Shown in pieces: positions 1-64,000 of a stretch of DNA of 64,000 nucleotides; position 1 is the first letter of the stretch, and the number at the start of each line of letters is the position of its first letter. The DNA comes from Candidatus Saganbacteria bacterium (GTDB lineage Bacteria > Margulisbacteria > WOR-1 > XYC2-FULL-46-14 > WPAF01). Under the pieces are notes generated by a model that saw nothing but the letters and a program-made list of their open reading frames with translations, ran no database searches and had not been told where the DNA came from. The translations under genes and the position numbers were made by a program. The stretch spans positions 1 to 64,000 of the forward strand of contig JACRPM010000005.1 of NCBI GenBank assembly GCA_016223205.1, read 5' to 3'.

Positions 1-1
1 C

Positions 2-133
2 AACAACAAGATCAAGATGATTAAGCGCATGAGCTTTGGATTCAGAAACGTTCAGACTTATATCAGAAAGATGATGATTGCTTTTATCCCTATAACTTTG
101 CTGGGCGGCTTAATTTGGCACACTTTTTGTTAA
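2..133 (+). CDS. Transposase C-terminus, ISL3-like (5' partial)
   Basis: An open frame runs in from the window edge and stops at TAA 131-133, giving about 43 residues. It begins NNKIKMIKRMSFGFRN, which resembles the conserved C-terminal block of ISL3-family DDE transposases (N-x-KIK-x-IKR-x-x-x-G-[FY]-RN). A hydrophobic tail follows. The catalytic core lies outside the window, so intactness cannot be judged. No terminal inverted repeat was identified between it and the fdh promoter. It marks a mobile element directly next to the formate island. Confidence 0.6.
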   Translation, partial: NNKIKMIKRMSFGFRNVQTYIRKMMIAFIPITLLGGLIWHTFC

Positions 134-148
134 GGAACCAAATAACCA

Positions 149-177
149 TTGACAGATCGCCGATTATTTACTAAAAT
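149..177 (+). promoter_or_regulatory. Sigma-70-type promoter of the fdh operon
   Basis: TTGACA (149-154) and TAAAAT (172-177) are separated by 17 bp, a near-consensus pair. Transcription would start near 184 and place the palindrome at 195-208 in the early transcribed region, where a bound repressor would block initiation or escape. Confidence 0.75.
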
Positions 178-194
178 AAAGGCGTCAAACGATA

Positions 195-208
195 GTGAAT
201 TAGTTCAC
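195..208. promoter_or_regulatory. GTGAA-N4-TTCAC operator, Rex-like
   Basis: GTGAATTAGTTCAC is a perfect 5-bp inverted repeat around a 4-bp AT-rich centre, directly after the fdh promoter. The same palindrome occurs at 6343-6356 upstream of the second unit of the island; both are preceded by A and followed by AT. The pattern matches the core of the NADH-sensing Rex operator (TTGTGAA-N4-TTCACAA). A six-codon ORF, MKKDHL (211-231), lies between the site and fdhA, and its stop overlaps the fdhA start. Confidence 0.55.
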
Positions 209-227
209 ATATGAAAAAAGATCATTT

Positions 228-2261
228 ATGAAAAAAGTTCTAACCACCTGTACTTACTGCGGCTGCGGCTGTAATTTTTACCTGCAGGTAAGGGAAAACG
301 AAGTGGTGGGGGTCTATCCCAGCAAAGAGCACCCCATCAGCCAGGGGATCCTGTGCGTCAAGGGCTGGAACGTCCACGAATTCATCAATCATCCTGCCCG
401 GCTTAAAACCCCCTTGATCCGCAAGAACGGGGAGTTGGTCCCCGATACCTGGGAAGCCGCGTTAAAATTGATTGAGGTCCGCTTGAATTCCATCAGAAAG
501 GAATCCGGCCCGGATGCTTTGGCCTTCCTTTCTTCGGCCAAGTGCACCAACGAAGAAAATTACCTGATGATGAAATTGGCGCGCGCCGCCGCCGGCACCA
601 ACAATGTCGATCACTGCGCCCGGCTGTGCCACGCCTCCACGGTCGCCGGTTTGGCCCTGGCTTTCGGCTCGGGCGCTATGACCAATTCCATCAACGAGAT
701 CGAAGATTGCGACGTTATCCTGGTTACGGGATCGAATACCACCGAACAGCATCCCGCCACCGGCAACCGCATCATTCGCGCGGTGGATAAAGGAGCGCGT
801 TTGATCGTGGCCGACCCCCGCGAAATACCGCTGGTCAAATACGCCTGCCTGCATATCCGGCAAAGACCGGGAACCGATATCGCCCTGTTCAATGGGATGA
901 TGAAGGTCATCATCGACGAGAAATTGCTGGACGAAGAATATATTGAACTGCGAACCGAAAATATCGAGGAGCTTAAGAAGATCGTCGACAAATATTCGCT
1001 CGAATACGTGGAAAAAATTACCGGGGTCCCGGCCGCGGACATCAAAAAGGCCGCCCGGTTGTACGCTTCTTCCAAAAAGGCCTCGATCATTTATTCTATG
1101 GGGATCACCCAGCACACCTGCGGAACCGATAATGTTTTAACTCTTGCCAATCTGGCGCTATTAACCGGCCACGTCGGCTTTCCCCATTCGGGAATAAATC
1201 CCTTAAGGGGGCAAAACAATGTCCAGGGGGCCTGCGACATGGGAGCCCTGCCGACCGTATTCTCCGGTTATCAAGCCCTGTCCAGCGAAGATGTCCGTAA
1301 AAAGTTTGCCAAAGCCTGGGGCGTCGATAAATTACCGGATAAAGCGGGCTTAACGGTCGTGGAAATGATCAATGCGGCGGCGGAAGGGAAGCTCAAGGCG
1401 CTATATATAATGGGTGAGAACCCGATGCTTTCCGATCCCAATACCGAACATGTCGAGGTTGGGCTGAAAAAGCTGGATTTCCTGGTGGTCCAGGATATCT
1501 TTTTGACCGAGACCGCCCGGCTGGCCGATGTGGTTTTGCCGGGGACTTCTTTCGCGGAAAAAGACGGCACTTTCACCAATACCGAAAGAAGGATCCAGCG
1601 GGTCAGAAAATCTATCGACCCGGTGGGGGAATCCATTCCCGACTGGCAAATAATCTTAAAGATAGCCAAGCTGCTCGGCTACGACATGCACTATGACAAC
1701 CCTTCGAAAATAATGGAAGAGATCGCCTCTCTCACCCCCATCTATGGGGGGGTCCATTTTGATCGTCTAAAACTTTTCGGCCTGCAATGGCCCTGTCCCA
1801 ACCGCGAACACCCCGGCACCCAATTTTTACATCGCGAGGCCTTTTCCCGCGGCAAAGGCAAGTTCTCCCCGATCGAACATACTCCACCCGCCGAAGAGCC
1901 GGACCAGGAGTTCCCTTTTATCCTGACCACCGGGCGGATGTACTTCCAGTTCCACACCGGCACCATGACCCGCAAGACCAGCCAGCTCCACCGCGAACAT
2001 CCGGAAGGATACGTGGAGATCAATCCGGCGGATGCCAAAGCGCTGGGCTTGCGCGGCAACTGCCAGGTAAAGGTTTCAACCCGTAGAGGGGCGGTCATAA
2101 CCCGGGCGCAGGTCTCGACCATCGTGCCGGAGAAGATCGTCTTCATGTCGTTCCACTTTGCGGAAGCGGCGGCCAATCGTTTGACCAATGACGCGCTTGA
2201 CCCCAAATCGAAGATCCCGGAATTTAAGGTTTGCGCGGCCAGAATTGAGGCGGTACGATAA
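228..2261 (+). CDS. fdhA: Formate dehydrogenase catalytic subunit (Cys form)
   Basis: A 677-residue molybdopterin oxidoreductase that interconverts formate and CO2 at a bis-MGD Mo or W centre. The N-terminus carries the Fe4S4 motif CTYCGCGC (residues 8-15) plus LCVKGW. The motif DHCARLCHAST aligns with the FdhF active-site region, where E. coli has selenocysteine; here the codon is TGC, Cys134. The C-terminal third carries the LTTGR molydop-binding domain (about 565-677). No signal peptide or Tat motif is present, so it is cytoplasmic. It has no fused N-terminal ferredoxin domain; electrons would pass to the two downstream subunits. The next gene overlaps its TAA by one base. Confidence 0.93.
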   Translation: MKKVLTTCTYCGCGCNFYLQVRENEVVGVYPSKEHPISQGILCVKGWNVHEFINHPARLKTPLIRKNGELVPDTWEAALKLIEVRLNSIRKESGPDALAFLSSAKCTNEENYLMMKLARAAAGTNNVDHCARLCHASTVAGLALAFGSGAMTNSINEIEDCDVILVTGSNTTEQHPATGNRIIRAVDKGARLIVADPREIPLVKYACLHIRQRPGTDIALFNGMMKVIIDEKLLDEEYIELRTENIEELKKIVDKYSLEYVEKITGVPAADIKKAARLYASSKKASIIYSMGITQHTCGTDNVLTLANLALLTGHVGFPHSGINPLRGQNNVQGACDMGALPTVFSGYQALSSEDVRKKFAKAWGVDKLPDKAGLTVVEMINAAAEGKLKALYIMGENPMLSDPNTEHVEVGLKKLDFLVVQDIFLTETARLADVVLPGTSFAEKDGTFTNTERRIQRVRKSIDPVGESIPDWQIILKIAKLLGYDMHYDNPSKIMEEIASLTPIYGGVHFDRLKLFGLQWPCPNREHPGTQFLHREAFSRGKGKFSPIEHTPPAEEPDQEFPFILTTGRMYFQFHTGTMTRKTSQLHREHPEGYVEINPADAKALGLRGNCQVKVSTRRGAVITRAQVSTIVPEKIVFMSFHFAEAAANRLTNDALDPKSKIPEFKVCAARIEAVR

Positions 2262-3322
2262 TGGGACAGGTATGTGCGATCGAAACCAAAGCCATAACGA
2301 AAGATAATATCCGGCCCTGGCTGGCGGCCATGCTCGAGGAGACCAAGGTGATCGCGCCCGAAGAGAGCCATGGCGATATCCTTTACGAATTTATCGACTC
2401 GGCCGAGGAGGCCTTCCTCGATCACTACGAAGTTCCGCCCTGGATGTCGATCAAGCGCTTTTTCTTCCCCCAGATGGACACGATCTTAAAATACAAAAAG
2501 GGGCCGGCCGGTATTATCGTAGAACCGGCGGTTTCGGAACTAAAAAGGGTGATCTTCGGGGTGAGGGCCTGCGACCACACCGCGCTGACTTTCTGCGACA
2601 AATGGTATACCGCCGACGGGCTCAAGGATGTTTATTATCTAAAAAGAAGGGAAAACTCGACCATTATCAACCTCGCCTGCAATAAACCGGGAAAAAATTG
2701 TTTTTGCGTTTATGCCGATTCCGGTCCGTTCGCCAAGACCAATTTCGACGTCCAGCTGGTCGATTTCGGGGATGAGTATCTGGTCGAGATCGGCTCTCCC
2801 AAGGGAAGGGCGATCACGGGAGGGAGATACGCTGCTTTGTTCAAGCCCGCCCCCCAAAACGCCGAAGAAAAGCGTTTTGAGCTGCTGCTCGAATCCAAAG
2901 GCCAGTTTAAGACCTTTGTCGACCAGAGCACGGTGACGGATAAGCTTAAAAAAGACGAAGTTCCGGATATCCTTTGGGAAAACATGGCCAAACGCTGCCA
3001 GAACTGCGGCGGCTGTTCTTATGTCTGCCCCTGCTGTATCTGCTTCAACGTCGTGGACAAGCAGATCAGCGAACACGAGGGGTATCGCATCCGCACCTGG
3101 GACAACTGCACTTTTGCCGGCTACACCTTGATGGCCGGAGGCCACAACCCGCGCGGGAAGCAGAAAGACCGCTTTATGAGAAGGTATTATCACAAGCTCT
3201 TCTATGAATTCGACAAGTTCGGGGAGCGGGGCTGCGTGGGCTGCGGACGCTGCACCACCACCTGTCCCGGCAAGATCGATATGGCGCGGATAGCCCGCAG
3301 TATTCTGATGAGGGGAGCCTAA
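2261..3322 (+). CDS. Iron-sulfur electron-transfer subunit, sulfhydrogenase beta-like
   Basis: A 353-residue protein of the HydB/AsrA family (sulfhydrogenase beta subunit, anaerobic sulfite reductase A). Two ferredoxin-type clusters are visible in the C-terminal third: Cys246, 249, 252, 256 with extra Cys258 and 259, and Cys325, 328, 331, 335 followed by Pro. The N-terminal 230 residues are the family's globular region, with a Cys-rich NKPGKNCFCVYADSGP loop. In known complexes this subunit relays electrons between a catalytic subunit and a flavin subunit. Placed between fdhA and the flavin subunit, it most likely wires formate oxidation to NAD(P) reduction. Confidence 0.85.
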   Translation: MGQVCAIETKAITKDNIRPWLAAMLEETKVIAPEESHGDILYEFIDSAEEAFLDHYEVPPWMSIKRFFFPQMDTILKYKKGPAGIIVEPAVSELKRVIFGVRACDHTALTFCDKWYTADGLKDVYYLKRRENSTIINLACNKPGKNCFCVYADSGPFAKTNFDVQLVDFGDEYLVEIGSPKGRAITGGRYAALFKPAPQNAEEKRFELLLESKGQFKTFVDQSTVTDKLKKDEVPDILWENMAKRCQNCGGCSYVCPCCICFNVVDKQISEHEGYRIRTWDNCTFAGYTLMAGGHNPRGKQKDRFMRRYYHKLFYEFDKFGERGCVGCGRCTTTCPGKIDMARIARSILMRGA

Positions 3323-4141
3323 ATGGAAAACCTTTATCTTCCCAAGATCGCCATGATCGATAAGATCTCCCAAGAAACCCCCGACGTTAAAATGTTCACC
3401 ATAAAATACAAGGATCCGAAAGACGAATTTCATTACCAGGCCGGCCAGTTCTTTATGGTCTCGGTTTTCGGCTTCGGGGAAGCGCCGATCTCGATCACTT
3501 CATCCCCGACCCGCAAGGGCTTTGTCGAGCTGGCGGTCAAAAACGCCGGCAGCTTGACCGCGGAATTGCATAAAATGAGACCCGGGGCCGAGATCGGCCT
3601 GCGCGGGCCGTATGGGAACGGTTTCCCGCTCAAGGATCTAAAAGGATTCGACCTGCTTTTTGTGGGTGGGGGGATCGGGCTGGCGCCGTTGCGGTCCCTG
3701 ATCAATCAGGCGATCGACGAAAAAAGCAACTACGGCAGGATCATGATACTGTACGGAGCCCGGACCCATGCCGACATGGTGTTTAAAACGGAGGTATCCC
3801 AAACCTGGCGAAAAGCCGCCGAGGTCATAACCACGGTGGATATGGGCGAGAATCTTTGCGACGGCAACGTCGGCCTGGTCACGACTTTACTGCCCAAGGT
3901 TAAGATCGACGTCAAAAAGACCAAGACGATAGTCTGCGGACCGCCGGTCATGATCCCGTTCGTGCTATCCGACCTTTCAAAAATGGGGCTGGCCGACACC
4001 GATATTATCTCTACTCTCGAGCGGCACATGAAATGCGGAGTGTGCAAGTGCAACCACTGCAACATCGGGCCCAAATACGTTTGCCTGGACGGGCCGGTCT
4101 TCACTTATGCGGAAATGAAATTGATGACGAGGGAGTTTTGA
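3323..4141 (+). CDS. FAD/NAD(P)-binding subunit, sulfhydrogenase gamma-like
   Basis: A 272-residue ferredoxin-reductase-type protein (HydG/AsrB/PyrK family). An N-terminal FAD-binding beta-barrel (about 1-100, with YQAGQFFMVSVFG and PISI) is followed by an NAD(P)-binding domain with GGGIGLAPLRSL (about 114-125). The C-terminus has a 2Fe-2S Cys cluster (Cys238, 241, 243, 246, 254), as in PyrK-type subunits. It follows the iron-sulfur subunit with no gap. The three genes encode a likely soluble formate:NAD(P)+ oxidoreductase; whether ferredoxin also takes part cannot be told from sequence. Confidence 0.87.
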   Translation: MENLYLPKIAMIDKISQETPDVKMFTIKYKDPKDEFHYQAGQFFMVSVFGFGEAPISITSSPTRKGFVELAVKNAGSLTAELHKMRPGAEIGLRGPYGNGFPLKDLKGFDLLFVGGGIGLAPLRSLINQAIDEKSNYGRIMILYGARTHADMVFKTEVSQTWRKAAEVITTVDMGENLCDGNVGLVTTLLPKVKIDVKKTKTIVCGPPVMIPFVLSDLSKMGLADTDIISTLERHMKCGVCKCNHCNIGPKYVCLDGPVFTYAEMKLMTREF

Positions 4142-4166
4142 TCAAATCGTTAAGGAGGTGAGTTGA

Positions 4167-5012
4167 ATGGCAGATTTTTTTAGTCCCCAAGAAATAGCGC
4201 AAAATATACTGGCGGTAGGGAAGAAGAAATGCAGCTTGAATTTCCTTTCGGTGATCCTGCTGGGCTTGCTGGCCGGGGTCTACATCGGCTTTGGAGCGGA
4301 ACTTATGACCATGGTGACCCATGACCTGGGCAAGTTCGTGGGTCTGGGGTTTGCCCGTTTTATGGGCGGAGCGGTGTTCAGCGTGGGCCTGATGCTGGTG
4401 GTGATCGGCGGAGCGGAACTTTTTACCGGCAACAACCTGATCTTGACCGGAGTGATCAAGGGAGAGGTTTCCTGGCTGGATATGTTTAAGAACTGGGCTG
4501 TGGTTTACCTGGCGAACTTTGCCGGATCGCTGATCCTGGTATATATAATGTATTATTCCGGGTTGTGGGCGTTCAATCAGCTGGGAGTAGGCGCTTCCGC
4601 GCTCTCGATCGCTTCCGCCAAGGTTAACCTGACCTGGATGGAGGCCTTCATGCGGGGCATCGGCTGCAACTGGCTGGTGTGCCTGGCGGTGTGGCTGGCC
4701 CTGGCGAGCAAGGATGTTACAGGGAAAGTTTTCGGCATATTTTTCCCGATCATGGCCTTTGTCGCCTCCGGTTTCGAGCACAGCGTCGCCAATATGTATT
4801 TTATTCCCATGGGCCTGCTGTTAAAGTCCAACGTGGCGGTGGTCTCCGCTTCCGGGGTTGCCGCCGAGAAGCTGGCCAATCTTTCTTGGCGCGGCTTTAT
4901 TTTCCATAACTTGATCCCGGTAACTTTGGGCAATATTGTGGGAGGAGCGGTATTCGTGGGTGCGGTTTACGCTTTTGCTTATTTAAGAGAAACCACCTGC
5001 GCTCCGAAATAA
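4167..5012 (+). CDS. focA: Formate/nitrite transporter family channel
   Basis: A 281-residue six-helix FNT channel. Family signatures include LAGVYIGFGAELMT in the first helix, NWAVVYLANFAGSL in the middle, and CNWLVC followed by GFEHSVANMY in the second half. A strong ribosome site (AAGGAGG, about 4151) precedes the ATG. Its place between the formate dehydrogenase subunits and mobA/fdhD indicates that formate, rather than nitrite or hydrosulfide, is the substrate. The pentamer would sit in the inner membrane and move formate in or out with the gradient. The symbol is by analogy. Confidence 0.9.
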   Translation: MADFFSPQEIAQNILAVGKKKCSLNFLSVILLGLLAGVYIGFGAELMTMVTHDLGKFVGLGFARFMGGAVFSVGLMLVVIGGAELFTGNNLILTGVIKGEVSWLDMFKNWAVVYLANFAGSLILVYIMYYSGLWAFNQLGVGASALSIASAKVNLTWMEAFMRGIGCNWLVCLAVWLALASKDVTGKVFGIFFPIMAFVASGFEHSVANMYFIPMGLLLKSNVAVVSASGVAAEKLANLSWRGFIFHNLIPVTLGNIVGGAVFVGAVYAFAYLRETTCAPK

Positions 5013-5013
5013 T

Positions 5014-5580
5014 GTGAACCTTATTATTCTGGCCGGCGGCAAATCCAGCCGGCTGGGAAAAGATAAGGCGTTCGTGAAATTTGAGGGCGTTCCCATTATC
5101 GAGAGGATACTTTCGGTTTTGGGGACGCTCTTTGGTAAGTGCCTTATCGTGACCAATACCCCCGAAAAATACGCAGACCTGGGATGCCGGGTCGTGACGG
5201 ATGTTTACCAGGGGGTCGGACCGCTGGGAGGTTTGCACGCCGGCCTTACGGCCTCGGATTCGGAGCGGAACCTAGTGACCGCTTGCGATATGCCGTTGAT
5301 CAATCAGGAATTGGTTAAATATCTTATAAACGTGAAAGGGCAGGATGCCGTGGTGCCGGTCGTTAAGGGTTTTCCCGAACCGCTCCTAGCGGTCTATTCC
5401 AAGAAATGCCTGCCGGCGATAGATAAAATGATAAGAGGCGGACAGTATAAGATCAGCCGGCTGTATGATAAAGTTGCAACTAAATTCATCGATGAAAAGG
5501 AATTAAGGGAAATAGATCCGGAACTTTTGTCGTTTTGCAACATCAACACCTTGAACGCGCTTAAAACCCATGAAAAATAA
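5014..5580 (+). CDS. mobA: Molybdenum cofactor guanylyltransferase
   Basis: A 188-residue MobA-type nucleotidyltransferase that adds GMP to Mo- or W-molybdopterin to make the MGD form needed by the upstream formate dehydrogenase. The N-terminal LAGGKSSRLGKDKAFVKF is the GTP-binding LAGGxSxRxGxDK signature, and TACDMP (about 89-94) is the metal-binding motif. The start is GTG at 5014, one base after the stop of the channel gene, indicating translational coupling. The last bases overlap fdhD. Confidence 0.9.
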   Translation: MNLIILAGGKSSRLGKDKAFVKFEGVPIIERILSVLGTLFGKCLIVTNTPEKYADLGCRVVTDVYQGVGPLGGLHAGLTASDSERNLVTACDMPLINQELVKYLINVKGQDAVVPVVKGFPEPLLAVYSKKCLPAIDKMIRGGQYKISRLYDKVATKFIDEKELREIDPELLSFCNINTLNALKTHEK

Positions 5581-6346
5581 TATCGAGATAATTAGGATCA
5601 AGGATGGGATTTGGGAGAAGATAGGCGACCTGGTGGCGGTTGAAGTCCCGCTGACGATCGTCCTAAACGACGAACAGCTGTTAACCCTGCTTTGCAGTCC
5701 GGATAAAATGGAATATCTGGCGATCGGATTTCTGCTTTCAGAAGGATTTATTAATGCCAAAGAAGATATCGAATCGATCTTGTTCGACAAAAAGACCACG
5801 ACCGTCCGGATCAAGATCAAGGATATTCGAAAGATCGAAAAAGAAACGATCTTCGGCAGGCGGGTCATTACCTCCGGCTGCGGCAAGGGAATGACCTTTT
5901 TTGATTATAAGGATTTCAGCCAATGCCGGAAGATCGTATCGAAGCTGGTCGTCGCGCCGGAAACGATATTATCACTGATGGCCGAATTCCAAAAACGATC
6001 GGCGGTCTTTAAAGAGACCGGAGGCGTGCATAGCGCCGCCTTGTCGGACGGTCGGCAAATATTGTCGTTTGCGGAAGATCTGGGGCGTCATAACGCCTTG
6101 GATAAGATCTTCGGCGAGGCCCTGGAAAAAGAGATCGCCTTATCCGATAAGCTGATCTTAACCAGCGGCCGGCTGACCTCGGAGATGGTGTTAAAGATAT
6201 TAAAAAGGGGAGTGCCGATGCTGGCCTCGCCCTCGGCGCCTACCGACTTGGCCGTAAGGTTGGCCAGGCAAATGGACCTAACGCTCTTGGGGTTTGCCCG
6301 GGGAAAGAGAATGAACCTGTATTCCGCCGCGCAACGAATAAAGTGA
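5570..6346 (+). CDS. fdhD: Formate dehydrogenase accessory sulfurtransferase
   Basis: A 258-residue FdhD homologue, which transfers sulfur from a cysteine desulfurase to the bis-MGD cofactor of formate dehydrogenase. The TSGCGKG segment (about 102-108) corresponds to the family's catalytic Cys region, here with one Cys instead of the E. coli CxxC. GGVHSAAL and EDLGRHNALDKI are strongly conserved family blocks. It overlaps mobA by 11 bases and is the last gene of the first unit. The second copy of the operator palindrome begins just before its stop codon. Confidence 0.93.
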   Translation: MKNNIEIIRIKDGIWEKIGDLVAVEVPLTIVLNDEQLLTLLCSPDKMEYLAIGFLLSEGFINAKEDIESILFDKKTTTVRIKIKDIRKIEKETIFGRRVITSGCGKGMTFFDYKDFSQCRKIVSKLVVAPETILSLMAEFQKRSAVFKETGGVHSAALSDGRQILSFAEDLGRHNALDKIFGEALEKEIALSDKLILTSGRLTSEMVLKILKRGVPMLASPSAPTDLAVRLARQMDLTLLGFARGKRMNLYSAAQRIK

Positions 6347-6356
6347 AAAGATTCAC
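6343..6356. promoter_or_regulatory. Second GTGAA-N4-TTCAC operator
   Basis: GTGAAAAGATTCAC repeats the palindrome found at 195-208 (same arms, different centre). It overlaps the fdhD stop and lies 18 bp upstream of the -35 of the next promoter. Identical arms at the heads of both units of the formate/cofactor island suggest one shared regulator, most simply a Rex-type redox repressor; a CRP/FNR relative is less likely because the spacer is 4 bp with GTGAA arms. Confidence 0.5.
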
Positions 6357-6374
6357 ATGTAGGCCATAATCCGC

Positions 6375-6403
6375 TTGACTCGCGGAGCGGGGCCCGGTAA
6401 AAT
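6375..6403 (+). promoter_or_regulatory. Promoter of the porin-tup-moe-moa unit
   Basis: TTGACT (6375-6380) and TAAAAT (6398-6403) are 17 bp apart, nearly the same as the fdh promoter. Transcription would begin near 6410, 26 bases before the porin start, with a ribosome site AAGGGAAGGG between. Confidence 0.7.
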
Positions 6404-6435
6404 ATGATCGTCAGCAAGAAAGGGAAGGGAATAAA

Positions 6436-7464
6436 ATGAAAAGGATCTTAGCGGGAATGCTCTGTTTGGCAGTGTTGGCTTCGGTCTCCTCTGCGGCTGC
6501 GGTGAAAAAAAATGAAGCGGCAACGGCGGTTAAAAAGGTTGAACAGCCGGCTCCAGCGGTTGTCCCGGCGGCCAAGGACGAATCCCTCCCGTCTTTTGTG
6601 AAAAAGCTAACGACCTCCGGGTATCTCCGGGTGCGCTACAGCGCCTGGGATTCGACGGCAGTCAACGATGCCTTCGCGATCTCACGGGCCAGGATCAAAG
6701 TGACCGGCGAATTGACCCCGGATCTGTTGTTTTTGATCCAGCCGGATTTTGCCGGTCTTTCGACCGGCGCCACCGTAACTTTGGCCGACGTTTATGCGGA
6801 AGCAAAGATGTCTTTCGGCGCAGCCCGCTTTGGCCAATTCCTGCTGCCTTTCGGATATGATTCGGTTAAATATAAGACCATTTACAGCATCGGGTTTGTT
6901 CCCACCCATTATGGAACGATAGTTCCTTCTCGTGATTATGGGATAAGGGTGATGGGCAAAATACCCGCTTTATCCGGTCTCTATTATGATGGAGCGCTGA
7001 TCAACGGTACCGGAACGGCAGATAATAATAAATCCAAGGATCTGGTCGGAAGGATCAATTATAAGAATGATTCCTTGGATATTGGGATCTCCGGCTATTA
7101 CGGGCATGCCGGCGCAGGCAGCATCGAAAAGAAAGATGGAGGAATGGACGTAGAATATAAGATCGATTCGGCGACAGTGGTGGCCGAATATATGGTAGGC
7201 CCCAACCTGGCGGCAACCTCCAGGGTTTCGGAGGCCTCCTTACAGTTGTCTAAACTGATCGACAAATATGAGCCGTTGGTAAGATATGAAATATACGATC
7301 CCAATACGGCCACTGCCGGGAACGTCGTAAATACCCTAACCCTGGGCGGCGCCTATCTTTTCGACAAAACCACCAAACTGCTCTTGAACTATAATCTGGT
7401 GGGAGAAGAAACTACCCAGATCAACAATAATAATCTGCAGATAGAATTACAGGCCCAGATCTAA
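6436..7464 (+). CDS. Outer-membrane porin, phosphate-selective (OprO/P) type
   Basis: A 342-residue protein with a signal peptide (about 1-21, cleavage after SSAAA) and an Ala/Lys/Pro-rich linker to residue 50. A beta-barrel resembling the Porin_O_P family follows: SGYLRVRYSAWDS, FAISRARIKVTGEL and the FGQFLLPFGYDS block that recurs in OprP-like porins. The C-terminus alternates polar and apolar residues to the end. OprO/P porins carry phosphate or other oxyanions. Sitting ahead of a tungstate transporter and its riboswitch, this one may pass molybdate or tungstate across the outer membrane; that is inference from position. Confidence 0.75.
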   Translation: MKRILAGMLCLAVLASVSSAAAVKKNEAATAVKKVEQPAPAVVPAAKDESLPSFVKKLTTSGYLRVRYSAWDSTAVNDAFAISRARIKVTGELTPDLLFLIQPDFAGLSTGATVTLADVYAEAKMSFGAARFGQFLLPFGYDSVKYKTIYSIGFVPTHYGTIVPSRDYGIRVMGKIPALSGLYYDGALINGTGTADNNKSKDLVGRINYKNDSLDIGISGYYGHAGAGSIEKKDGGMDVEYKIDSATVVAEYMVGPNLAATSRVSEASLQLSKLIDKYEPLVRYEIYDPNTATAGNVVNTLTLGGAYLFDKTTKLLLNYNLVGEETTQINNNNLQIELQAQI

Positions 7465-7474
7465 GCTGAATTGA

Positions 7475-7572
7475 TTTCTCCGATCCCGCCCGCCTTAAAA
7501 GGTGCGCGGGACGATAGGGCCAGGCCGGAAACAGCCTGACCTCCCTTGCCCCGAGCGCCGTCGAGGGGCTTT
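7475..7572 (+). ncRNA. Moco/Tuco-type riboswitch upstream of tupA
   Basis: The porin-tupA gap folds into nested hairpins: TCCCGC 7484-7489 with GCGGGA 7506-7511; CAGGC 7521-7525 with GCCTG 7534-7538 closing a CGGAAACA loop; GGG 7517-7519 facing CTCCC 7541-7545; and GCCCC 7548-7552 with GGGGC 7565-7569 around GAGCGCCGTCGA. The GGG...GGCCGGAAACAGCC...CCTCCC core matches my recollection of the Moco RNA motif (RF01055). The last stem runs into T5 and then the GGAAAGGAG ribosome site, so either termination or start-site occlusion is possible. A tungstate importer is the expected target of the tungsten-cofactor (Tuco) variant. Confidence 0.7.
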
Positions 7573-7589
7573 TTGGAAAGGAGAACCAT

Positions 7590-8402
7590 ATGAAAGTAAA
7601 AGTATTTCGTTTGGTATTCTTGCTACTGATCCTTTTGGTAACTTCCTCGGTTGCGGTAGATAAAACGATAATATTGGCGACCACCACCAGTACGGTGGAT
7701 TCCGGCCTCCTCGATATACTCCTGCCGGTCTTTGAGGAACAGACCGGGATCAAGGTCAAGACCATCGGGGTCGGCTCCGGCCTGGCGATGGAAATGGGAC
7801 GGCGCGGCGAGGCCGACATCCTGCTGGTCCATTCCCCGAAAGACGAAGAGAAATTCATGGGCGAAGGGAACGGCATCAACCGGCGGGCCGTGATGCACAA
7901 CGACTTTGTCCTGCTGGGACCGGCGGACGATCCGGCCGGGGCAAAACGGGCCAAAAGCATTGGCGGAGCTTTCAAGTCGATCGCGGCTGCGGGGACTGTC
8001 TTTGTTTCCCGCGGGGACAAGTCGGGCACCCACGCCAAGGAACTTTCCATCTGGCCGTACGCCGGATCGATCATATCCAACCAGTGGTATCTGGAAAGCG
8101 GTCAGGGGATGGGGGCCACACTGCTGATTGCCGACCAGAAAAAGGCGTACACTCTCGCCGACCGGGCGACTTATTTAAGCTTTCGGGATAAGATCAAGCT
8201 GGTCATCGTTTATGAAGGAGATAAAAAGCTTTTAAACCCGTATCACGTGATCGAAGTCAACCCGGACAAGCATAAGGGAGTGAATGCCGCCGGGGCAAAA
8301 GCCTTTGCCGATTTTATCACTTCCGACACAACTAAAAAGCTGATAGCCGGTTTCGGCAAGGAGAAATTCGGCTCCTCCATCTTTTTCCCGGACGATGATT
8401 GA
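7590..8402 (+). CDS. tupA: Tungstate ABC transporter, substrate-binding protein
   Basis: A 270-residue periplasmic binding protein with a signal peptide (about 1-22). ILATTTSTVDSGLLD just after cleavage and GVGSGLAMEMGRRGEADILLVHSP are hallmark TupA blocks, with the TTTST segment binding the oxyanion. KSGTHAKE and WYLESGQGMG are also typical. TupA proteins bind tungstate far more tightly than molybdate. The gene directly follows the putative riboswitch and overlaps tupB by 8 bases. The formate dehydrogenase of this island may therefore be a tungsten enzyme. Confidence 0.92.
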   Translation: MKVKVFRLVFLLLILLVTSSVAVDKTIILATTTSTVDSGLLDILLPVFEEQTGIKVKTIGVGSGLAMEMGRRGEADILLVHSPKDEEKFMGEGNGINRRAVMHNDFVLLGPADDPAGAKRAKSIGGAFKSIAAAGTVFVSRGDKSGTHAKELSIWPYAGSIISNQWYLESGQGMGATLLIADQKKAYTLADRATYLSFRDKIKLVIVYEGDKKLLNPYHVIEVNPDKHKGVNAAGAKAFADFITSDTTKKLIAGFGKEKFGSSIFFPDDD

Positions 8403-9045
8403 TCTCAACCTATTAATAGTCATCCGCACCACACTGCAGGTCACCGGCAGCGCTTTGCTGATCTCGGTAGGTTTAGGATTGCTGGCGGGGGTGTATATCG
8501 CGCTCAACGACTTTCCCGGCCGCAAGGTCGTAGTAAGTATTATCAATACCGCGATGGGTCTGCCGCCGGTCGTGGTGGGCCTGCTGGTATTGCTTTTTCT
8601 CTGGCGCGGCGGACCGCTCGGCTTTCTTCGCCTGATCTATACTACCCAGGCCATGATCATTGCCCAGGTATTTTTGGCCACGCCGATCATTGCCGGATTG
8701 ACCCTGGCGGCGATCCAGCAGATACCGCAGAAAATGAAATGGCAGGCGAGGGCTTTGGGGGCCCGGGGGGGGCAGCTGGCTTGGCTACTTATGAGAGAGG
8801 CCCGGTATTCTTTGCTGGCGGCGGTGATGGCCGGTTTCGGCGGGATCATTTCGGAGGTCGGCGCGGTCATGATGGTCGGGGGGAACATCAAGGGGGATAC
8901 CCGGGTCTTAACCACCGCCATTGTTCTGGAGTCGCAAAAAGGCAATTTCGAGGCGGCCATCGTGCTGGGGCTGGTCTTGCTTTCGCTCTCATTTTCGATC
9001 AACCTGGGGCTGACCTTCATCCAACAAAGGAAACCGGGGACATGA
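8395..9045 (+). CDS. tupB: Tungstate ABC transporter, permease
   Basis: A 216-residue integral membrane protein with about five helices and the binding-protein-dependent permease EAA-like loop (MKWQARALGARGGQLAWLLMREA, about residues 112-134, in two parts). Its length and its place between tupA and tupC fit TupB. Start at ATG 8395 overlaps tupA; its stop overlaps the tupC start in an ATGA arrangement. Confidence 0.9.
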   Translation: MIDLNLLIVIRTTLQVTGSALLISVGLGLLAGVYIALNDFPGRKVVVSIINTAMGLPPVVVGLLVLLFLWRGGPLGFLRLIYTTQAMIIAQVFLATPIIAGLTLAAIQQIPQKMKWQARALGARGGQLAWLLMREARYSLLAAVMAGFGGIISEVGAVMMVGGNIKGDTRVLTTAIVLESQKGNFEAAIVLGLVLLSLSFSINLGLTFIQQRKPGT

Positions 9046-9953
9046 TCAAGGCGCTATTGGGCCCCAACGGAGCCGGGAAAAGCACTTATCTAAGGCGATT
9101 GATGGGATTAGATACGGGAGAAGTAGATCGAAATGCGGCCATGGTCTTCCAGGAGCCCTTGCTTTTTGATCTGACGGTTAAAGAGAACATTGCCTTGGGA
9201 CTCCGTTTCCGTCGTGACCGCGAAATTAACCGGAAGGTTGAACTCTGGTTGATGAAAATGGGGATCGAACCGTTAGGTTCGCGCCGCGCGCTCACGCTTT
9301 CCGGCGGCGAAGCGCAAAAGGCGGCCCTGGCCAGGGCCTTGGCGATCGAACCGAAAAGATTGTTGCTGGACGAGCCCTTTGCCAACCTGGACCTGCCTTC
9401 GCAGATCGGTTTGCGCGAGGAGCTGAAAGCCATCATTGCAGATAAGGACATCGAAACGATCTGGGTGACGCACAACAAAGCGGAAGCCCTGGCGGTGGCC
9501 GATCATCTGATGATAATGATGGACTTTAAGGTCGTTCAGGAGGGGGCGCCGCAAGCTGTTGTCTCTAACCCGAACTCGGTAGAGGTCGCCGCCTTTTTGG
9601 GCGTTGACAATCTTTTCTTTGGCCGGGTTGCGGCGGAAAATGGGCGCCGCTTATTTGAAAATCAAAAGGTCCGTTTTGAGACGGCAGCGGAGGTAAAAGA
9701 CCGCGCCTGGGCGGTGGTCCATCCGGAAGATATCATACTTTCACCGGAGCCCTTGGCCGGCACCAGCGCGCGCAATTGTTTGCGCGGCAAGGTCGCCGAG
9801 ATCATCCCGCTCGGCCTGACCTACCGGCTGCGGATCGAGGCCGGAGAAATATTCATGGTGGATATTACCAAGGTATCCGCCGAGGAGCTGCGGATATCGT
9901 ATGGTCAAGAACTCTTCCTCATTTTCAAAGCTACCGCGGTGCATATCATATGA
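9042..9953 (+). CDS. tupC: Tungstate ABC transporter, ATP-binding protein
   Basis: A 303-residue ATPase. The start is ATG 9042 inside the tupB stop; a longer frame upstream is only the shadow of tupB. Walker A is GPNGAGKST (about 6-14), the signature is LSGGEAQKAALARALA, Walker B is RLLLDEPFANLD, and the H-loop is WVTHN. The C-terminal 100 residues form a TOBE-like oxyanion-sensing domain as in ModC/TupC proteins. The stop overlaps the moeA start. Confidence 0.92.
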   Translation: MIKALLGPNGAGKSTYLRRLMGLDTGEVDRNAAMVFQEPLLFDLTVKENIALGLRFRRDREINRKVELWLMKMGIEPLGSRRALTLSGGEAQKAALARALAIEPKRLLLDEPFANLDLPSQIGLREELKAIIADKDIETIWVTHNKAEALAVADHLMIMMDFKVVQEGAPQAVVSNPNSVEVAAFLGVDNLFFGRVAAENGRRLFENQKVRFETAAEVKDRAWAVVHPEDIILSPEPLAGTSARNCLRGKVAEIIPLGLTYRLRIEAGEIFMVDITKVSAEELRISYGQELFLIFKATAVHII

Positions 9954-11122
9954 TTAGCGCCCAGCAGGCACTGTACATTGTACTTTCAAGATCCGAACGG
10001 CTGGGCGTAGAGCGGCTGCCGATCGAAAAAGCTTTGGGAAGAATGCTGGCCGAAAAAATCCGATCGGATATGGATACCCCTCCCTTCGATCGCTCGGCTA
10101 TGGATGGATTCGCGATGAATTCAAATGACAGATCGGCGGCCTATAAGGTCGTAGACGATATCCCGGCGGGGAAAATGCCGAAGCGCCAGATCGGGCAGGG
10201 CGAATGCGCCCGGATCATGACCGGAGCTCCACTGCCGCCCGGAGCGGATAAGGTTGTAAAGGTTGAAGATACCCAGCTTATCTCGCGCCACCTGATCCGC
10301 ATTAAGCATTTTGATAACAAGCCAAATGTTTCCTGGAGAGGAGAAGATGTCCGCAAGGGAGAGATCGTGCTTAAAGCGGGGATCAAGATCCGGGCCCAGG
10401 AAGTGGCGATACTGGCAACCTTTGGGAAAAGAAAAGTTAAGGTATTCAGATATCCGCGGGTGGGGGTGATCTCTACCGGCTCCGAGCTGGTCGAGCCCGG
10501 GAAAAAGCCGGGTCCGGGAAAAATAAGGAACAGCAACAGCTTCATGCTGCTGGCACAATTGAAAAGGTTGGGGATCGATGGGATCTATCTGGGGATTGTC
10601 CGCGACAACTTCCGCGAGACGGTTAAAAATATAAATAAAGCTATAAAGGTGTCGGACATCTTGCTTTTAACCGGCGGGGTCTCGGTCGGCGATTACGACT
10701 TCGTCAAGGAAGCGATAAAAAAAGCAGGGATCAAGCTGCATTTTAATAAGATCGCCGTTCAGCCCGGCAAACCGACCTCGTTCGGGACCAAGGGGCGAAA
10801 AATGGTGTTCGGGCTCCCCGGCAATCCGGTTTCCTCTTTATTTATTTTTGATTTGCTGGTAAGGCCGGCTATCGATCGCATGGTCGGCCGGAAAGCGAAA
10901 CAGCATCTTGGCAAATCCATTCTGGCCGCTGATTTCGAGCGCCGGCACACCGACCGGGAGCAGTATGTTCCCGTTATTCAAAGCGACAGCCGGGTGCGGC
11001 CGATCAAATTCCACGGCTCGGCTCATATGCAGGCCTTGACCAAAGCTAACGGACTGATGCGTATCAAAAGAGGAATAAAACGTTTATTAAAAGGGGCAAC
11101 AGTCGATGTTAGACCGATTTAA
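9950..11122 (+). CDS. moeA: Molybdopterin molybdenumtransferase
   Basis: A 390-residue MoeA that inserts the metal (Mo, or W) into adenylated molybdopterin. The start is ATG 9950, overlapping the tupC stop. The N-terminal domain has PPFDRSAMDGFAM and MTGAPLPPGAD; the MPT-binding domain has GVISTGSELVEPG, LLTGGVSVGDYDFVKE, and PGKPTSFG followed by FGLPGNPVSS. A C-terminal domain IV is present. Coupling straight to the tungstate transporter supports a role in tungsten cofactor assembly. Confidence 0.93.
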   Translation: MISAQQALYIVLSRSERLGVERLPIEKALGRMLAEKIRSDMDTPPFDRSAMDGFAMNSNDRSAAYKVVDDIPAGKMPKRQIGQGECARIMTGAPLPPGADKVVKVEDTQLISRHLIRIKHFDNKPNVSWRGEDVRKGEIVLKAGIKIRAQEVAILATFGKRKVKVFRYPRVGVISTGSELVEPGKKPGPGKIRNSNSFMLLAQLKRLGIDGIYLGIVRDNFRETVKNINKAIKVSDILLLTGGVSVGDYDFVKEAIKKAGIKLHFNKIAVQPGKPTSFGTKGRKMVFGLPGNPVSSLFIFDLLVRPAIDRMVGRKAKQHLGKSILAADFERRHTDREQYVPVIQSDSRVRPIKFHGSAHMQALTKANGLMRIKRGIKRLLKGATVDVRPI

Positions 11123-11906
11123 TCGGGAAATATATTATCTGCGGATCGCGGTGACCGACCGCTGCAATCTGCGCTGCACCTATTGCATGCCGGAAGAAGG
11201 GATCCAGCTTAAATCTCACGGTGAGATATTAAGCTATGAAGAGATCGAGGAGATCGTAAAGGCAGCCGTGCGGTTGGGATTTACTAAATTCCGACTGACC
11301 GGGGGAGAACCACTGGTGCGCAAAGGGATCGTGGATCTGGTCGGGAAACTGGCGGCGATCGACGGGGTAGATACCCTGGCCATGACCACCAACGGCCTTT
11401 GGTTGCCGGAATTTGCCGCCCTTCTCAAGCGCGCCGGGTTGGATCGCCTAAATATCAGCCTGGATTCACTTATTCCGGAGCGTTACCGTGCCATTACCCG
11501 CGGCGGGGACCTTAACCAGGCCATAGCAGGGATCCAAGCGGCTCAATCCGCCGGGTTTGAAAAAACCAAACTGAACGTGGTCCTGGTCGATGGGTTTAAT
11601 GAGGACGAAAAGGAAAATATCAAGAAATTCTCCGAAACAAACCGGCTGCGGGTCCGTTTTATCAAAAAAATGGACCTGAAGACCGGCGATTATTATGGAG
11701 TGGAGGGAGGAGAAGGCGGGAATTGTTCTATCTGTAACCGCATTCGACTTACGGCAGACGGAAAAATTCGCTCCTGCTTATTTTCCGACAACGAAATAGA
11801 TCTAAGGCAGGAAGGTTTTGAGGCCGGCTTTAAAATGGCTATTGCCGACAAGCCCGAAAAGGGGCATAGATCCTTAAAGAGGGAGATGATCCAAATTGGC
11901 GGATAA
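11106..11906 (+). CDS. moaA: GTP 3',8-cyclase, shortened
   Basis: A 266-residue radical-SAM MoaA, which starts molybdopterin synthesis from GTP. Cys20, 24 and 27 (CNLRCTYC) bind the SAM cluster; Cys207, 210 and 224 (CX2CX13C) bind the second cluster; the protein ends in the conserved GG needed for turnover. MoaA is normally about 320-330 residues. Here about 60 residues are missing between RFIKKM (about 188) and the second cluster motif. Ends and clusters are intact, so it looks like a compact variant rather than a pseudogene. It overlaps moeA by 17 bases and moaC by 11. Confidence 0.9.
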   Translation: MLDRFNREIYYLRIAVTDRCNLRCTYCMPEEGIQLKSHGEILSYEEIEEIVKAAVRLGFTKFRLTGGEPLVRKGIVDLVGKLAAIDGVDTLAMTTNGLWLPEFAALLKRAGLDRLNISLDSLIPERYRAITRGGDLNQAIAGIQAAQSAGFEKTKLNVVLVDGFNEDEKENIKKFSETNRLRVRFIKKMDLKTGDYYGVEGGEGGNCSICNRIRLTADGKIRSCLFSDNEIDLRQEGFEAGFKMAIADKPEKGHRSLKREMIQIGG

Positions 11907-12378
11907 ATTCAGTCACACGGATAAACAAGGCAAGGCCAAAATGGTCGATGTCGGGGGTAAGCCGGACGTTTTGAGGACCGCGATCGCAGTGGGGAGCATC
12001 GCGTTGGCCCCGGCAACGGTCAAATTGGTCAAAACCAATCAAATGAAGAAAGGCGACGTGTTGACGGTCGCGAAAATTGCCGGGATCCAGGCGGCCAAAA
12101 AATGCGCCGAGTTGATCCCGCTTTGCCATCCTCTGCTTTTATCCAACATCGAAGTTGACCTGATGGTCAAGAAAGACCGGGTCGATATCGAATCAAAAGT
12201 CGAATGCCGAGGGAAGACCGGGGTCGAAATGGAGGCCCTGACCGCGGTAACGGTCGCTGCCTTGACCATCTATGACATGTGCAAAGCGGTCGATAAAAAG
12301 ATGGTCATAGGAGGTATTTATCTATGGCAAAAATCGAAGATGCCGAGCCCCGTCGAAGCGTCAAAGCAACCTGTATAA
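11896..12378 (+). CDS. moaC: Cyclic pyranopterin monophosphate synthase
   Basis: A 160-residue MoaC that converts the MoaA product to cPMP. It carries KMVDVGGKPDVLRTA, AAKKCAELIPLCHPL and GVEMEALTAVTVAALTIYDMCKA with the family's Lys and Asp active-site residues. The start is TTG at 11896 within the end of moaA. The C-terminal 13 residues after LWQKSK overlap the next gene and are unlike family ends. Confidence 0.94.
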   Translation: MADKFSHTDKQGKAKMVDVGGKPDVLRTAIAVGSIALAPATVKLVKTNQMKKGDVLTVAKIAGIQAAKKCAELIPLCHPLLLSNIEVDLMVKKDRVDIESKVECRGKTGVEMEALTAVTVAALTIYDMCKAVDKKMVIGGIYLWQKSKMPSPVEASKQPV

Positions 12379-12773
12379 GTAATAGCAAAGGCCAAAAGTC
12401 AAAGGTCAATAATATTAATTTGATCAAGGACCTGGGCGTCGAAGGCGATTTCCATGCCAAGGGCGGCGAACGCCAAGTCAGCTTGCTGGCAGCAGAGAGC
12501 ATCCAAAAGATGAAAGATAAGGGGTTAAAATTGGAAGACGGCGCCTTTGGTGAAAATATGGTCACCGAGGGAATAGACCTGCTCGGCTTAAAACTTGGAC
12601 AAAAGCTCACGATCGGCGCGGCAGAAATTGAAATAGCCAAGATCGGCAAAGAATGCCCGGAGCGCTGTTCGATTTATTATGCCGCCGGGGATTGCATCAT
12701 GCCGCGCGAGGGAGTATTTGCTAAGGTGTTGAAGAGTGGAACGATCAAGCCGGGAGATGAGATAAAAATATGA
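12324..12773 (+). CDS. MOSC domain protein
   Basis: A 149-residue stand-alone MOSC protein (MOCO sulfurase C-terminal fold), which binds molybdopterin or carries sulfur or metal in cofactor handling. Conserved blocks are LGVEGDFHAKGGERQVSLL, FGENMVTEGIDL, and IGKECPERCSIYYAAGDCIMPREGVFAKVL. The start ATG 12324 follows AGGAGG (about 12309) and lies 55 bases inside moaC. Three heptamer units (12387-12407) fall in the variable loop after residue 20. Confidence 0.88.
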   Translation: MAKIEDAEPRRSVKATCISNSKGQKSKVNNINLIKDLGVEGDFHAKGGERQVSLLAAESIQKMKDKGLKLEDGAFGENMVTEGIDLLGLKLGQKLTIGAAEIEIAKIGKECPERCSIYYAAGDCIMPREGVFAKVLKSGTIKPGDEIKI

Positions 12774-13249
12774 AGGTGGGGATCATCACAGTTTCGGACA
12801 AAGGATCAAAAGGCGAACGGGAAGATCTAAGCGGTCCGGCCATTAAGGCCCTGGTCCAGGCCGATTCTTTCGAATATGCCCTGGTGCCGGATGAAACCGA
12901 TAAGATAGCCGGTGTGCTTAAGGAATTCGTGGATATTAAGGGTTGCGACCTCGTATTTACCACCGGTGGAACAGGATTATCTTGCCGGGACGTGACGCCG
13001 GAAGCCACCCGACAGGTGCTGGACCGGGAAATACCCGGAATTTCCGAAGTGATGCGAAGCGAATCATTCAAGACCAAAAAAACCGCCGCACTTTCGCGGG
13101 CCATCGCCGGCCAACGCGGCAAAAGCCTGATCATTAATCTGCCGGGGAGCCCGCGAGCCGTAAAAGAATGTTTAGAGATAATTATGCCGGTCATCCCGCA
13201 CGCGCTCGAAGTCCTGAAAAAGGGGAGCGCGGAGTGCGGTTCTCTCTAG
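12770..13249 (+). CDS. mog: Molybdopterin adenylyltransferase
   Basis: A 159-residue MogA/MoaB-family protein that adenylates molybdopterin before metal insertion by MoeA. It carries VSDKGSKGEREDLSGP, FTTGGTGLSCRDVTPEATR and NLPGSPRAVKECLEII, all family signatures. The start overlaps the MOSC stop by 4 bases. It is the last gene of the island; its TAG overlaps the convergent ribD stop. No moaD/moaE (MPT synthase) gene is found in the cluster. Confidence 0.92.
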   Translation: MKVGIITVSDKGSKGEREDLSGPAIKALVQADSFEYALVPDETDKIAGVLKEFVDIKGCDLVFTTGGTGLSCRDVTPEATRQVLDREIPGISEVMRSESFKTKKTAALSRAIAGQRGKSLIINLPGSPRAVKECLEIIMPVIPHALEVLKKGSAECGSL

Positions 13250-14355
13250 TGGATAATATATCCTTCTAAGAGAAAATCCTCGCCAATCTTCACCGCGGAA
13301 ACATCTTTTAATTTAATGGCCTTGGCTAGGGAATCGATCCCTTCGCCTTCAACCGGAGTGGGGGAATCCGCCCCGCCGATGATCTTGGGAGAGACAAAAA
13401 AGTTCACTTTATCCACAATGCCGGAGGATAAGGCCCGCGCATTGGTGGTGCCTCCGCCTTCGATCAAGATGCTGGCGATCTTCTGACGGCCCAGCTCTTT
13501 CATTAGCTTATCCATGGGAAAGGTCCCGTTCTTGCTCTTTAAGCCCAGCACCTGGGCTTTTTTGGCTTTGATCTTCTCCAGCCGGCTTTTGGGCGCTTTC
13601 TCCGAGACCACTACCAGGGTATTCTGCGGTTCGATCTTTAGGACCTTGGAACCTAAAGGCAAGCGGGCCTGGGGGTCGAGAATGATCTTTTTGGGGTTTT
13701 TAACACGGCCTTCGATCTCGCGGACCGTCAGTTCCGGATTATCCATTATTATGGTATTGATCCCCACCAGCACCGCATCCACCGTGTTCCTCAAATGATG
13801 TCCCTGCTGGCGCGCTTCGATCCCGGTGATCCAAAAGCTCTCCCCGGAAGAAGTTGCGATCTTGCCGTCCAGGCTCATGGCGGTCTTCAAAATGACGAAT
13901 GGCCGGCCAGTGGTGATATATTTTATGAAAATCTCATTCAGTTTCCGGGCCTCTTCCTCCAGCATCCCCACTTCCACCTCCACTCCCGCCTCTCGCAGTT
14001 CCGCGAACCCTCTCCCGGCCACCGAAGGGTTGGGGTCTTCCATGGCGGCGACCACTTTCTTTATGCCGGCTTTGATTATGGTTTGCGTGCAGGGGGGATT
14101 GTTCTTGGTCTCAAAATAACAGCAGGGCTCCAGGTTCACAAAAAGCGTGGCGCCGCGCGCCGCCCCCCCCGCTTTTTCAATAGCCCAGGCCTCGGCGTGG
14201 GGCGTGGTTACCTCGGCATGATAGCCGGCGGCCAGGATCTTCCCGTCTTTCACCAGCACCGCGCCCACCAGCGGATCGGGAGAGGTGCGGCCCTCGGCGG
14301 ATCTGGCCAACCGCAGGGCCTCACGCATATATTTTACAGTTTCTTCATTTGCCAT
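13246..14355 (-). CDS. ribD: Bifunctional riboflavin deaminase/reductase
   Basis: A 369-residue RibD. The N-terminal deaminase domain has HAEAWA and a C-rich zinc loop; the C-terminal reductase domain has TAMSLDGKIA, GINTIIMDNPELTVR and SILIEGGGTTNA. The zinc loop reads PCCYFETKNNPPC, while the usual family form is PC-x-H-x-G-[KR]-TPPC, so it is two residues longer and lacks the usual His/Gly; both metal-binding Cys are kept. It overlaps rpe by 22 bases. No other rib gene is present here. Confidence 0.92.
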   Translation of the reverse strand: MANEETVKYMREALRLARSAEGRTSPDPLVGAVLVKDGKILAAGYHAEVTTPHAEAWAIEKAGGAARGATLFVNLEPCCYFETKNNPPCTQTIIKAGIKKVVAAMEDPNPSVAGRGFAELREAGVEVEVGMLEEEARKLNEIFIKYITTGRPFVILKTAMSLDGKIATSSGESFWITGIEARQQGHHLRNTVDAVLVGINTIIMDNPELTVREIEGRVKNPKKIILDPQARLPLGSKVLKIEPQNTLVVVSEKAPKSRLEKIKAKKAQVLGLKSKNGTFPMDKLMKELGRQKIASILIEGGGTTNARALSSGIVDKVNFFVSPKIIGGADSPTPVEGEGIDSLAKAIKLKDVSAVKIGEDFLLEGYIIH

Positions 14356-14981
14356 ATGGCTTCTTTATAATCTTTCGCATAGAATATCGCCGAACCAGCG
14401 ACCAAAACATTAGCGCCGGCCTTGACCGCTTCTCTGGCAGTTTCAGGATTGATCCCGCCGTCCACTTCTATATCTATGTTCAATTTTCTACGTTCCACGT
14501 TCTTTTTCAATTCCTTAATTTTAGGAAGGACTTCGGGCATGAATTTCTGCCCCTCAAAACCGGGATTGACGGTCATCAGTAATACCATGACCACTTTATC
14601 CAGAATAGGAAAGACGGAATCAATGGGGGTCCCGGGGTTGACCACCACCCCGGGTTTGACATTGTTGCGCCTGATAAGTTCGATATCCTCTGATAAGTTT
14701 TTACTGGCCTCGACCTGGATGGTGATGATATCCGCCCCCGCTTTGGCGAAATCGGGGATATAACGGTCGGGATTTTCTATCATCAAATGGACATCGAGCG
14801 GGAGCTTGGTCATCTTCCGGCAGGCCTTGACCACCAGGGGGCCGATCGTGATATTGGGGACAAAATGCCCGTCCATCACATCCACGTGAATAAAGTCCGC
14901 TCCGGCGGCCTCCACTTTTTTGATCTCTTCTCCCAGGCGGGAAAAATCGGCGGAAAGGATCGAGGGCGCTATTTTTACCAT
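14334..14981 (-). CDS. rpe: Ribulose-phosphate 3-epimerase
   Basis: A 215-residue TIM barrel that interconverts ribulose-5-P and xylulose-5-P. APSILSADFSRLGEE, HVDVMDGHFVPNITIGP, LDVHLMIENP, MTVNPGFEGQKF and EVDGGINPETA are all present, including the two catalytic Asp and two His metal ligands. A GAACGTGGAACGTAGAA heptamer array (minus strand, 14486-14502) sits in the loop before IDIEVDGG. The start overlaps the PASTA gene by 7 bases. Confidence 0.95.
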   Translation of the reverse strand: MVKIAPSILSADFSRLGEEIKKVEAAGADFIHVDVMDGHFVPNITIGPLVVKACRKMTKLPLDVHLMIENPDRYIPDFAKAGADIITIQVEASKNLSEDIELIRRNNVKPGVVVNPGTPIDSVFPILDKVVMVLLMTVNPGFEGQKFMPEVLPKIKELKKNVERRKLNIDIEVDGGINPETAREAVKAGANVLVAGSAIFYAKDYKEAIWQMKKL

Positions 14982-15415
14982 ATGGGCTCCTCCTTGGGTA
15001 TTTCGGGAGAGGGTTCGGGCGTAGCCGAATGGGTCAAAGGCATCACCTGCGGCTTGCCCAATATCACAAATACGGGTCGGCCCATCTTAACTGTCCTTCC
15101 CGGTTCGGGGCGCTGGAAGGTCACCATATCGGAATTTTCTTCGTAAGCGCTTTCTACCTGCAGTTTAAGCCCCTCCGCCTCGACCCTCACCCGGGCCTCG
15201 CTTTCCGAAAGCCCGATCAGGTCGGGAACGGTAACTTCCGGCAGGGAAGAAAAGTTCATGGTCAGATAGCTTAAGATCACCGGCGAGGCGATCAACAGCA
15301 TCATAATGAAAATAAAACGCAGGGGCCGTTTTATCTTAAGCCGCGAGACCAGGGCGGCGACCGCCAGAGCCACCACCACCACGAACAACAAATAATATAT
15401 TAAAAGTTCGCGCAT
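14975..15415 (-). CDS. Membrane-anchored single-PASTA protein
   Basis: A 146-residue protein with two hydrophobic segments (about 5-22 and 31-50), one PASTA domain (about 56-120; VPDLIGLSESEARVRVEAEGL, RPEPGRTVKMGRPVFVILG) and a Pro/Glu-rich tail. PASTA domains usually form the outer part of PknB-type kinases and bind peptidoglycan or lipid II. Here the domain is a separate gene, overlapping the kinase-fold gene upstream by 16 bases. The pair looks like a PknB split in two. Confidence 0.85.
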   Translation of the reverse strand: MRELLIYYLLFVVVVALAVAALVSRLKIKRPLRFIFIMMLLIASPVILSYLTMNFSSLPEVTVPDLIGLSESEARVRVEAEGLKLQVESAYEENSDMVTFQRPEPGRTVKMGRPVFVILGKPQVMPLTHSATPEPSPEIPKEEPIW

Positions 15416-16341
15416 GACCGCATGATCAACATATAGATCAATCCCGCCAATATGGAAAGCCCGATCACGATCAGGAGAAAGAAACTGCGTTTGCGTTCTT
15501 GTCTTACCACTACCACTTCCTGCGCCTCGAGCGGGGGCCGGTTTTCGAGCTCAATGGGAGGAAAATCGATCATTTCCCGCTTTTCAACCAGGGTCTTTTG
15601 TTTTAAGCTTTGGAGAAGATCTTCAATGCTCCTAAAGCGCAGCAGAGGATCGGGCTGCAGGGCTTTATCCAATATATCTTCCGCATATTTGGGCAGTCCC
15701 GGGGGAGGGGGCAGGGGGCCGTTAAATTTGGGAGTGGGCGGGAAATCCGTAATGCCGGTCAGCATTGCGTAATAGAGCAGGCCGACGGAGTAAATATCCG
15801 AAGAAGCGCGCGCCACCTCTCCTAAGATCTCTTCAGGGGACATGAACTGCGAGCGGCTCAACACCACTACCGCTTTTTGGGGAAGGGCTTCCTTGACCTC
15901 TCCTTCGATCGTAAAATCTACCAGCTTTATTTGGCCGTCACCCAGGATAAAGACGTTCTCGGGCTTGATCGCCCCATGCACTAGTCCGGCCCGGTGGGGA
16001 AAAGAAAGGGCTTCGCAGACCAGCCCGATGATCCGGTCGGCATCAAACAGCTCGGCTTCTCCTAAAGTCCGGCCCTCTACGAACTCGCGAACATAGTAAA
16101 ACCCCTGCCAGCCGTAGTCTCCGTCGTAGAGCTTGGCAATGCCGGGATGGTCGATCTCGGAAAGCAATTTGACCTTGGCCTTCATGTTCTTGATGAGCGC
16201 GGAATTCAACGTCCCGCGCTTGTAGATCTTGATGATGACCTGTTTTTCACCGGAAAGAAAGGTGCCGCGATAGGTGAGAGAAAAGGGATTTTCCCCGATC
16301 TTGGGCCCGGTCTTGAACCTGGATTTAAGGAACTTTTCCAT
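15400..16341 (-). CDS. PknB-like kinase-fold protein, probable pseudokinase
   Basis: A 313-residue protein: a kinase fold (about 1-265), then a basic linker and a C-terminal membrane helix (about 287-306). The start is ATG 16341, sharing a base with the gmhA stop. The ATP-binding Lys38 (VIIKIY), Asn129 and a DFG-like D142-F-T are kept. The HRD motif reads H122-G-A, so the catalytic Asp is Ala124. The alpha-C Glu position reads Lys56, and the Gly-rich loop lacks GxGxxG. Phosphotransfer is therefore unlikely; a scaffold or sensor role with the adjacent PASTA protein is the simplest reading. Confidence 0.8.
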   Translation of the reverse strand: MEKFLKSRFKTGPKIGENPFSLTYRGTFLSGEKQVIIKIYKRGTLNSALIKNMKAKVKLLSEIDHPGIAKLYDGDYGWQGFYYVREFVEGRTLGEAELFDADRIIGLVCEALSFPHRAGLVHGAIKPENVFILGDGQIKLVDFTIEGEVKEALPQKAVVVLSRSQFMSPEEILGEVARASSDIYSVGLLYYAMLTGITDFPPTPKFNGPLPPPPGLPKYAEDILDKALQPDPLLRFRSIEDLLQSLKQKTLVEKREMIDFPPIELENRPPLEAQEVVVVRQERKRSFFLLIVIGLSILAGLIYMLIMRSCANF

Positions 16342-16910
16342 CAGGCAAAAAGCTCTTGCTCGATCAAAGAGCAGAGGATATGGCCGATTAAGATGTGGCA
16401 CTCCTGGATGCGCGGGGTCGCCTTACAGGGGGCGACGATAGGAAGGTCCGCGAGCTCGCCGATGCGCCCGCCGTCACAGCCCAATAGGCCGATGGTCTTA
16501 CAGCCCTTTTCCTTGGCTTTTAGGATCCCCTCGATCACGTTTTTGGAATTGCCGGAGGTGGAAATGCCGAAAGCCACATCTCCCTTTTCCGCCAAGCCCT
16601 CGATCTGCCGGGCAAAGATCGTATCGAACCCGTAATCATTGCCCACCGCGGTCAAGATCGAAGTATCGGTGGTCAGGGCAATAGCGGGCAGCGAGGCCCG
16701 CTCTTTCCGGTAACGGCCGATAAGCTCCGCCGCCAAATGCTGGGAGTCGGCGGCCGAACCGCCGTTGCCGAAAAAAAGTATCTTGCGGCCGGCCTTTAAG
16801 GCCTCGATCATCAAGCGGGCGGCTTCTTCGATCTTGGGGGCCAGGGTTTTGGCGGCCAGGTTCTTGGTCTCGACGCTTTCCTTGAATTCGGCTTTAATAA
16901 TATCCTGCAT
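16341..16910 (-). CDS. gmhA: Sedoheptulose 7-phosphate isomerase
   Basis: A 189-residue SIS-domain isomerase making D-glycero-D-manno-heptose 7-phosphate, the first step to LPS core heptose. FFGNGGSAADSQHLAAELIGRY, ALTTDTSILTAVGND, GISTSGNSKNV and the C-terminal ECHILIGHILCSLIE block with the catalytic Glu and His identify GmhA rather than DiaA. It lies between ATPase subunit D and the kinase-fold gene in the same run. With lpxD it implies an LPS-bearing outer membrane. Confidence 0.92.
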   Translation of the reverse strand: MQDIIKAEFKESVETKNLAAKTLAPKIEEAARLMIEALKAGRKILFFGNGGSAADSQHLAAELIGRYRKERASLPAIALTTDTSILTAVGNDYGFDTIFARQIEGLAEKGDVAFGISTSGNSKNVIEGILKAKEKGCKTIGLLGCDGGRIGELADLPIVAPCKATPRIQECHILIGHILCSLIEQELFA

Positions 16911-16914
16911 TTTA

Positions 16915-17511
16915 TTACCCCCCCTTGATCTTGAGCAGCACCACCTGGGCGCTGCGCTCCCTCTCGGTCAATTGCATCCGGATATGGGTCAAATTGCGGG
17001 TCAATTCCGGGATCAGGACGTATTCCAACGCGTTCACCCGGCGCCGCGTCTCGGTGATCTGCACTGCGATCAAACGCAGGGAGCGGCTCGCCGCGGCCAG
17101 CTTTATCAAGTCCGGCAGGATCCGGGTAAAACCCCGTCGGGCCTCGTCCAATTCCACGGTTGCGGAAAGAGGATTAAAGCCGGGCTCCCCGGTAACGGTC
17201 AACCGGTAATTGGGGATCCTTACCCCCATGATGTTCTCGATCCGGGTCTCAACCTCCGCCTGCGCGGGCTCCTTGCAAAACAAAGCTTGCGCGGGAGTTA
17301 AAGCCGAAGCCGTTACGGACTTAAAAAATATTTGGGTCAGCCGGGGCTCCAGCTCCTCGTGCAGGGAGAGATAATCCCGGCGGATCTGGTAGAATCTCTG
17401 CAGGAGACCGTCCAGCTTGTCCTTTAGGAGCTTATGGCCGCGACGCGCCAGCTCTACCCGGCGGCGCAGGCGTAAAAGCTCGATGCGGGTGGGGCTAACC
17501 TTGATCCGCAT
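16915..17511 (-). CDS. atpD: V/A-type ATPase subunit D
   Basis: A 198-residue central-shaft subunit made of two long helices, typical in length. The start [35 protein letters not shown] is the conserved family head (positions 2-36, here cited in part), and the C-terminal helix carries [21 protein letters not shown]. It rotates inside the A3B3 head. It overlaps the subunit B gene by 17 bases and is the last ATPase gene of the run. Confidence 0.93.
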
Positions 17512-18856
17512 ATTTATCGATGATCTCGCTCTTGATGCGCTTGAGCTCTTCCCGGGGCAGGAGTTTGAGCAGGTCCCAGGCGATCTTCAGGGTTTCTGTG
17601 ATCGAGCGGTTCTCCCGCTCTCCCTGGCGGATAAAGCGGTCCTCAAAGGCCTGGGCAAAGTTCAAATATTTGCGGTCCAGCTCCGAGAGCGCGGCTTCTC
17701 CCAGTATCACTACCAGCTCCCGTACTTCCCGGCCCCGAGCGTAAGCGGCAAAAAGCTGGTTGGCCACACCGGCATGGTCTTCGCGGGTCTTGCCGGGTCC
17801 GATGGCCTTGTCGCGCAGGCGCGATAACGAGGGCAGGGGGTCAACCGGAGGATAGATCCCCGCGCGCTCGAGTTCCCTTCCCAAAATGATCTGCCCTTCG
17901 GTTATATAGCCGGTGAGATCGGGAATGGGATGGGTCTTGTCGTCGTCCGGCATGGTCAGGATGGGGATCATGGTGATCGAGCCCGGCTTATCCTTGATCC
18001 GGCCGGCGCGTTCGTAAAGCGTCGCCAGGTCGGTATAGAGATAGCCGGGGTAGCCGCGCCGGCCGGGGACTTCCCGGCGGGCGGCCGAAACTTCCCGTAA
18101 GCTTTCGCAGTAATTGGTCAGGTCCGTCATGATCACCAGGACATGCATGTCGAGCGTAAAAGCCAGATATTCGGCGGCGGTCAAGGCCAGGCGGGGGGTG
18201 GCGATACGTTCGATAGCCGGGTCCGAGGCCAGGTTGATGAAGAGCACCGCGTTCTCGATCGCTCCGGTGCCCTTGAAGTTGTCTATAAAAAATTCCGCTT
18301 CCTCAAAAGTGATGCCCAGCGCGGCAAAGACCACCGCGAACTTTTCTTCTTTCTTTAAGACCCTAGCCTGGCGGGCGATCTGGGCGGCCAGGTGCGCGTG
18401 CGGCAGGCCCGCGCCCGAAAAGATCGGCAGTTTCTGCCCGCGCGAAAGCGTGTTCAACCCGTCGATGGTGGAGATGCCGGTTTGGATGAAATCATCCGGA
18501 TAGTCACGGGCATAGGGATTGATGGGATCGCCGTTCACATCCAGTTTGGCCGAGGGGATCACCGGGGGCGCCCCGTCCAGCGGCCGCCCTAATCCCGAAA
18601 AGATGCGCCCGATAAGGTCGCGGGAAACCGGCAGCTCCAAGCCCCGCCCCCGGAAGCGGAATTTTAAGGTGGCCACATCCAAGCCCTCGGTCCCCTCAAA
18701 GACCTGGATCAGGGCCTTATCATCCAAAACCTCGAGCACCTTGCCCGAGCGGATCTCGCCTGATCTTAATTCCACCTCAACCAGTTCATCGTAGCCCACG
18801 CCGGATAATCCTTCGGCCAAAACCAGAGGCCCGGCGATCTCCAGGACTTTAGGCAT
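17495..18856 (-). CDS. atpB: V/A-type ATPase subunit B
   Basis: A 453-residue non-catalytic nucleotide-site subunit, normal in length. [41 protein letters not shown] (given in part), [19 protein letters not shown] and the C-terminal helical domain fit the family. The degenerate P-loop SGAGLPH marks B rather than A. It overlaps subunit A by 8 bases. Confidence 0.95.
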
Positions 18857-20441
18857 GTTCTGCTATCTCCTTTTCTGCTTGGTCGTGACGGGAGAGGATA
18901 TCTTTAAGCATCTGATGCTGGTTTTTAAGCGTTGTGTACTGATCAACTTCGTCATAGGCGTTCTGGTAAAGGAAATCCTCCCGCAGGGATTTGGCGGTCT
19001 TTAATATCAATTGTTCCCGGGGGGAAAGCGATTCGATCCCCACCAAACGCACGATCTCTTCAAGCTCTGCTTCGCGGGAGAGCAGCTTTAAGGCCTGCTC
19101 GCGCAGGGCGAGAAAATCTTCGGCCACCTCGGCGGCAAAGAAGGTTTTTAAGTTGTCCACGTAGAGCGAATAGGATAGCAGCCAATTGATGGCCGGGAAA
19201 TGACGCTTGTGGGCCAAAGTGTCGTCCAATCCCCAAAAGACCTTGGTGATGCGCAGGGTATTTTGCACCACCGGCTCCGACAGGTCTCCCCCGGGGGGCG
19301 AGACCGAACCGATAATGGTGAGCGATCCCTCTCGTTTGGGATTGCCCAGGCATTGTCCGAACCCGGCTCTCTCGTAAAAATCCGCCAGCCGGGAACCCAG
19401 ATACGCCGGATAACCCTCTTCTCCCGGCATCTCTTCCAAGCGGCCCGACATCTCGCGCAAGGCCTCCGCCCAGCGCGAAGTGGAATCGGCCATCAGCGCC
19501 ACGTGATACCCCATGTCCCTAAAATATTCGGCGATAGCCGAGCCGGTATAGACCGAGGCCTCGCGGGCGGCAATAGGCATGTTGGAAGTATTGGCGATGA
19601 GCACCGTGCGCTCCAGCAAGGGACGGCCGGTCTTGGGATCTTTAAGATGGGGGAATTCCAAAAGCACGTCGGTCATCTCGTTGCCCCGCTCCCCGCACCC
19701 TACAAAAATTATGATATCGGCATCGGCCCATTTGGCCAGCTGGTGCTGGATCACGGTCTTGCCCGCGCCAAAAGGGCCCGGCACGCAGGCCGCCCCTCCC
19801 TTGCCCAGCGGGAAAAAGGTGTCGATGACGCGCTGGCCGGTGACCAGCGGATATTTGACCGGGGATTTTTCACAGAGAATGCGGCGCTTTCTTACCGGCC
19901 ATTTCTGCAGCATGGTGACGGGGGTCTTACCGACCAGGGCCACCTCTTCTTCGATGGTAAAACTGCCGGCTTTTATTTTTTCCACGCGGCCCTGGACGCC
20001 CGGGGGGCACATGATCTTGTGCGAGACCAAGGCCGTTTCCTGCACCTCTCCCAAAATATCGCCGGGCTCAACCTTATCCCCGGTCTTGACCCGGGGCGCG
20101 AATTCCCATTTTTTATCGCGGGGGAGGGGATGGACCTCCACCCCGCGGGCGATAAAAGCGCCGCTTTTTTCAAACAGGGTCTTAAGCGGCCGTTCGATCC
20201 CGTCGAACAGCGCGCCGATCAGGCCCGGCCCCAATTCTACCGAAAGCGGAGCGCCGGTCGAGACGACCGGATCGCCGACTTTAAGACCGGCGGTTTCTTC
20301 ATAAACCTGCACCGAGGCCAGGTTCCCTTTGAGCTCGATGACCTCGCCGATCAAATGCCGCTCCCCCACCTTTACCAGGTCGCCCTTGCGGGCGCCGGGG
20401 ATCTCGGCCACCACCAGCGGGCCGGCAACTTTTTTAATCAT
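18849..20441 (-). CDS. atpA: V/A-type ATPase catalytic subunit A
   Basis: A 530-residue catalytic subunit. Walker A is GPFGAGKT (about 233-240), the catalytic Glu lies in [11 protein letters not shown], and Walker B is the [17 protein letters not shown] block. The bulge domain with [11 protein letters not shown] (about 155) marks the V/A class. Usual length is about 580-590; the shortfall is in the C-terminal helical domain. The gene order F-A-B-D matches bacterial V-type operons. Confidence 0.95.
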
Positions 20442-20721
20442 GGATCAGCCCTTTCAATTTTTCCCGATACATTCCCAAACTGCCGTGATGGTCGGGCAGC
20501 AACACGATGTTCAGGTCCTGCTCCTCCGCCGCGGCGATCTCTTCGGCAAAATCTTCGGCCAGGCGCTCGGTGATAAAGACCACGGCGTGCTCTCGTTTTT
20601 CAAGCAGGGCCTTAAGATGAGCACAGCCCGCGGGTCCCGAGTCGCAGGCCACCGCATCGATCCCGCAGGCCTTGAGCGGCTCGGTTAAATACGCCGGCCC
20701 TAATAGCGCGATCTTAGACAT
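20434..20721 (-). CDS. atpF: V/A-type ATPase subunit F
   Basis: A 95-residue Rossmann-like stalk subunit: [19 protein letters not shown], then [15 protein letters not shown] and [21 protein letters not shown]. Its length and position between C and A fit the family. It binds subunit D on the central axle and may modulate activity. It overlaps both neighbours by 8 bases. Confidence 0.88.
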
Positions 20722-21424
20722 AGCTCAAGCGCAGTCTTTCTTTCAGCGCCTCCGGCGGGACCTTCATTTTTTTCAAGGTTAGGATCAGCCGCACGAGCTT
20801 ATGCTCGATCTCTTTCGCGTAAAAGAAGCCGACTAGCGGTTCGATGCCGAAAGCCGTATATTTGGCCCGCTTGAGGGTTTCCATCAAATAATTATCGATC
20901 TCTCTTTCCAGTATGAACAAGCTGCCGGTCTTTTGGTAGCCCGCCATCCCCCGGCTCACCGCTAATCGGTAATCGGTATAACGATAAGCGGACTCGATAG
21001 CTTCGGGTTCAAATCCGCCGCTGATAAGCTTGAGCCGCAGTTCATTGAGCAAGATGAAGCCCCGGGCATATTTTTTAAATAGGGGAACGGGGTGATCTGC
21101 CAGCGCTTGCTTTAAAAGCTCCAAATACGATGTAAGTTTGAGGTCCGGCTCGTATTTGCGGTAGAGGACGGTAAGCAGGGGATGGTCGGGCGCCAGGTTC
21201 TTTAAAAGCGCCAAGGCGGCGTCGCGATCGATCTCGAGCAACCGCTCAAAGTCGAAGGGCTGCTCCAAACGATCCAATTTTTCCGCATAAGCGGGATTTT
21301 CCCTAAGCACCAGGTAGGCCGATTCAAAATCCCGGCTCTCGGCCAGGCGGAGCACCTGGCTCTCGCCCAGCAAGTGCGCTTCGAGCGCCCGGATCCTTCC
21401 TACCGCGTAAGCGAATTCAACCAT
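20714..21424 (-). CDS. atpC: V/A-type ATPase subunit C (d), short
   Basis: A 236-residue helical protein placed between E and F, where subunit C belongs. It begins EFAYAVGRIRALEAHLL and contains the ARFLxG-like and helical repeats of the family, including DNYLMETLKRAKYTAFGIEPLVGFFYAKEIE, a typical late-C block (given here only as landmark residues about 190-220). Usual subunit C is about 320-350 residues, so one of its three helical bundles appears reduced. It links the rotor ring to the D/F axle. Confidence 0.85.
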   Translation of the reverse strand: MVEFAYAVGRIRALEAHLLGESQVLRLAESRDFESAYLVLRENPAYAEKLDRLEQPFDFERLLEIDRDAALALLKNLAPDHPLLTVLYRKYEPDLKLTSYLELLKQALADHPVPLFKKYARGFILLNELRLKLISGGFEPEAIESAYRYTDYRLAVSRGMAGYQKTGSLFILEREIDNYLMETLKRAKYTAFGIEPLVGFFYAKEIEHKLVRLILTLKKMKVPPEALKERLRLSYV

Positions 21425-21740
21425 ACAAGAACCTGGCCACCTCGATCTCTTTTTTCTCCCGGATCTCGGCAGACATGCCGGCGAAGACCAAATTCAGCAG
21501 GCGGTGTTTTTCCTCAAGCAGTTGCTGCTTGGCCAGCAGGTGCACCGGGGTCAAAAGCGTGCGTTTCTCCTCCTCCGCCTGCCGCGCCCCCTCCGCCAAG
21601 ATCTTCCGGCGGAGTTCTTCGGCCTGCAGCTTGGCCTCCGCGAGATTCCGGCCGATTTCTTTTTCGGTCTCGGCCCGCAAGCGGGCGGCCTTCTCTTCCG
21701 CCTCATCCAGTATCTTTTTTTTGATCTCGGCTATGCCCAT
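21417..21740 (-). CDS. atpE: V/A-type ATPase subunit E, short
   Basis: A 107-residue peripheral-stalk subunit. It is almost entirely a charged coiled coil (KKKILDEAEEKAARLRAETEKEIG, in part), ending KEIEVARFLYG. Typical subunit E is about 190-200 residues with a globular C-terminal domain that grips the A3B3 head; that domain is mostly absent here. The downstream start overlaps by 8 bases and no frameshifted continuation is visible, so the short form looks genuine. Confidence 0.8.
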   Translation of the reverse strand: MGIAEIKKKILDEAEEKAARLRAETEKEIGRNLAEAKLQAEELRRKILAEGARQAEEEKRTLLTPVHLLAKQQLLEEKHRLLNLVFAGMSAEIREKKEIEVARFLYG

Positions 21741-22210
21741 TAAACCTTAATGCCCGAGACCAATAAGATGGTGGCTAAAAGTCCCAACACCGCGTAGGTC
21801 TCGACCATGGCGGGCAGGATAATGGCTTTACCGGTCTCCTCCGGCCGTTTGGCTACCAGGAATATCCCGGCGGCCGAAGCGCGGCCCTGGTAATAACCGG
21901 AAACCAACCCCGCTACTCCCACCGGCAATCCCGCAAAGAACAACTGCAGTCCCGCATTGAGCGAGACCGGGATCCCGCCTCCCAGGAGATTGATCTTCAT
22001 CATTATATAGAAAGCGCCCAAGAAACCATAAAATCCCTGGGTGCCCGGCAGGGCGATCATTACCAATAAGCGCCCGAATTTATCCGGATCCTCGGTCAAT
22101 ACTCCCCCCGCCGCCTCCGCCGCCACCGCAATGCCCCAGGCCGAACCGCAGGCGGCCAGGAAGGCCGCAAAAGAGGCGCCGGCGATCGCCAAACCCAATC
22201 CTATTTCCAT
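21740..22210 (-). CDS. atpK: V/A-type ATPase rotor subunit K, Na+-type
   Basis: A 156-residue four-helix rotor subunit, the same length as Enterococcus hirae NtpK. The residues aligning with the NtpK sodium site (Leu61, Thr64, Gln65, Gln110, Glu139) are all present as Leu54, Thr57, Gln58 (LPGTQG), Gln108 (YYQG) and Glu137 (MVETYAVLGLL). Only one carboxylate serves each double hairpin. This argues for Na+ coupling. The gene is clear of its neighbours by a few bases only. Confidence 0.93.
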   Translation of the reverse strand: MEIGLGLAIAGASFAAFLAACGSAWGIAVAAEAAGGVLTEDPDKFGRLLVMIALPGTQGFYGFLGAFYIMMKINLLGGGIPVSLNAGLQLFFAGLPVGVAGLVSGYYQGRASAAGIFLVAKRPEETGKAIILPAMVETYAVLGLLATILLVSGIKV

Positions 22211-22224
22211 GATATTACCTCCCG

Positions 22225-24174
22225 TTACTTGATCAAAATGTATTTGGTCTCGCGTCTTAGCGGCCGAAACTCCCGGCCGCCCCCCTCGTAGAACTTGCCG
22301 AAAAATTCCACCAGCTGCAGGCGGGCGGCGTGAATGAACGCCCCCAGGACCGAAACGATCAGGTTGAAGGCGTGCCCGATGACCAGGACCAGGAGCATTA
22401 TAACATAACCCAAAATCGGGATACTATCCTTGGTAAGCATGGCGATGATGTTCACCACCATACCGATTATGGAGGTGGTCATCATCAAGGCCAAAAGCCG
22501 GGAGTAGGAAAGGGTGTCCCCCAAATAACCGGTGGTCTTATACAAACTTAAGAGGCCGAAGATCGCCTTTTTTAATATAGTGGGTTCGGAACGCCCCTGG
22601 GTTATGACCAAAAGCACCGCGCCGATAATGGAAAGCCAGGAGAGCAAACCATAGGCTGGGGATTTTAACGCTCCGGCCACTAAAAGTCCCACCAGGCAAG
22701 AAAGAAAATAGATCCACAGTCCATAATCCAGGACCGCCGAAACATATTCCCGGCTTTTGATCTTCCAATACATGCCTAGGCTTACCCCGAAAAGGTTTTG
22801 GATAACCCCGCAGGCCAGGGAAAAGATCAATACATTCAAAGGATTTTTTATCGGATCGATGATCTGCAGGGATTTTAAGGGATTCCCCACCGCTGGGGGT
22901 AGAGTATTAAGGTCCAAGCCGAAATAACCGCCGGTCAAGATCCCCACCAAGACAGTAGCCACCCCTCCCCAAAAGAGCAGCAATATGATCTTTTTCCCGC
23001 CTTCGGTAAGGGTGAGTTTTTTTAAAAGATAATAGGAAACCAGGGCCAGGATCACTCCGTAGCCCACGTCCGATAAGCACAGGGCAAAAAAGAACAAATA
23101 AAAGAACGAGAGGGGGGCGGTGGGATCGATCTCATTTTGCCGGGGCAGTCCGAAGATGCGGGTTATGATCTCAAAAGGATAAAATACGGGAGGATTTTCG
23201 ATGAGAGTGGGCGGGGTCTCCCCTTCAGCCGGGGAGATCGGCTGGACCTCGGTCAAGGGCGAAAGTTTGGCTAGGCCGGACTTTAATTGGGCCAGTTTTT
23301 TCTTGGGGATCCAGCCGGTCAGCCAAAAGGCGTGCTCGGTGTCGGCGATCTTCTCTTCCGCCCGGCCGAGTTGGATCAATATCGATAAATGATCGTAAGC
23401 CCGGTTGAGCTGGGGCAGGTATTTGAGCAGGGCTTGCGCTTCTTTTAAGAGCTTTTCCCGCTCGTTCTGCGCCTCGCTCCGGAGTTTCTTTAAATGTTCG
23501 ATCTCCCGCGCCGGCGTGCGGGGCGCGGCCGGCAAAACGATCTTTTCCACCTGGGTCTTAAGTAAAAGGTCGGTTAAGGGCTTCTCTTCCGCGGATAGAT
23601 AATAAAGCAAAAAATAGGTTTTATCTCGGGCTTCCGAGACCTCCGAAAATTCCACAAATGAAGAAAATCTTAACAGCTTATGCTTGACCTCGTCCCGATC
23701 TTTGGTCTTTACCGCGCCGGGGAACACGCAGACCTGCCGCTCGCAGTTAAGTTCTTCCAGTTTAATTCCCAGCTCCTGCCAGGGGGCCAGGTGGTCGATC
23801 TCGGAGGTAAGGCGGGCTTCCAGGTTGACCAGGTTGGGCAGTTGTCCTTCTATATCCCGGACCGACTTAACGATCCCTTTCCAGTCGAATTCTTTCACCG
23901 ATTGCAGAAGGAATTCTTCCGTGACCGGTTCCTTGTCGGGGGCAAAACTTTCGATAAAACCTTTTTTCCGGCCCGAAGCGGCCTCCAGAAATTCGATAGC
24001 GGACCTTAGCTCCGCCTGCTCCATCTCCAATTCTGCTTCCTCTGCCTTACGCGGGGCTCCTATTGAAAGCGGAGAAAGTTCCAGTATCCCGATCCGGCTT
24101 AAGTGATTGAGCAGGGACGATTTTATCTGCCGGTGACCCCTCAAGGCCACCTTCTGCATGGGGACTACCGGCAT
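22225..24174 (-). CDS. atpI: V/A-type ATPase subunit I (a)
   Basis: A 649-residue stator: a soluble coiled-coil N-terminal half (1-330) and a membrane half with about 7-8 helices. PVVPMQKVALRGHRQIKSSLLNHL at the start, FFALCLSDVGYGV, GDTLSYSRLLALMM and the late helix VLVIGHAFNLIVSVLGAFIHAARLQLVEFFGKF (landmarks only) are typical; the last holds the ion-path region. Length is normal for bacterial subunit I. Confidence 0.94.
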   Translation of the reverse strand: MPVVPMQKVALRGHRQIKSSLLNHLSRIGILELSPLSIGAPRKAEEAELEMEQAELRSAIEFLEAASGRKKGFIESFAPDKEPVTEEFLLQSVKEFDWKGIVKSVRDIEGQLPNLVNLEARLTSEIDHLAPWQELGIKLEELNCERQVCVFPGAVKTKDRDEVKHKLLRFSSFVEFSEVSEARDKTYFLLYYLSAEEKPLTDLLLKTQVEKIVLPAAPRTPAREIEHLKKLRSEAQNEREKLLKEAQALLKYLPQLNRAYDHLSILIQLGRAEEKIADTEHAFWLTGWIPKKKLAQLKSGLAKLSPLTEVQPISPAEGETPPTLIENPPVFYPFEIITRIFGLPRQNEIDPTAPLSFFYLFFFALCLSDVGYGVILALVSYYLLKKLTLTEGGKKIILLLFWGGVATVLVGILTGGYFGLDLNTLPPAVGNPLKSLQIIDPIKNPLNVLIFSLACGVIQNLFGVSLGMYWKIKSREYVSAVLDYGLWIYFLSCLVGLLVAGALKSPAYGLLSWLSIIGAVLLVITQGRSEPTILKKAIFGLLSLYKTTGYLGDTLSYSRLLALMMTTSIIGMVVNIIAMLTKDSIPILGYVIMLLVLVIGHAFNLIVSVLGAFIHAARLQLVEFFGKFYEGGGREFRPLRRETKYILIK

Positions 24175-24482
24175 AGCTCCTGCGCCTTTTTGATCTGGGG
24201 GAGGGTGTTTTTATTTAAGGCCTCGACCTCGGCCTGGGCGGCGGTCTCGAGCTGTTGCTTCTCGGTATCCGCTTGCCGGCGGGCTGCGTCGATAAGCGTT
24301 AAAACTTCGCTGCGGGCGGAAGCTTCCGCTTTATTGATAAGGTCCCCGGCGGATTTTTTTGCCTCATGGAGGCGAAGCCGGCGCTCCTTTTCCGCGGTCT
24401 CCAAAAGCTTTTGGGCTTCGGCCTCGATGGCCTGGATCTCCTTGAAAGTTTCTTCAGCCCGGTTGGGGGAGGAAGTAGTCAT
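24165..24482 (-). CDS. V/A-type ATPase peripheral stalk subunit H (G-like)
   Basis: A 105-residue, fully helical, charged coiled-coil protein (SPNRAEETFKEIQAIEAEAQ, then KSAGDLINKAEASARSEV). This is the right size and place for the stalk partner of subunit E at the head of V-type operons. The start at 24482 (MTTSSP) removes an aromatic N-terminal extension that lies in the intergenic region and is unlike the family. It overlaps subunit I by 10 bases. No clear ribosome site precedes it. Confidence 0.75.
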   Translation of the reverse strand: MTTSSPNRAEETFKEIQAIEAEAQKLLETAEKERRLRLHEAKKSAGDLINKAEASARSEVLTLIDAARRQADTEKQQLETAAQAEVEALNKNTLPQIKKAQELCR

Positions 24483-24559
24483 ACCGGAGAGAAGTTTATC
24501 ATAAATAAAGTGAAATTTCCAGAAAAAGCGGTCGATATATAGATGAAGGGACATGCAAC

Positions 24560-24751
24560 ATGGCTAACACGGAAAAAAAGATCGATTTCGATACCTACAG
24601 CATCCAGGGAACCACCTGGAAAAAAGAGGTCTATCTGGGACCCAAGACCTGGAGGACCATTAACGATAAGGCCCCCGGCAAGTTCGTGGACATCCTGGAA
24701 GCCAAATTCTCGGAAGCGGCCCTGCTCCAGAAGATCGATATCAATAAGTAA
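24560..24751 (+). CDS. Small protein of unknown function
   Basis: A 63-residue charged soluble protein (MANTEKKIDFDTYSIQGTTW, ending QKIDINK), divergent from the ATPase run. An AAGGGA element lies 9 bases before the ATG. No motif, signal peptide or membrane segment is visible. A second small gene follows 10 bases after its stop, so the two probably form one unit. Clean start, plausible ribosome sites and codon use like its neighbours support coding. Confidence 0.6.
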   Translation: MANTEKKIDFDTYSIQGTTWKKEVYLGPKTWRTINDKAPGKFVDILEAKFSEAALLQKIDINK

Positions 24752-24761
24752 GGTGAAAAAA

Positions 24762-24968
24762 ATGGATCAGACCAAAGTATTGGAATATTTAACCCAGCAT
24801 GTAATGCTGGAATATCTTAAGAGATTATCCGGCGCTAAGTTCAACAAGCTGGTGCTTTATTCGGCTTTCCCCATAACCTCGGCCGCCAACTTGAGCGATC
24901 CGCATTATCTGGCTGTTTTGGAAGACATCAGGTCGCTGACCACTCTCGCCTCCGCCGAGCTTAATTAA
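24762..24968 (+). CDS. Small protein of unknown function
   Basis: A 68-residue, mostly helical protein (MDQTKVLEYLTQHVMLEYLK; ITSAANLSDPHYLAVLEDI). The start ATG 24762 follows AAGGTGA. A longer frame upstream only reads through the neighbouring gene. Its stop overlaps that of the convergent nadK. No function is recognised. Confidence 0.6.
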   Translation: MDQTKVLEYLTQHVMLEYLKRLSGAKFNKLVLYSAFPITSAANLSDPHYLAVLEDIRSLTTLASAELN

Positions 24969-25744
24969 CCCCAATAAAGCTTGGTGCGCAGTATTTCCCA
25001 AAGGTCATAGGTTTTAAGCCGCAAAAATTTTACGCTTTCCCGGCTCAAGTCCGCGGTTAACAGATCGCCCTCTTCTAATTTAAAGATCTCCTGCCCGTCC
25101 AGGGTCAGCAACACCCCGCCCTTTTTCACCCTTACCGTTACCGGTTCCGCCAAAATGATGGAGCGATTGGCGCCCCGGTGGGGAGCGATGGGGGAGATGA
25201 CGAAGGCCGGAGAATGGATGGGTAAGATGGGCCCTCCCACGGCATAGTTGTAAGCGGTGGAACCGGTGGGAGTGGCCACGATCAGGCCATCCGCCACGTA
25301 TTCCCCCGCTAGGCGGCCTTTTAAAAATGCTTCCAGCTTAATGGTGCGGGCGATATCTCTTTTGCCCACTACCGCATCATTGAGCGCGATGCCGCGCTTG
25401 ATGACCCTCTTGCCGCGCCGCACCTCCACCTTAAGCAGGCGGCGCTCGTCGATCGTACACTGCCCCTGGGCTGCGGCTTTAAGCGCGGCATTCACTTCTC
25501 CCAGGGTTATCTCGGAAAGCAGGCCCAGCCCGCCCATGTGGACGGTGAGCAGGGGTACCTTAAACTTATACGAAAGCCGCGCCGCACGCAAAATGGTGCC
25601 GTCCCCGCCCAAAGTGAGGATGAGGCGACAGCGGGAATTAGGGGTGGTGACGTTGTGGCCGGCGGCCTTAAGATCGCGCGCCAATTTTTGGGCCGTGCCG
25701 GCGATCAACCGATCTTCAGATTTATAAATTATTCCCAAGCGCAT
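24965..25744 (-). CDS. nadK: NAD kinase
   Basis: A 259-residue ATP-NAD kinase making NADP+. LTLGGDGTILRAAR is the GGDG catalytic motif, GLLSEI follows, and the NE/D region NDAVVGKRDIAR plus DGLIVATPTGSTAYNYAVGGPI complete the site. It is the last gene of a galT-hypothetical-nadK run. Confidence 0.95.
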   Translation of the reverse strand: MRLGIIYKSEDRLIAGTAQKLARDLKAAGHNVTTPNSRCRLILTLGGDGTILRAARLSYKFKVPLLTVHMGGLGLLSEITLGEVNAALKAAAQGQCTIDERRLLKVEVRRGKRVIKRGIALNDAVVGKRDIARTIKLEAFLKGRLAGEYVADGLIVATPTGSTAYNYAVGGPILPIHSPAFVISPIAPHRGANRSIILAEPVTVRVKKGGVLLTLDGQEIFKLEEGDLLTADLSRESVKFLRLKTYDLWEILRTKLYWG

Positions 25745-25746
25745 GG

Positions 25747-26154
25747 TTATACCAATTTTAGCTGGATCAGCAGCCAGATTATACCAGCAATTATAAGTAT
25801 TATGAACAAGGCGACCAAATACAATAAAAAGGCCTCGCTCTCCGGCCGGGGCAATTCCAGGCCGATCTTATGGATCTTGTGGTTTTCGAGGTCCACATAG
25901 AGCAGGTGTGGGGTTTTAAAAACAAAGGCGGTCTCGGTCAATCGGCGGCGTAAGACCGTATCGGTTGGATCCAACACCGGGCCGGAGAGCACGGCATAGC
26001 CGGCTTTTTCTTTTTCCACCAGCAACTCCGCGGTTATTTCCGAAAGGTGGGATTGGCCGTCCGCCTTGATGAGCAGAGGACGTTTTTTATCCCTGGACAA
26101 AATGCGATAACCGTTGCGGACTAGAAGATTTTCGGTTTCAGAAGCGGGTTTCAC
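25747..26154 (-). CDS. Membrane-anchored protein of unknown function
   Basis: A 135-residue protein with a soluble N-terminal part (1-105) and one C-terminal membrane helix (about 108-130, FLLYLVALFIILIIAGIIWLL). It resembles tail-anchored proteins. The N-terminal part has ILSRDKKRPLLIKADGQSHL and a basic RRRLTET stretch; no family is recognised. It overlaps galT by 4 bases and ends 3 bases before nadK. Confidence 0.7.
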   Translation of the reverse strand: MKPASETENLLVRNGYRILSRDKKRPLLIKADGQSHLSEITAELLVEKEKAGYAVLSGPVLDPTDTVLRRRLTETAFVFKTPHLLYVDLENHKIHKIGLELPRPESEAFLLYLVALFIILIIAGIIWLLIQLKLV

Positions 26155-27164
26155 GTCGAACTGGCGGCACGCAGGAAGCGGGCGGCTTCTTCGGGGATCA
26201 CGCTATTGATGAAGATCCCGGATCCCAGCTCGAAGCCCGCCACCGAGCTGACCCGAGGTACCAATTGGATGTGCCAATGATAATATTCCACGTCTTTTTC
26301 GTGGCTGGGAGAGGAGCGGACCACGTAATTGTAATCCGGGTCGCGCAGGGGCTCGTGGATCTTGCAGAGCACGGTTTTCATCACAAAGCCCAGCTCTTTT
26401 ACCCTTTCGGAGGTGATGGATTGGAACGAGGAATCGTGTTTTTTGGGCAAGATCCAGGTCTCAAAAGGAGAACTGGCGGCAAAGGGCACAAAAACCGAAA
26501 AATTGTCGGTCTCCAAAACTATCCGCTCCTTGAAAGCGGATTCTTTTTTGATCATGGCGCAAAAGACGCATTCACCGGTGTCGTCAAAGTAGCGCATGGC
26601 TTCTTCCAGCCGGTGACGCAGATGCATGGGAGTGATGGGAGTCGCGATGACCTGGGAATGAGGATGGCGCACCGAGGTGCCCGCCGACCGGCCGTGGTTT
26701 TTAAAGATCATGACCATTTCAAAGCGCGGATCCTGGCTTAAGGTAATAAAACGCTCCCGATAGGCCAGAAAGACCTCTTCCACCTGTTTTTGCGACATGG
26801 TGGCCAGGCTTTCGTTATGGCGGGGCGATTCGATGATCACCTCGTGCTCGCCGACGCCGTCCATATAGCGGAAAAATTCTTCCTGCTTGCTGCGGCGCAC
26901 GTTGCCCTGGGGCACCAGCGCCGGGAACTTGTTGGGGATGATCCTGATCCACCAGCCGGGGGTATTGGGTTTGGAGCCGTAGGAGCGATAAGCCAGGATC
27001 TCGGGGGGGGTAAGCGATTCATTCCCCTCGCAGAAAGGGCAATGATTTTTAGTTTCTTCTTTTTCTTCCACGACGGGAGGGGCGAACTCTTCCGGCCGTT
27101 GGGCCCGTTCGGTGGCGATGATCACCCATTCCTTGGTGGCGGGATTCTGGCGCAATTCCGGCAT
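26151..27164 (-). CDS. galT: Galactose-1-phosphate uridylyltransferase
   Basis: A 337-residue HIT-superfamily enzyme of the Leloir pathway or a close nucleotidyltransferase relative. It has the zinc pair CPFC (about 44-47), a second CVFC, the nucleophile motif RHPHSQVIATP and the late HWHIQLVPR histidines. Its minus-strand TAGAAT box ends 6 bases before the ATG, so the mRNA is probably leaderless. Confidence 0.92.
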   Translation of the reverse strand: MPELRQNPATKEWVIIATERAQRPEEFAPPVVEEKEETKNHCPFCEGNESLTPPEILAYRSYGSKPNTPGWWIRIIPNKFPALVPQGNVRRSKQEEFFRYMDGVGEHEVIIESPRHNESLATMSQKQVEEVFLAYRERFITLSQDPRFEMVMIFKNHGRSAGTSVRHPHSQVIATPITPMHLRHRLEEAMRYFDDTGECVFCAMIKKESAFKERIVLETDNFSVFVPFAASSPFETWILPKKHDSSFQSITSERVKELGFVMKTVLCKIHEPLRDPDYNYVVRSSPSHEKDVEYYHWHIQLVPRVSSVAGFELGSGIFINSVIPEEAARFLRAASST

Positions 27165-27170
27165 GGGGCT

Positions 27171-27203
27171 ATTCTAGCATAGGAGCCGTTTTTGTGGTAG
27201 AAT
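27171..27203. promoter_or_regulatory. Divergent extended -10 boxes of galT and the transglycosylase
   Basis: Minus strand: TGCTAGAAT (27179-27171), 6 bases before the galT ATG. Plus strand: TGGTAGAAT (27195-27203), 10 bases before GTG 27214. Neither gene has room for a ribosome site downstream of the likely start of transcription. Confidence 0.6.
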
Positions 27204-27213
27204 TTAAATCGCC

Positions 27214-29124
27214 GTGAAAAAAATCATCGCCCTAACGGCTGTTTTTTTGCTTTTTAGCGCAATTGCCTGGGCCGACGGCGCGCAGGATCTCTTGGCCGGC
27301 CGCCGACTGCGAGAAGAAGATCGACCTCAAGATGCCCTGGGTTATTTTACCCGCGCTTTATCAGATGATAATTTCCTGCTCAAGGAATATGCCTTGTTCG
27401 AGATCGCAGAGGTTTATTATAGTAAAGGGGAATATGCTTACGCGGCTTATAAGTACGATGAATTCCAAAAAAGTTATCCGCAAAGCGCGCTCGCCCCGCA
27501 GGTAAAATCCCGCATAGCCCAAGTTGACCAGAAGATCAGGCCGGTGAAGAAGGTTAAGCTCGCGCCTGCGGAGCTATATCGGATGGGCAAGGAATATTTC
27601 AAGCAAAAGAATTACGAGAAAGCCGAAGAGCTGTTCCTGCGTCTGGCGCGGGAATACCCCCGCCACCAGCTGGTGAAAGCTTCTCTCGAACTTTTAGGCC
27701 GGGCGGAGTATCAGAGCGGGAAGCTGGAACCGGCCATTGCCAACTTTAAAAAGAGTTTAACCCAGTCCCCCAACGCCCGTAAATTGTATTATCTGGGGAG
27801 AGCGTACGGGCGGCGGGGACGTTATTTCCCGGCTATCGATTATATGCGGAGCATTCTGGGAAAATATCCCGCCTCCGCCTACGCCGACGATGCCCGCTAT
27901 TACCTGGCCCTATATTACGAATTGACCGATAGCCCGCAATCGGCGATCACCTCTTACCTGGGATTGCTGAATGAATATCCCAACAGCGCTTATGCGGACG
28001 AAGCCATCTGGCGGGCCGGGATGCTGCTTTATCAAAGGGCGGATTTTGAGTCGGCGTACAAGGTCTTTTCCCAGGCGGCGAAGGCGCGCGCGGGAGAAGA
28101 GACCCCCAAATGCCTGTTTTGGTGGGGCAAGCTGGCGGAGCGGCTGGGCCGTTTATCGGATGCCGCCGGAGTATATTATTATTTGGCCGATAGGTTCGAT
28201 CATACCTACGCCGCTTATCGCGCCAGGTCGCGGCTGACCGGCCTGGGATATGCCGCTCCCCGGGCCAAATCCGCCCCGGCCGCCGGAACAGAGCTATCCG
28301 GGATCAAAGGGGGAGAAGATAATGACCGCGAGGAGCTTGAGGCGGTCATGGAAAAGTGGGAAAACCAACGTCAGTCGGGAAACCGGGATGACGACCTCAA
28401 CTTGCGCCTTTTAAAGTATAAGGCGCTCATGGACTTGGATCTTTTGGATTATGCTCTGGGAGAAGCCCGGGTCATCATTAGAATGACCGGAGGGGTCTCG
28501 GAAGAATCCGCCCAGCTTTCATTAGCCAGGGCCTTGCATCGGGTAGGGGAATATGGCATCCCTATCCGCTTCAGCGAAGGCAAGATCAAACAAGCAGTGC
28601 TTTCCGGCAAACCGGAAACCGTTTCACTTACGGTTTGGAAGCTGGCTTATCCCAAAGGATATTTCGAAAAGGTAGAGGAATATTCCCGGAGCTATGGGCT
28701 CGATCCCTACCTGGCCCTGGCGGTGATCAGGGAAGAAAGCCGTTTTAATCCTCGCGCCACTTCCCATTCCCGGGCCCACGGCCTTATGCAGATCATCCCT
28801 TCGACCGGAAAGATCCTGGCCAAACAGCTGTCGATCTCCCCTTATCGCCGTTCCAAGATGTATGAAGTCAATACCAACCTGCGTATGGGGATCTATTACC
28901 TTTCGGGCCTGATCAAGCGCTTTGACGGCAATGTGGCTCTGGCCCTGGCCGGCTACAACGGCGGTCCGGTGAGGATAAAAAAGCTGGTGAATAACTGGTA
29001 TAATGGCGACATGCGCAACCTGGATATCGATGAGTTCATCGAATTCATCCCCATGCGGGAAACCCGCTATTATGTGCAAAAGGTCCTGGGCAGCTATTAT
29101 GAGTATAAAAGATTATATGAATGA
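27214..29124 (+). CDS. Lytic transglycosylase with TPR repeats
   Basis: A 636-residue secreted protein: signal peptide (about 1-20), TPR-like repeats over residues 25-350, a charged linker, and a C-terminal SLT domain (about 480-625). The catalytic Glu is in [14 protein letters not shown], followed by [22 protein letters not shown] and ALAGYNGGP, all GEWL-fold signatures. It cleaves peptidoglycan in the periplasm. The layout resembles Slt70-type enzymes. Start is GTG. The end overlaps ruvB by 8 bases. Confidence 0.92.
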
Positions 29125-30136
29125 AGAAGATATCGTCTCCCTGCGTCCCAAGAAACTCGACTCCTTTATCGGCCAACAGCAGATCATCAAGAATTTAAAG
29201 ATCCACATGGAAGCGGCGAGCAGCCGCGGGGAAGCCCTCGAACACTTGCTCTTCTACGGCCCCCCGGGCTTGGGCAAGACCACCCTGGCCAATATCATAA
29301 GTTTCGAGATGGGGGTCAACATCAAGGTGACCTCCGGGCCGGCGATCGAGCGGCCGGGGGATCTAGCGGCGATCCTTACCAACCTCAAAGAATCCGATAT
29401 CCTCTTCATCGACGAGATCCACCGCTTGAACCATGTGGTGGAAGAAGTGCTTTATCCCGCCATGGAAGATTTCGGCCTGGATATCGTGATCGGCAAGGGA
29501 CCCAGCGCCCGAAGCATCCGGCTGGACCTGCCCCGGTTCACCCTGATCGGGGCCACCACCCGCATCGGCCTGCTTTCCGCTCCCCTGCGCGACCGATTTG
29601 GGATCGTCAACCGGCTGGAGTTCTACGACCAAAAAGAATTGGTCCAGATCGTTGTCCGCGCCGCGCGCTCTTTGGATATTGAGATCGAGCGTGAGGGGGC
29701 GGAGGAGATCGCCAAACGCTCCCGCGGCACCCCCCGCATTGCGCTCCGGTTTTTACGGAGAGTGAGGGATTACGCCCAGGTCAAGGGATCCGGCCGCATC
29801 GACCTTAACATCGCCAAGCAGTGTCTCGATTCCATGGAAGTGGATAATTTTGGTCTGGACAAGGTGGACCGCAAATATCTGATCACTATCATCGACAAGT
29901 TCGGCGGGGGCCCGGTGGGGGTGGAGACGCTCTCGGCCGGCATCTCCGAAGAGATCGAGACCATCGAGGATGTTTACGAGCCGTATCTCATGCAGATCGG
30001 GTTCATTGAGCGGACTCCCCGCGGCCGGATGATCACGCTGGCCGCCGCCAACCATCTGGGAAAAAAGATCAAGGCCAGAGGGGCCGGCCAGGCCCCGGCA
30101 CCGGATGGTGCGGGGCAGGAACAGCTTTTCAAATGA
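29117..30136 (+). CDS. ruvB: Holliday junction branch-migration ATPase
   Basis: A 339-residue RuvB. Walker [10 protein letters not shown], Walker [11 protein letters not shown], sensor [21 protein letters not shown], the Arg finger region and the C-terminal winged helix ([12 protein letters not shown]) are all present. The start MNEEDIV at 29117 gives the usual length; ATG 29099 would add six residues. No ruvA or ruvC is nearby. Confidence 0.94.
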
Positions 30137-30753
30137 GAAAAACAAAATTACAGAGGCAGACCAAGGAAACCGATATCAAGATCGAATTGAACCTTGACGG
30201 TAAAGGTAAAAGCCGGATCAAATACCCCATCCCTTTTCTGGGCCACATGTTCACCCTTTTCGCCAAACACGGGCTTTTTGATCTCGTCCTTGCCGCCAAA
30301 GGCGACCTGGAGGTGGACTTGCATCATTTGGTGGAGGATACCGGTCTGGCATTAGGCGAAGCTTTTAACCGCGCGCTCGGCAAGAAATTAAGGATCGAGC
30401 GTTTCGGCCATGCGGTACTGCCCATGGACGAATCGCTGGCCGAGGTCCGCGCGGCGATCGATATCTCCGGCCGTCCGCATTTTACCTTTAAGGCCCGCTT
30501 CGAAAAAGAGCTGATCTACGCGCAATTGGGAAAACAAAAGGTCAAATTGTTCCTCGACGCCGAGATGCTGCGGGAATTCTTTGAATCGTTCGTTTATAAA
30601 GCGGGCATCTCCCTGCACATCGACCTGATCCGCGGCAAGAACACCCATCATAAGATCGAGGCCATCTTTAAGGCCCTTGGCTTGGCGCTGGGTCAGGCCT
30701 GCGCTATCAATCCCCGCAAAGCCGGGGTCCCTTCCACCAAAGGCCGATTGTAG
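30133..30753 (+). CDS. hisB: Imidazoleglycerol-phosphate dehydratase
   Basis: A 206-residue HisB monofunctional dehydratase of histidine synthesis. Two metal-binding repeats are seen: [14 protein letters not shown] and [18 protein letters not shown], with [15 protein letters not shown] between. It overlaps the ruvB stop in ATGA form. No other his gene is in the window. Confidence 0.94.
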
Positions 30754-30843
30754 CGATTCCTAACTAGCCCGACAAGATTCCCATCAAAACACCCGCCTTT
30801 TCGGCCTAAAACCTTGGCATGGTAATTGCTGTACCGGGTCTGG

Positions 30844-31206
30844 ATGAAAAATCTGGCTTATACGATCTTATTGCTGATGTCGCTGGGGCTTTCGGCCTGC
30901 AGCCCGGCCCCTTCCCCTCCGCCGGAAACACCGGTCGTAGAAGAAAGGCCCGCCCAGCAGCGTTCCGCCCTCTATGTTTACCAAGCCCACGACCAAACCA
31001 ATTCACCCTCCTTAACATTATATATGGGGGCCGAACCGGTAGCTTTGGCTTCCGGGTATGTTCGCCTGGCCGGGGTGATAGCCGGCAAAGTCGCCCTGGT
31101 CGAGATCGGCGGCCGGGGAGCCCAGGTCGGGGTGGGGGATAGTGTTGGAGATTATTCGGTCCAATCCATTGAAGAAAGCGAGGTCAAGCTATGCTTAAAA
31201 AAATGA
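30844..31206 (+). CDS. Small lipoprotein, PilP/GspC-like partner of the secretin
   Basis: A 120-residue lipoprotein: signal peptide with lipobox LSAC (Cys17), a Pro/Glu linker, then a small beta domain (VYQAHDQT...VGDSVGDYSVQSIEESEVKL, landmarks). The last segment resembles the HR/PilP-type fold in which GspC and PilP contact secretins. It overlaps the secretin gene by 16 bases, so the two are surely co-translated. Start at ATG 30844 gives a clean signal peptide. The family call rests on context and fold impression. Confidence 0.65.
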   Translation: MKNLAYTILLLMSLGLSACSPAPSPPPETPVVEERPAQQRSALYVYQAHDQTNSPSLTLYMGAEPVALASGYVRLAGVIAGKVALVEIGGRGAQVGVGDSVGDYSVQSIEESEVKLCLKK

Positions 31207-32342
31207 TCCTGTTCTGGATGATCTGTCTGCCGCTCCAGGCGGCTTCTGCCCTGGAGCCCATTCCCCGGATCGATTTTGTGGATGCGGGGGTATTAGATGT
31301 GGTGCAGGTGCTGGCCAAACAGGCCGGTCTCGATGTGGTGGCCTCCGCCGACCCCTCGGCCTCTGCCAAGCGGGTGACCGTCCATCTCAATCAAGTAACG
31401 GCCGAAGAGGCCATCGATCATATATTAAGGTCCAACGGTTTCAACTACGAACGTCGGGGACGAGTTATCCTGGTATCCACCCTCCCCCAGGATCTCTCCC
31501 CGACGGCCTATAAAGGAGGATCCCGCGTAGTGAAATTGAAATATCTTTCGGCCGACCGGGTGTGCCAATTGCTCGCCAAGCTGAATCCCCAGGTGGTCTC
31601 TCTTTCCGGGGAACGAGCCAATACTCTAGTGTTGCGGGGCAGGGATTCGGACCTGTTGGAAGTTGAAGGGATCATCGAGGAGATAGACCGGCCGACTCCC
31701 CAGATATTGATCGAGAGCCGGGTGGTGGAGATCGCCGAATCCGACGCCATCCGCCTGGGCATTAATTATAATAACGGGGCCTTCAAGCTTCTGACCGACA
31801 AAGACACCCGGAAAACTTCGTTGGGAGAAAGTTTATCCACCATCATCAATTCCCTGGTGGGGGCAGGTAAAGCCCAGGTGGTGGCTTCTCCTCGCATCGC
31901 TACGCTCGACAATCACGAAGCGGTGATCAATATCGGCAACCGCATTCCCTTTTCCGTCCCGGTCTCCTCTTCCGGATCCCAGACCCAATGGACGGTGGAA
32001 TATATCGATGCGGGGGTCAAGCTCAAGATCCTGCCCAAGCTGGGTGAAGAGGATCACATCACTGCGGATATTCAACCGGAGGTTTCTTCCATCTCCGAAT
32101 GGCGCGCCACTCCCGCCGGCGAGTTCCCGGTGATCTCCACCCGCAACGCTTCCTCAACGGTGAGAGTAAAGAACGGCGAGACCATCGTGGTGGGAGGGTT
32201 GATGTCGGAGACCGACCGGGTAAATACCACGCGCGTCCCGGTCCTGGGCCACATCCCGTTCCTAAATTTTTTCTTTCAGAACCGGACGGTCGAGAAGGCC
32301 AAAACGGAGATAGTGTTCCTGATCACGCCGCATGTAATTTGA
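31191..32342 (+). CDS. Short secretin (PilQ/GspD-like)
   Basis: A 383-residue outer-membrane channel protein with a signal peptide (about 1-20), an STN-like domain (about 28-90), one secretin N domain (about 105-165), and the secretin core (QVVASPRIATLDNHEA, TIVVGGLMSE, VPVLGHIPFLNFFF). It is much shorter than typical PilQ or GspD and has a single N domain. No pilus or type II secretion genes flank it apart from the lipoprotein. It ends in a 20-base convergent overlap with the next gene. Confidence 0.9.
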   Translation: MLKKMILFWMICLPLQAASALEPIPRIDFVDAGVLDVVQVLAKQAGLDVVASADPSASAKRVTVHLNQVTAEEAIDHILRSNGFNYERRGRVILVSTLPQDLSPTAYKGGSRVVKLKYLSADRVCQLLAKLNPQVVSLSGERANTLVLRGRDSDLLEVEGIIEEIDRPTPQILIESRVVEIAESDAIRLGINYNNGAFKLLTDKDTRKTSLGESLSTIINSLVGAGKAQVVASPRIATLDNHEAVINIGNRIPFSVPVSSSGSQTQWTVEYIDAGVKLKILPKLGEEDHITADIQPEVSSISEWRATPAGEFPVISTRNASSTVRVKNGETIVVGGLMSETDRVNTTRVPVLGHIPFLNFFFQNRTVEKAKTEIVFLITPHVI

Positions 32343-32886
32343 TCTTGCCGGAGATCCCCATCTGCTCCCCCTGATAGATCAAAATGCCCGACAGTCCCTT
32401 TATCTTCCGGGCTTTTTTTAATCCTTCTTCGATCGAAAAGTTTAAAAGTGCGGCGGCCGCCGACGAAGCCAGCGCGCCGGACGGCGAGATAACCACCACC
32501 CCCGGCCTTACACAGATCCCGCAGGGCGTATCTTGGGCATCGATCTCGATCGCCAGTTTATCCGAGAGCTTCAGTCGGCGCGATCCTCTCACCCGCAAAA
32601 AATGATTTACCCCTTTTTCCATCGCTAATTCTTTGGAGTAACGCAACAGATCATGAGCTAAGCGATCAAGCAGCGCCCCATCCAGAACTTCGAGCGGTTT
32701 GGCCCGCGCCCGGCCCGCCGCCCAGCGAATATCCCTTATTATCCGGGGAGCAAAAAGGGGGGCTTTTTCAATTTCCGGCAGGTATTTATTGACGAAGTCC
32801 AAATGCTTCTTAAGCGAAAGGTGGGCCCGCTCGGTCAGGTCCCCATCGGCCTCGATCAATATGTCCGCGACGGTAAAACTTACCAT
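32323..32886 (-). CDS. UPF0280/ApbE-like protein
   Basis: A 187-residue soluble protein resembling UPF0280, an ApbE-related family: FTVADILIEADGDLTERAHLSLKKH at the N-terminus, APRIIRDIRWAAGRA in the middle and a Gly/Ala-rich SPSGALASSAAAALL segment. The last departs from the usual GPMAAVAGA-type block. Function in the family is unknown. The -10 box TGGTAGAAT lies 6 bases before the ATG. Confidence 0.5.
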   Translation of the reverse strand: MVSFTVADILIEADGDLTERAHLSLKKHLDFVNKYLPEIEKAPLFAPRIIRDIRWAAGRARAKPLEVLDGALLDRLAHDLLRYSKELAMEKGVNHFLRVRGSRRLKLSDKLAIEIDAQDTPCGICVRPGVVVISPSGALASSAAAALLNFSIEEGLKKARKIKGLSGILIYQGEQMGISGKIKLHAA

Positions 32887-32901
32887 GCTATAATTCTACC
32901 A
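32886..32901. promoter_or_regulatory. Bidirectional overlapping -10 promoter, two leaderless genes
   Basis: Only 14 bases separate the two divergent start codons. Plus strand TGCTATAAT (32886-32894) lies 6 bases before ATG 32901; minus strand TGGTAGAAT (32901-32893) lies 6 bases before the ATG at 32886. The two -10 hexamers overlap by 2 bp. Confidence 0.65.
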
Positions 32902-33569
32902 TGCGCTACGGCATTATAGCCGACATTCACGGCAACCTCGAGGCCCTCCAAAAGGTGCTGCTCCAGGTCGAAGGGAAAGTCGATCAGATAATTTGTCTGG
33001 GAGATATCGTGGGCTATGGGCCTGACCCCAACGAGTGCTGTGAGATTTTAAAAAAGCGAAAGATCCTCTCGGTGGCGGGCAATCATGAAAAAGGGACCCT
33101 CGGAGAGCTGGAGCTCGCCTGGTTCAATAAAAATGCCGCAGAGGCGATAGGTTGGACGCAAAAGGAACTCCGACCGGAAAATCTTCAATTTATCAAGGGC
33201 TTGCCAATGACTCTGGACTTCCCCGAATTTCAGATCGTGCACGGCTCGCTCCTCAATCCGGTTAAGGAATACTTGACCAAATTAGAAGAGGCCCTGCCGA
33301 CTTTTGAGCTTATGACCAAGCCGTTGTTGTTCGTCGGGCACACCCACCGGCCGCTCGAGCTTAAGGATAAAGGAAAAAAGATCCTCAACCCCGGCAGTAT
33401 CGGCCAGCCGCGCGACGGGGATCCCCGCGCCGCTTATTTGATCTTCGACGCCCAAAAAGGGGATGCCGAATGGCTGCGCGTCGATTATAATATCGAGGCA
33501 ACGCAGGAGAAGATGAGACAGGCGGGACTGCCGGTCTTTTTGGTCGAGCGATTGAGGAGGGGAGTTTGA
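32901..33569 (+). CDS. Calcineurin-like metallophosphoesterase
   Basis: A 222-residue phosphodiesterase of the YfcE/MJ0936 type. The metal ligands are all seen: ADIHGNLEAL (D-x-H), GDIVGYGPDPNE (GD), GNHEKG, HGSL and GHTHRPLE, followed by NPGSIGQPRDGDPRA. The substrate is unknown; relatives act on cyclic nucleotides or phosphodiesters. It is translated from a probable leaderless mRNA. Confidence 0.9.
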   Translation: MRYGIIADIHGNLEALQKVLLQVEGKVDQIICLGDIVGYGPDPNECCEILKKRKILSVAGNHEKGTLGELELAWFNKNAAEAIGWTQKELRPENLQFIKGLPMTLDFPEFQIVHGSLLNPVKEYLTKLEEALPTFELMTKPLLFVGHTHRPLELKDKGKKILNPGSIGQPRDGDPRAAYLIFDAQKGDAEWLRVDYNIEATQEKMRQAGLPVFLVERLRRGV

Positions 33570-34033
33570 TGAAAAAAGCGATAATATTATTGGCGTTCCT
33601 TTTGATCGGTCAAGCATCCATGGCTTACCATGTTGCTTTTTTGGGAGGGGTGCGGGAAGGTTTTGCGGTCGGGACGTGCCTGGAGAATCCCTTACCCGTC
33701 GAATGGGCGGAATTTAGGTATGGCTTGGAAGGCTCAACCGGCCCCGACCTTTCACTTCTGGGAGACAACCCGTTGGTGCTTTTTGGGGGATTTGAACTCC
33801 CGATCATGAGAACGGCGACCGGCTCGCCTCTCTATCTAAACCTGGGCGCGGTTGCTTATTCCGGCACCAATCCCCTGTTCGGCCCGGCCGCATCCTTGCG
33901 TCTGGAAGGGATATTAAACCGAAAAGATCTATTCCTTGAAGCGGGAATGGACTTTATGCCCGATTTTACTCGCGTCCAGGTCCAGTTGGGGTATAAGATG
34001 CTGGGGAATATCCCTGAAGTTCTGTTAGAATAA
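33569..34033 (+). CDS. Exported small protein of unknown function
   Basis: A 154-residue protein with a clear signal peptide (about 1-18, ending SMA) and an alternating, Gly-rich beta pattern ending VQVQLGYKM, suggestive of a small outer-membrane barrel or periplasmic beta protein. Start ATG 33569 overlaps the upstream stop and follows GAGGAGGGGAG. No homologue is recognised. Confidence 0.65.
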   Translation: MKKAIILLAFLLIGQASMAYHVAFLGGVREGFAVGTCLENPLPVEWAEFRYGLEGSTGPDLSLLGDNPLVLFGGFELPIMRTATGSPLYLNLGAVAYSGTNPLFGPAASLRLEGILNRKDLFLEAGMDFMPDFTRVQVQLGYKMLGNIPEVLLE

Positions 34034-34861
34034 AGCTTCTCTGGCGGCTGCGAACATTACCTCTAAGGGCGCGGGTTTGCCGGTGAAGACCGTAAACGCC
34101 AAGGCCCCTTGCCTTACCAACATTCCTAATCCCGAAACTGCATTGGCCCCGGCCGCTTTCGCTTGCTTTAACAGCTTGGTCTCGGCGGGATTATAGACCA
34201 GGTCGTAAACCGTCATTTTATTATGAAGTTTAATATTTTCCGGCAAGGGCGAGCTGTCTATTTTGGGATACATACCGATGGGGGAAGAGTTTATCAGAAG
34301 ATGGATTTTAGGTAGGGAGGCCGGTATCGAAGCTAGAGGCAGGGCTTGGATGGTGGAGTCAAAATTATCCGAAAGATAATCCGCCATTTCTTGGGCTTTT
34401 TCCTCAATGACATCGTAGATCAGGATCGTTTTAGCGCGGGATTCGGCCAGCCCGGCAGTCACGGCCTTGCCCGCGCCGCCCGCACCTATTACCAGGCAAG
34501 CTTTTCCTTTGGGATCGAATCCCGCGTCTTCCCTTAAAGATTCCAAAAAGCCGGGAGCATCGGTATTGAAACCAACCAGCTTCCCTTCTTGGTTCTTGAC
34601 CGTGTTCACCGCGCCGACGGTCTGCGCCAGTTTGGTGATATCATCGAGATAGGGCATCACTTTTTCCTTGAAAGGCACGGTCACGTTGAAACCGGCAAAA
34701 TGCAAAGCCCGCAGGCCGTCAATAGCTTTGGCCAGGTCGTCCAAAGCGACCTCGAGCGGAACGTATTCGAAGTCCAGTCCCAGCCGCCGGAAAGCGGCAT
34801 TGTGCATGGCAGGAGAGATGGAATGGCTAAGCGGATAGCCGATCAGAGCCACGGTTTTCAT
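34025..34861 (-). CDS. aroE: Shikimate dehydrogenase
   Basis: A 278-residue AroE. GYPLSHSISPAMHNAAF binds shikimate, NVTVPFKEKVMP holds the catalytic Lys, GAGGAGKAVTAGL is the NADP loop, and YNPAETKLLKQAK completes the site. The -10 box TGCTAGAAT (minus strand 34877-34869) ends 7 bases before the ATG. It converges on the exported protein with a 9-base overlap. Confidence 0.95.
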   Translation of the reverse strand: MKTVALIGYPLSHSISPAMHNAAFRRLGLDFEYVPLEVALDDLAKAIDGLRALHFAGFNVTVPFKEKVMPYLDDITKLAQTVGAVNTVKNQEGKLVGFNTDAPGFLESLREDAGFDPKGKACLVIGAGGAGKAVTAGLAESRAKTILIYDVIEEKAQEMADYLSDNFDSTIQALPLASIPASLPKIHLLINSSPIGMYPKIDSSPLPENIKLHNKMTVYDLVYNPAETKLLKQAKAAGANAVSGLGMLVRQGALAFTVFTGKPAPLEVMFAAAREALF

Positions 34862-34898
34862 GTTTGAAATTCTAGCATACTTAAGTTATAATAAAAAC

Positions 34899-36134
34899 AT
34901 GCCGCGGGTATATATTATTGACGTTACCAACCGGGACGGCGTGCAAACCAGCCGCATCGGCCTGTCCAAGCTGGAGAAAACTCTCATCAACTGGTATTTG
35001 AATGAAATGGGAGTTTTTCAGTCGGAATTCGGTTTCCCTTTCACTTTCCATGAAACCAATTATTTAAATGCCAACTTGGATCTGGCGGAAATGGGCGTGC
35101 TCAAGCCCATCCGGCTCGAGGGCTGGGTGCGAGCCTTAAAGTCAGATGTGGATCTGGCCTTCAAGCTCTGCCCCCAGATCAGGCACCTCAATCTTTCGAT
35201 CTCCACCTCTCCCATCATGCTGGAGCTCAAGTTCCAGGGTAAGTTCTCTTTTGCCAGCGTGATCAAATCCATGCAGGATGCGGTCAAGGCCGCTTATGCG
35301 CAGGGCGCGGAGACCGTGGGGGTCAACGCCGAAGATGCCTCCCGCACCGGGATCGAAAGTTTGATCGAGTTCGGCTTGGGAGCCAAAGAAGTCGGGGCGA
35401 AACGGGTGCGCTACTGCGACACTCTGGGCGCGGACGATCCTTTAACCATTTACACCCGCTTGAAAGAACTGGCCCAAAAGACCAAGATCCCCTGGGAAAT
35501 GCATTGCCACAACGATCTGGGAATGGCGGTGGCCTGTTCGGTGGCCGGGGCGCGGGGGATCGTCGAAGGCGGCCAGGATGCTTATATCAACACTTGCATC
35601 AACGCGGTGGGAGAGCGGGCGGGGAACGCCGACCTGCTGTCGGTCCTGCTGGCTCTTAAATATGCCAGCGGGTTCAAGGAACTCGATCTTTTTCCGCCGG
35701 AGATCAAGCTCAATAAGATCTGGGCTTTTGCCAAATACGCTTCCTATGCTTTCGGCTTGCCAATTCCCTACAATCAGGTGGGGGTGGGGAGCAACGCTTT
35801 CGCGCACGAGTCCGGCATCCACGCCGACGGCGCGCTAAAGAACCGCCGCAACTACGAGCTTTATGATTATGAGGAGCTGGGCCGGGGCGAGCCCGAGCTG
35901 GTGGAGACCGGCCGCATGATCACCGTGGGCGAATATTCCGGCATCAAGGGCTTCCGCAACGTGTTCGGCAACCTCGAGGTGGAATTCAAAAATGACGCCG
36001 AGGCCACCCGCGTTTTGGAGCTGGTGCGCTACGCCAATGTTCACACCCAGAAACCGCTCACCCGGGAAGAGCTGATCTTTGTGGCCAAGTATCCCGACCA
36101 GGCCAAAAAGATCATGACCGTAACCCCTCCATGA
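34899..36134 (+). CDS. Homocitrate/isopropylmalate synthase family enzyme
   Basis: A 411-residue HMGL-like acyltransferase. DVTNRDGVQTSRIGLSKLEK, EMHCHNDLGMAVA, NAVGERAGNAD and FAHESGIHADGALKN carry the metal and acetyl-CoA motifs. Length lacks the LeuA allosteric domain, so it resembles NifV/AksA-type homocitrate synthases; citramalate or isopropylmalate activity cannot be excluded. TATAAT (34887-34892) is 6 bases before the ATG. It overlaps purE by 4 bases. Confidence 0.85.
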   Translation: MPRVYIIDVTNRDGVQTSRIGLSKLEKTLINWYLNEMGVFQSEFGFPFTFHETNYLNANLDLAEMGVLKPIRLEGWVRALKSDVDLAFKLCPQIRHLNLSISTSPIMLELKFQGKFSFASVIKSMQDAVKAAYAQGAETVGVNAEDASRTGIESLIEFGLGAKEVGAKRVRYCDTLGADDPLTIYTRLKELAQKTKIPWEMHCHNDLGMAVACSVAGARGIVEGGQDAYINTCINAVGERAGNADLLSVLLALKYASGFKELDLFPPEIKLNKIWAFAKYASYAFGLPIPYNQVGVGSNAFAHESGIHADGALKNRRNYELYDYEELGRGEPELVETGRMITVGEYSGIKGFRNVFGNLEVEFKNDAEATRVLELVRYANVHTQKPLTREELIFVAKYPDQAKKIMTVTPP

Positions 36135-36559
36135 AACCGCGCGTCGGTATAATCGTCGGCAGCCAGTCGGACCTGCCCAAGCTCGAGAAAACCACTCAAA
36201 CGCTCAAGGATTTCGGGATCGATTACGAGATGACCGTCGCCTCCGCCCATCGCAACCCCAAAAAGGTGACACAGTTCGCGAAGGAAGCCGAGAAAAAATA
36301 TGATGTCATAATCGCAGGAGCCGGGATGGCGGCGGCCCTGCCCGGAGTGGTTGCGGCCCATACCCATTTGCCGGTGATCGGACTGCCGATATCTTCTCCC
36401 GCGCTTTCGGGACACGATGCGCTCTTTTCGATCGTGCAGATGCCTCCCGGGGTGCCGGTGGCCTGCGTGGCCATAGACGGCGCCAAGAACGCGGCCATTT
36501 TGGCGGCGCAAATCTTGGCGCTCAAGTATCCCAAACTTAAAAAATGTTTAACTCGATAG
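36131..36559 (+). CDS. purE: N5-CAIR mutase
   Basis: A 142-residue PurE of purine synthesis. VGSQSDLPKLEKT, SAHRNPKKV, IAGAGMAAALPGVVAAHT and PVIGLPISSPALSG are diagnostic; class I is suggested by the SAHR motif. It overlaps both neighbours. No purK is nearby. Confidence 0.94.
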   Translation: MKPRVGIIVGSQSDLPKLEKTTQTLKDFGIDYEMTVASAHRNPKKVTQFAKEAEKKYDVIIAGAGMAAALPGVVAAHTHLPVIGLPISSPALSGHDALFSIVQMPPGVPVACVAIDGAKNAAILAAQILALKYPKLKKCLTR

Positions 36560-37164
36560 ACCTGGCGATAGGCGCCGCGCTGCTCCTGTTCTTTTTATTC
36601 GGCCTAAAGACCGGCTTGTTGCGCAATTTCCTCTCTATCCTCTGGATCTATTTCTGCGTGTATTTTTCCACCGCCTTTTCTGCGGTGGTGATCGCGGCGG
36701 TATCCTACCTGCTCTCCGACGAGCGCAAGCTCGGCCAAATCGTGCTGACGTTGGCTTTGTTCGTGATACTTTATCTTCTCGGGGAATTTGTTCTGGCTCT
36801 GCTGAAGAATGTGGTAAGCATCAAACTATTGGGCCCGCTGGACGGCCTGCTGGGGGGATTGTCGGGAGCCATCAAGGCCCTGCTGATCTGCGGATTTATC
36901 ATTGAGACGCTCTTACTGCTCCCCCTGTCGGAGACCGCTAAAAAAACCATAAATGAATCACGCCTCAAGGGCTGGGCGTCCTACACTTTGCACCGCACTT
37001 ATCCTCTGGCGCTTTCGGCCGCGCCGCAGATAAAGTTGTTCGTCGACCGGAAACTGGCCCCGGTGGTTGAAGAAAGCAAGGTAGTCACCGCCGAAGCCGG
37101 CCCCGCACCGTATGGTGCCGGGGCCGGCAAAGTTGTCCAAACCCTAAAACGTTTTACCCCATGA
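36544..37164 (+). CDS. CvpA family membrane protein
   Basis: A 206-residue protein with four hydrophobic segments (about 5-22, 28-52, 61-85, 104-127) and a conserved FGLKTGLLRN loop after the first, as in CvpA/colicin V production proteins. The C-terminal 70 residues are soluble. The family's role is poorly defined (envelope maintenance). It overlaps purE by 16 bases and apgM by 4. Confidence 0.8.
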   Translation: MFNSIDLAIGAALLLFFLFGLKTGLLRNFLSILWIYFCVYFSTAFSAVVIAAVSYLLSDERKLGQIVLTLALFVILYLLGEFVLALLKNVVSIKLLGPLDGLLGGLSGAIKALLICGFIIETLLLLPLSETAKKTINESRLKGWASYTLHRTYPLALSAAPQIKLFVDRKLAPVVEESKVVTAEAGPAPYGAGAGKVVQTLKRFTP

Positions 37165-38351
37165 AGTATCTGGTGCTCATCGGCGACGGGATGAGCGATC
37201 ATCCACTAAAAGAATTGGGCGGAAAAACTCCGCTTGAATACGCCCAAACACCCAATATGGATTTTCTGGCTAAGAACGGGCTGTGCGGATGGGTCAATAA
37301 TGTGCCCAAAGGCATGTCCCCAGGTTCAGATGTAGCGGCCATGTCGATCTTTGGTTACGATCCGAAAAAATATTATACCGGCCGCGGGCCGCTGGAAGCC
37401 GCCTCCTTGGGCATAAAGTTAAAAAAAGACGAAGTAGCTTTCCGCTGTAATCTGGTGACCATCGAAGACGGTAAGATGGCCGACTTCACCTCGGGCCACA
37501 TCACCACCAAAGAAGCAGATCAAATTCTCAAAACCCTCAACAAGAAATTGGGCAGTAAAGATGTTTGTTTTGTGACAGGCTTATCTTACCGCCACCTTTT
37601 GATAATTAGGCATTCGGCATTAGGCATTCGGCATTTAAGAACCACTCCCCCTCATGACATCACCGGTAAGCTTATCGAAGACCACCTGCCCAACAACGAC
37701 CTGATAAGACGCCTGATGAAAGAATCGATAGTTCCTCTTTTAGAACATCCAGTGAACAAAAAGCGGATCAAAGCCGGCAAAAAACCGGCGAGCATGATCT
37801 GGCTATGGGGCCAGGGGGCGGCGCCCAATCTTAAGCCCTTCAAGAAGCAATACGGCAAGTCGGCGGCCGTCATCACCGCGGTACATCTTTTAAAAGGGTT
37901 GGGGAAAATATTGGGGATGGAAGTCATCAATGTGCCGGGGGCCACGGGTTTTCTCGATACCAATTACAAGGGCAAGGCGCAATACGCGTTGCGCGCGCTA
38001 CAAAGGCGCGACCTGGTCCTGGTCCACGTCGAAGCCCCCGATGAGGCGGGTCATATGGGCGACGTTAAGGGGAAGGTCAGGGCTATCGAGGACTTTGATG
38101 CTAAAGTTGTGGGCACGGTATTATCAAAACTTCGTCATTGTGGTTTCGACATTCGGATTTTAATCCTACCCGATCATCCGACACCGATAAAGCTGATGAC
38201 CCACACTGCCGAAGCGGTCCCCTTCGTGATTTATCAGTCGCGGGTCGCAGGTCGTAAGTCGCAGGTGAAGGGCTTTAATGAAAATGCCATTAAAAGCGCC
38301 AGGTTGCGGATAAAAGACGGGTGGAAGTTAATGGGAAGGTTTCTTCGATAA
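37161..38351 (+). CDS. apgM: 2,3-bisphosphoglycerate-independent phosphoglycerate mutase, archaeal type
   Basis: A 396-residue aPGM. GDGMSDHPLKELGGKTPLEYA, SPGSDVAAMSIFGYDP, GRGPLEAASLGI, EAPDEAGHMGD and LPDHPTPI carry the phosphatase-superfamily metal ligands and the catalytic Ser. Two tandem-repeat insertions are translated in frame: four heptamers at 37605-37632 (residues about 150-158, RHSALGIRHL) and four GTCG-type heptamers at 38237-38264 (SRVAGRKSQ). A second copy of its C-terminus lies at 39601-39693. Confidence 0.93.
   Translation: MKYLVLIGDGMSDHPLKELGGKTPLEYAQTPNMDFLAKNGLCGWVNNVPKGMSPGSDVAAMSIFGYDPKKYYTGRGPLEAASLGIKLKKDEVAFRCNLVTIEDGKMADFTSGHITTKEADQILKTLNKKLGSKDVCFVTGLSYRHLLIIRHSALGIRHLRTTPPHDITGKLIEDHLPNNDLIRRLMKESIVPLLEHPVNKKRIKAGKKPASMIWLWGQGAAPNLKPFKKQYGKSAAVITAVHLLKGLGKILGMEVINVPGATGFLDTNYKGKAQYALRALQRRDLVLVHVEAPDEAGHMGDVKGKVRAIEDFDAKVVGTVLSKLRHCGFDIRILILPDHPTPIKLMTHTAEAVPFVIYQSRVAGRKSQVKGFNENAIKSARLRIKDGWKLMGRFLR
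37605..37632 (+). repeat. Heptamer tandem array inside apgM (ATTAGGC/ATTCGGC x4)
   Basis: Two perfect copies of a 14-bp unit, itself two related heptamers, translated in frame as part of apgM. The stretch encodes residues unlike the conserved fold on either side. Confidence 0.85.
38237..38264 (+). repeat. Heptamer tandem array inside apgM (GTCGCGG/GTCGCAG/GTCGTAA/GTCGCAG)
   Basis: Four consecutive 7-bp units starting GTCG, close to the apgM 3' end, in a segment without counterpart in the duplicated C-terminal fragment downstream. Confidence 0.85.
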
Positions 38352-38356
38352 ACCCC

Positions 38357-38385
38357 TTGACCATTCTGTAGTAGTGGTATAGAAT
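38357..38385 (+). promoter_or_regulatory. Promoter of the DUF4143-type ATPase, leaderless
   Basis: TTGACC (38357-38362), 17 bp, TAGAAT (38380-38385), then 7 bases to ATG 38393. Transcription should begin at or next to the start codon. Confidence 0.7.
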
Positions 38386-38392
38386 AGTTGGC

Positions 38393-39583
38393 ATGGAGAT
38401 AAAAAGGCATATTCTGGCTAAATTATTAGATGACCTTAAGGAAAAATACGTCACAATTTTGGTCGGCGCCCGCCAGGTGGGCAAGACATTTTTACTCAAA
38501 AAAATCGAAGCGGAAGCCAAAAGCCAAAACTTAAAAACAGCTTTCTTCGACCTCGAACAACCCGAAACGCTCTCAAAATTCAATATGTCCGACGCCGAGA
38601 TAGTGGTATTGCTGGCCGAAGCAGGCGACGTCGTCTTTATCGACGAATTTCACTACCTTAAGAATGCCTCGCGAATTTTCAAGGCGCTCTATGATAAGGG
38701 AGCAAAAGTTAAAATATTTGCTTCCGGGTCATCATCGCTGGAGATCCACAAACATCTCAAAGAATCGCTGGTAGGAAGAAAGATGGTATTCCAGATCCCC
38801 CCTTGTTCACTGGCCGAGATCGGCCAGGCGGCAAAAGGGGAAGCCTTTAATTATTACTGCCGGTTCGGAGGTTTGCCGGGATTGATCCATTTTGAGGATG
38901 AGGAAAAGAAAAGGCGGCTTTTGGCCGACATATTGCAATCCTACCTGTTGAAAGATATAAAATCGCTGATTAAAGAAGAGAACATCAGGGCCTTTAATAA
39001 TCTTCTCTATCTTTTGGCGCAGAGCCAGGGTTCGATCACTTCCACCGCGAGCCTGGCGAATGAAGTTGGATTGACGGCCAGGACCATAGAATCCTATCTT
39101 GAGCTGCTGGCGCAAACTTACGTCAACCATCCTCTTCACAGCTTCAGCCTTAATTACGGCAACGAATTAAAGAAATCGAAAAAATATTATCTTTTCGACC
39201 TAGGTCTCCGTAATGTTTTATTGAAAAATTTTGCGTCGCTAAAAGACCGGCAGGATGCGGGAGTGGTTATCGAAAGCTTCGTGTTTTTGGAACTGCAGAA
39301 ATTATTGTCCCCGGAAACGGAATTGAGATTCTGGCGCTTAAAGGACGGGACCGAAGTTGATTTCATTTGGGTGAAAAATCAGGAACCCTACCCGATCGAG
39401 GTCAAAATGACCTCCCGGCCCGGCGAAATTCCCGATGGGTTAAGGGCCTTCATCAATAAATATCCCAAAGTGAGAAAGGCCTTTGTAGTCGGCAGAAATA
39501 ATGAGGGCCAAGTTCGCTATCGCGACACGGTTGTATATTTTGTCAAACTGGAAGATGCTTGCCTGATTCCTGAAAGAATTTAA
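38393..39583 (+). CDS. AAA-family ATPase with DUF4143 domain
   Basis: A 396-residue protein of the AAA_14/DUF4143 group. Walker A is GARQVGKTFLL (about 24-34), Walker B is VVFIDEFHYL, a winged-helix region follows (SLANEVGLTARTIESYLELL), and the C-terminal nuclease-like fold holds FWRLKDGTEVDFIW and PIEVKMTSRP (a D-ExK pattern). These genes are mobile, patchily distributed and of unknown role. It lies between apgM and a fragment of apgM, as if inserted. An AGCCAAA heptamer array sits at 38515-38535. Confidence 0.88.
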   Translation: MEIKRHILAKLLDDLKEKYVTILVGARQVGKTFLLKKIEAEAKSQNLKTAFFDLEQPETLSKFNMSDAEIVVLLAEAGDVVFIDEFHYLKNASRIFKALYDKGAKVKIFASGSSSLEIHKHLKESLVGRKMVFQIPPCSLAEIGQAAKGEAFNYYCRFGGLPGLIHFEDEEKKRRLLADILQSYLLKDIKSLIKEENIRAFNNLLYLLAQSQGSITSTASLANEVGLTARTIESYLELLAQTYVNHPLHSFSLNYGNELKKSKKYYLFDLGLRNVLLKNFASLKDRQDAGVVIESFVFLELQKLLSPETELRFWRLKDGTEVDFIWVKNQEPYPIEVKMTSRPGEIPDGLRAFINKYPKVRKAFVVGRNNEGQVRYRDTVVYFVKLEDACLIPERI

Positions 39584-39600
39584 TCCACACTTCCCAGCCC

Positions 39601-39693
39601 CGTGGTTTCAGCGAACGCCCCCTCAAAAACGCCAAGTTGCGGATAAAAGATGGCTGGCGATTGATGGAAAAGTTACTGCATAAGACCGGTTGA
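39601..39693 (+). pseudogene. Orphan 3' fragment of an apgM gene
   Basis: The frame 39601-39693 reads RGFSERPLKNAKLRIKDGW then RLMEKLLHKTG and a stop, matching the apgM C-terminus KGFNENAIKSARLRIKDGW then KLMGRFLR. It has no start and no upstream apgM sequence. It looks like the original or duplicated end of apgM, now cut off by the DUF4143 ATPase gene. Confidence 0.8.
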
Positions 39694-39718
39694 AAAATTG
39701 CAGCAATTAGCTTATAAT
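39690..39718 (+). promoter_or_regulatory. Promoter of the first GxYG-repeat surface gene
   Basis: TTGAAA (39690-39695), 17 bp, TATAAT (39713-39718). Transcription would start about 39725, giving a 97-base leader that contains an intrinsic terminator. Confidence 0.65.
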
Positions 39719-39775
39719 AAACAGTGATGAAATGGATCTCAACCAAGGTTTCGCGCGGGGGAGATTTAGCTTAAT

Positions 39776-39802
39776 ATCCAGCTATTATAGCTGGATTTTT
39801 TA
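39776..39802 (+). terminator. Intrinsic terminator in the leader of the surface gene
   Basis: ATCCAGCTA pairs with TAGCTGGAT (9 bp, 3-base loop), followed by six T. It lies between the promoter and the ATG at 39822, the arrangement of an attenuator. The preceding leader can form GATCTC/GAGATT, a possible switch stem. Confidence 0.75.
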
Positions 39803-39821
39803 TTTATAGGGGGTATTTATA

Positions 39822-41516
39822 ATGAGGAAATTAAAGATCGGTCTCGGACTATTGATCGCCGTGGTAATGCTGGTGGGTGTGGGGTGGGGAGCCGGACCTA
39901 CTCCTCTTATTAATTACAGCCAAATAATGAATATACAAGGCAAATTAACTAAAAGTCCCAGCTTGGGTGGGGGAGAGCTTCCCGATGGATTTTATGACAT
40001 GACTTTTACCCTACAAAGGTCCTTGATAGGCGCGCTTCCCAGTTGGGCTGATGCTGGCTGGACGGAAACCAAGAGAGTCATTGTAACAAAGGGGATTTTC
40101 AACGAACAACTCGGCGAAACCGCGGCTTTAGCATTGCCGGTATTCGATCCCCAATACGATTATCAAATGCGAATTACCGTCAATGGCGAGAACCTGGGAG
40201 CGCAAGATATGGTTGGCATCCCCCTGGCCCGGGCGGTAAGAGGGACAGCTCTCAATTTTAATGATTATCCCGTTGATGCCAGAATCAATAACACCGGTAA
40301 CGCTCAAAACGCGATTTACGGAGAGACGAATGGCTCGGGTTTTGGATTAAACGCAAAAGGGATAGGGAACACTTCCGGCGGCATCAAGGGTGAAGTAACA
40401 ACCGCGACCAATTCTAATTACGGGGTTTATGGATATACGGCTGGAACAGGTGCCGCAGTTTATGGGAACAGCGTCGGGGGATACGGTATTTCGGGTAAAG
40501 GTCCAACCACGAAAGGCGGAGTTGTCGGCACGACCAACTCATCTCTAACCTCAGCTTATACTAATTTTGGCGTGCTGGGAGATTCAAGCGGGGGATATGG
40601 TGTGGTTGGGAACAGCTATAGTTCCTCTGGTGTTTATGGCAAAAGTGTCAGCGGGAATGGCATCATTGGGGCGAGTACCAGCGGAAATGGTATCTATGGA
40701 ACAAGTACCAGCGGATATGGTTTGTGGGCAGAGGGGGCAAGGGGCGTAATAGGGTTTGATAGAGCTAATTCAATTGATGCAAACGGGGCCTATGGAGTAT
40801 TAGGAGGGCTCCCTCTTCATACCAGCGCAACCGAGACCGGGGTTCGCAAATACGGAGTGTTCGGGCAGGCAGATGGTAATAATAGGGCAGTATTGGGTTA
40901 TTATCGCCTGGCAGATGGGGCAACAATACCAACTACTTATGCCGTGTATGGATACAGCGTAGATGGCACCGGCGTTTATGGATTTATTAACAGCGTCAAG
41001 GCTGATGGCAGTACTCCGAATGATAATACAAAACCAGCGGTTTATGGATACAATTTAAGTCCGGCACCAGGAGATAATCCCGGGGTCAAAGGAGAAAGTG
41101 CGAGCGGGCATGGAGTATACGGAAAGTCACAGATCTATGGCAAGGCTGGTGTCTATGCCACTAATACTTATTCTGGGACTTATGCTCCGGGATATGGGTC
41201 CGCATTAGAGCTTGGCCAAGGCGCACTAAAGATTGATAAAGGTTATGCATTACAGCCTTCAGTTAACGGTGTTGTTACAATAGATAAAATATGCGGAAGG
41301 GTAGCGTTAAGATCGGGAAGCGATGAATTATATATTGCCAGCAAATATTTAAACTTTAATTCTGTTGTTCTAGTTTCCATGGAAGACAATCTGCCTAATG
41401 GTATTAGATATTGGAAAATAGGGAGTTACACCAGCGGGGTACTGCTTCATGTTAAATTTAATGGCATTATAGGATCAGGTGAAAGTGCGATAGTGCATTT
41501 CTTAATTATTAATTAA
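39822..41516 (+). CDS. Secreted surface protein with GxYG repeats and LIIN C-terminus
   Basis: A 564-residue secreted protein: signal peptide (1-23), an N-terminal domain with MNIQGKLT and DGFYDMTFTL (about 30-140), then about 300 residues of short Gly-rich repeats (forms such as GVYGKSVSGNG, GIYGTSTSGYG), and a C-terminal beta domain ending HFLIIN. Repeat length and pattern resemble trimeric fibre or beta-helix proteins. A paralogue lies at 42043, with 62 bases identical between them, and a third member at 50670 shares both end domains. Likely exposed on the cell surface; adhesion is a guess. Confidence 0.8.
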   Translation: MRKLKIGLGLLIAVVMLVGVGWGAGPTPLINYSQIMNIQGKLTKSPSLGGGELPDGFYDMTFTLQRSLIGALPSWADAGWTETKRVIVTKGIFNEQLGETAALALPVFDPQYDYQMRITVNGENLGAQDMVGIPLARAVRGTALNFNDYPVDARINNTGNAQNAIYGETNGSGFGLNAKGIGNTSGGIKGEVTTATNSNYGVYGYTAGTGAAVYGNSVGGYGISGKGPTTKGGVVGTTNSSLTSAYTNFGVLGDSSGGYGVVGNSYSSSGVYGKSVSGNGIIGASTSGNGIYGTSTSGYGLWAEGARGVIGFDRANSIDANGAYGVLGGLPLHTSATETGVRKYGVFGQADGNNRAVLGYYRLADGATIPTTYAVYGYSVDGTGVYGFINSVKADGSTPNDNTKPAVYGYNLSPAPGDNPGVKGESASGHGVYGKSQIYGKAGVYATNTYSGTYAPGYGSALELGQGALKIDKGYALQPSVNGVVTIDKICGRVALRSGSDELYIASKYLNFNSVVLVSMEDNLPNGIRYWKIGSYTSGVLLHVKFNGIIGSGESAIVHFLIIN

Positions 41517-41546
41517 TTGACTTTAAAGATTAATAAAGCGTATAAT
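41517..41546 (+). promoter_or_regulatory. Promoter before the coiled-coil and second surface gene
   Basis: TTGACT (41517-41522), 18 bp, TATAAT (41541-41546), overlapping the end of the upstream gene. The leader again runs into a terminator (41608-41636). Confidence 0.6.
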
Positions 41547-41607
41547 TATTCCGTAATGGCAGCAATCTTATCGTTATACGGGATTGGTGCGAAATAGCTG
41601 TTTGATG

Positions 41608-41636
41608 ATCCAGCCGTAGGGCTGGATTTTTGGTTT
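41608..41636 (+). terminator. Intrinsic terminator downstream of a short leader
   Basis: ATCCAGCC pairs with GGCTGGAT (8 bp, GTAG loop), followed by TTTTTGGTTTT. Stem sequence and spacing from the promoter are like those at 39776, so both surface genes have a promoter-leader-terminator module. Confidence 0.75.
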
Positions 41637-41710
41637 TATGCCGAGCAACGTCGAGGCATTGTGGTGAGCGAGGGAACGAAGTGGACGAGCCGAACCATGA
41701 GGGAGCATAA

Positions 41711-41965
41711 ATGGCGGAAGAAGTAACGCTAAATCAAATAGGGACGATGATCGAGGGGCTTAGAGGCGATGTCAAGGCTGTGGCGGAGGGCCATGGCGTT
41801 ATTCGCTCCGAGATGAAACAAATGAGAACCGAGCTTCTCGAAAAGATCGAAGAGAATAATGCGGCAATCAAATGGGTGGCCGAGGATCTCAAGGAAGTCA
41901 AGGAGAAAGTCGGCAAAATAGATCGAACGCTGGAAGAGCACGTTAAGTTGCCGGCGCATGTGTGA
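41711..41965 (+). CDS. Small coiled-coil protein
   Basis: An 84-residue protein, nearly all amphipathic helix (TLNQIGTMIEGLRGDVKAVAEG; MRTELLEKIEENNAAIKWV). It resembles short coiled-coil proteins found beside mobile or surface genes; no enzymatic motif. The start follows GAGGGAGC. It lies alone between the two surface paralogues. Confidence 0.65.
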   Translation: MAEEVTLNQIGTMIEGLRGDVKAVAEGHGVIRSEMKQMRTELLEKIEENNAAIKWVAEDLKEVKEKVGKIDRTLEEHVKLPAHV

Positions 41966-42042
41966 AAGCAGGGAGGTCCCGACGTAAAGTCGGGATCCCG
42001 CAACACATAAGATTCATATAATAAGGAGGCGGGACAAATAAA

Positions 42043-43692
42043 ATGAGAAAATTAAAAGTTGGGCTCGGACTCTTGATCGCGGCGGCAATGCTGGTGGGGA
42101 TAGCGGGGATGGGGTGGGGTGTACCGAACATTGTTAATGTGCAAGGAAGGCTGGTGGATAAAGCCACCGGAAATCCCATCGCAAGTCAGACGCTCGATGT
42201 TACTGTCAACTATTACCAAACGCTAACCGGAGGGAGCCCAATATCTGGCATATCGGGCGCGGGTTATTCTCCTGCGACCGATGCCAACGGAGTATTCAAT
42301 CTAGCGCTGGGGGAAGGGCTTCCAGATAGTAACAAACCGGATTTTTCAGCCGATCTTTATGTTGAGTTTGTCGTTACTGCTCGAGTTGGGGGCGTATTAA
42401 GAACCGAAACTTTGGCGCCCCGCCAGAGGATGGTATCTGTCCCAGGAGCATTAAGTGTAAAAGGCGTGGCGACCAACTTTAATACCACTCCGGTTGATGC
42501 TCGGATCAGCAATGTTGGAAATTCCCAGAATGCCGTATACGCAGAGACTAACGGATCGGGATTTGCCTCATATGGCAAAGGGACCGGGAGCACTTCTGGA
42601 GGGGTAAAGGGAGAAGTGACCAACACGACCAATTCCAATTATGCGGTTTCTGGTTATTCTGCCGGGACCGGTGCAGCGGTTTACGGGAATAGCGTCGGAG
42701 GATATGGTATTTCGGGTAGGGGTCCAACCACCAAAGGCGGGGTCACAGGGACAACCAATGCTTCTCTGACTTCAGCTTTTACCAATTTTGGCGTGCTGGG
42801 AGATTCAAGCGGGGGATATGGTGTGGTTGGGAACAGCTATAGTTCGTACGGTATTTATGGAATAAGCGTTAGCAACTCGGGTATCTATGGATCAAGCACA
42901 AGTGGCTCGGGCATCTTTGGAGACAGCGCCAATGGTTCGGGAGTTCGCGGAAGAGGTGCTGGGGGATCTGGGACTGCCGGGGTTTGGGGCGAAAATGTCG
43001 CCGTTTCTAATGGTTGGGGGATTTATGGTACAAGTGCAAATGGGTATGGAGTGGGCGGAAATGGCGTAAATGCAGGAGTTTGGGGGACATCAACCGGGAC
43101 TGCGACATCTGCTCTTCCTATGTTGGGAGCGGGTGTGTTTGGCAATAATACCCAAACTACAATTCCAACTGGCGGAATTGCTTCTCCCGGGGTGTATGGG
43201 GCTAGCGCTTCTGGACCAGGTATTCAGGGAAATGGAAATAAAGGGGTTGTTGGGACTGGAACTACAATTGGGGTCGACGCAACCGGCGGTACTATGGGAG
43301 TGAAAGGCGAAAGCAATGGGGTGGCTGGTGTGGCGGCTTATGCCAGAGCTGCTTCTGCTTCTGCTCTGCTGGTTCAAAATACAGTTGATGGGACTGCTAT
43401 AGATCTCGTTCAAGGGAAAATTAAGATTGCCGCGTCAACTGGTATGGGCACTTCTTCGGTCCCCAAGAATACACCAGCCGGCACATTTACAATTAGTGGA
43501 ACTACTTCCCTTGGTGAGATCATATATAATACTTATGTGACCGCAAATTCAATTATTCTTTTATCGGTGCAGAATAGCAGCGCAGCTATTCCTCTCTATG
43601 TCCGAACAAAAAGTGCGGGTAATTCTTTTACGGTAGCATGGTCAGGGAGTGCCCCAATAGGTACCTCAGTCGGCTATTTGATAATTAACTAG
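42043..43692 (+). CDS. Secreted surface protein, paralogue of 39822
   Basis: A 549-residue paralogue of the previous surface protein: signal peptide (1-25, RKLKVGLGLLIAAAMLVG), N-terminal domain with NVQGRLVDKATGNPI, a FNTTPVDARISN block shared with the first copy, Gly-rich repeats, and a C-terminal domain ending GYLIIN. The segment 42784-42845 is identical base for base to 40563-40624, while flanking sequence differs at synonymous sites, pointing to recent gene conversion. The ribosome site AAGGAGG precedes it. Confidence 0.8.
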   Translation: MRKLKVGLGLLIAAAMLVGIAGMGWGVPNIVNVQGRLVDKATGNPIASQTLDVTVNYYQTLTGGSPISGISGAGYSPATDANGVFNLALGEGLPDSNKPDFSADLYVEFVVTARVGGVLRTETLAPRQRMVSVPGALSVKGVATNFNTTPVDARISNVGNSQNAVYAETNGSGFASYGKGTGSTSGGVKGEVTNTTNSNYAVSGYSAGTGAAVYGNSVGGYGISGRGPTTKGGVTGTTNASLTSAFTNFGVLGDSSGGYGVVGNSYSSYGIYGISVSNSGIYGSSTSGSGIFGDSANGSGVRGRGAGGSGTAGVWGENVAVSNGWGIYGTSANGYGVGGNGVNAGVWGTSTGTATSALPMLGAGVFGNNTQTTIPTGGIASPGVYGASASGPGIQGNGNKGVVGTGTTIGVDATGGTMGVKGESNGVAGVAAYARAASASALLVQNTVDGTAIDLVQGKIKIAASTGMGTSSVPKNTPAGTFTISGTTSLGEIIYNTYVTANSIILLSVQNSSAAIPLYVRTKSAGNSFTVAWSGSAPIGTSVGYLIIN

Positions 43693-43810
43693 TTCGGAGA
43701 ATCCTTTTCAGCGCCGCCTGCCCGCCGGAGCTCAAAGAGCGTAGGAGGGTCTGCTGTTCGAGGTTCTTTAAGAGAAGGGGGGCCGGGACGGGACGTCCTC
43801 GGAATCCCTT

Positions 43811-44056
43811 TTAACGACTCACTCGGAGTCGTTTAACGAATTCATTATATTTTTCAGAATGGCCCTCTACCTTGGACCAGCGCTTAACTTCTCTCAAATC
43901 GATCTTTTGTCTTTTGGCAACCAATAGAGCTTGTTCAAGTGACTGGGGATCATTCCAATGATAATAGGCCGCCAATCTGTCCTTAACACAATCAGTGGCG
44001 CTTAATATCCGGAAAACCAAACCGACAGGACGGTCAATACACATTATTGTGTTCAT
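43811..44056 (-). pseudogene. Probable C-terminal remnant of a nucleotidyltransferase-like protein
   Basis: An 81-residue frame whose body (TDCVKDRLAAYYHWNDPQSL, then QALLVAKRQKIDLREVKRWS) looks like the C-terminal end of a longer family of uncharacterised nucleotidyltransferase-fold proteins. The first 18 residues are not conserved-looking and arise partly from an inverted repeat. It probably lost its N-terminal domain. The family is named from memory and uncertain. Confidence 0.5.
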
Positions 44057-44074
44057 ATGGACACAATAATGTGT
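44039..44074. repeat. Perfect 14-bp inverted repeat
   Basis: ACACATTATTGTGT (44039-44052) and its exact complement ACACAATAATGTGT (44061-44074) flank TCATATGG. No T-run follows on either strand, so it is not a classic terminator. It lies at the junction between the remnant gene and lpxD, and could be an operator or the scar of an element. Confidence 0.8.
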
Positions 44075-44081
44075 TTAATGA

Positions 44082-44999
44082 TTATTTAGTCTCCAACAGC
44101 TTCCGCAGTGCGGCCTGATATTTCAGGTCCACCTTGTGATCGATAGCCGGAAAGCCCGAGATCACTGAATTTGCCGGGATGTCTTTGGTAACTCCTGATT
44201 TGGCCATCACCACCGTATTCTCACCTACAGTTATATGCCCATTAAAGCCCGCCTGGCCGCCCACTGTCACATGATTACCGAAAGTAACCGACCCCGCAAA
44301 GCCCACCAGCGCGGTGATGGCGCAGTCCTCGCCGATCACGCAGTTGTGGGCAATGTGGGTTAGATTATCTATCTTGGCGCCCCGGCCGATCACCGTATCC
44401 CCGATCGTCCCCCGCGCTATACAGGTATTGGCATAGATCTCCACATCATCCCCGATGACTACCGAGCCGATCTGGGGGATCTTTTCGTGAATGTTCCCCG
44501 CCGGCGCGAAGCCGTAACCATCAACCCCGATGCGCGCTCCCGAATGGATGATCACCCTTTTACCGAGTTTAACTCCTGGATAAAGTGTGACCTGGGGATG
44601 GATGATCGACTCATCGCCGATTATTACTTCCGGTCCGATATAGGATAATGCGCCAACTGAAACATCTTTGCCCAGCTTGGCGGTATTATCTATCACCGCG
44701 GTTGGATGAACGCCGGGCTCAACTTTAAAGAGGGGAGGGGTGAATTCTTTCAGGATGCGGGCTAGGGCCAGACGAGGGTTCTTGACCAGAATGGCGGACT
44801 TTTTGCCGGTATCCGTGCCTTTTATAACGACCAGAGCAGAGGCCGGGGACTTGAGCGCGGCGGACAGGTTGTTCTTTTCGAGGACAAAGACCAGGTCGCC
44901 ATTTTTGGCTCCTTCAAGGGTCGCAATGCCGTCAATCTTTGCTTGAGGGTCGCCCTGGACTTCGCCCCCCACCAGAGCGGCGAGCTCCGCCAGGGTCAT
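44082..44999 (-). CDS. lpxD: UDP-3-O-acylglucosamine N-acyltransferase
   Basis: A 305-residue LpxD of lipid A synthesis. An N-terminal uridine-binding domain (about 1-95; GDPQAKIDGIATLEGAKNGDL) is followed by left-handed beta-helix hexapeptide repeats (VIGDESIIHPQVTLYPGVKLG, in part), with DNLTHIAHNCVIGE carrying the catalytic His, and a short C-terminal helix. It follows the OmpH/Skp homologue by 2 bases. Confidence 0.94.
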   Translation of the reverse strand: MTLAELAALVGGEVQGDPQAKIDGIATLEGAKNGDLVFVLEKNNLSAALKSPASALVVIKGTDTGKKSAILVKNPRLALARILKEFTPPLFKVEPGVHPTAVIDNTAKLGKDVSVGALSYIGPEVIIGDESIIHPQVTLYPGVKLGKRVIIHSGARIGVDGYGFAPAGNIHEKIPQIGSVVIGDDVEIYANTCIARGTIGDTVIGRGAKIDNLTHIAHNCVIGEDCAITALVGFAGSVTFGNHVTVGGQAGFNGHITVGENTVVMAKSGVTKDIPANSVISGFPAIDHKVDLKYQAALRKLLETK

Positions 45000-45001
45000 G
45001 G

Positions 45002-45457
45002 CTATTTGTTAAGTTCGGAGACGACCATGTCGGTCAGGTCCGTGCCGCCGGTGATGACCACCTGTTTGTCCACCACGACCTCTATCCCCATCTTCTTAGC
45101 CACGGTGGTGACGGCTTTGACGATGTCCTGTTGGAGCCGGATAGTGAGCTTTTCGTTGGTCTTTAAGAGCTCTTCCCGCTTGGGGGCCAGCTTTTTCTCG
45201 AGGTCGTCTTTCATTTTATCAAGGTCTTCTTTGGCTTTGCCTTGCTTTTCGGCCTCCTGGAGCTTCTTCTGGGACTCGTCAAATTCCTTCTTAAAGGCCT
45301 CTTCCTTCTTGGCCAGCTCGCCCTGCGCCTTGCTGGTCTCTTTGTATTCCTTAAAAACCTTCTGCACGTCTATAAAACCCATGCCCACCAGGCCCTGGGC
45401 GCCCGCCATGGTCGCCAAAAATCCGGACAAAATGATCGCTGCCAGTAATTTTTTCAT
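45002..45457 (-). CDS. skp: OmpH/Skp family periplasmic chaperone
   Basis: A 151-residue protein: signal peptide (1-20), GMGFIDVQKVFKEYKETSKAQ, then a long charged coiled coil (about 40-115) and a beta C-terminus (VVVDKQVVITGGTDLTDMVV). Skp carries unfolded outer-membrane proteins. An extended -10 TGATATAAT on the minus strand (hexamer 45495-45490) and an AGGAGG ribosome site precede it. The skp-lpxD order is the classic envelope pairing. Confidence 0.88.
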   Translation of the reverse strand: MKKLLAAIILSGFLATMAGAQGLVGMGFIDVQKVFKEYKETSKAQGELAKKEEAFKKEFDESQKKLQEAEKQGKAKEDLDKMKDDLEKKLAPKREELLKTNEKLTIRLQQDIVKAVTTVAKKMGIEVVVDKQVVITGGTDLTDMVVSELNK

Positions 45458-45564
45458 TATAGGATCCTCCTTCTATTTAACAAGCAAAAATTATATCACA
45501 GGACGATTTTCAAATCTAGTGAAATTTTCGCCGTCCCCTGCCGATAAACAAGGAGGAGATAGAT

Positions 45565-46197
45565 ATGTCGGGATTTCATATAACTTTGAACGAAGGGGAA
45601 TACGAAAACAAGTATAGGGCGGCCCGGGCCGTGCTTACAAGGATTTGTCATGTCGAAAATCCTGATAGCGCGCAGCAGCAGGCGGCCGCCGACCTATTGG
45701 TCGAGGAAAATCATCAGCATCTGTCCAGCGACCACTCGACTTGGAATCCCTTAAGCGACGAATCGGCGACCGAATCGGAATGGCCGGCCGATTGGGATAC
45801 CCGCTGGTTCGCCGATTTTTATTCAGATACGGAAATATTTGTTCCGGATGATATCTGCCGGGTTGCGCCCGAACCGCAGCCGGTCCAGGTCCAACCGGAG
45901 CAATCACCGGTCACCCCCCCGCCTCCGCCCGCCGATGCCGGCACCCAGCCCGACGCGGGAGCGGATGATCAAGATGCGGGGGCCACGCCCCCAGCCCAGC
46001 CCGACGCCGCAACCACGACCGGGGACGCCGGAGTAGATGCGGATGGTGATTCGGTAAATGATGCCGACCAGGCGGAGGCCGACGATGCCGCCCGCCGAAG
46101 AGACGCCCAAAGACGCGAAAACGGCAACGGCCATGAGACCGGAACGCAACCGAGCGATGCCGGACGGCCCGAAGCGCCGGTAATTCCGGGAACATAA
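45565..46197 (+). CDS. Acidic Asp/Ala/Pro-rich protein of unknown function
   Basis: A 210-residue protein: a possible globular part (1-100; MSGFHITLNEGEYENKYRAA), then a low-complexity tail rich in Pro, Asp, Ala and Gln (PDAGADDQDAG-type repeats). No signal peptide, membrane helix or known motif. A strong AAGGAGG site starts a run of four genes (to 50673) that includes a Ser/Thr kinase. Substrate, adaptor or exported partner roles are open. Confidence 0.65.
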   Translation: MSGFHITLNEGEYENKYRAARAVLTRICHVENPDSAQQQAAADLLVEENHQHLSSDHSTWNPLSDESATESEWPADWDTRWFADFYSDTEIFVPDDICRVAPEPQPVQVQPEQSPVTPPPPPADAGTQPDAGADDQDAGATPPAQPDAATTTGDAGVDADGDSVNDADQAEADDAARRRDAQRRENGNGHETGTQPSDAGRPEAPVIPGT

Positions 46198-46209
46198 GGA
46201 GATAAATAT

Positions 46210-47622
46210 ATGGATGTCAGGTCAATTTGCACCGAAAGGGGAGTAACGATCCGGCCCCTGCCCGAAGGCCAATTAATGCCGGAAGAAAGCATTTCGGTAG
46301 AAGGCCAGCTGGCCACTCTTACCGAGCTTGATTTCGCCCTTAACTCTTTAGTGCAACTTATGCAGCTTGACCCTCAAGTAAAAGAGATCCTGGGACAGCC
46401 GGGACAGGCAGGCGGACTGCGCGACCATACCTGGGATATTTGGGTCGAAGCCACCAATGCGCTTTCCGAACAAACCGGTATCGCTCCGGCCGAACTTAAC
46501 ATCGAAGCCCTGGTCAAAGAAGTCGTAGGTCGGCTGACAGCCGAAGACAATTCCAGCAACGCCGGCGATATCTTCAAGCTCAATGGATTGCTCGAGCTTT
46601 TAGCCGGTGTTTACGGCCCCATCCGCGAAGCCCTGCAGGGAGACCAATATCCCCAGGCCGCGACGGTTTTCTACGCGACCTATATTGAAAACCGCTCTTT
46701 CAAGCTTACCATCAAGGCCATTCTGGAAAAATTGAACCAAGCGCTTTCCACGGAAGTTAGTTCCCGGATCAATCTCTCGCAGATCGATTGGAGCTCCCTT
46801 TCGGCCTTGTCCGTGACCGAGGTTGTTTCTCGGGTCAACTTACTGATCAGTGAGTCCTGCGCAGACTACAGCGCGATGGTTCCCCAACCGCCGGTTATAG
46901 TCCCGCCTCCTCCACCGCCACCTCCGCCCCCGCCGCCTCCTCCTGCGGATGAGCTGGAATTCAATTTTGCGCTTTCCCTGGCGCCGGCCTACGGGTTGCT
47001 GGTCTACGGCGACCAGCGGCATTCATCTCTCGAAGCCGATTTCTCTTTGCACGGCATGGCCGGTGCGCGGTTGGATTTTAACAAAGAGCTTTCTCTCCAG
47101 ATCGATTATTCCGGCCTGCACAATGTTTCCCAAGATTTTTCTTACAGCCGGGTAAGCCAGGATTCGGCTTATGTTTCCCTGGCGATCGATAATTACATTC
47201 CACAATTGGGCTTCTTGACCCAGCACGATAATTTAAACGGGGAAAGAAGCTTTTTGGGAGCGGCCGGATTGGGGATCAATTTCTACGATGGTTTGTTATA
47301 TCCCTTTGCCGGGGGCCTGGCGGGGACTTCTTTCGGCGGATACATTGGGATCCGTTCATCTTATACCTGGGAAGAATTAATGAAGCTAAATGTATCCGGC
47401 CAGCTTTTCTACAGCTATTTAGACGGTCACGAAGCGGGCGCTTCGGCTTCCGTTTCATTTAGCCCGGTCTCCTTTTTGGGTAATGATCTTCAGATAGGGA
47501 TTGGAGCCGGCGGCGCCTATGCGGATGATTCCGCCGGTATATTAGCCGGTCTCGTCCTAAGTTATGGGCCCCTGCTCGCTCCCCAGCCCGTTTCGGTAAG
47601 GCAATTAATAGGAGGATATTGA
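46210..47622 (+). CDS. Two-part protein: helical domain, polyproline linker, beta-rich domain
   Basis: A 470-residue protein: a helical N-terminal domain (1-225), a linker of about 14 consecutive prolines (near 235-250), and a C-terminal domain (about 255-470) with alternating, aromatic-rich strands (LEFNFALSLAPAYGLLVYGD, LSLQIDYSGL, LSYGPLLA) that looks like an outer-membrane barrel. No N-terminal signal peptide is found, so export by Sec is unclear. It overlaps the kinase gene by one base. Confidence 0.65.
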   Translation: MDVRSICTERGVTIRPLPEGQLMPEESISVEGQLATLTELDFALNSLVQLMQLDPQVKEILGQPGQAGGLRDHTWDIWVEATNALSEQTGIAPAELNIEALVKEVVGRLTAEDNSSNAGDIFKLNGLLELLAGVYGPIREALQGDQYPQAATVFYATYIENRSFKLTIKAILEKLNQALSTEVSSRINLSQIDWSSLSALSVTEVVSRVNLLISESCADYSAMVPQPPVIVPPPPPPPPPPPPPPADELEFNFALSLAPAYGLLVYGDQRHSSLEADFSLHGMAGARLDFNKELSLQIDYSGLHNVSQDFSYSRVSQDSAYVSLAIDNYIPQLGFLTQHDNLNGERSFLGAAGLGINFYDGLLYPFAGGLAGTSFGGYIGIRSSYTWEELMKLNVSGQLFYSYLDGHEAGASASVSFSPVSFLGNDLQIGIGAGGAYADDSAGILAGLVLSYGPLLAPQPVSVRQLIGGY

Positions 47623-48905
47623 TGCCCGGAGGTGCCCAAGCTACTAGAGTAAGATTTGCCGACACGCACCCGACTGCCGCCAGGGTGGGGCGTAAGGTCG
47701 CTCGCATCGGCGCGCCGTTGGCAGCGGGAGCGGTTTCAGCTATTTCTTTTCTGGCGCTATCTTCCGCAGCCGCTCCCCTGGCCGGGTTGGTAGTCCTGAC
47801 AGCTGCCGGATTATTGGCCGGCGAGTTTGTGATCGCGCGGCCTATCGCTAATCATTTTAGATTAAAAAGATTTGATCCGGGAAAGCTTGCGAAACTGGAA
47901 GCCGGGAAAAGCGATGCGGAAAGAAGGCTAAGAGACCTTTCATTTGACGGCGGGAACAATGTCCTTATAGGGTCGTTGGGCGGCGGGGGCATGGCCTACG
48001 TGTTGAAGGTCTTTAATCGGGGCACGGAAAAAATGCGAGTTTATAAACTCCCCCGGCCGGAAGTGTTGATAAACCCGGAATACCTGGCCCGTTTTAATCG
48101 CGAGATGGCGGCGATGCGCACCCTGGAAGACCCCTCCATTGTGCGGATCGAGGATGTTATTAATGTGGATCACGAGACCTATTGCCGACTTACCCATCAA
48201 GACATAGCGGCATATTTAAAAAGTCTTCCTGCGGAACAGCGGAAGCAATTGGTCGTGCCCCTAAGCATTCCCGGCATAATCATGGAATACGTGGATAGCC
48301 CGACCTTGAGGCAATATTTCCAAATGGGCATAAACTGCTGGGATAACGCCGAAAGATTGAGAGTGGGGATAGCTATTGGACAGGCGATAAAAGGGGTCCA
48401 CAGAAAAGGAATTATTCACCGGGACCTCAAGCCCGAAAACATGTTCGGCATCCCCGACCCAACGAATCGCTCCCTGCTTCATCCCATCAATCCTATAAAG
48501 CTTTTTGATTTTGGCATCACCAAGAGAATAGGGGACCAGGGACTGACCCAGGATGGAACTGCCATGGGGACTCCCGAATATATGTCCCCCGAACAGGCCA
48601 AAGGCAGTGATTCTCTTGATAAAAGGTCCGATGTTTATTCCTGGGGAGTTATGCTCTGGGAATTATTGGCAGGAGAGCCGGTTTTTGGGATCTGCGAGGA
48701 CGGCAAGACGCCCGCTTATTTAGTTAAGATTTTAACCAAGCCGATACCCAAGGTTGAGGCGCTGGGGTTCGGGAAAGGCGATCCGGACCTGGTAAAGCTG
48801 ATGCAATGGTTCTTTGATAAAATATTGGCTAAAGATCCCAACCATAGGTTCTCCACGATCGACGAGGCCTTGCCCTATTTAGAAGAAATGTATTCGAGAT
48901 CATAG
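47622..48905 (+). CDS. Ser/Thr protein kinase with N-terminal membrane segments
   Basis: A 427-residue kinase. Hydrophobic helices at about 28-75 precede a complete Hanks-type domain (about 105-425): GGGGMAYVLKV glycine loop, VYKLPRP Lys, IIHRDLKPENM with the catalytic Asp, LFDFGITKR (DFG), GTPEYMSPEQA and SDVYSWGVMLWELLAG. Unlike the protein at 15400, all catalytic residues are kept. The start ATG 47622 follows GGAGG with 6-base spacing. It is embedded in an unusual acidic/beta protein cluster. Confidence 0.9.
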   Translation: MPGGAQATRVRFADTHPTAARVGRKVARIGAPLAAGAVSAISFLALSSAAAPLAGLVVLTAAGLLAGEFVIARPIANHFRLKRFDPGKLAKLEAGKSDAERRLRDLSFDGGNNVLIGSLGGGGMAYVLKVFNRGTEKMRVYKLPRPEVLINPEYLARFNREMAAMRTLEDPSIVRIEDVINVDHETYCRLTHQDIAAYLKSLPAEQRKQLVVPLSIPGIIMEYVDSPTLRQYFQMGINCWDNAERLRVGIAIGQAIKGVHRKGIIHRDLKPENMFGIPDPTNRSLLHPINPIKLFDFGITKRIGDQGLTQDGTAMGTPEYMSPEQAKGSDSLDKRSDVYSWGVMLWELLAGEPVFGICEDGKTPAYLVKILTKPIPKVEALGFGKGDPDLVKLMQWFFDKILAKDPNHRFSTIDEALPYLEEMYSRS

Positions 48906-48930
48906 ATAATGTCCCTAAGGAGGAAATAAC

Positions 48931-50673
48931 ATGGTAGCGATCGTAAAAGTTCCCGGAATGATGTTCCAGCAAAGAGCGGTCACGATTTCCCAGGGTGAGC
49001 CGGCGGAAAATGACAATCCGCCGCCTTCCCCGTCGGAGGGCGGATTACAAGGATCGATAGGCCAGGTGTGGCAATGCACGGCCTTTAGCGCCGGCCCGGC
49101 CCCCACCGAAGATGTGCAGGATGCCGGGGATTATGATTATTTTCCGGATGCCGAGGACCAGCCGGACACCATCGAAGTGGATGTTGACGGCGACGGCGAA
49201 GCGGATCTCGAAGTTACCGATGAGGCGGATATTCCCGATGAGGGAGTGATCGTCGAAGACGGCGATACCCCGGATGTTGATGAAGATGGAGACGGTGAGG
49301 TGGATGTGGATGAGGACGGCGATACTGTTCCGGATGGGGAAGATGCGGATGTGGCTGAAGATGGGGAGGTTTCGGGGCCTTGCGATCACGCCCCCTTTGT
49401 GGACCCCCTGCCTTTCTATCCGGCAAGGGGAGCGACGGATGTGGCGCTTTCTCCCTCTCTCACCTTCGATTGGCCCGATGGGGCGGAAGTCGATCCGGGA
49501 GATTCGATCGCAAGCTATAACCTTATTGTCAGCGTCAATCCCGACCTTAGCTCCCCGGTGATCAACGTAACCGGATTGCCCTCCAGCGAATACCCGGTTC
49601 CTGCCGGAGCCCTGGCGGATGCGACGACCTATTATTGGGCGATGGAGGCAGTGGACAATTGCGGACGAGTGACCCGTTCCACGATCTGGGATTTTACCAC
49701 TGTTCGAACCTGCTTACCCTACACCTTTATAGATACCGATTTCACGACCGGCGCCCTAAGCGGCGGCGCGATAAATGACGTTGGAACCCTAAGATTAGCC
49801 GAAGATACCAGCGCCTGGACGGGGAGGTATGAGGGGGATGTTTTGCCGGAGGCGGCGGGGTTGACCAGGACGGGAACTTTTTCTACCGCTCCCGCAAGCG
49901 ACGGCGATATCTTGACGGCCGGCACCCTGGGAACCGATGCCCTGGGATATTATGAGACCAACGCCGGATTAGATAATGCGACCGGCTGGGTGGTGGAAGC
50001 CAGGGTGAGAATAGATGGTCAGGATGGAATTACCCCCCCCTATAATGTTGGGTTTACCTTAAGAGCGGACGACGGCAGGAGGGCATTGGAATTTAGGATA
50101 GATGGAGGATCCAGCGGTCAAGTGTGCGAACCATTTAATACTGGCGGATGTTATCCGATAACGACCGGTTTTCATACTTATAGGATAGAATCACAAGGAG
50201 ATAACTTTATATTATATGTTGATGGCTTGCTGGCTATAGATGGTACGGGCATGTCTGGTTCCGGCACTAGTGGTACAAATCATATTAGGATAGGGGACCA
50301 AATAACCAATCCGGATAGCTCCTTTAGCATTGATTATGTTCGCTGGTACAATCTGGATGATCAGATTCCCTATGTTAGCCCGGGAGCTTATGAGGGAGCT
50401 ACGGTTGACACCGGGATGGTTGATAACGATCTGACGGGATCAGCCGTCAGTTGGAATCCGGCTTCGATTCCGGGCGCGGTGTCGGTAGCGGTCAGGGCCG
50501 GTAACTCACCCGATCTTACCGCTGTTCCCTGGTCAGCCGAACTAACCGACAATCCGGCTATGCTTCCGATGCTGAATGGGCAGTATATTCAATGGAGAGC
50601 TACTCTTACGGCGCCATCGCCGGCCGTGACGCCGGTGATCGAGGATGTTTCCGGCGGAACAATTTGCCCCTAA
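48931..50673 (+). CDS. Acidic calcium-binding-like protein with Ig-like and LamG-like domains
   Basis: A 580-residue protein. After about 55 residues an Asp/Glu-rich stretch (about 60-150) holds TSP3/dockerin-like calcium motifs (DVDGDGEADLE, DEDGDGEVDVDEDGD). A fibronectin/Ig-like domain follows (about 155-260), then a concanavalin/LamG-like domain (about 270-475), then a short beta C-terminus. No signal peptide is apparent (MVAIVKVPGMMFQQ). It ends 4 bases into a convergent gene. It closes the kinase-containing run. Confidence 0.75.
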   Translation: MVAIVKVPGMMFQQRAVTISQGEPAENDNPPPSPSEGGLQGSIGQVWQCTAFSAGPAPTEDVQDAGDYDYFPDAEDQPDTIEVDVDGDGEADLEVTDEADIPDEGVIVEDGDTPDVDEDGDGEVDVDEDGDTVPDGEDADVAEDGEVSGPCDHAPFVDPLPFYPARGATDVALSPSLTFDWPDGAEVDPGDSIASYNLIVSVNPDLSSPVINVTGLPSSEYPVPAGALADATTYYWAMEAVDNCGRVTRSTIWDFTTVRTCLPYTFIDTDFTTGALSGGAINDVGTLRLAEDTSAWTGRYEGDVLPEAAGLTRTGTFSTAPASDGDILTAGTLGTDALGYYETNAGLDNATGWVVEARVRIDGQDGITPPYNVGFTLRADDGRRALEFRIDGGSSGQVCEPFNTGGCYPITTGFHTYRIESQGDNFILYVDGLLAIDGTGMSGSGTSGTNHIRIGDQITNPDSSFSIDYVRWYNLDDQIPYVSPGAYEGATVDTGMVDNDLTGSAVSWNPASIPGAVSVAVRAGNSPDLTAVPWSAELTDNPAMLPMLNGQYIQWRATLTAPSPAVTPVIEDVSGGTICP

Positions 50674-51440
50674 TTAATTATCAGATAATTAAAATTGATG
50701 TTGGTTGGGGCTTTCGTGGTCGAGTTCGTAAAACTAACCGTAAAACTACCGTCAGATATAATAGGGGCAACCAGGGCCTCGTAGGTAATCCCCGTGTTTC
50801 TGGTTAATGGCGTAATAAAAATATTACTATTAGCAGTTGCCGCAGTGTTGGTAATCGAAACGTTAGAGCCACCTGAAAGTATAGTTCCCGTCCCCACGCA
50901 AAACCCCGTCCCCGTCCCGCCGGTTTGAAACTTGTTTATTTTAAGGGTTTCAGTCGAGGTCGTGCCGGTGGTTGAAATGCTGCCGGAAGTGGCGATCGTG
51001 ATATTGCTTGCCAAGCTGCTGCCGCTGATGGATCCGGCGGCCACCGTGTCCGCGGAAGCCGCGCTGTCGGCTTTGATGGCGTAAGCTACGGAATTTATTT
51101 TTAAACGGGGAGAAAGCGTTTCGCTCTCGACTGCGATCTCCAGCCATCGGTCATTGCCGTCAAAAACCGTGGTAGGGGAAGAGATCGGCCCTAATTGGGC
51201 TGTGTATTGGCCGTTAGAAGCGGTTATAGAGGTTGGGCCGAAAGAGGCCTTTTCCGTGCCGGCGGTTGAGGCATCATAGATCTTAAAGGTCATGGACTTG
51301 GTCCCGGTGACCAGATTCCCCGCACTGTCCCGCAGAGTCCCCTGATAAGTTAGATAGTAAGGCACCGTGGACCCGGCCATTGTGGCGCCCAAAAAGAAAA
51401 CCGCGATCATCAGCAGAAAAGACCTTGAATATTTCTTCAT
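50670..51440 (-). CDS. Secreted surface protein with LIIN C-terminus
   Basis: A 256-residue secreted protein: signal peptide (1-21), an N-terminal domain (YLTYQGTLRDSAGNLVTG, MTFKIYDA) of the type seen in the two larger surface proteins at 39822 and 42043, a short Ser/Thr-rich middle, and a C-terminal beta domain ending FNYLIIN. Start ATG at 51440 follows GGGAGG. It lacks the long Gly repeats of its relatives, so it shows the minimal two-domain form. Confidence 0.8.
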   Translation of the reverse strand: MKKYSRSFLLMIAVFFLGATMAGSTVPYYLTYQGTLRDSAGNLVTGTKSMTFKIYDASTAGTEKASFGPTSITASNGQYTAQLGPISSPTTVFDGNDRWLEIAVESETLSPRLKINSVAYAIKADSAASADTVAAGSISGSSLASNITIATSGSISTTGTTSTETLKINKFQTGGTGTGFCVGTGTILSGGSNVSITNTAATANSNIFITPLTRNTGITYEALVAPIISDGSFTVSFTNSTTKAPTNINFNYLIIN

Positions 51441-51496
51441 TTGCAACCTCCCGGATGCCAGATATGATAGCACTTCGAGTGGATATTTCAAGTGCC

Positions 51497-51524
51497 TTGA
51501 CACCTCCCATTTTAACTATATAAT
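51497..51524 (+). promoter_or_regulatory. Promoter of the FlgD-like surface gene, near-leaderless
   Basis: TTGACA (51497-51502), 16 bp, TATAAT (51519-51524). Transcription would begin near 51531, excluding the GTG at 51525 and leaving TTG 51534 as the likely start codon. Confidence 0.65.
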
Positions 51525-51533
51525 GTGGGCAGA

Positions 51534-52337
51534 TTGAGAAGAATAATCGCGGCAATAGCGTTCTTTTTCCTGTTGGCCGGGCTTTCCTCGGCCTACACGG
51601 TTACCGGCGAGTCCTTTGCCTCTGCCGGAGGATCTTCAACTTCCGCTAATTATGCATTGTACTCTTCGATGGGCGACGGTTTGGCGGCCTCCGCGGTTAC
51701 CGGAGAAGCCGTTTCACCCACCATCAGCAATATTCAATTTGACGGCAAGACAGTTATCAGCGGTGATTATGTTTCCGCAAATCCCACCATCACCGCCACC
51801 ATTACCGACGATTCTTCGGGGATCGACACCGCCCGCTCGGCGGTAGAACTTGATGGGAGTTTTACTTATTTGTCCGCTTTACCGGCGGGATCTTCCTATT
51901 TGGCCGGCAGTTTAAATTATAAGCCCGCCCTCACGGTGGGGACGCATTCTATAACATTCCATGCCGCGGATCTGGCCGGCAACTGGGCCACTTCCGAGGC
52001 CCTAAGCTTCAAGGTTGACAGCGGAGAGGTCAAGATCTCGGGCGCGGCCCTCAATTATCCCAATCCTTTCAATCCCGCTTCCGGGCAAACCACCGAGATC
52101 AATTACGAGCTGAATATTAATGCGGATATCGTGATCTATCTTTATGATCTTATCGGCCGGCCTATCAAGAAGATCACTTGTCCTTCCGGAACCGATGGGG
52201 GAAGGGCTGGTTATAATCGCGTGACCTGGAACGGCATTAGTGATTTTGGGGAAATAGTGGCGAATGATGTTTATATCGCGCGGATAACCCAGGGAGGCAA
52301 GCAGATCGGAAAATGCAAAATCGCGGTCTTAAAATAG
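51534..52337 (+). CDS. Secreted protein with Ig-like and FlgD-like C-terminal domains
   Basis: A 267-residue protein: signal peptide (RRIIAAIAFFFLLAGLSSA), an Ig-like domain (about 55-165; DDSSGIDTARSAVELDG), and a C-terminal FlgD-like domain (LNYPNPFNPASGQTTEINYE, then GYNRVTWNG and KIAVLK). Such C-terminal domains serve as sorting or anchoring modules in several diderm phyla. It overlaps a PorV-like gene, repeating the pairing at 55132/59489. Confidence 0.8.
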   Translation: MRRIIAAIAFFFLLAGLSSAYTVTGESFASAGGSSTSANYALYSSMGDGLAASAVTGEAVSPTISNIQFDGKTVISGDYVSANPTITATITDDSSGIDTARSAVELDGSFTYLSALPAGSSYLAGSLNYKPALTVGTHSITFHAADLAGNWATSEALSFKVDSGEVKISGAALNYPNPFNPASGQTTEINYELNINADIVIYLYDLIGRPIKKITCPSGTDGGRAGYNRVTWNGISDFGEIVANDVYIARITQGGKQIGKCKIAVLK

Positions 52338-53431
52338 CTGTTTTGGCCTGGCTTATATGCTTTAGCGCAAGCCAAGGGGAGGTCTTGGATCCCAGCCGGG
52401 TGGGGATGGGAGCGCGCACCCTGGGATTAGGCCGGGCGCAAGCGGCTCTGTCCGACCTTTCTTCCGCCTTTATCAACCCCGCCAACGCCGCCCAACTGGA
52501 CCGTCTTTCCATTTCCAGTATGTATACCAACCTTAACGAAGATGTCGCTTACAACATGATAGGACTGGGGTTTCCCATCGGGGATGGAAAATCGGGTTCT
52601 GTGGCTTTCTCATATCTGGGAGCGGGGGTGAGCGGCGTTCAGGTGACCTCGCGCGACGCCGACAGCCGCACTATCGCGACTTCCTCTTCAAATTATTCCA
52701 GTAAACTGGCGGTCATAAGCTATGGGAAAAAGGTGTTTCCCCAGGCCTCTTTCGGAGCGGCGCTTAAGCTGTACCTGCGCTCATTCGATTCGGTGAGCGG
52801 GGGCGATGCCCAGGGCTTCGATCTCGATGTGGGGGCTCTGTTTTATCCCCGTGACAACCTAAAGGTGGGAGTAGCCCTGCAAAATATCCTGCCGATTGAG
52901 GCGGCTAACTTAAAATGGGGCACCGGGCTAAAGGAAGACCTGCCGATAAATATTCGCGCAGGGATTAATTATTCTCCACGCCAAGATCTTACTCTGGTAG
53001 GAGATTACGATGTCCTAAGCGGGATTCACGCGGGAGCGGAATGGCAGCTGCACAAATTCTTTTGTCTCCGGGGCGGGGTGGATATGGTTCCTACCGGCAA
53101 AAACTCTTCCGCTACCAATTTTTCCGCCGGGGCGGGATTAAAATATCAGGGAATCGCTTTTGATTACGCCTATTATTATGATTCAACGATCAATTCCATC
53201 TCTTCGCATTTCTTCTCGCTGGGGTTTGAAATGGCGCCTAAAGCGGCCCCGCCTATTAAAATAGAACCCGTTAAAATTATTACTCCCGAGGTAAGCGCTC
53301 CGCCGGTTCCAATGATCGTCAAGCCCCTTCTGCCGGTGATCAAAAAGAAAACAGTCCCGCCCAAAAAGCCGCCGGTTAAACCCAAGAAGAAGAAAATCGC
53401 CGCGATAAGAAAATATTCGAGACACCGCTGA
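52313..53431 (+). CDS. PorV/PorQ-like (UPF0164) outer-membrane protein
   Basis: A 372-residue protein: signal peptide (about 1-21), then a FadL-like barrel beginning RVGMGARTLGLGRAQAALSD and FINPANAAQL, the hallmark of the PorV/PorQ (UPF0164) group. After the barrel a Pro/Lys-rich tail (about 310-372) has KKKTVPPKKPP-type repeats. PorV works in type IX secretion; other machinery is not present in this window. The start overlaps the FlgD-domain gene by 25 bases. Confidence 0.85.
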   Translation: MQNRGLKIAVLAWLICFSASQGEVLDPSRVGMGARTLGLGRAQAALSDLSSAFINPANAAQLDRLSISSMYTNLNEDVAYNMIGLGFPIGDGKSGSVAFSYLGAGVSGVQVTSRDADSRTIATSSSNYSSKLAVISYGKKVFPQASFGAALKLYLRSFDSVSGGDAQGFDLDVGALFYPRDNLKVGVALQNILPIEAANLKWGTGLKEDLPINIRAGINYSPRQDLTLVGDYDVLSGIHAGAEWQLHKFFCLRGGVDMVPTGKNSSATNFSAGAGLKYQGIAFDYAYYYDSTINSISSHFFSLGFEMAPKAAPPIKIEPVKIITPEVSAPPVPMIVKPLLPVIKKKTVPPKKPPVKPKKKKIAAIRKYSRHR

Positions 53432-53444
53432 TTTGTAGGCGCGC

Positions 53445-53473
53445 TTGCACAAAATCCAGTGCAATGCTATAAT
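53445..53473 (+). promoter_or_regulatory. Strong promoter in the 53432-53666 gap
   Basis: TTGCAC (53445-53450), 17 bp, TATAAT (53468-53473) with an upstream TGC extension. It precedes a structured stretch rather than an open frame. Confidence 0.7.
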
Positions 53474-53479
53474 CACTAC

Positions 53480-53590
53480 CTACGGCCTAACGGGTGGCCA
53501 AACATGACTCCTAGTCAAATCAACAATCTGGAGTCCCCAACCCGGCTTAGAGGAGAGCCCCGCCAGGGGTGTAAGCTTTTATCAAACAAG
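53480..53590 (+). ncRNA. Candidate structured RNA or leader
   Basis: From the predicted transcript start the sequence forms GGCC 53484-53487 with GGCC 53496-53499, GACTCC 53506-53511 with GGAGTC 53530-53535, and CCCC/GGGG (loop GCCA) inside CTTA/TAAG near 53546-53575, ending in GCTTTT. No known riboswitch class is recognised. A second -10 (TGGTATAAT ending 53646) lies just before the next gene, so the RNA may be independent. Confidence 0.45.
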
Positions 53591-53666
53591 TACTAAAAAT
53601 CGGCAGGTCTAGCATCAAGTATATTAAATAGTATATATGGTATAATATATATAAATGAGGCGGCAT

Positions 53667-54947
53667 ATGAATAAAAAAGTGTTGGCGTTGGTCTTATTGG
53701 CGTTTGTGGGGGTCGCAGCTTTGGTCGAGGGTTGCGCCAAGGTCCAACAAATCAGCGGAAACGCAGGAACGATTTCGGGCTATGTTTATTGTGGGGCCAC
53801 TTATAACTCGTCTACCAAAACTTACTCGGGCACAGCGGAAGCCACGATTATGGCGGGAGGCAAAACCGCCACCGCCGATTCCAGCGGGTATTTTACCCTA
53901 AACGGAGTACCGGCGGGAGAAATTGCGGTAACCGCATTTAAAAATGGCTACGCATCGCAAACCATAGTGGCCGATAACGGCACCATAAGTTTTATTTTAT
54001 CTCCTCAACGAAATTATAGTAATTCTTCCAGTAGTGGCGCTGCCACCCTAAGCGGCACTTTGACGGGGGTTCCCGGGAGTTTATCAGTGTACGGTACCGC
54101 CTATTCAAAAAACAAATACTCCTCCAATTTGTCTTATAATTCAACCACTCAAACCTATACTATGACCGGCGCCCCGGATGAAGGGGAGGTTTACGTGGCG
54201 GTCTATTACAGCACTTATGAAGCGGGTTCATATATAAACAAGTTTGCTTACGGTAAAACTTCTGCCAATCCAGGAGAAACCAAAACCCTCAATATTTCAT
54301 TCGGCGACTATAGAAGTTTAAGCGGCAGTATTAGCTTGCCTTCGGGGTTCACCGCAAGTTGGCTTCCTGCCAGTTTATACAAGGGATATCAATATCGCGG
54401 TCCTTTGAGTAGCGCGAGCAATCCAACTTCGACCTATCAGATCAATTATTTGCCGCCCCTAGAATCGGGCGATTCCTATTCTATTGCCGTGTACGCCTCA
54501 AACTCCGGCGGGGACCAGATCAGTAAACGCTATTATAATATTACTGGAACCACCCAAGATGTGGATTTGTCTTCCTTAACTTTGCCCACTCCCGCCTCTC
54601 CCAGCCCTTCCGACGGCGCTAATTTGGCGGGAGCCCCGCCTTCTTTTGCCTGGGATAAGGTAGCGGGAGAAAATATTGTCTACCAAATATCTCTATATGA
54701 ATATTCTACAAGTGAATCAAAATCCATCTGGTCGGTTTGGACGCGGAATAACAGTATCGCTTTTCCATCAGGGTTAATCGGCAGCGGCGCATTGGAATCC
54801 GGCAAAACCTATCGCTGGAGTATTAACACGGGCTCTTACAGTCCGGCAATTGAGTTTAATGACGTAGCGGCTTTTATAAAGAACATTCCGGATGATTTTC
54901 ACACAAACTATTCATCGAGCTGTAAAGTGAGAAGTTTTGTCTTTTAG
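53667..54947 (+). CDS. Lipoprotein with carboxypeptidase-regulatory-like domain
   Basis: A 426-residue lipoprotein: signal peptide with LVEGC lipobox, a CarboxypepD_reg-like domain (about 30-105; GTISGYVYC, TADSSGYFTLNGVPAG), beta-rich Ser/Thr/Tyr-rich repeats, and a C-terminal Ig-like region (PTPASPSPSDGANL, then SFAWDKV). Start ATG 53667 follows GAGG; ATG 53655, 8 bases after TATAAT, would be a leaderless alternative. Likely exposed on the outer membrane; function unknown. Confidence 0.75.
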   Translation: MNKKVLALVLLAFVGVAALVEGCAKVQQISGNAGTISGYVYCGATYNSSTKTYSGTAEATIMAGGKTATADSSGYFTLNGVPAGEIAVTAFKNGYASQTIVADNGTISFILSPQRNYSNSSSSGAATLSGTLTGVPGSLSVYGTAYSKNKYSSNLSYNSTTQTYTMTGAPDEGEVYVAVYYSTYEAGSYINKFAYGKTSANPGETKTLNISFGDYRSLSGSISLPSGFTASWLPASLYKGYQYRGPLSSASNPTSTYQINYLPPLESGDSYSIAVYASNSGGDQISKRYYNITGTTQDVDLSSLTLPTPASPSPSDGANLAGAPPSFAWDKVAGENIVYQISLYEYSTSESKSIWSVWTRNNSIAFPSGLIGSGALESGKTYRWSINTGSYSPAIEFNDVAAFIKNIPDDFHTNYSSSCKVRSFVF

Positions 54948-55131
54948 GAGAGCATATTCCTTTGGCCTTTAATATTATAAGATACATCGGCTGCACCTGG
55001 GCGCTGGAGGGGCATAGTTTTCCCAGTCCCACTTTCCCCTTATTCATCAATAAACTAAATTTTCTGCAATCCAACCCCAAATCTGACGATATATACATTA
55101 GATGGACAATGATCCACGCAAGGAGATGGTA

Positions 55132-58100
55132 ATGAAGGCCCTAAGAGCTTTACTATTGCTGATAGTTATTTTCCTGGCGGCCTCGCCGGCCCTAGGAGCG
55201 ACAATTACTTCTGCAATTTCTGGAAATTGGAATGATGTGGGGACATGGGTGGGGGCCACGGTTCCTTCTTCGACGGACTCAGTTGTAATCTCATCGGGAC
55301 ACACGGTTCGTTTTGACAGAAATGACGCTTCAACAACTTGCGGACCGATTAATATAAATTCTAGCGGAACTTTAATCTTCGAATCGACCCCCACCATCCC
55401 CAAAACCATGCAGGTTAAAGGTGATATCAATGTCTATGGGACTTTGGAGCTTAATCCGGGATCGACCCTTAAGATGGAATGTGAAACCAATGGACAGTAT
55501 GGAATTATTATTCAAGCAGGCGGAACATTAAGAGGTACCGGATCCGTCCCGACAATATTAACCACGCTTTCTGCTCCATTGGCTATTGGTGGGCAAACTA
55601 TCACCGTTGCTAGCGCATCAGGATTTGGGGTGGGAGATATTATCACATTAGGATCTGGGGCGAGCGCAGAGGGATTTACCGTCTCCTCGATTGCGGGGAA
55701 TACAATAACATTGAATAGGAAAGCATTGAATGCCCAAGAGATTGGAGCTGAGGTTTATAAAAATGCAACCGTGACAACTTCAAGCATATCTCCTGGACAA
55801 AGGACGTTTACGGTAGCGGATGTGGGGGGGATTATGGTGGGGGACATACTCATTATTACAGCAAATCCCACGGACTATTATTCCTATACAGAAAATGTTA
55901 TTGTTGAATCCATTGCTTCCCCAAATATAATAACCCTTGCTAGTAATGTTCAGTATCAACATGATTGCAATTCAATTGTTGCAAAAGTAAATAGAAATAT
56001 ATCGATAACATCAAAAACCCAGGATAATTATCATAACGGCTACATTTTAATTAAACCATCAGGAATTCTTGATGTAAAATATATAACAGCGAGTTATTTA
56101 GGAAAAGATTATAATGATGTCGACGGTTGGGATAAAGCCGGGATAGCAATAAAAAGCAGCGTTAATACAGCCCCAATAGTTAGATCATCAATTCTTAATA
56201 ATTATTGTGGCATATTCAATTGGGCCGAGAAGCTATCAATTGTTTCTAATGTATTGTTGAATAATCGTATTGGGATTGGGCTGGGGAGTAAATCGAGTAT
56301 TATTTCAAATATATTCTCAAAGAACTTCTGGCCTTTACATAATTCAATATGGAATGTGTTAATCAAAGATAATTATTTTGTAGGGAATTCATATTGGGCC
56401 AATGCAGGGACAAAAAGTATAACTATAAATAATGCGTTCCTAGGAAGCGGATTAGAGGTAAATGGTGGGGAAGAAAATATAATTGCAGGAAATATCTTTA
56501 AAGTATCACATTATTCTGCCTTTTTTTCTGCGGTATTCATTTGTAACAAAAATAATTTATTTGCGAATAATCATTACGAGGGTGGTACAGGGGTTGAAAC
56601 AAATTATTCATCTACTGGCGGGAAACCGAACATATTTTGTGATTCTTATTTCAAAAATGGGATTGATTTTGCGATAGGATATTGGTGGTGGGGGAATGAA
56701 GCAAAATTAATATTAAGAAATAATAGGTCGGAATCATCAAATTTAATATCGGGCGCTCCATATCAAAATGCAAGCTACATCTTAGTACAAAATTATAATG
56801 GTTTGAAAGGGGCAACAAAAATATATGGAGACTTTATTGCTTCTTCTAACGAATATAACTATAATTATTCAACCCAAACATATTCAAGCTCCGCAACAGT
56901 TCCTCTCCTCTTCCGCGGCTCCGATCATACAATATCTGCCATTGAAACGAATGACGGAACAACCACTACCGAGGTCTGGTTCGTAACATATCGCTCAGCG
57001 ACTTCTAATTGGGAAATTAAAGGAACTGTATCCGGCTTGCAAACCAATCGGGCAACCTCGGGAGTTGCTTATACATCTGACGCCGGGCAAGTAAGGCTCA
57101 CCATAACTCAGGCAGCCGGAGTTCAAGAAGGAGACCAATTTGTATTTGCTACTATTGCCGCGGCTGGAGATGCCAATACACAGAAGAAGATATTGTTCGG
57201 CCCAAGCGCCATTCCCGAATTTAATAATCAATCCAGATTGACGGTTGATCCGGGCGGCAAAGTCGAATTAAAAGGATCGGCTGACTATCCCACTTTGATT
57301 GATTACGATGGAGACGGCGCTTATGGTTTTGTGATATCGGGCGAGGTAGACGCGCAGTATTTTGATTTTAACCAAATTAACGCAGGGGGAGTTAAAATAG
57401 ACCCGACCGCCACCATAACCAGGTTTGATAACGGCGCCATCAGGAATGTTAAGGGTGCCGGCCCCCATTTATCTATCAATGGGAAGGATCATACTTTCAA
57501 TTATATCAATTATGACAATACCGGGACTTATGATGTTAAGGCGCAAAACGATGCCGATTTGGTCTTTATAAGATCTCAAAGAGGAACTTTTGCTGATCAG
57601 GTTTTAGACACTTCTTCGGTATCCTGGGATGATCCTGTACTGGGTTATACTCAACCTAAAGTAATAGGAACTCTTTTATACGATTCGGGCACGAGAATAT
57701 TAACTATTCCTTTCAAAATTAAAGACCCGAATAGTACAACTTGTACTTATAAGGCAAATAGTTTTCAATATTCAACAAATGGTGGATTAACATGGGATTC
57801 TGTTTTAGATACGGATCTAAGCGGAATTGGTGCCTCGTTCGCTTCCAGCACGGATTATGGATCTGCTCCGGAGCACACTATCTATTGGAATACCGGAACA
57901 AATTATGCCAATTTAGAAGCCAATCTTGCCGTAAGATTCAGAGTTAATAATGGATTTATATATGGTGATTACGGCAGTTCCGAGGCTATTCCCTTTAATC
58001 TTGTGCCACCCGTTGTCCAAGTATTAAGTCCAAACGGCGGAGAAATTTATAGGGGAGGGGGATCAGCCACAATTACCTGGTCGGCGGCTGATGAGGGCAG

Positions 58101-59514
58101 CGGGATTGCGGATAATTCTATCGCTCTCTATTATAACATTAGCTCCGGGGATGTCTTGATAGCGGATAATTTGCCTAATACCGGCTCATATACCTGGACT
58201 GCCCCGGCAATAACCACCAGCGAGGCGAGGGTAAAAATAACTGCGCGTGATAATGTTGGGCAAACCGGCCAAGATATCAGTGACGCAGTTTTCTCAATTG
58301 ATTCGACGCCTCCCAATCCGCCGACTATTAACATTAGCACGATTAAGACCCCAACCCTGATAAATTATCAGACCATCGGCGGCTCAAGGACGACGGACTC
58401 CGCCAATATTGTGGCCAATGGTTCATCTGACAGAGTAAGTTTGCCGACTTCCACCACCTGGACCGTACAAGTGACATTAGTTAAAGGCAGAAATAATGTA
58501 GCTATCAAAGCAGTTGATTCGGTTGGCAATGAAAGTTCCCCTGAAGTTGTGATTATTGAAGGGGCGGATAGAACATTTACGGATAGCGTTTCAGGGGCTT
58601 CGGTTGCCATTCCCTTTGGGGCGCCGACGGTTGAAGTAGAAAGTGTTAATTTTGACAGAATCGATCTGCTGATCCCTCCGCCCCGGGGAGCCAATTCTAC
58701 CGGCAAGGCCTTTAAAATTATATCAATCGTAGATGCGTTTTCACTGCCGGTGGGAATAACCCTGCCCAAACCATCAGGCATATCAAATTTGCGGTGTTAT
58801 ACCTGGAATTCTGCAAATAGATGGAATAGAAATTCCATCAAAGAGGAAGACGACAATAGCTTTGCTTTCGATTCAAACATACTGGGCACCTATACTATTT
58901 TTGAAATAGTGGATTTCAATCCTCCCAATATCGGGGATATAAAAATTGACGGCCGGCTGGTATCGGCAGGGGATTCAATAAAGAACCTGCCGGTCTTAAC
59001 AGTTAATATAAGCGACGACTATGGAATGGATCTATCATCAAATCTATTTTCGGTGGATGGCGGGGTTGACAAATCCTTGAATGCAAACCAGGCGCAATCT
59101 GTAGGGGCCTCTGTAACCGGCTCTTATGCATTCTCTGAGGCTGAAAAGCTTTCCCTGGGATATCATACATTTAAAATAATGGCTGCTGATGAAGTGGGGA
59201 ATACCGCAAGCTGTGAAGCCACCCTTTTTGTGATAGGCGATTCTATTCCTGGGCTGATAATATACCCCAACCCCTTTAAGCTCGGCGCCGCCGGCGGAAT
59301 TAAGTTTGACGGCCTAACTGAAGACATTAGAGTGCGCATCTATGACATTGCGGGGGATCTGGTATGGAGCGGACAAAATGCTCCCGGCTCGGCCAGCTTG
59401 ACCTGGACTGCGGTGAATTCTTCCGGCGCTCAAGTAGTGCCCGGGGTATATCTTTATGTGGTTACCGCCAACTCTGGAGGAAAAGCCAGTGGTAAAATTG
59501 CGGTTATTCGCTAG
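55132..59514 (+). CDS. Giant secreted beta-helix protein with FlgD-like C-terminus
   Basis: A 1460-residue protein: signal peptide (1-23), a G8-like domain (GNWNDVGTWVGATVPSSTD, about 30-100), a parallel beta-helix region with Asn-rich turns (about 250-620), further beta domains, Ig-like domains (VLSPNGGEIYRGGGSATITW, about 970), and a C-terminal FlgD-like module (IIYPNPFKLGAAGG, VRIYDIAGDLVW, ending KIAVIR). Bases 55900-56900 are clearly AT-richer than the rest, which may mark imported sequence. Start ATG 55132 follows AGGAG. It overlaps the following PorV-like gene. Confidence 0.8.
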   Translation: MKALRALLLLIVIFLAASPALGATITSAISGNWNDVGTWVGATVPSSTDSVVISSGHTVRFDRNDASTTCGPININSSGTLIFESTPTIPKTMQVKGDINVYGTLELNPGSTLKMECETNGQYGIIIQAGGTLRGTGSVPTILTTLSAPLAIGGQTITVASASGFGVGDIITLGSGASAEGFTVSSIAGNTITLNRKALNAQEIGAEVYKNATVTTSSISPGQRTFTVADVGGIMVGDILIITANPTDYYSYTENVIVESIASPNIITLASNVQYQHDCNSIVAKVNRNISITSKTQDNYHNGYILIKPSGILDVKYITASYLGKDYNDVDGWDKAGIAIKSSVNTAPIVRSSILNNYCGIFNWAEKLSIVSNVLLNNRIGIGLGSKSSIISNIFSKNFWPLHNSIWNVLIKDNYFVGNSYWANAGTKSITINNAFLGSGLEVNGGEENIIAGNIFKVSHYSAFFSAVFICNKNNLFANNHYEGGTGVETNYSSTGGKPNIFCDSYFKNGIDFAIGYWWWGNEAKLILRNNRSESSNLISGAPYQNASYILVQNYNGLKGATKIYGDFIASSNEYNYNYSTQTYSSSATVPLLFRGSDHTISAIETNDGTTTTEVWFVTYRSATSNWEIKGTVSGLQTNRATSGVAYTSDAGQVRLTITQAAGVQEGDQFVFATIAAAGDANTQKKILFGPSAIPEFNNQSRLTVDPGGKVELKGSADYPTLIDYDGDGAYGFVISGEVDAQYFDFNQINAGGVKIDPTATITRFDNGAIRNVKGAGPHLSINGKDHTFNYINYDNTGTYDVKAQNDADLVFIRSQRGTFADQVLDTSSVSWDDPVLGYTQPKVIGTLLYDSGTRILTIPFKIKDPNSTTCTYKANSFQYSTNGGLTWDSVLDTDLSGIGASFASSTDYGSAPEHTIYWNTGTNYANLEANLAVRFRVNNGFIYGDYGSSEAIPFNLVPPVVQVLSPNGGEIYRGGGSATITWSAADEGSGIADNSIALYYNISSGDVLIADNLPNTGSYTWTAPAITTSEARVKITARDNVGQTGQDISDAVFSIDSTPPNPPTINISTIKTPTLINYQTIGGSRTTDSANIVANGSSDRVSLPTSTTWTVQVTLVKGRNNVAIKAVDSVGNESSPEVVIIEGADRTFTDSVSGASVAIPFGAPTVEVESVNFDRIDLLIPPPRGANSTGKAFKIISIVDAFSLPVGITLPKPSGISNLRCYTWNSANRWNRNSIKEEDDNSFAFDSNILGTYTIFEIVDFNPPNIGDIKIDGRLVSAGDSIKNLPVLTVNISDDYGMDLSSNLFSVDGGVDKSLNANQAQSVGASVTGSYAFSEAEKLSLGYHTFKIMAADEVGNTASCEATLFVIGDSIPGLIIYPNPFKLGAAGGIKFDGLTEDIRVRIYDIAGDLVWSGQNAPGSASLTWTAVNSSGAQVVPGVYLYVVTANSGGKASGKIAVIR

Positions 59515-60376
59515 TTTAATAAGTATCTTTTTGTTGGCAGTTCCGGTCCTGGCCGGGAATGAGAGCACCGGCACGGTCGGAGCGGCATTTTTAAAATTGG
59601 GCCAGGGGGTGCGGGCGCCCAGCATGGGTGAGGCCTTCACCGCGGTGGCGGACGACGCCACGGCTATTTCCTGGAATCCGGCGGGCCTGGCCAAATCTTC
59701 CAGTTCCGAGATTTCCACCACCCATAATATCTGGCTTTTAGATACCAGCTATTCCACCATACATTATATAAAGCCGTGGGGGCCGGGAACTTTGGGGGCC
59801 GCTCTCTTCTATTTGAGCTACGGGAGCATTGCCGAAACCACGGATACTCAGCGCCTGGGAACCGGCCGCACCTTTACCCCTTCCGCTTATGTGGCCACCC
59901 TGGCCTGGGGGCAAGCTTTAAATGAGGATTTGTCGCTGGGGGCCTCAGCCAAACTTTTCAATCAAAACATAGATAGTTATAGTGAGGGCGGGGCGGCTTT
60001 GGATGCGGGAGTTCTATATTCTTATAAACCCTGGGATCTCCGGCTGGGTGGGGTTATTCAAAATATAGGCGGGACGCTCCCGCAGACGATTAAAATGGGG
60101 GCCTCAAAAATAATATTGGATAATCGTCTGAATTTGGCTTTGGATATAAATATTCCTAAAGACAATAAAACCTATATTTCTTTTGGCGGGGAATTTAAAG
60201 TTGTTCCGCAATTGGTTATCCGGGCGGGATATAATACCAAGTCGGAGGAAGGCGCGGGGGGCAATTGGGGAGTGGGGTTGGGGCTAAATATTTCTCGTTT
60301 TTCGGTTGATTATGGGTACGTGCCCTACGGGGACCTGGGCAGTGCGCACCGGGTGGGGTTGAGGGTGGGATTATGA
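59489..60376 (+). CDS. PorV/PorQ-like (UPF0164) outer-membrane protein
   Basis: A 295-residue barrel: signal peptide (about 1-22, ending VLA), then GAAFLKLGQGVRAPSMGEAFTAVADDATAISWNPAGLA (landmarks across residues 30-70), the classic PorV start, and a C-terminal strand VGLRVGL. Start GTG 59489 follows TGGAGGAA by 8 bases, inside the end of the giant gene, so the two are coupled. A second copy of the FlgD-domain/PorV pairing. Confidence 0.88.
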   Translation: MVKLRLFASLISIFLLAVPVLAGNESTGTVGAAFLKLGQGVRAPSMGEAFTAVADDATAISWNPAGLAKSSSSEISTTHNIWLLDTSYSTIHYIKPWGPGTLGAALFYLSYGSIAETTDTQRLGTGRTFTPSAYVATLAWGQALNEDLSLGASAKLFNQNIDSYSEGGAALDAGVLYSYKPWDLRLGGVIQNIGGTLPQTIKMGASKIILDNRLNLALDINIPKDNKTYISFGGEFKVVPQLVIRAGYNTKSEEGAGGNWGVGLGLNISRFSVDYGYVPYGDLGSAHRVGLRVGL

Positions 60377-60384
60377 GGTGGGTA

Positions 60385-61017
60385 TTACATGAAATGGTCG
60401 GGGAGATCTTTGATTCTGACCGCCTGATAAAGCAGGAAAACGGAAAGCAGAGCAATGATATGAAAAATGTCATTATGATTGAAAATAAGGAATCTAATGT
60501 TTTGGGTTTGAATGGCCCCAGCCAGGATAAAGATTAAAGAGGACGAATAAATGAGGATGGATTTTTTGCCTGGCAGGCCGCGGGCATAGGCAATGAGAAT
60601 GATCGCGATGCTTGAAAATTGCATTATGATGAACGGTGTGAACGAGTTAAAGCGGATCGTAGAAAAGTAAAACAGCAGAAAAGAAAGGGGGAGGCCGGAA
60701 AGAGTGAGGGCGATTTTAGGCCTGAAGTTATCGAAAAGAGCGGCGAGCGCCAGGGAGGCGCTGAACAGGCCGCCGAAGATCAGGGTGCCGTATTTCTGGG
60801 AAAATAAGAAAGTGGAATTGTTGATATGATAAAGCATTCCGCAAAAAGACATGAGGAAAAGGAAGAAAAAGGACATCGCGAAAAAGAAGGAATGAGATTT
60901 ATCCCCACACCAAAAATCTTGGTGTGGGGATAAATTTCGGATAGCAATGAAGCAAAACAAGCTTAAGAAGAGGATGGGTAAATTGGTTAAAGCTGTGACA
61001 GGTTCTTGAATGAGCAT
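60385..61017 (-). CDS. Seven-helix membrane protein, possible CREST hydrolase
   Basis: A 210-residue integral membrane protein with about seven hydrophobic segments. Polar motifs in membrane segments, MSFCGMLYHINN and IFNHNDIFHIIALL, recall the Ser/His/Asp and HxxxH metal-site pattern of the CREST superfamily (alkaline ceramidases, PAQR, hemolysin III). The match is to pattern only. It is the sole minus-strand gene in the last 9 kb. Confidence 0.5.
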   Translation of the reverse strand: MLIQEPVTALTNLPILFLSLFCFIAIRNLSPHQDFWCGDKSHSFFFAMSFFFLFLMSFCGMLYHINNSTFLFSQKYGTLIFGGLFSASLALAALFDNFRPKIALTLSGLPLSFLLFYFSTIRFNSFTPFIIMQFSSIAIILIAYARGLPGKKSILIYSSSLIFILAGAIQTQNIRFLIFNHNDIFHIIALLSVFLLYQAVRIKDLPDHFM

Positions 61018-61070
61018 TGGCGAAAGGATTATAGCAAAGGATGTCTAGACATGAAAGAGAAAGGGGCAAT

Positions 61071-61925
61071 ATGATGAAGGGAAAGACAGGCCTGGCTTTA
61101 TTGGGGCTCATTATTCTATTGGGTGTTTTGGGGTTGGTGGGGGGGTGTTCGACGTTATATGACGAGGTCAGCTACCAGGCACCTAATTGGACCCCCGAAG
61201 GATTAATTTATTGTGCAAAGATTGTAACTCAATATAGAAAGGAACCCATGGGCACAATAACACTGGGAACCAATTATTATTATGTGACTATGGATACGGA
61301 TGGCAACAACGAAACTACTCTTCCTTACAATAGTTATCCATACTATTCCCCTAAAGGAACTTACGCGGCTCTTATAAATGGGAATAAAATATCAATAATA
61401 AGAAGATCAGACAATCAGGAAATATATAATTTTAGTCCTACAATTAAAACCATAAATGAGTTGGATTGGGGCCCGGAGGAAAATAAGTTGGTATATTTAA
61501 AATCCAATGGAGATATTAATATTATCGATATCAATGGGAATAATGATCTGAATCTTGCATCAAGCGGAGAAACAGTAAGTTGGAAATATGGGGACAATAT
61601 TGCATTTCAATATTTGGACGGGTTATATACACCGCTTGCGATAATTAGATATGATGGCTCCAATAGAATAAATATTTGGAGCGAAGGAGTTTCAAGCCCC
61701 TGCATCTCCAACTTGGCAACAAACGAAGTATATGGTAGCCATGCAACAGAATATGGATATACCGATGTAAATGTCAACCCTCCAAAATACAATCAAATAT
61801 TTGCCGACTTTAGCGGTTCTTCCCCCAAAGCGAATCTTAATAAAAGAAAAATAGTCTATAGTAATTATGGCGGGGGAATTTGGGCAATTGATATTGACGG
61901 CACAAATATAAAACAATTAAAATGA
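61071..61925 (+). CDS. Lipoprotein with TolB-like beta-propeller, copy 1
   Basis: A 284-residue lipoprotein: signal peptide MMKGKTGLALLGLIILLG with lipobox VGGC, then beta-propeller blades (PYYSPKGTYAALI, ELDWGPEENKLVYL, WAIDIDGTNIKQL) of the WD40/TolB type. Start ATG 61071 follows AAGGGGC. It is paired with a lipase-like gene whose ATG overlaps its stop. A near copy lies at 62247. Confidence 0.75.
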   Translation: MMKGKTGLALLGLIILLGVLGLVGGCSTLYDEVSYQAPNWTPEGLIYCAKIVTQYRKEPMGTITLGTNYYYVTMDTDGNNETTLPYNSYPYYSPKGTYAALINGNKISIIRRSDNQEIYNFSPTIKTINELDWGPEENKLVYLKSNGDINIIDINGNNDLNLASSGETVSWKYGDNIAFQYLDGLYTPLAIIRYDGSNRINIWSEGVSSPCISNLATNEVYGSHATEYGYTDVNVNPPKYNQIFADFSGSSPKANLNKRKIVYSNYGGGIWAIDIDGTNIKQLK

Positions 61926-62230
61926 AATGGTATAAGTCTTTAATGGCAATAGTAGTCTTTTTGATGTTCACCATGTCAATTTCAGGGGCCGAGTATCTTG
62001 ACAATATTGAGTATGCTAAAAAGCATTTAATAATATTAGTCCACGGTATTGGGGATGATCATGCTTGTTTTGATAAGGTTAAAGCATATCTTGAAGGACA
62101 AGGTTTGGCCGGGTATGTCTTTGCTTATGAGTTTTCTGATCCCTTTTTAAATATTGAAAAAGAGGGATGGGAATTTGGGGACAGAGGACACGATAATCCG
62201 GAGGCAGTTAGTAAAGATAGCGATACTTAA
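61922..62230 (+). pseudogene. Truncated lipase-like gene
   Basis: A 102-residue frame: signal peptide (1-22), then HLIILVHGIGDDHACFDKVKAYLE, clearly the N-terminus of the lipase at 63171 (YLILLVHGTGDDDKCFDKVYDYL), which also continues to a catalytic Ser. This copy stops before the nucleophile, so it cannot be active. The break coincides with the start of the duplicated lipoprotein unit. Confidence 0.8.
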
Positions 62231-62246
62231 AAGAGGAAGGGGCAAC

Positions 62247-63161
62247 ATGATGAAGGGGAAGATAGGTTTGGCTTTATTGGGGCTCATTATTCTATTGGGC
62301 GTTTTGGGGTTGGTGGGGGGGTGTGGGGCGCGAATCGTGGATGTGGTTACTTATTCCGACCCCAATTGGACGCCCGAAGGTAAAATATACGCCAAAAAAG
62401 TTGTAGCGCGCTACGTTGATGAATGGCAAGGGCTATGGCTTGGCGGCATGAAGCAAATTAAGGAAAGCGAAACGACCTCATATCAAATAATGGATATTGA
62501 CGGGAATAATGAACAAGCCCTGTCTTATCCATATTATCCCTACTATTCCCCTAAGGGAACATATGTATGTTATGTTGATACAACATCGACCTTTCATATT
62601 ATAAGAAGATCTGATAACACACAGCTTTATAGCTTTCAGCCAACGACGGAGGCAATAAGTGAAATAGATTGGGGGCCGAACGAGGATAAGTTGGTATTTT
62701 TGAAAGCCCAGCGATATTACTCCGGACATTTAGGAGTAGTAGATATTACAGGAGCAAACCTTTTTGATATCCTTGCTGAGGCAGCCAGTCCAACATGGAA
62801 ATATAACGCAAAAGTAGCATTTGAGAACGGAACATTGGGAAACCTTACGTTTTTGGATGTTTCTTCCCAGACTCTTGAAACCACCTCAATTAATTATGGA
62901 AACATAGGGGCCAATCTTCAATATTATAATTCTGGCGACTATTTGTTTGCTGCTGATAGAGAGAAGTTTTATAAAATCAGCGTAGCAGATAAGTCGATTA
63001 TTCAAAATAGTACGCATAATTTACTCGCCTCAAATCCTAATATTGCTTTGGCAGAGATGAGGTTATCGCCCAATAGCCAAAATATTGTGGGTGGGATGGC
63101 TGAAGAAGGCGGAATCTGGATAATTAATGTTGATGGATCAGGATTTAATAAAATTAGATGA
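62247..63161 (+). CDS. Lipoprotein with TolB-like beta-propeller, copy 2
   Basis: A 304-residue paralogue of the protein at 61071. The signal peptide and lipobox are almost identical (MMKGKIGLALLGLIILLG, VGGC), and the blades PYYSPKGTYVCYV and EIDWGPNEDKLVFL match. The mature region has diverged (an inserted WQGLWLGGMKQ segment). Its ribosome site GGAAGGGGC matches that of copy 1. A lipase-like gene follows 9 bases after its stop. Confidence 0.78.
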   Translation: MMKGKIGLALLGLIILLGVLGLVGGCGARIVDVVTYSDPNWTPEGKIYAKKVVARYVDEWQGLWLGGMKQIKESETTSYQIMDIDGNNEQALSYPYYPYYSPKGTYVCYVDTTSTFHIIRRSDNTQLYSFQPTTEAISEIDWGPNEDKLVFLKAQRYYSGHLGVVDITGANLFDILAEAASPTWKYNAKVAFENGTLGNLTFLDVSSQTLETTSINYGNIGANLQYYNSGDYLFAADREKFYKISVADKSIIQNSTHNLLASNPNIALAEMRLSPNSQNIVGGMAEEGGIWIINVDGSGFNKIR

Positions 63162-63170
63162 TGAATCTAA

Positions 63171-64000
63171 ATGAGAAGCATTTTTAAGACAATTATTATT
63201 GCGGTTATATGTTTATTGATAAATAATGCTTGCCATGCAGATCTTGCTTCGGATAGGGCCAGAAACATCGAGTCTATCAAAAACAACTATTTAATCTTAC
63301 TGGTTCATGGGACAGGAGACGACGATAAATGTTTTGATAAAGTATATGACTATTTGACAAAGCCAATATCTGGTGGAGGGCTAGAATTAGGCGGTTATGT
63401 TTATAAATATCGGTTCAATGATAAATTCGGCAGCATCAAAGGGTGGGCAAAGGAACTTAAAGGTTGGGTTCCGAGGGCAAGAGAAGATTATAAACGGTAT
63501 CTTGTTAAGCAAGGATATTATGGGAGCATTGACCTCGTTCCAGATTCCGCAGCCCCCACCCAATTCATCCTTATATGCCACTCAGCCGGGGCTCTAGCGG
63601 CTCGATATTATGTGATGGGGAAGGATGAAAGCGGGATCCCATTCTATGAAGGAAATGTCAAGAAAATTATAATGGTAGACACCCCGAATCTGGGAAGTTC
63701 GGCGGGAGAGGCAGCGGCATGGTCGGAAGAACATCTGACGGAGAGGTTCATGGTTCCATACTCGATGCTTATAGCAAGCATATTTATGCCGAAGGATGCA
63801 GAATTGACCAAATATTTGGCGGCGGATTCAGCATGGGCAATAGCATCCTATGGGACTACTGGAATATTACTGGAATATTTAAATCGTCATGCCCGTCAAC
63901 CTATAGTACAAGAACAGAAGCCGGAAAGCGCTTTTTTAAGAGAATTAAATTCATTGACGGATGTACCGGGAACCTATGAGGCGCCCAGTTACAGCATTAT
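63171..64000 (+). CDS. Secreted lipase-like alpha/beta hydrolase (3' partial)
   Basis: An open frame from ATG 63171 to the window end, at least 276 residues. Signal peptide (1-23, ending CHA), oxyanion strand LILLVHGTGDDDKCFD (about 41-56), and nucleophile motif FILICHSAGALAARYY (CHSAG in place of GHSxG), then MVDTPNLGSS. This is the usual layout of triacylglycerol lipase or PGAP1-like hydrolases. It pairs with the propeller lipoprotein as the truncated copy does upstream. The end is missing. Confidence 0.82.
   Translation, partial: MRSIFKTIIIAVICLLINNACHADLASDRARNIESIKNNYLILLVHGTGDDDKCFDKVYDYLTKPISGGGLELGGYVYKYRFNDKFGSIKGWAKELKGWVPRAREDYKRYLVKQGYYGSIDLVPDSAAPTQFILICHSAGALAARYYVMGKDESGIPFYEGNVKKIIMVDTPNLGSSAGEAAAWSEEHLTERFMVPYSMLIASIFMPKDAELTKYLAADSAWAIASYGTTGILLEYLNRHARQPIVQEQKPESAFLRELNSLTDVPGTYEAPSYSI

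Follow-up and report, generated by a model that had tools for sequence, protein, structure and literature searches.

An operon-like unit of four genes

The DNA analysed here (the window, 64,000 nucleotides; contig C2) comes from a Candidatus Saganbacteria genome of 1.57 Mb that is 92% complete. Four genes on its forward strand form an operon-like unit. Gene A (45,565–46,197; 210 amino acids) encodes a small domain followed by a Pro-rich and Asp/Ala ('DAG') linker. Gene B (46,210–47,622; 470 amino acids) encodes a helical domain, a polyproline linker and a predicted barrel domain, gene K (47,622–48,905; 427 amino acids) an N-terminal transmembrane hairpin and an intact Ser/Thr kinase domain, and gene D (48,931–50,673; 580 amino acids) a protein with a cysteine at position 49, an acidic stalk, an Ig-like/LamG-like region and a conserved C-terminus.

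The genes are closely packed, with 12 bp between A and B, an overlap of 1 bp between B and K, and 25 bp between K and D. Each is preceded by a Shine-Dalgarno site. The start of K is most likely the ATG at 47,622 rather than the TTG at 47,619. This ATG overlaps the stop codon of B by one base (TGATG), so that B and K look translationally coupled. A preliminary description of this DNA had placed the four open reading frames, each with a strong ribosome site, at these positions; all were confirmed and only the start of K had to be corrected.

Envelope genes lie beside the unit. Upstream and divergent from it lie lpxD and skp, the latter for an Skp/OmpH-type outer-membrane-protein chaperone (45,002–45,457, reverse strand); skp adjoins the unit or lies near it here and in two relatives (G003 and G004). 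The region between skp and A (45,458–45,564) presumably holds the promoter of the unit. Downstream are a gene for a fibre-like protein of the PYYLTYQG type with a Sec signal (50,670–51,440, reverse strand), which neighbours D in nine genomes, and two genes on the forward strand. One of these encodes a secreted protein with an Ig-like part and a 'YPNPFNP' C-terminal domain (51,525–52,337), and is a neighbour of D in relatives. The other encodes a PorV/TraF_2-like outer-membrane protein with a Sec signal (52,313–53,431); in G002 and G015 it is likewise part of the block, and such a gene is also found near a D homologue in G004. Thus, the secreted flanking genes from 50,670 to 53,431 recur next to D in relatives. 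The genome of the window also encodes a BamA-type Omp85 protein and LspA.

Conservation of the unit in relatives

With a profile of 11 B proteins, B was detected in 13 of the 31 genomes of the class, whereas the 43 genomes from the rest of the phylum gave no match. A, B and K are kept at about 20–35% identity across the 13 genomes. Wherever the contig permits, A lies directly 5′ of B, and a kinase gene with a transmembrane hairpin lies directly 3′ of it. This arrangement is far beyond chance.

These genomes were reached in several ways. The initial search with B gave six genomes, whose neighbourhoods were then read for A and K. The B proteins of G003, G007, G011, G014 and G015 were too diverged for the first B profile; these genomes were reached through the kinase and D, and have the same order of four genes. 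The 11-protein profile added G004 and G030. In both, A directly precedes B; K directly follows B in G004, and the contig of G030 ends inside B. The spacings in the relatives range from -13 to +28 bp once the start of K is set. Apparent B–K gaps of 284–386 bp in G011 and G014 disappear with an upstream start of K, which also adds the hairpin.

D is less strictly placed. It adjoins K in seven genomes (G000, G002, G003, G007, G011, G014 and G015; 40% identity at the equivalent place in G002), lies elsewhere in the genome, away from K, in G004, G017, G019 and G029, and was not found in two genomes with B, G018 and G030. When D homologues were taken from a profile search independent of synteny, B was present in seven of the nine class genomes with D and in 6 of the 22 without it (Fisher p = 0.017). 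The expectation that the four genes would be kept together in other genomes was therefore borne out.

The unit is absent from 18 of the 31 class genomes and is therefore dispensable. G017, on the other hand, has two copies. The location also varies. The unit is near parB in G004 and in three genomes of family f9. In G004 it has lpxD and skp upstream and parB downstream, which unites the location seen in the window (skp/lpxD) with that seen in family f9 (parB).

A single B protein had no match among 84,980 named genomes, and an alignment of two B sequences had one, in Candidatus Saganbacteria (JAFGDE010000015.1, which is contig C25 of G019). Phage records, plasmid records and viral contigs contained no match to B either, and an origin from phages or plasmids was rejected on this ground. 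Searches of the literature gave no description of A, B, K or D. The preliminary description had seen here a four-gene unit that is part of no known system; the unit is indeed real, restricted to the class and, as far as these searches show, undescribed.

The kinase

K contains a complete Hanks kinase domain (PF00069, E = 1e-31). By its sequence it qualifies as a Hanks-type Ser/Thr kinase, with the Gly-rich loop, the VAIK lysine, HRD, DFG and the APE glutamate. K142, E161, H266-R267-D268, N273, D296 and G298 are invariant in 10 unit kinases, and F297 and E324 are nearly so. The N-terminal hydrophobic hairpin is common to most unit kinases. The intact membrane Ser/Thr kinase of the preliminary description is thus upheld.

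The nearest solved structure to the kinase domain is PknB, and the best NCBIfam model is NF033483. In this respect K resembles the PASTA-type kinases PknB, StkP and PrkC. However, the match to NF033483 is confined to the kinase domain and scores 156.6 bits against a cut-off of 450. PASTA-type kinases have one helix and an extracellular sensor, whereas K has an N-terminal hairpin anchor and no PASTA domains. Assignment of K as a PASTA kinase (PknB/Stk1 equivalog) was rejected for these reasons.

On a kinase tree, eight label changes are needed for the 13 unit kinases, and only 2 of 500 label shuffles were as low; the unit kinases cluster more than shuffled labels do on this tree, which is too diverged to reveal a single origin. 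The eight changes suggest that the kinase may have been exchanged in some lineages, such as G017. That a kinase persists in this position even where the sequence has changed suggests that kinase activity matters to the unit.

K is also matched by the PADLOC profiles PD-T4-6, MAD6 and PglW, as might be seen if the four genes were a kinase cassette for anti-phage defence. Any Hanks kinase is expected to give such matches, however, and all scores to NCBIfam equivalogs were far under their cut-offs. No defence family is matched by A, B or D. The locus is specific to the class and has envelope genes beside it, with no defence island around it. We consider a defence function very improbable. Membership in the PD-T4-6, MADS and BREX systems was rejected, as the generic kinase domain alone is matched and the specific partners are absent.

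A predicted barrel in B

Neither A nor B has a family match in Pfam, NCBIfam or PADLOC. B consists of a helical domain (residues 1–225), a polyproline linker (about 227–246) and a putative barrel domain (247–470; 46,948–47,622, forward strand) with 12 predicted antiparallel strands. An AlphaFold model of full-length B, from an alignment of two sequences, was helical in its N-terminal half and all-beta in its C-terminal half, at low confidence (pLDDT 53). The barrel domain modelled alone had 12 antiparallel strands of 10–16 residues (pLDDT 56, pTM 0.51). All the B models are of low confidence (pLDDT 53–57, from the two-sequence alignment).

In a Foldseek search with the barrel model, each of the best 50 PDB matches was an outer-membrane barrel or a complex that includes one. 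The best E value was 1.4e-4, and TM-scores to PcoB, OmpG, invasin and FapF were near 0.5–0.6. The strand residues alternate more than in shuffled sequences (p = 0.0006), with L, A, F, Y and I on one face and S, G, Q, D and N on the other. The convergence of these results is suggestive, although not proof, of an outer-membrane barrel of 12 strands. The extreme C-terminus of B, which carries no classical beta-signal, counts against it. Profile searches from the sequences of B and D against solved structures yielded no useful match. Remote homology, proposed earlier as a check, thus gave a low-confidence resemblance to outer-membrane barrels by structure and was fruitless by sequence profile.

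Only C7, C217 and G376 (in the numbering of the window) are invariant across 11 B proteins, and C7 and C217 are the sole cysteines of B in several genomes, including that of the window. A of the window also has just two cysteines, C28 and C98, and C98 stands immediately before the Pro-rich linker, as C217 does in B. The paired cysteines in both proteins could form disulphides, suggesting an oxidising location outside the cytoplasm.

The layout of B resembles that of FapF, the secretion channel for functional amyloid (Fap) in Pseudomonas, which has a periplasmic coiled coil, a disordered linker and a 12-strand outer-membrane barrel (PMC5557850). Both have a helical N-terminal domain, a linker and 12 strands (predicted in B) and are encoded alongside surface partners, and several FapF chains were among the Foldseek matches. 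B differs from FapF in its two invariant cysteines and in lacking a signal peptide, and sequence similarity between them is undetectable. Fap components are exported by Sec and require the cysteine protease FapD (PMC5557850). No gene or Pfam match for a FapD-type C39 protease was found in the block, and the Fap system as described has no kinase.

Export signals of A, B and D

The preliminary description regarded the three partners of the kinase as lacking signals. This is true of the window: A, B and D have neither an upstream in-frame start nor an N-terminal stretch of signal-like hydrophobicity, and neither A nor D has a lipoprotein signal, which requires a charged n-region, a hydrophobic stretch and a lipobox cysteine. 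A signal hidden by a misplaced start, a concern raised with the earlier claim, was therefore rejected for all three. B has no signal peptide in the relatives examined either.

In relatives, however, A and D often carry signals of the lipoprotein type. For A, the signal is that of an ordinary lipoprotein in G011, G014, G015 and, starting from an upstream ATG, G030, and probably also in G018. D has a long n-region, a hydrophobic stretch and a lipobox-like cysteine in G011, G014 and G015. These signals on their orthologs make A and D most likely envelope proteins. In the window, a signal has most likely been lost from A and D or replaced, and the absence of signals is probably in part a trait of the lineage.

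The domains of D are of a surface type. In order, D has Cys49, an acidic DxDGDG stalk, the Ig-like/LamG-like region and a C-terminus ending in TICP. A cysteine precedes the acidic stalk in all D proteins with a known start. The match to LamG_3 in the window is below threshold (23.3 bits against a cut-off of 27.6), and Ig-like domains are above the Pfam cut-off in the D orthologs of G029 and G017. The Asp-rich stalk following a cysteine is shared with MopE-like, DAG-rich surface lipoproteins, whereas D of the window has no match to the MopE motif and no lipoprotein signal. Cu-binding_MopE motifs were found in neighbours in G017. Beside the copies of the unit there, four further proteins have a hydrophobic stretch ending in D-C.

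A proposed envelope module

To our knowledge, the envelope biology of the candidate phyla near Cyanobacteria is almost unexplored. We propose that the unit forms a conserved module of the cell envelope (surface) in Candidatus Saganbacteria, a reading that we hold about evenly balanced between true and false, and the same balance applies to its mechanism. B would be an outer-membrane barrel of 12 strands, with its helical domain closed by a disulphide in the periplasm and the polyproline linker between them, in a FapF-like layout. A and D are predicted to be partners held at the envelope, and D may act as an adhesin or matrix protein that projects its LamG/Ig-like head and its acidic stalk. K could be anchored in the inner membrane by its hairpin, with the kinase domain in the cytoplasm; there, it might sense the state of assembly and adjust it by phosphorylating cytoplasmic targets or partners not yet exported.

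The conserved order, the orthology, the co-occurrence of D with B, the paired cysteines, the barrel-like matches and strand pattern of B, the lipoprotein signals of A and D in relatives, the nearby skp and the Omp85 and LspA of the genome support this proposal. The absence of a signal from B in every genome is odd for a BamA substrate and counts against it, and so does the orientation of the kinase, with its domain on the cytoplasmic side and its partners on the outside. The low confidence of the barrel models, the partly exchanged kinases, the D genes that are not adjacent (G004, G017, G019 and G029) or not found (G018 and G030) and the absence of the unit from 18 class genomes also count against it.

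The same facts could be read as an intracellular or membrane-associated scaffold, which K would organise and phosphorylate and in which the barrel-like domain would be soluble or sit in an internal membrane. A, B and D of the window carry no signals, the cytoplasmic kinase domain would reach all three, and parB, near the unit in G004 and the three f9 genomes, is a chromosomal housekeeping gene. Such a scaffold would leave the invariant paired cysteines unaccounted for, as well as the lipid-facing strand pattern and membrane-barrel matches of B (from a low-confidence model), the lipoprotein signals on A and D orthologs, the Ig/LamG domains of D and the Sec-signal surface proteins adjoining it. 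We regard it as improbable.

As an envelope module, the unit resembles modules of an outer-membrane lipoprotein and a porin in general, with genes for Skp and a PorV-like protein nearby and A a lipoprotein in relatives. It differs from them in the kinase fixed in the operon and in matching no catalogued family. In this class-wide operon, a eukaryote-like kinase is tied to surface proteins and a predicted outer-membrane barrel, which makes it a concrete and testable system.

Acidic leaders in two relatives

The A and D proteins of G019 have an N-terminal leader in common, as do those of G029. The leader ends in GC (SxGC in G019, TLxGC in G029) and is specific to each genome; such sharing was seen in 0 of 2,000 shuffles. 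A profile of four G019 proteins, searched against their own genome, gave two new matches (E = 2e-10 and 2e-6), for a set of six proteins on four contigs. A profile of two G029 proteins likewise gave four (E = 2e-14 to 3e-5), for six proteins on six contigs. The members, A, D and four further proteins in each genome, are otherwise different from one another. In the genome of the window, the same approach found no such set, and A and D of the window do not have this similarity.

The leaders are acidic (net charge -1 to -7), and their mean hydropathy before the cysteine is -1.15 to 0.75, against 1.1 to 2.7 for ordinary lipoprotein signals. They are unlike Sec or lipoprotein signals; an ordinary lipoprotein signal beside the leader proteins in G019 is clearly distinct from them.

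Another explanation is that A, B and D are ordinary envelope proteins exported by Sec, that B, and in this lineage A and D, have degenerate signals missed by simple inspection, and that the kinase only regulates expression, with no new route. The relatives in which A is a normal lipoprotein and D has a lipobox-like cysteine favour this, and the genome of the window itself has a second kinase locus (L030) with two lipoproteins whose n-regions are long, which also favours it. The window's A, B and D, with neither a hydrophobic stretch nor an alternative start, do not fit it well, nor do the signal-less B proteins of all genomes or the acidic leaders, less hydropathic than ordinary lipoprotein signals. 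On balance, we think this explanation somewhat unlikely.

The signal-less B and the acidic Cys leaders on unrelated proteins of one genome raise the question of how these proteins leave the cell. A non-Sec route or signal might build the surface of Saganbacteria, with the signal-less barrel B and its partners, marked in some genomes by a genome-specific acidic leader, exported and anchored under control of the kinase. This is a speculative and rather doubtful reading. The preliminary description had suggested phospho-regulated surface assembly or an unknown export route; both are conjectural. If the leaders do mark cargo for another route, they would be a new kind of protein address. Taken by themselves, the acidic Cys leaders are the most unusual observation of the analysis.

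Additional kinase loci and Asp-rich neighbors

The genome that contains the window carries a second kinase-centred cluster (G000:C3:40000-58000; L020, L030), in which two kinases occur together with hairpin proteins, polyproline proteins and large helical proteins. It also encodes a 'DAG' protein like A, the Asp/Pro-rich protein of the A-B-K-D unit, and a pair of lipoproteins whose lipobox is preceded by an unusually long n-region.

In the relative G017, a second A-B-K copy (L032:8118-14325, G017:C13) has an in-frame TGA within its gene for B, the predicted barrel protein, and a long kinase of 975 aa. This copy is apparently a broken or recoded paralogue. On another contig, G017:C80, the unit is flanked by several Asp-rich proteins (L017:113-10544) with MopE-type Cu-binding motifs and a common segment, '...IPPRYAFLFIFLAALSDC'.

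A small kinase separate from the unit is encoded at window 14975-16341 (minus strand). At its orthologous loci in three relatives (G009, G010 and G015), a membrane protein with PASTA-like repeats comes next; the pair is possibly a PASTA kinase split in two genes. Divergent kinases number up to ten per genome in some relatives (G003, G007 and G001), and the open frames of several are very long, reaching about 1700 aa. These numbers suggest lineage-specific expansion.

Terminal sequences

Three Sec-signal proteins of the window (39822-41516, 42043-43692 and 50670-51440) have similar C-terminal ends; the last two end in '...YLIIN'. In their N-terminal parts, the first two are clearly paralogous.

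Genome-specific N-terminal leaders with a GC end were common to six proteins in G019 (loci L015, L057, L127, L139, L140) and six in G029 (loci L016, L058, L148, L149, L150, L151). Both leaders are acidic and lack a Sec-like hydrophobic stretch.
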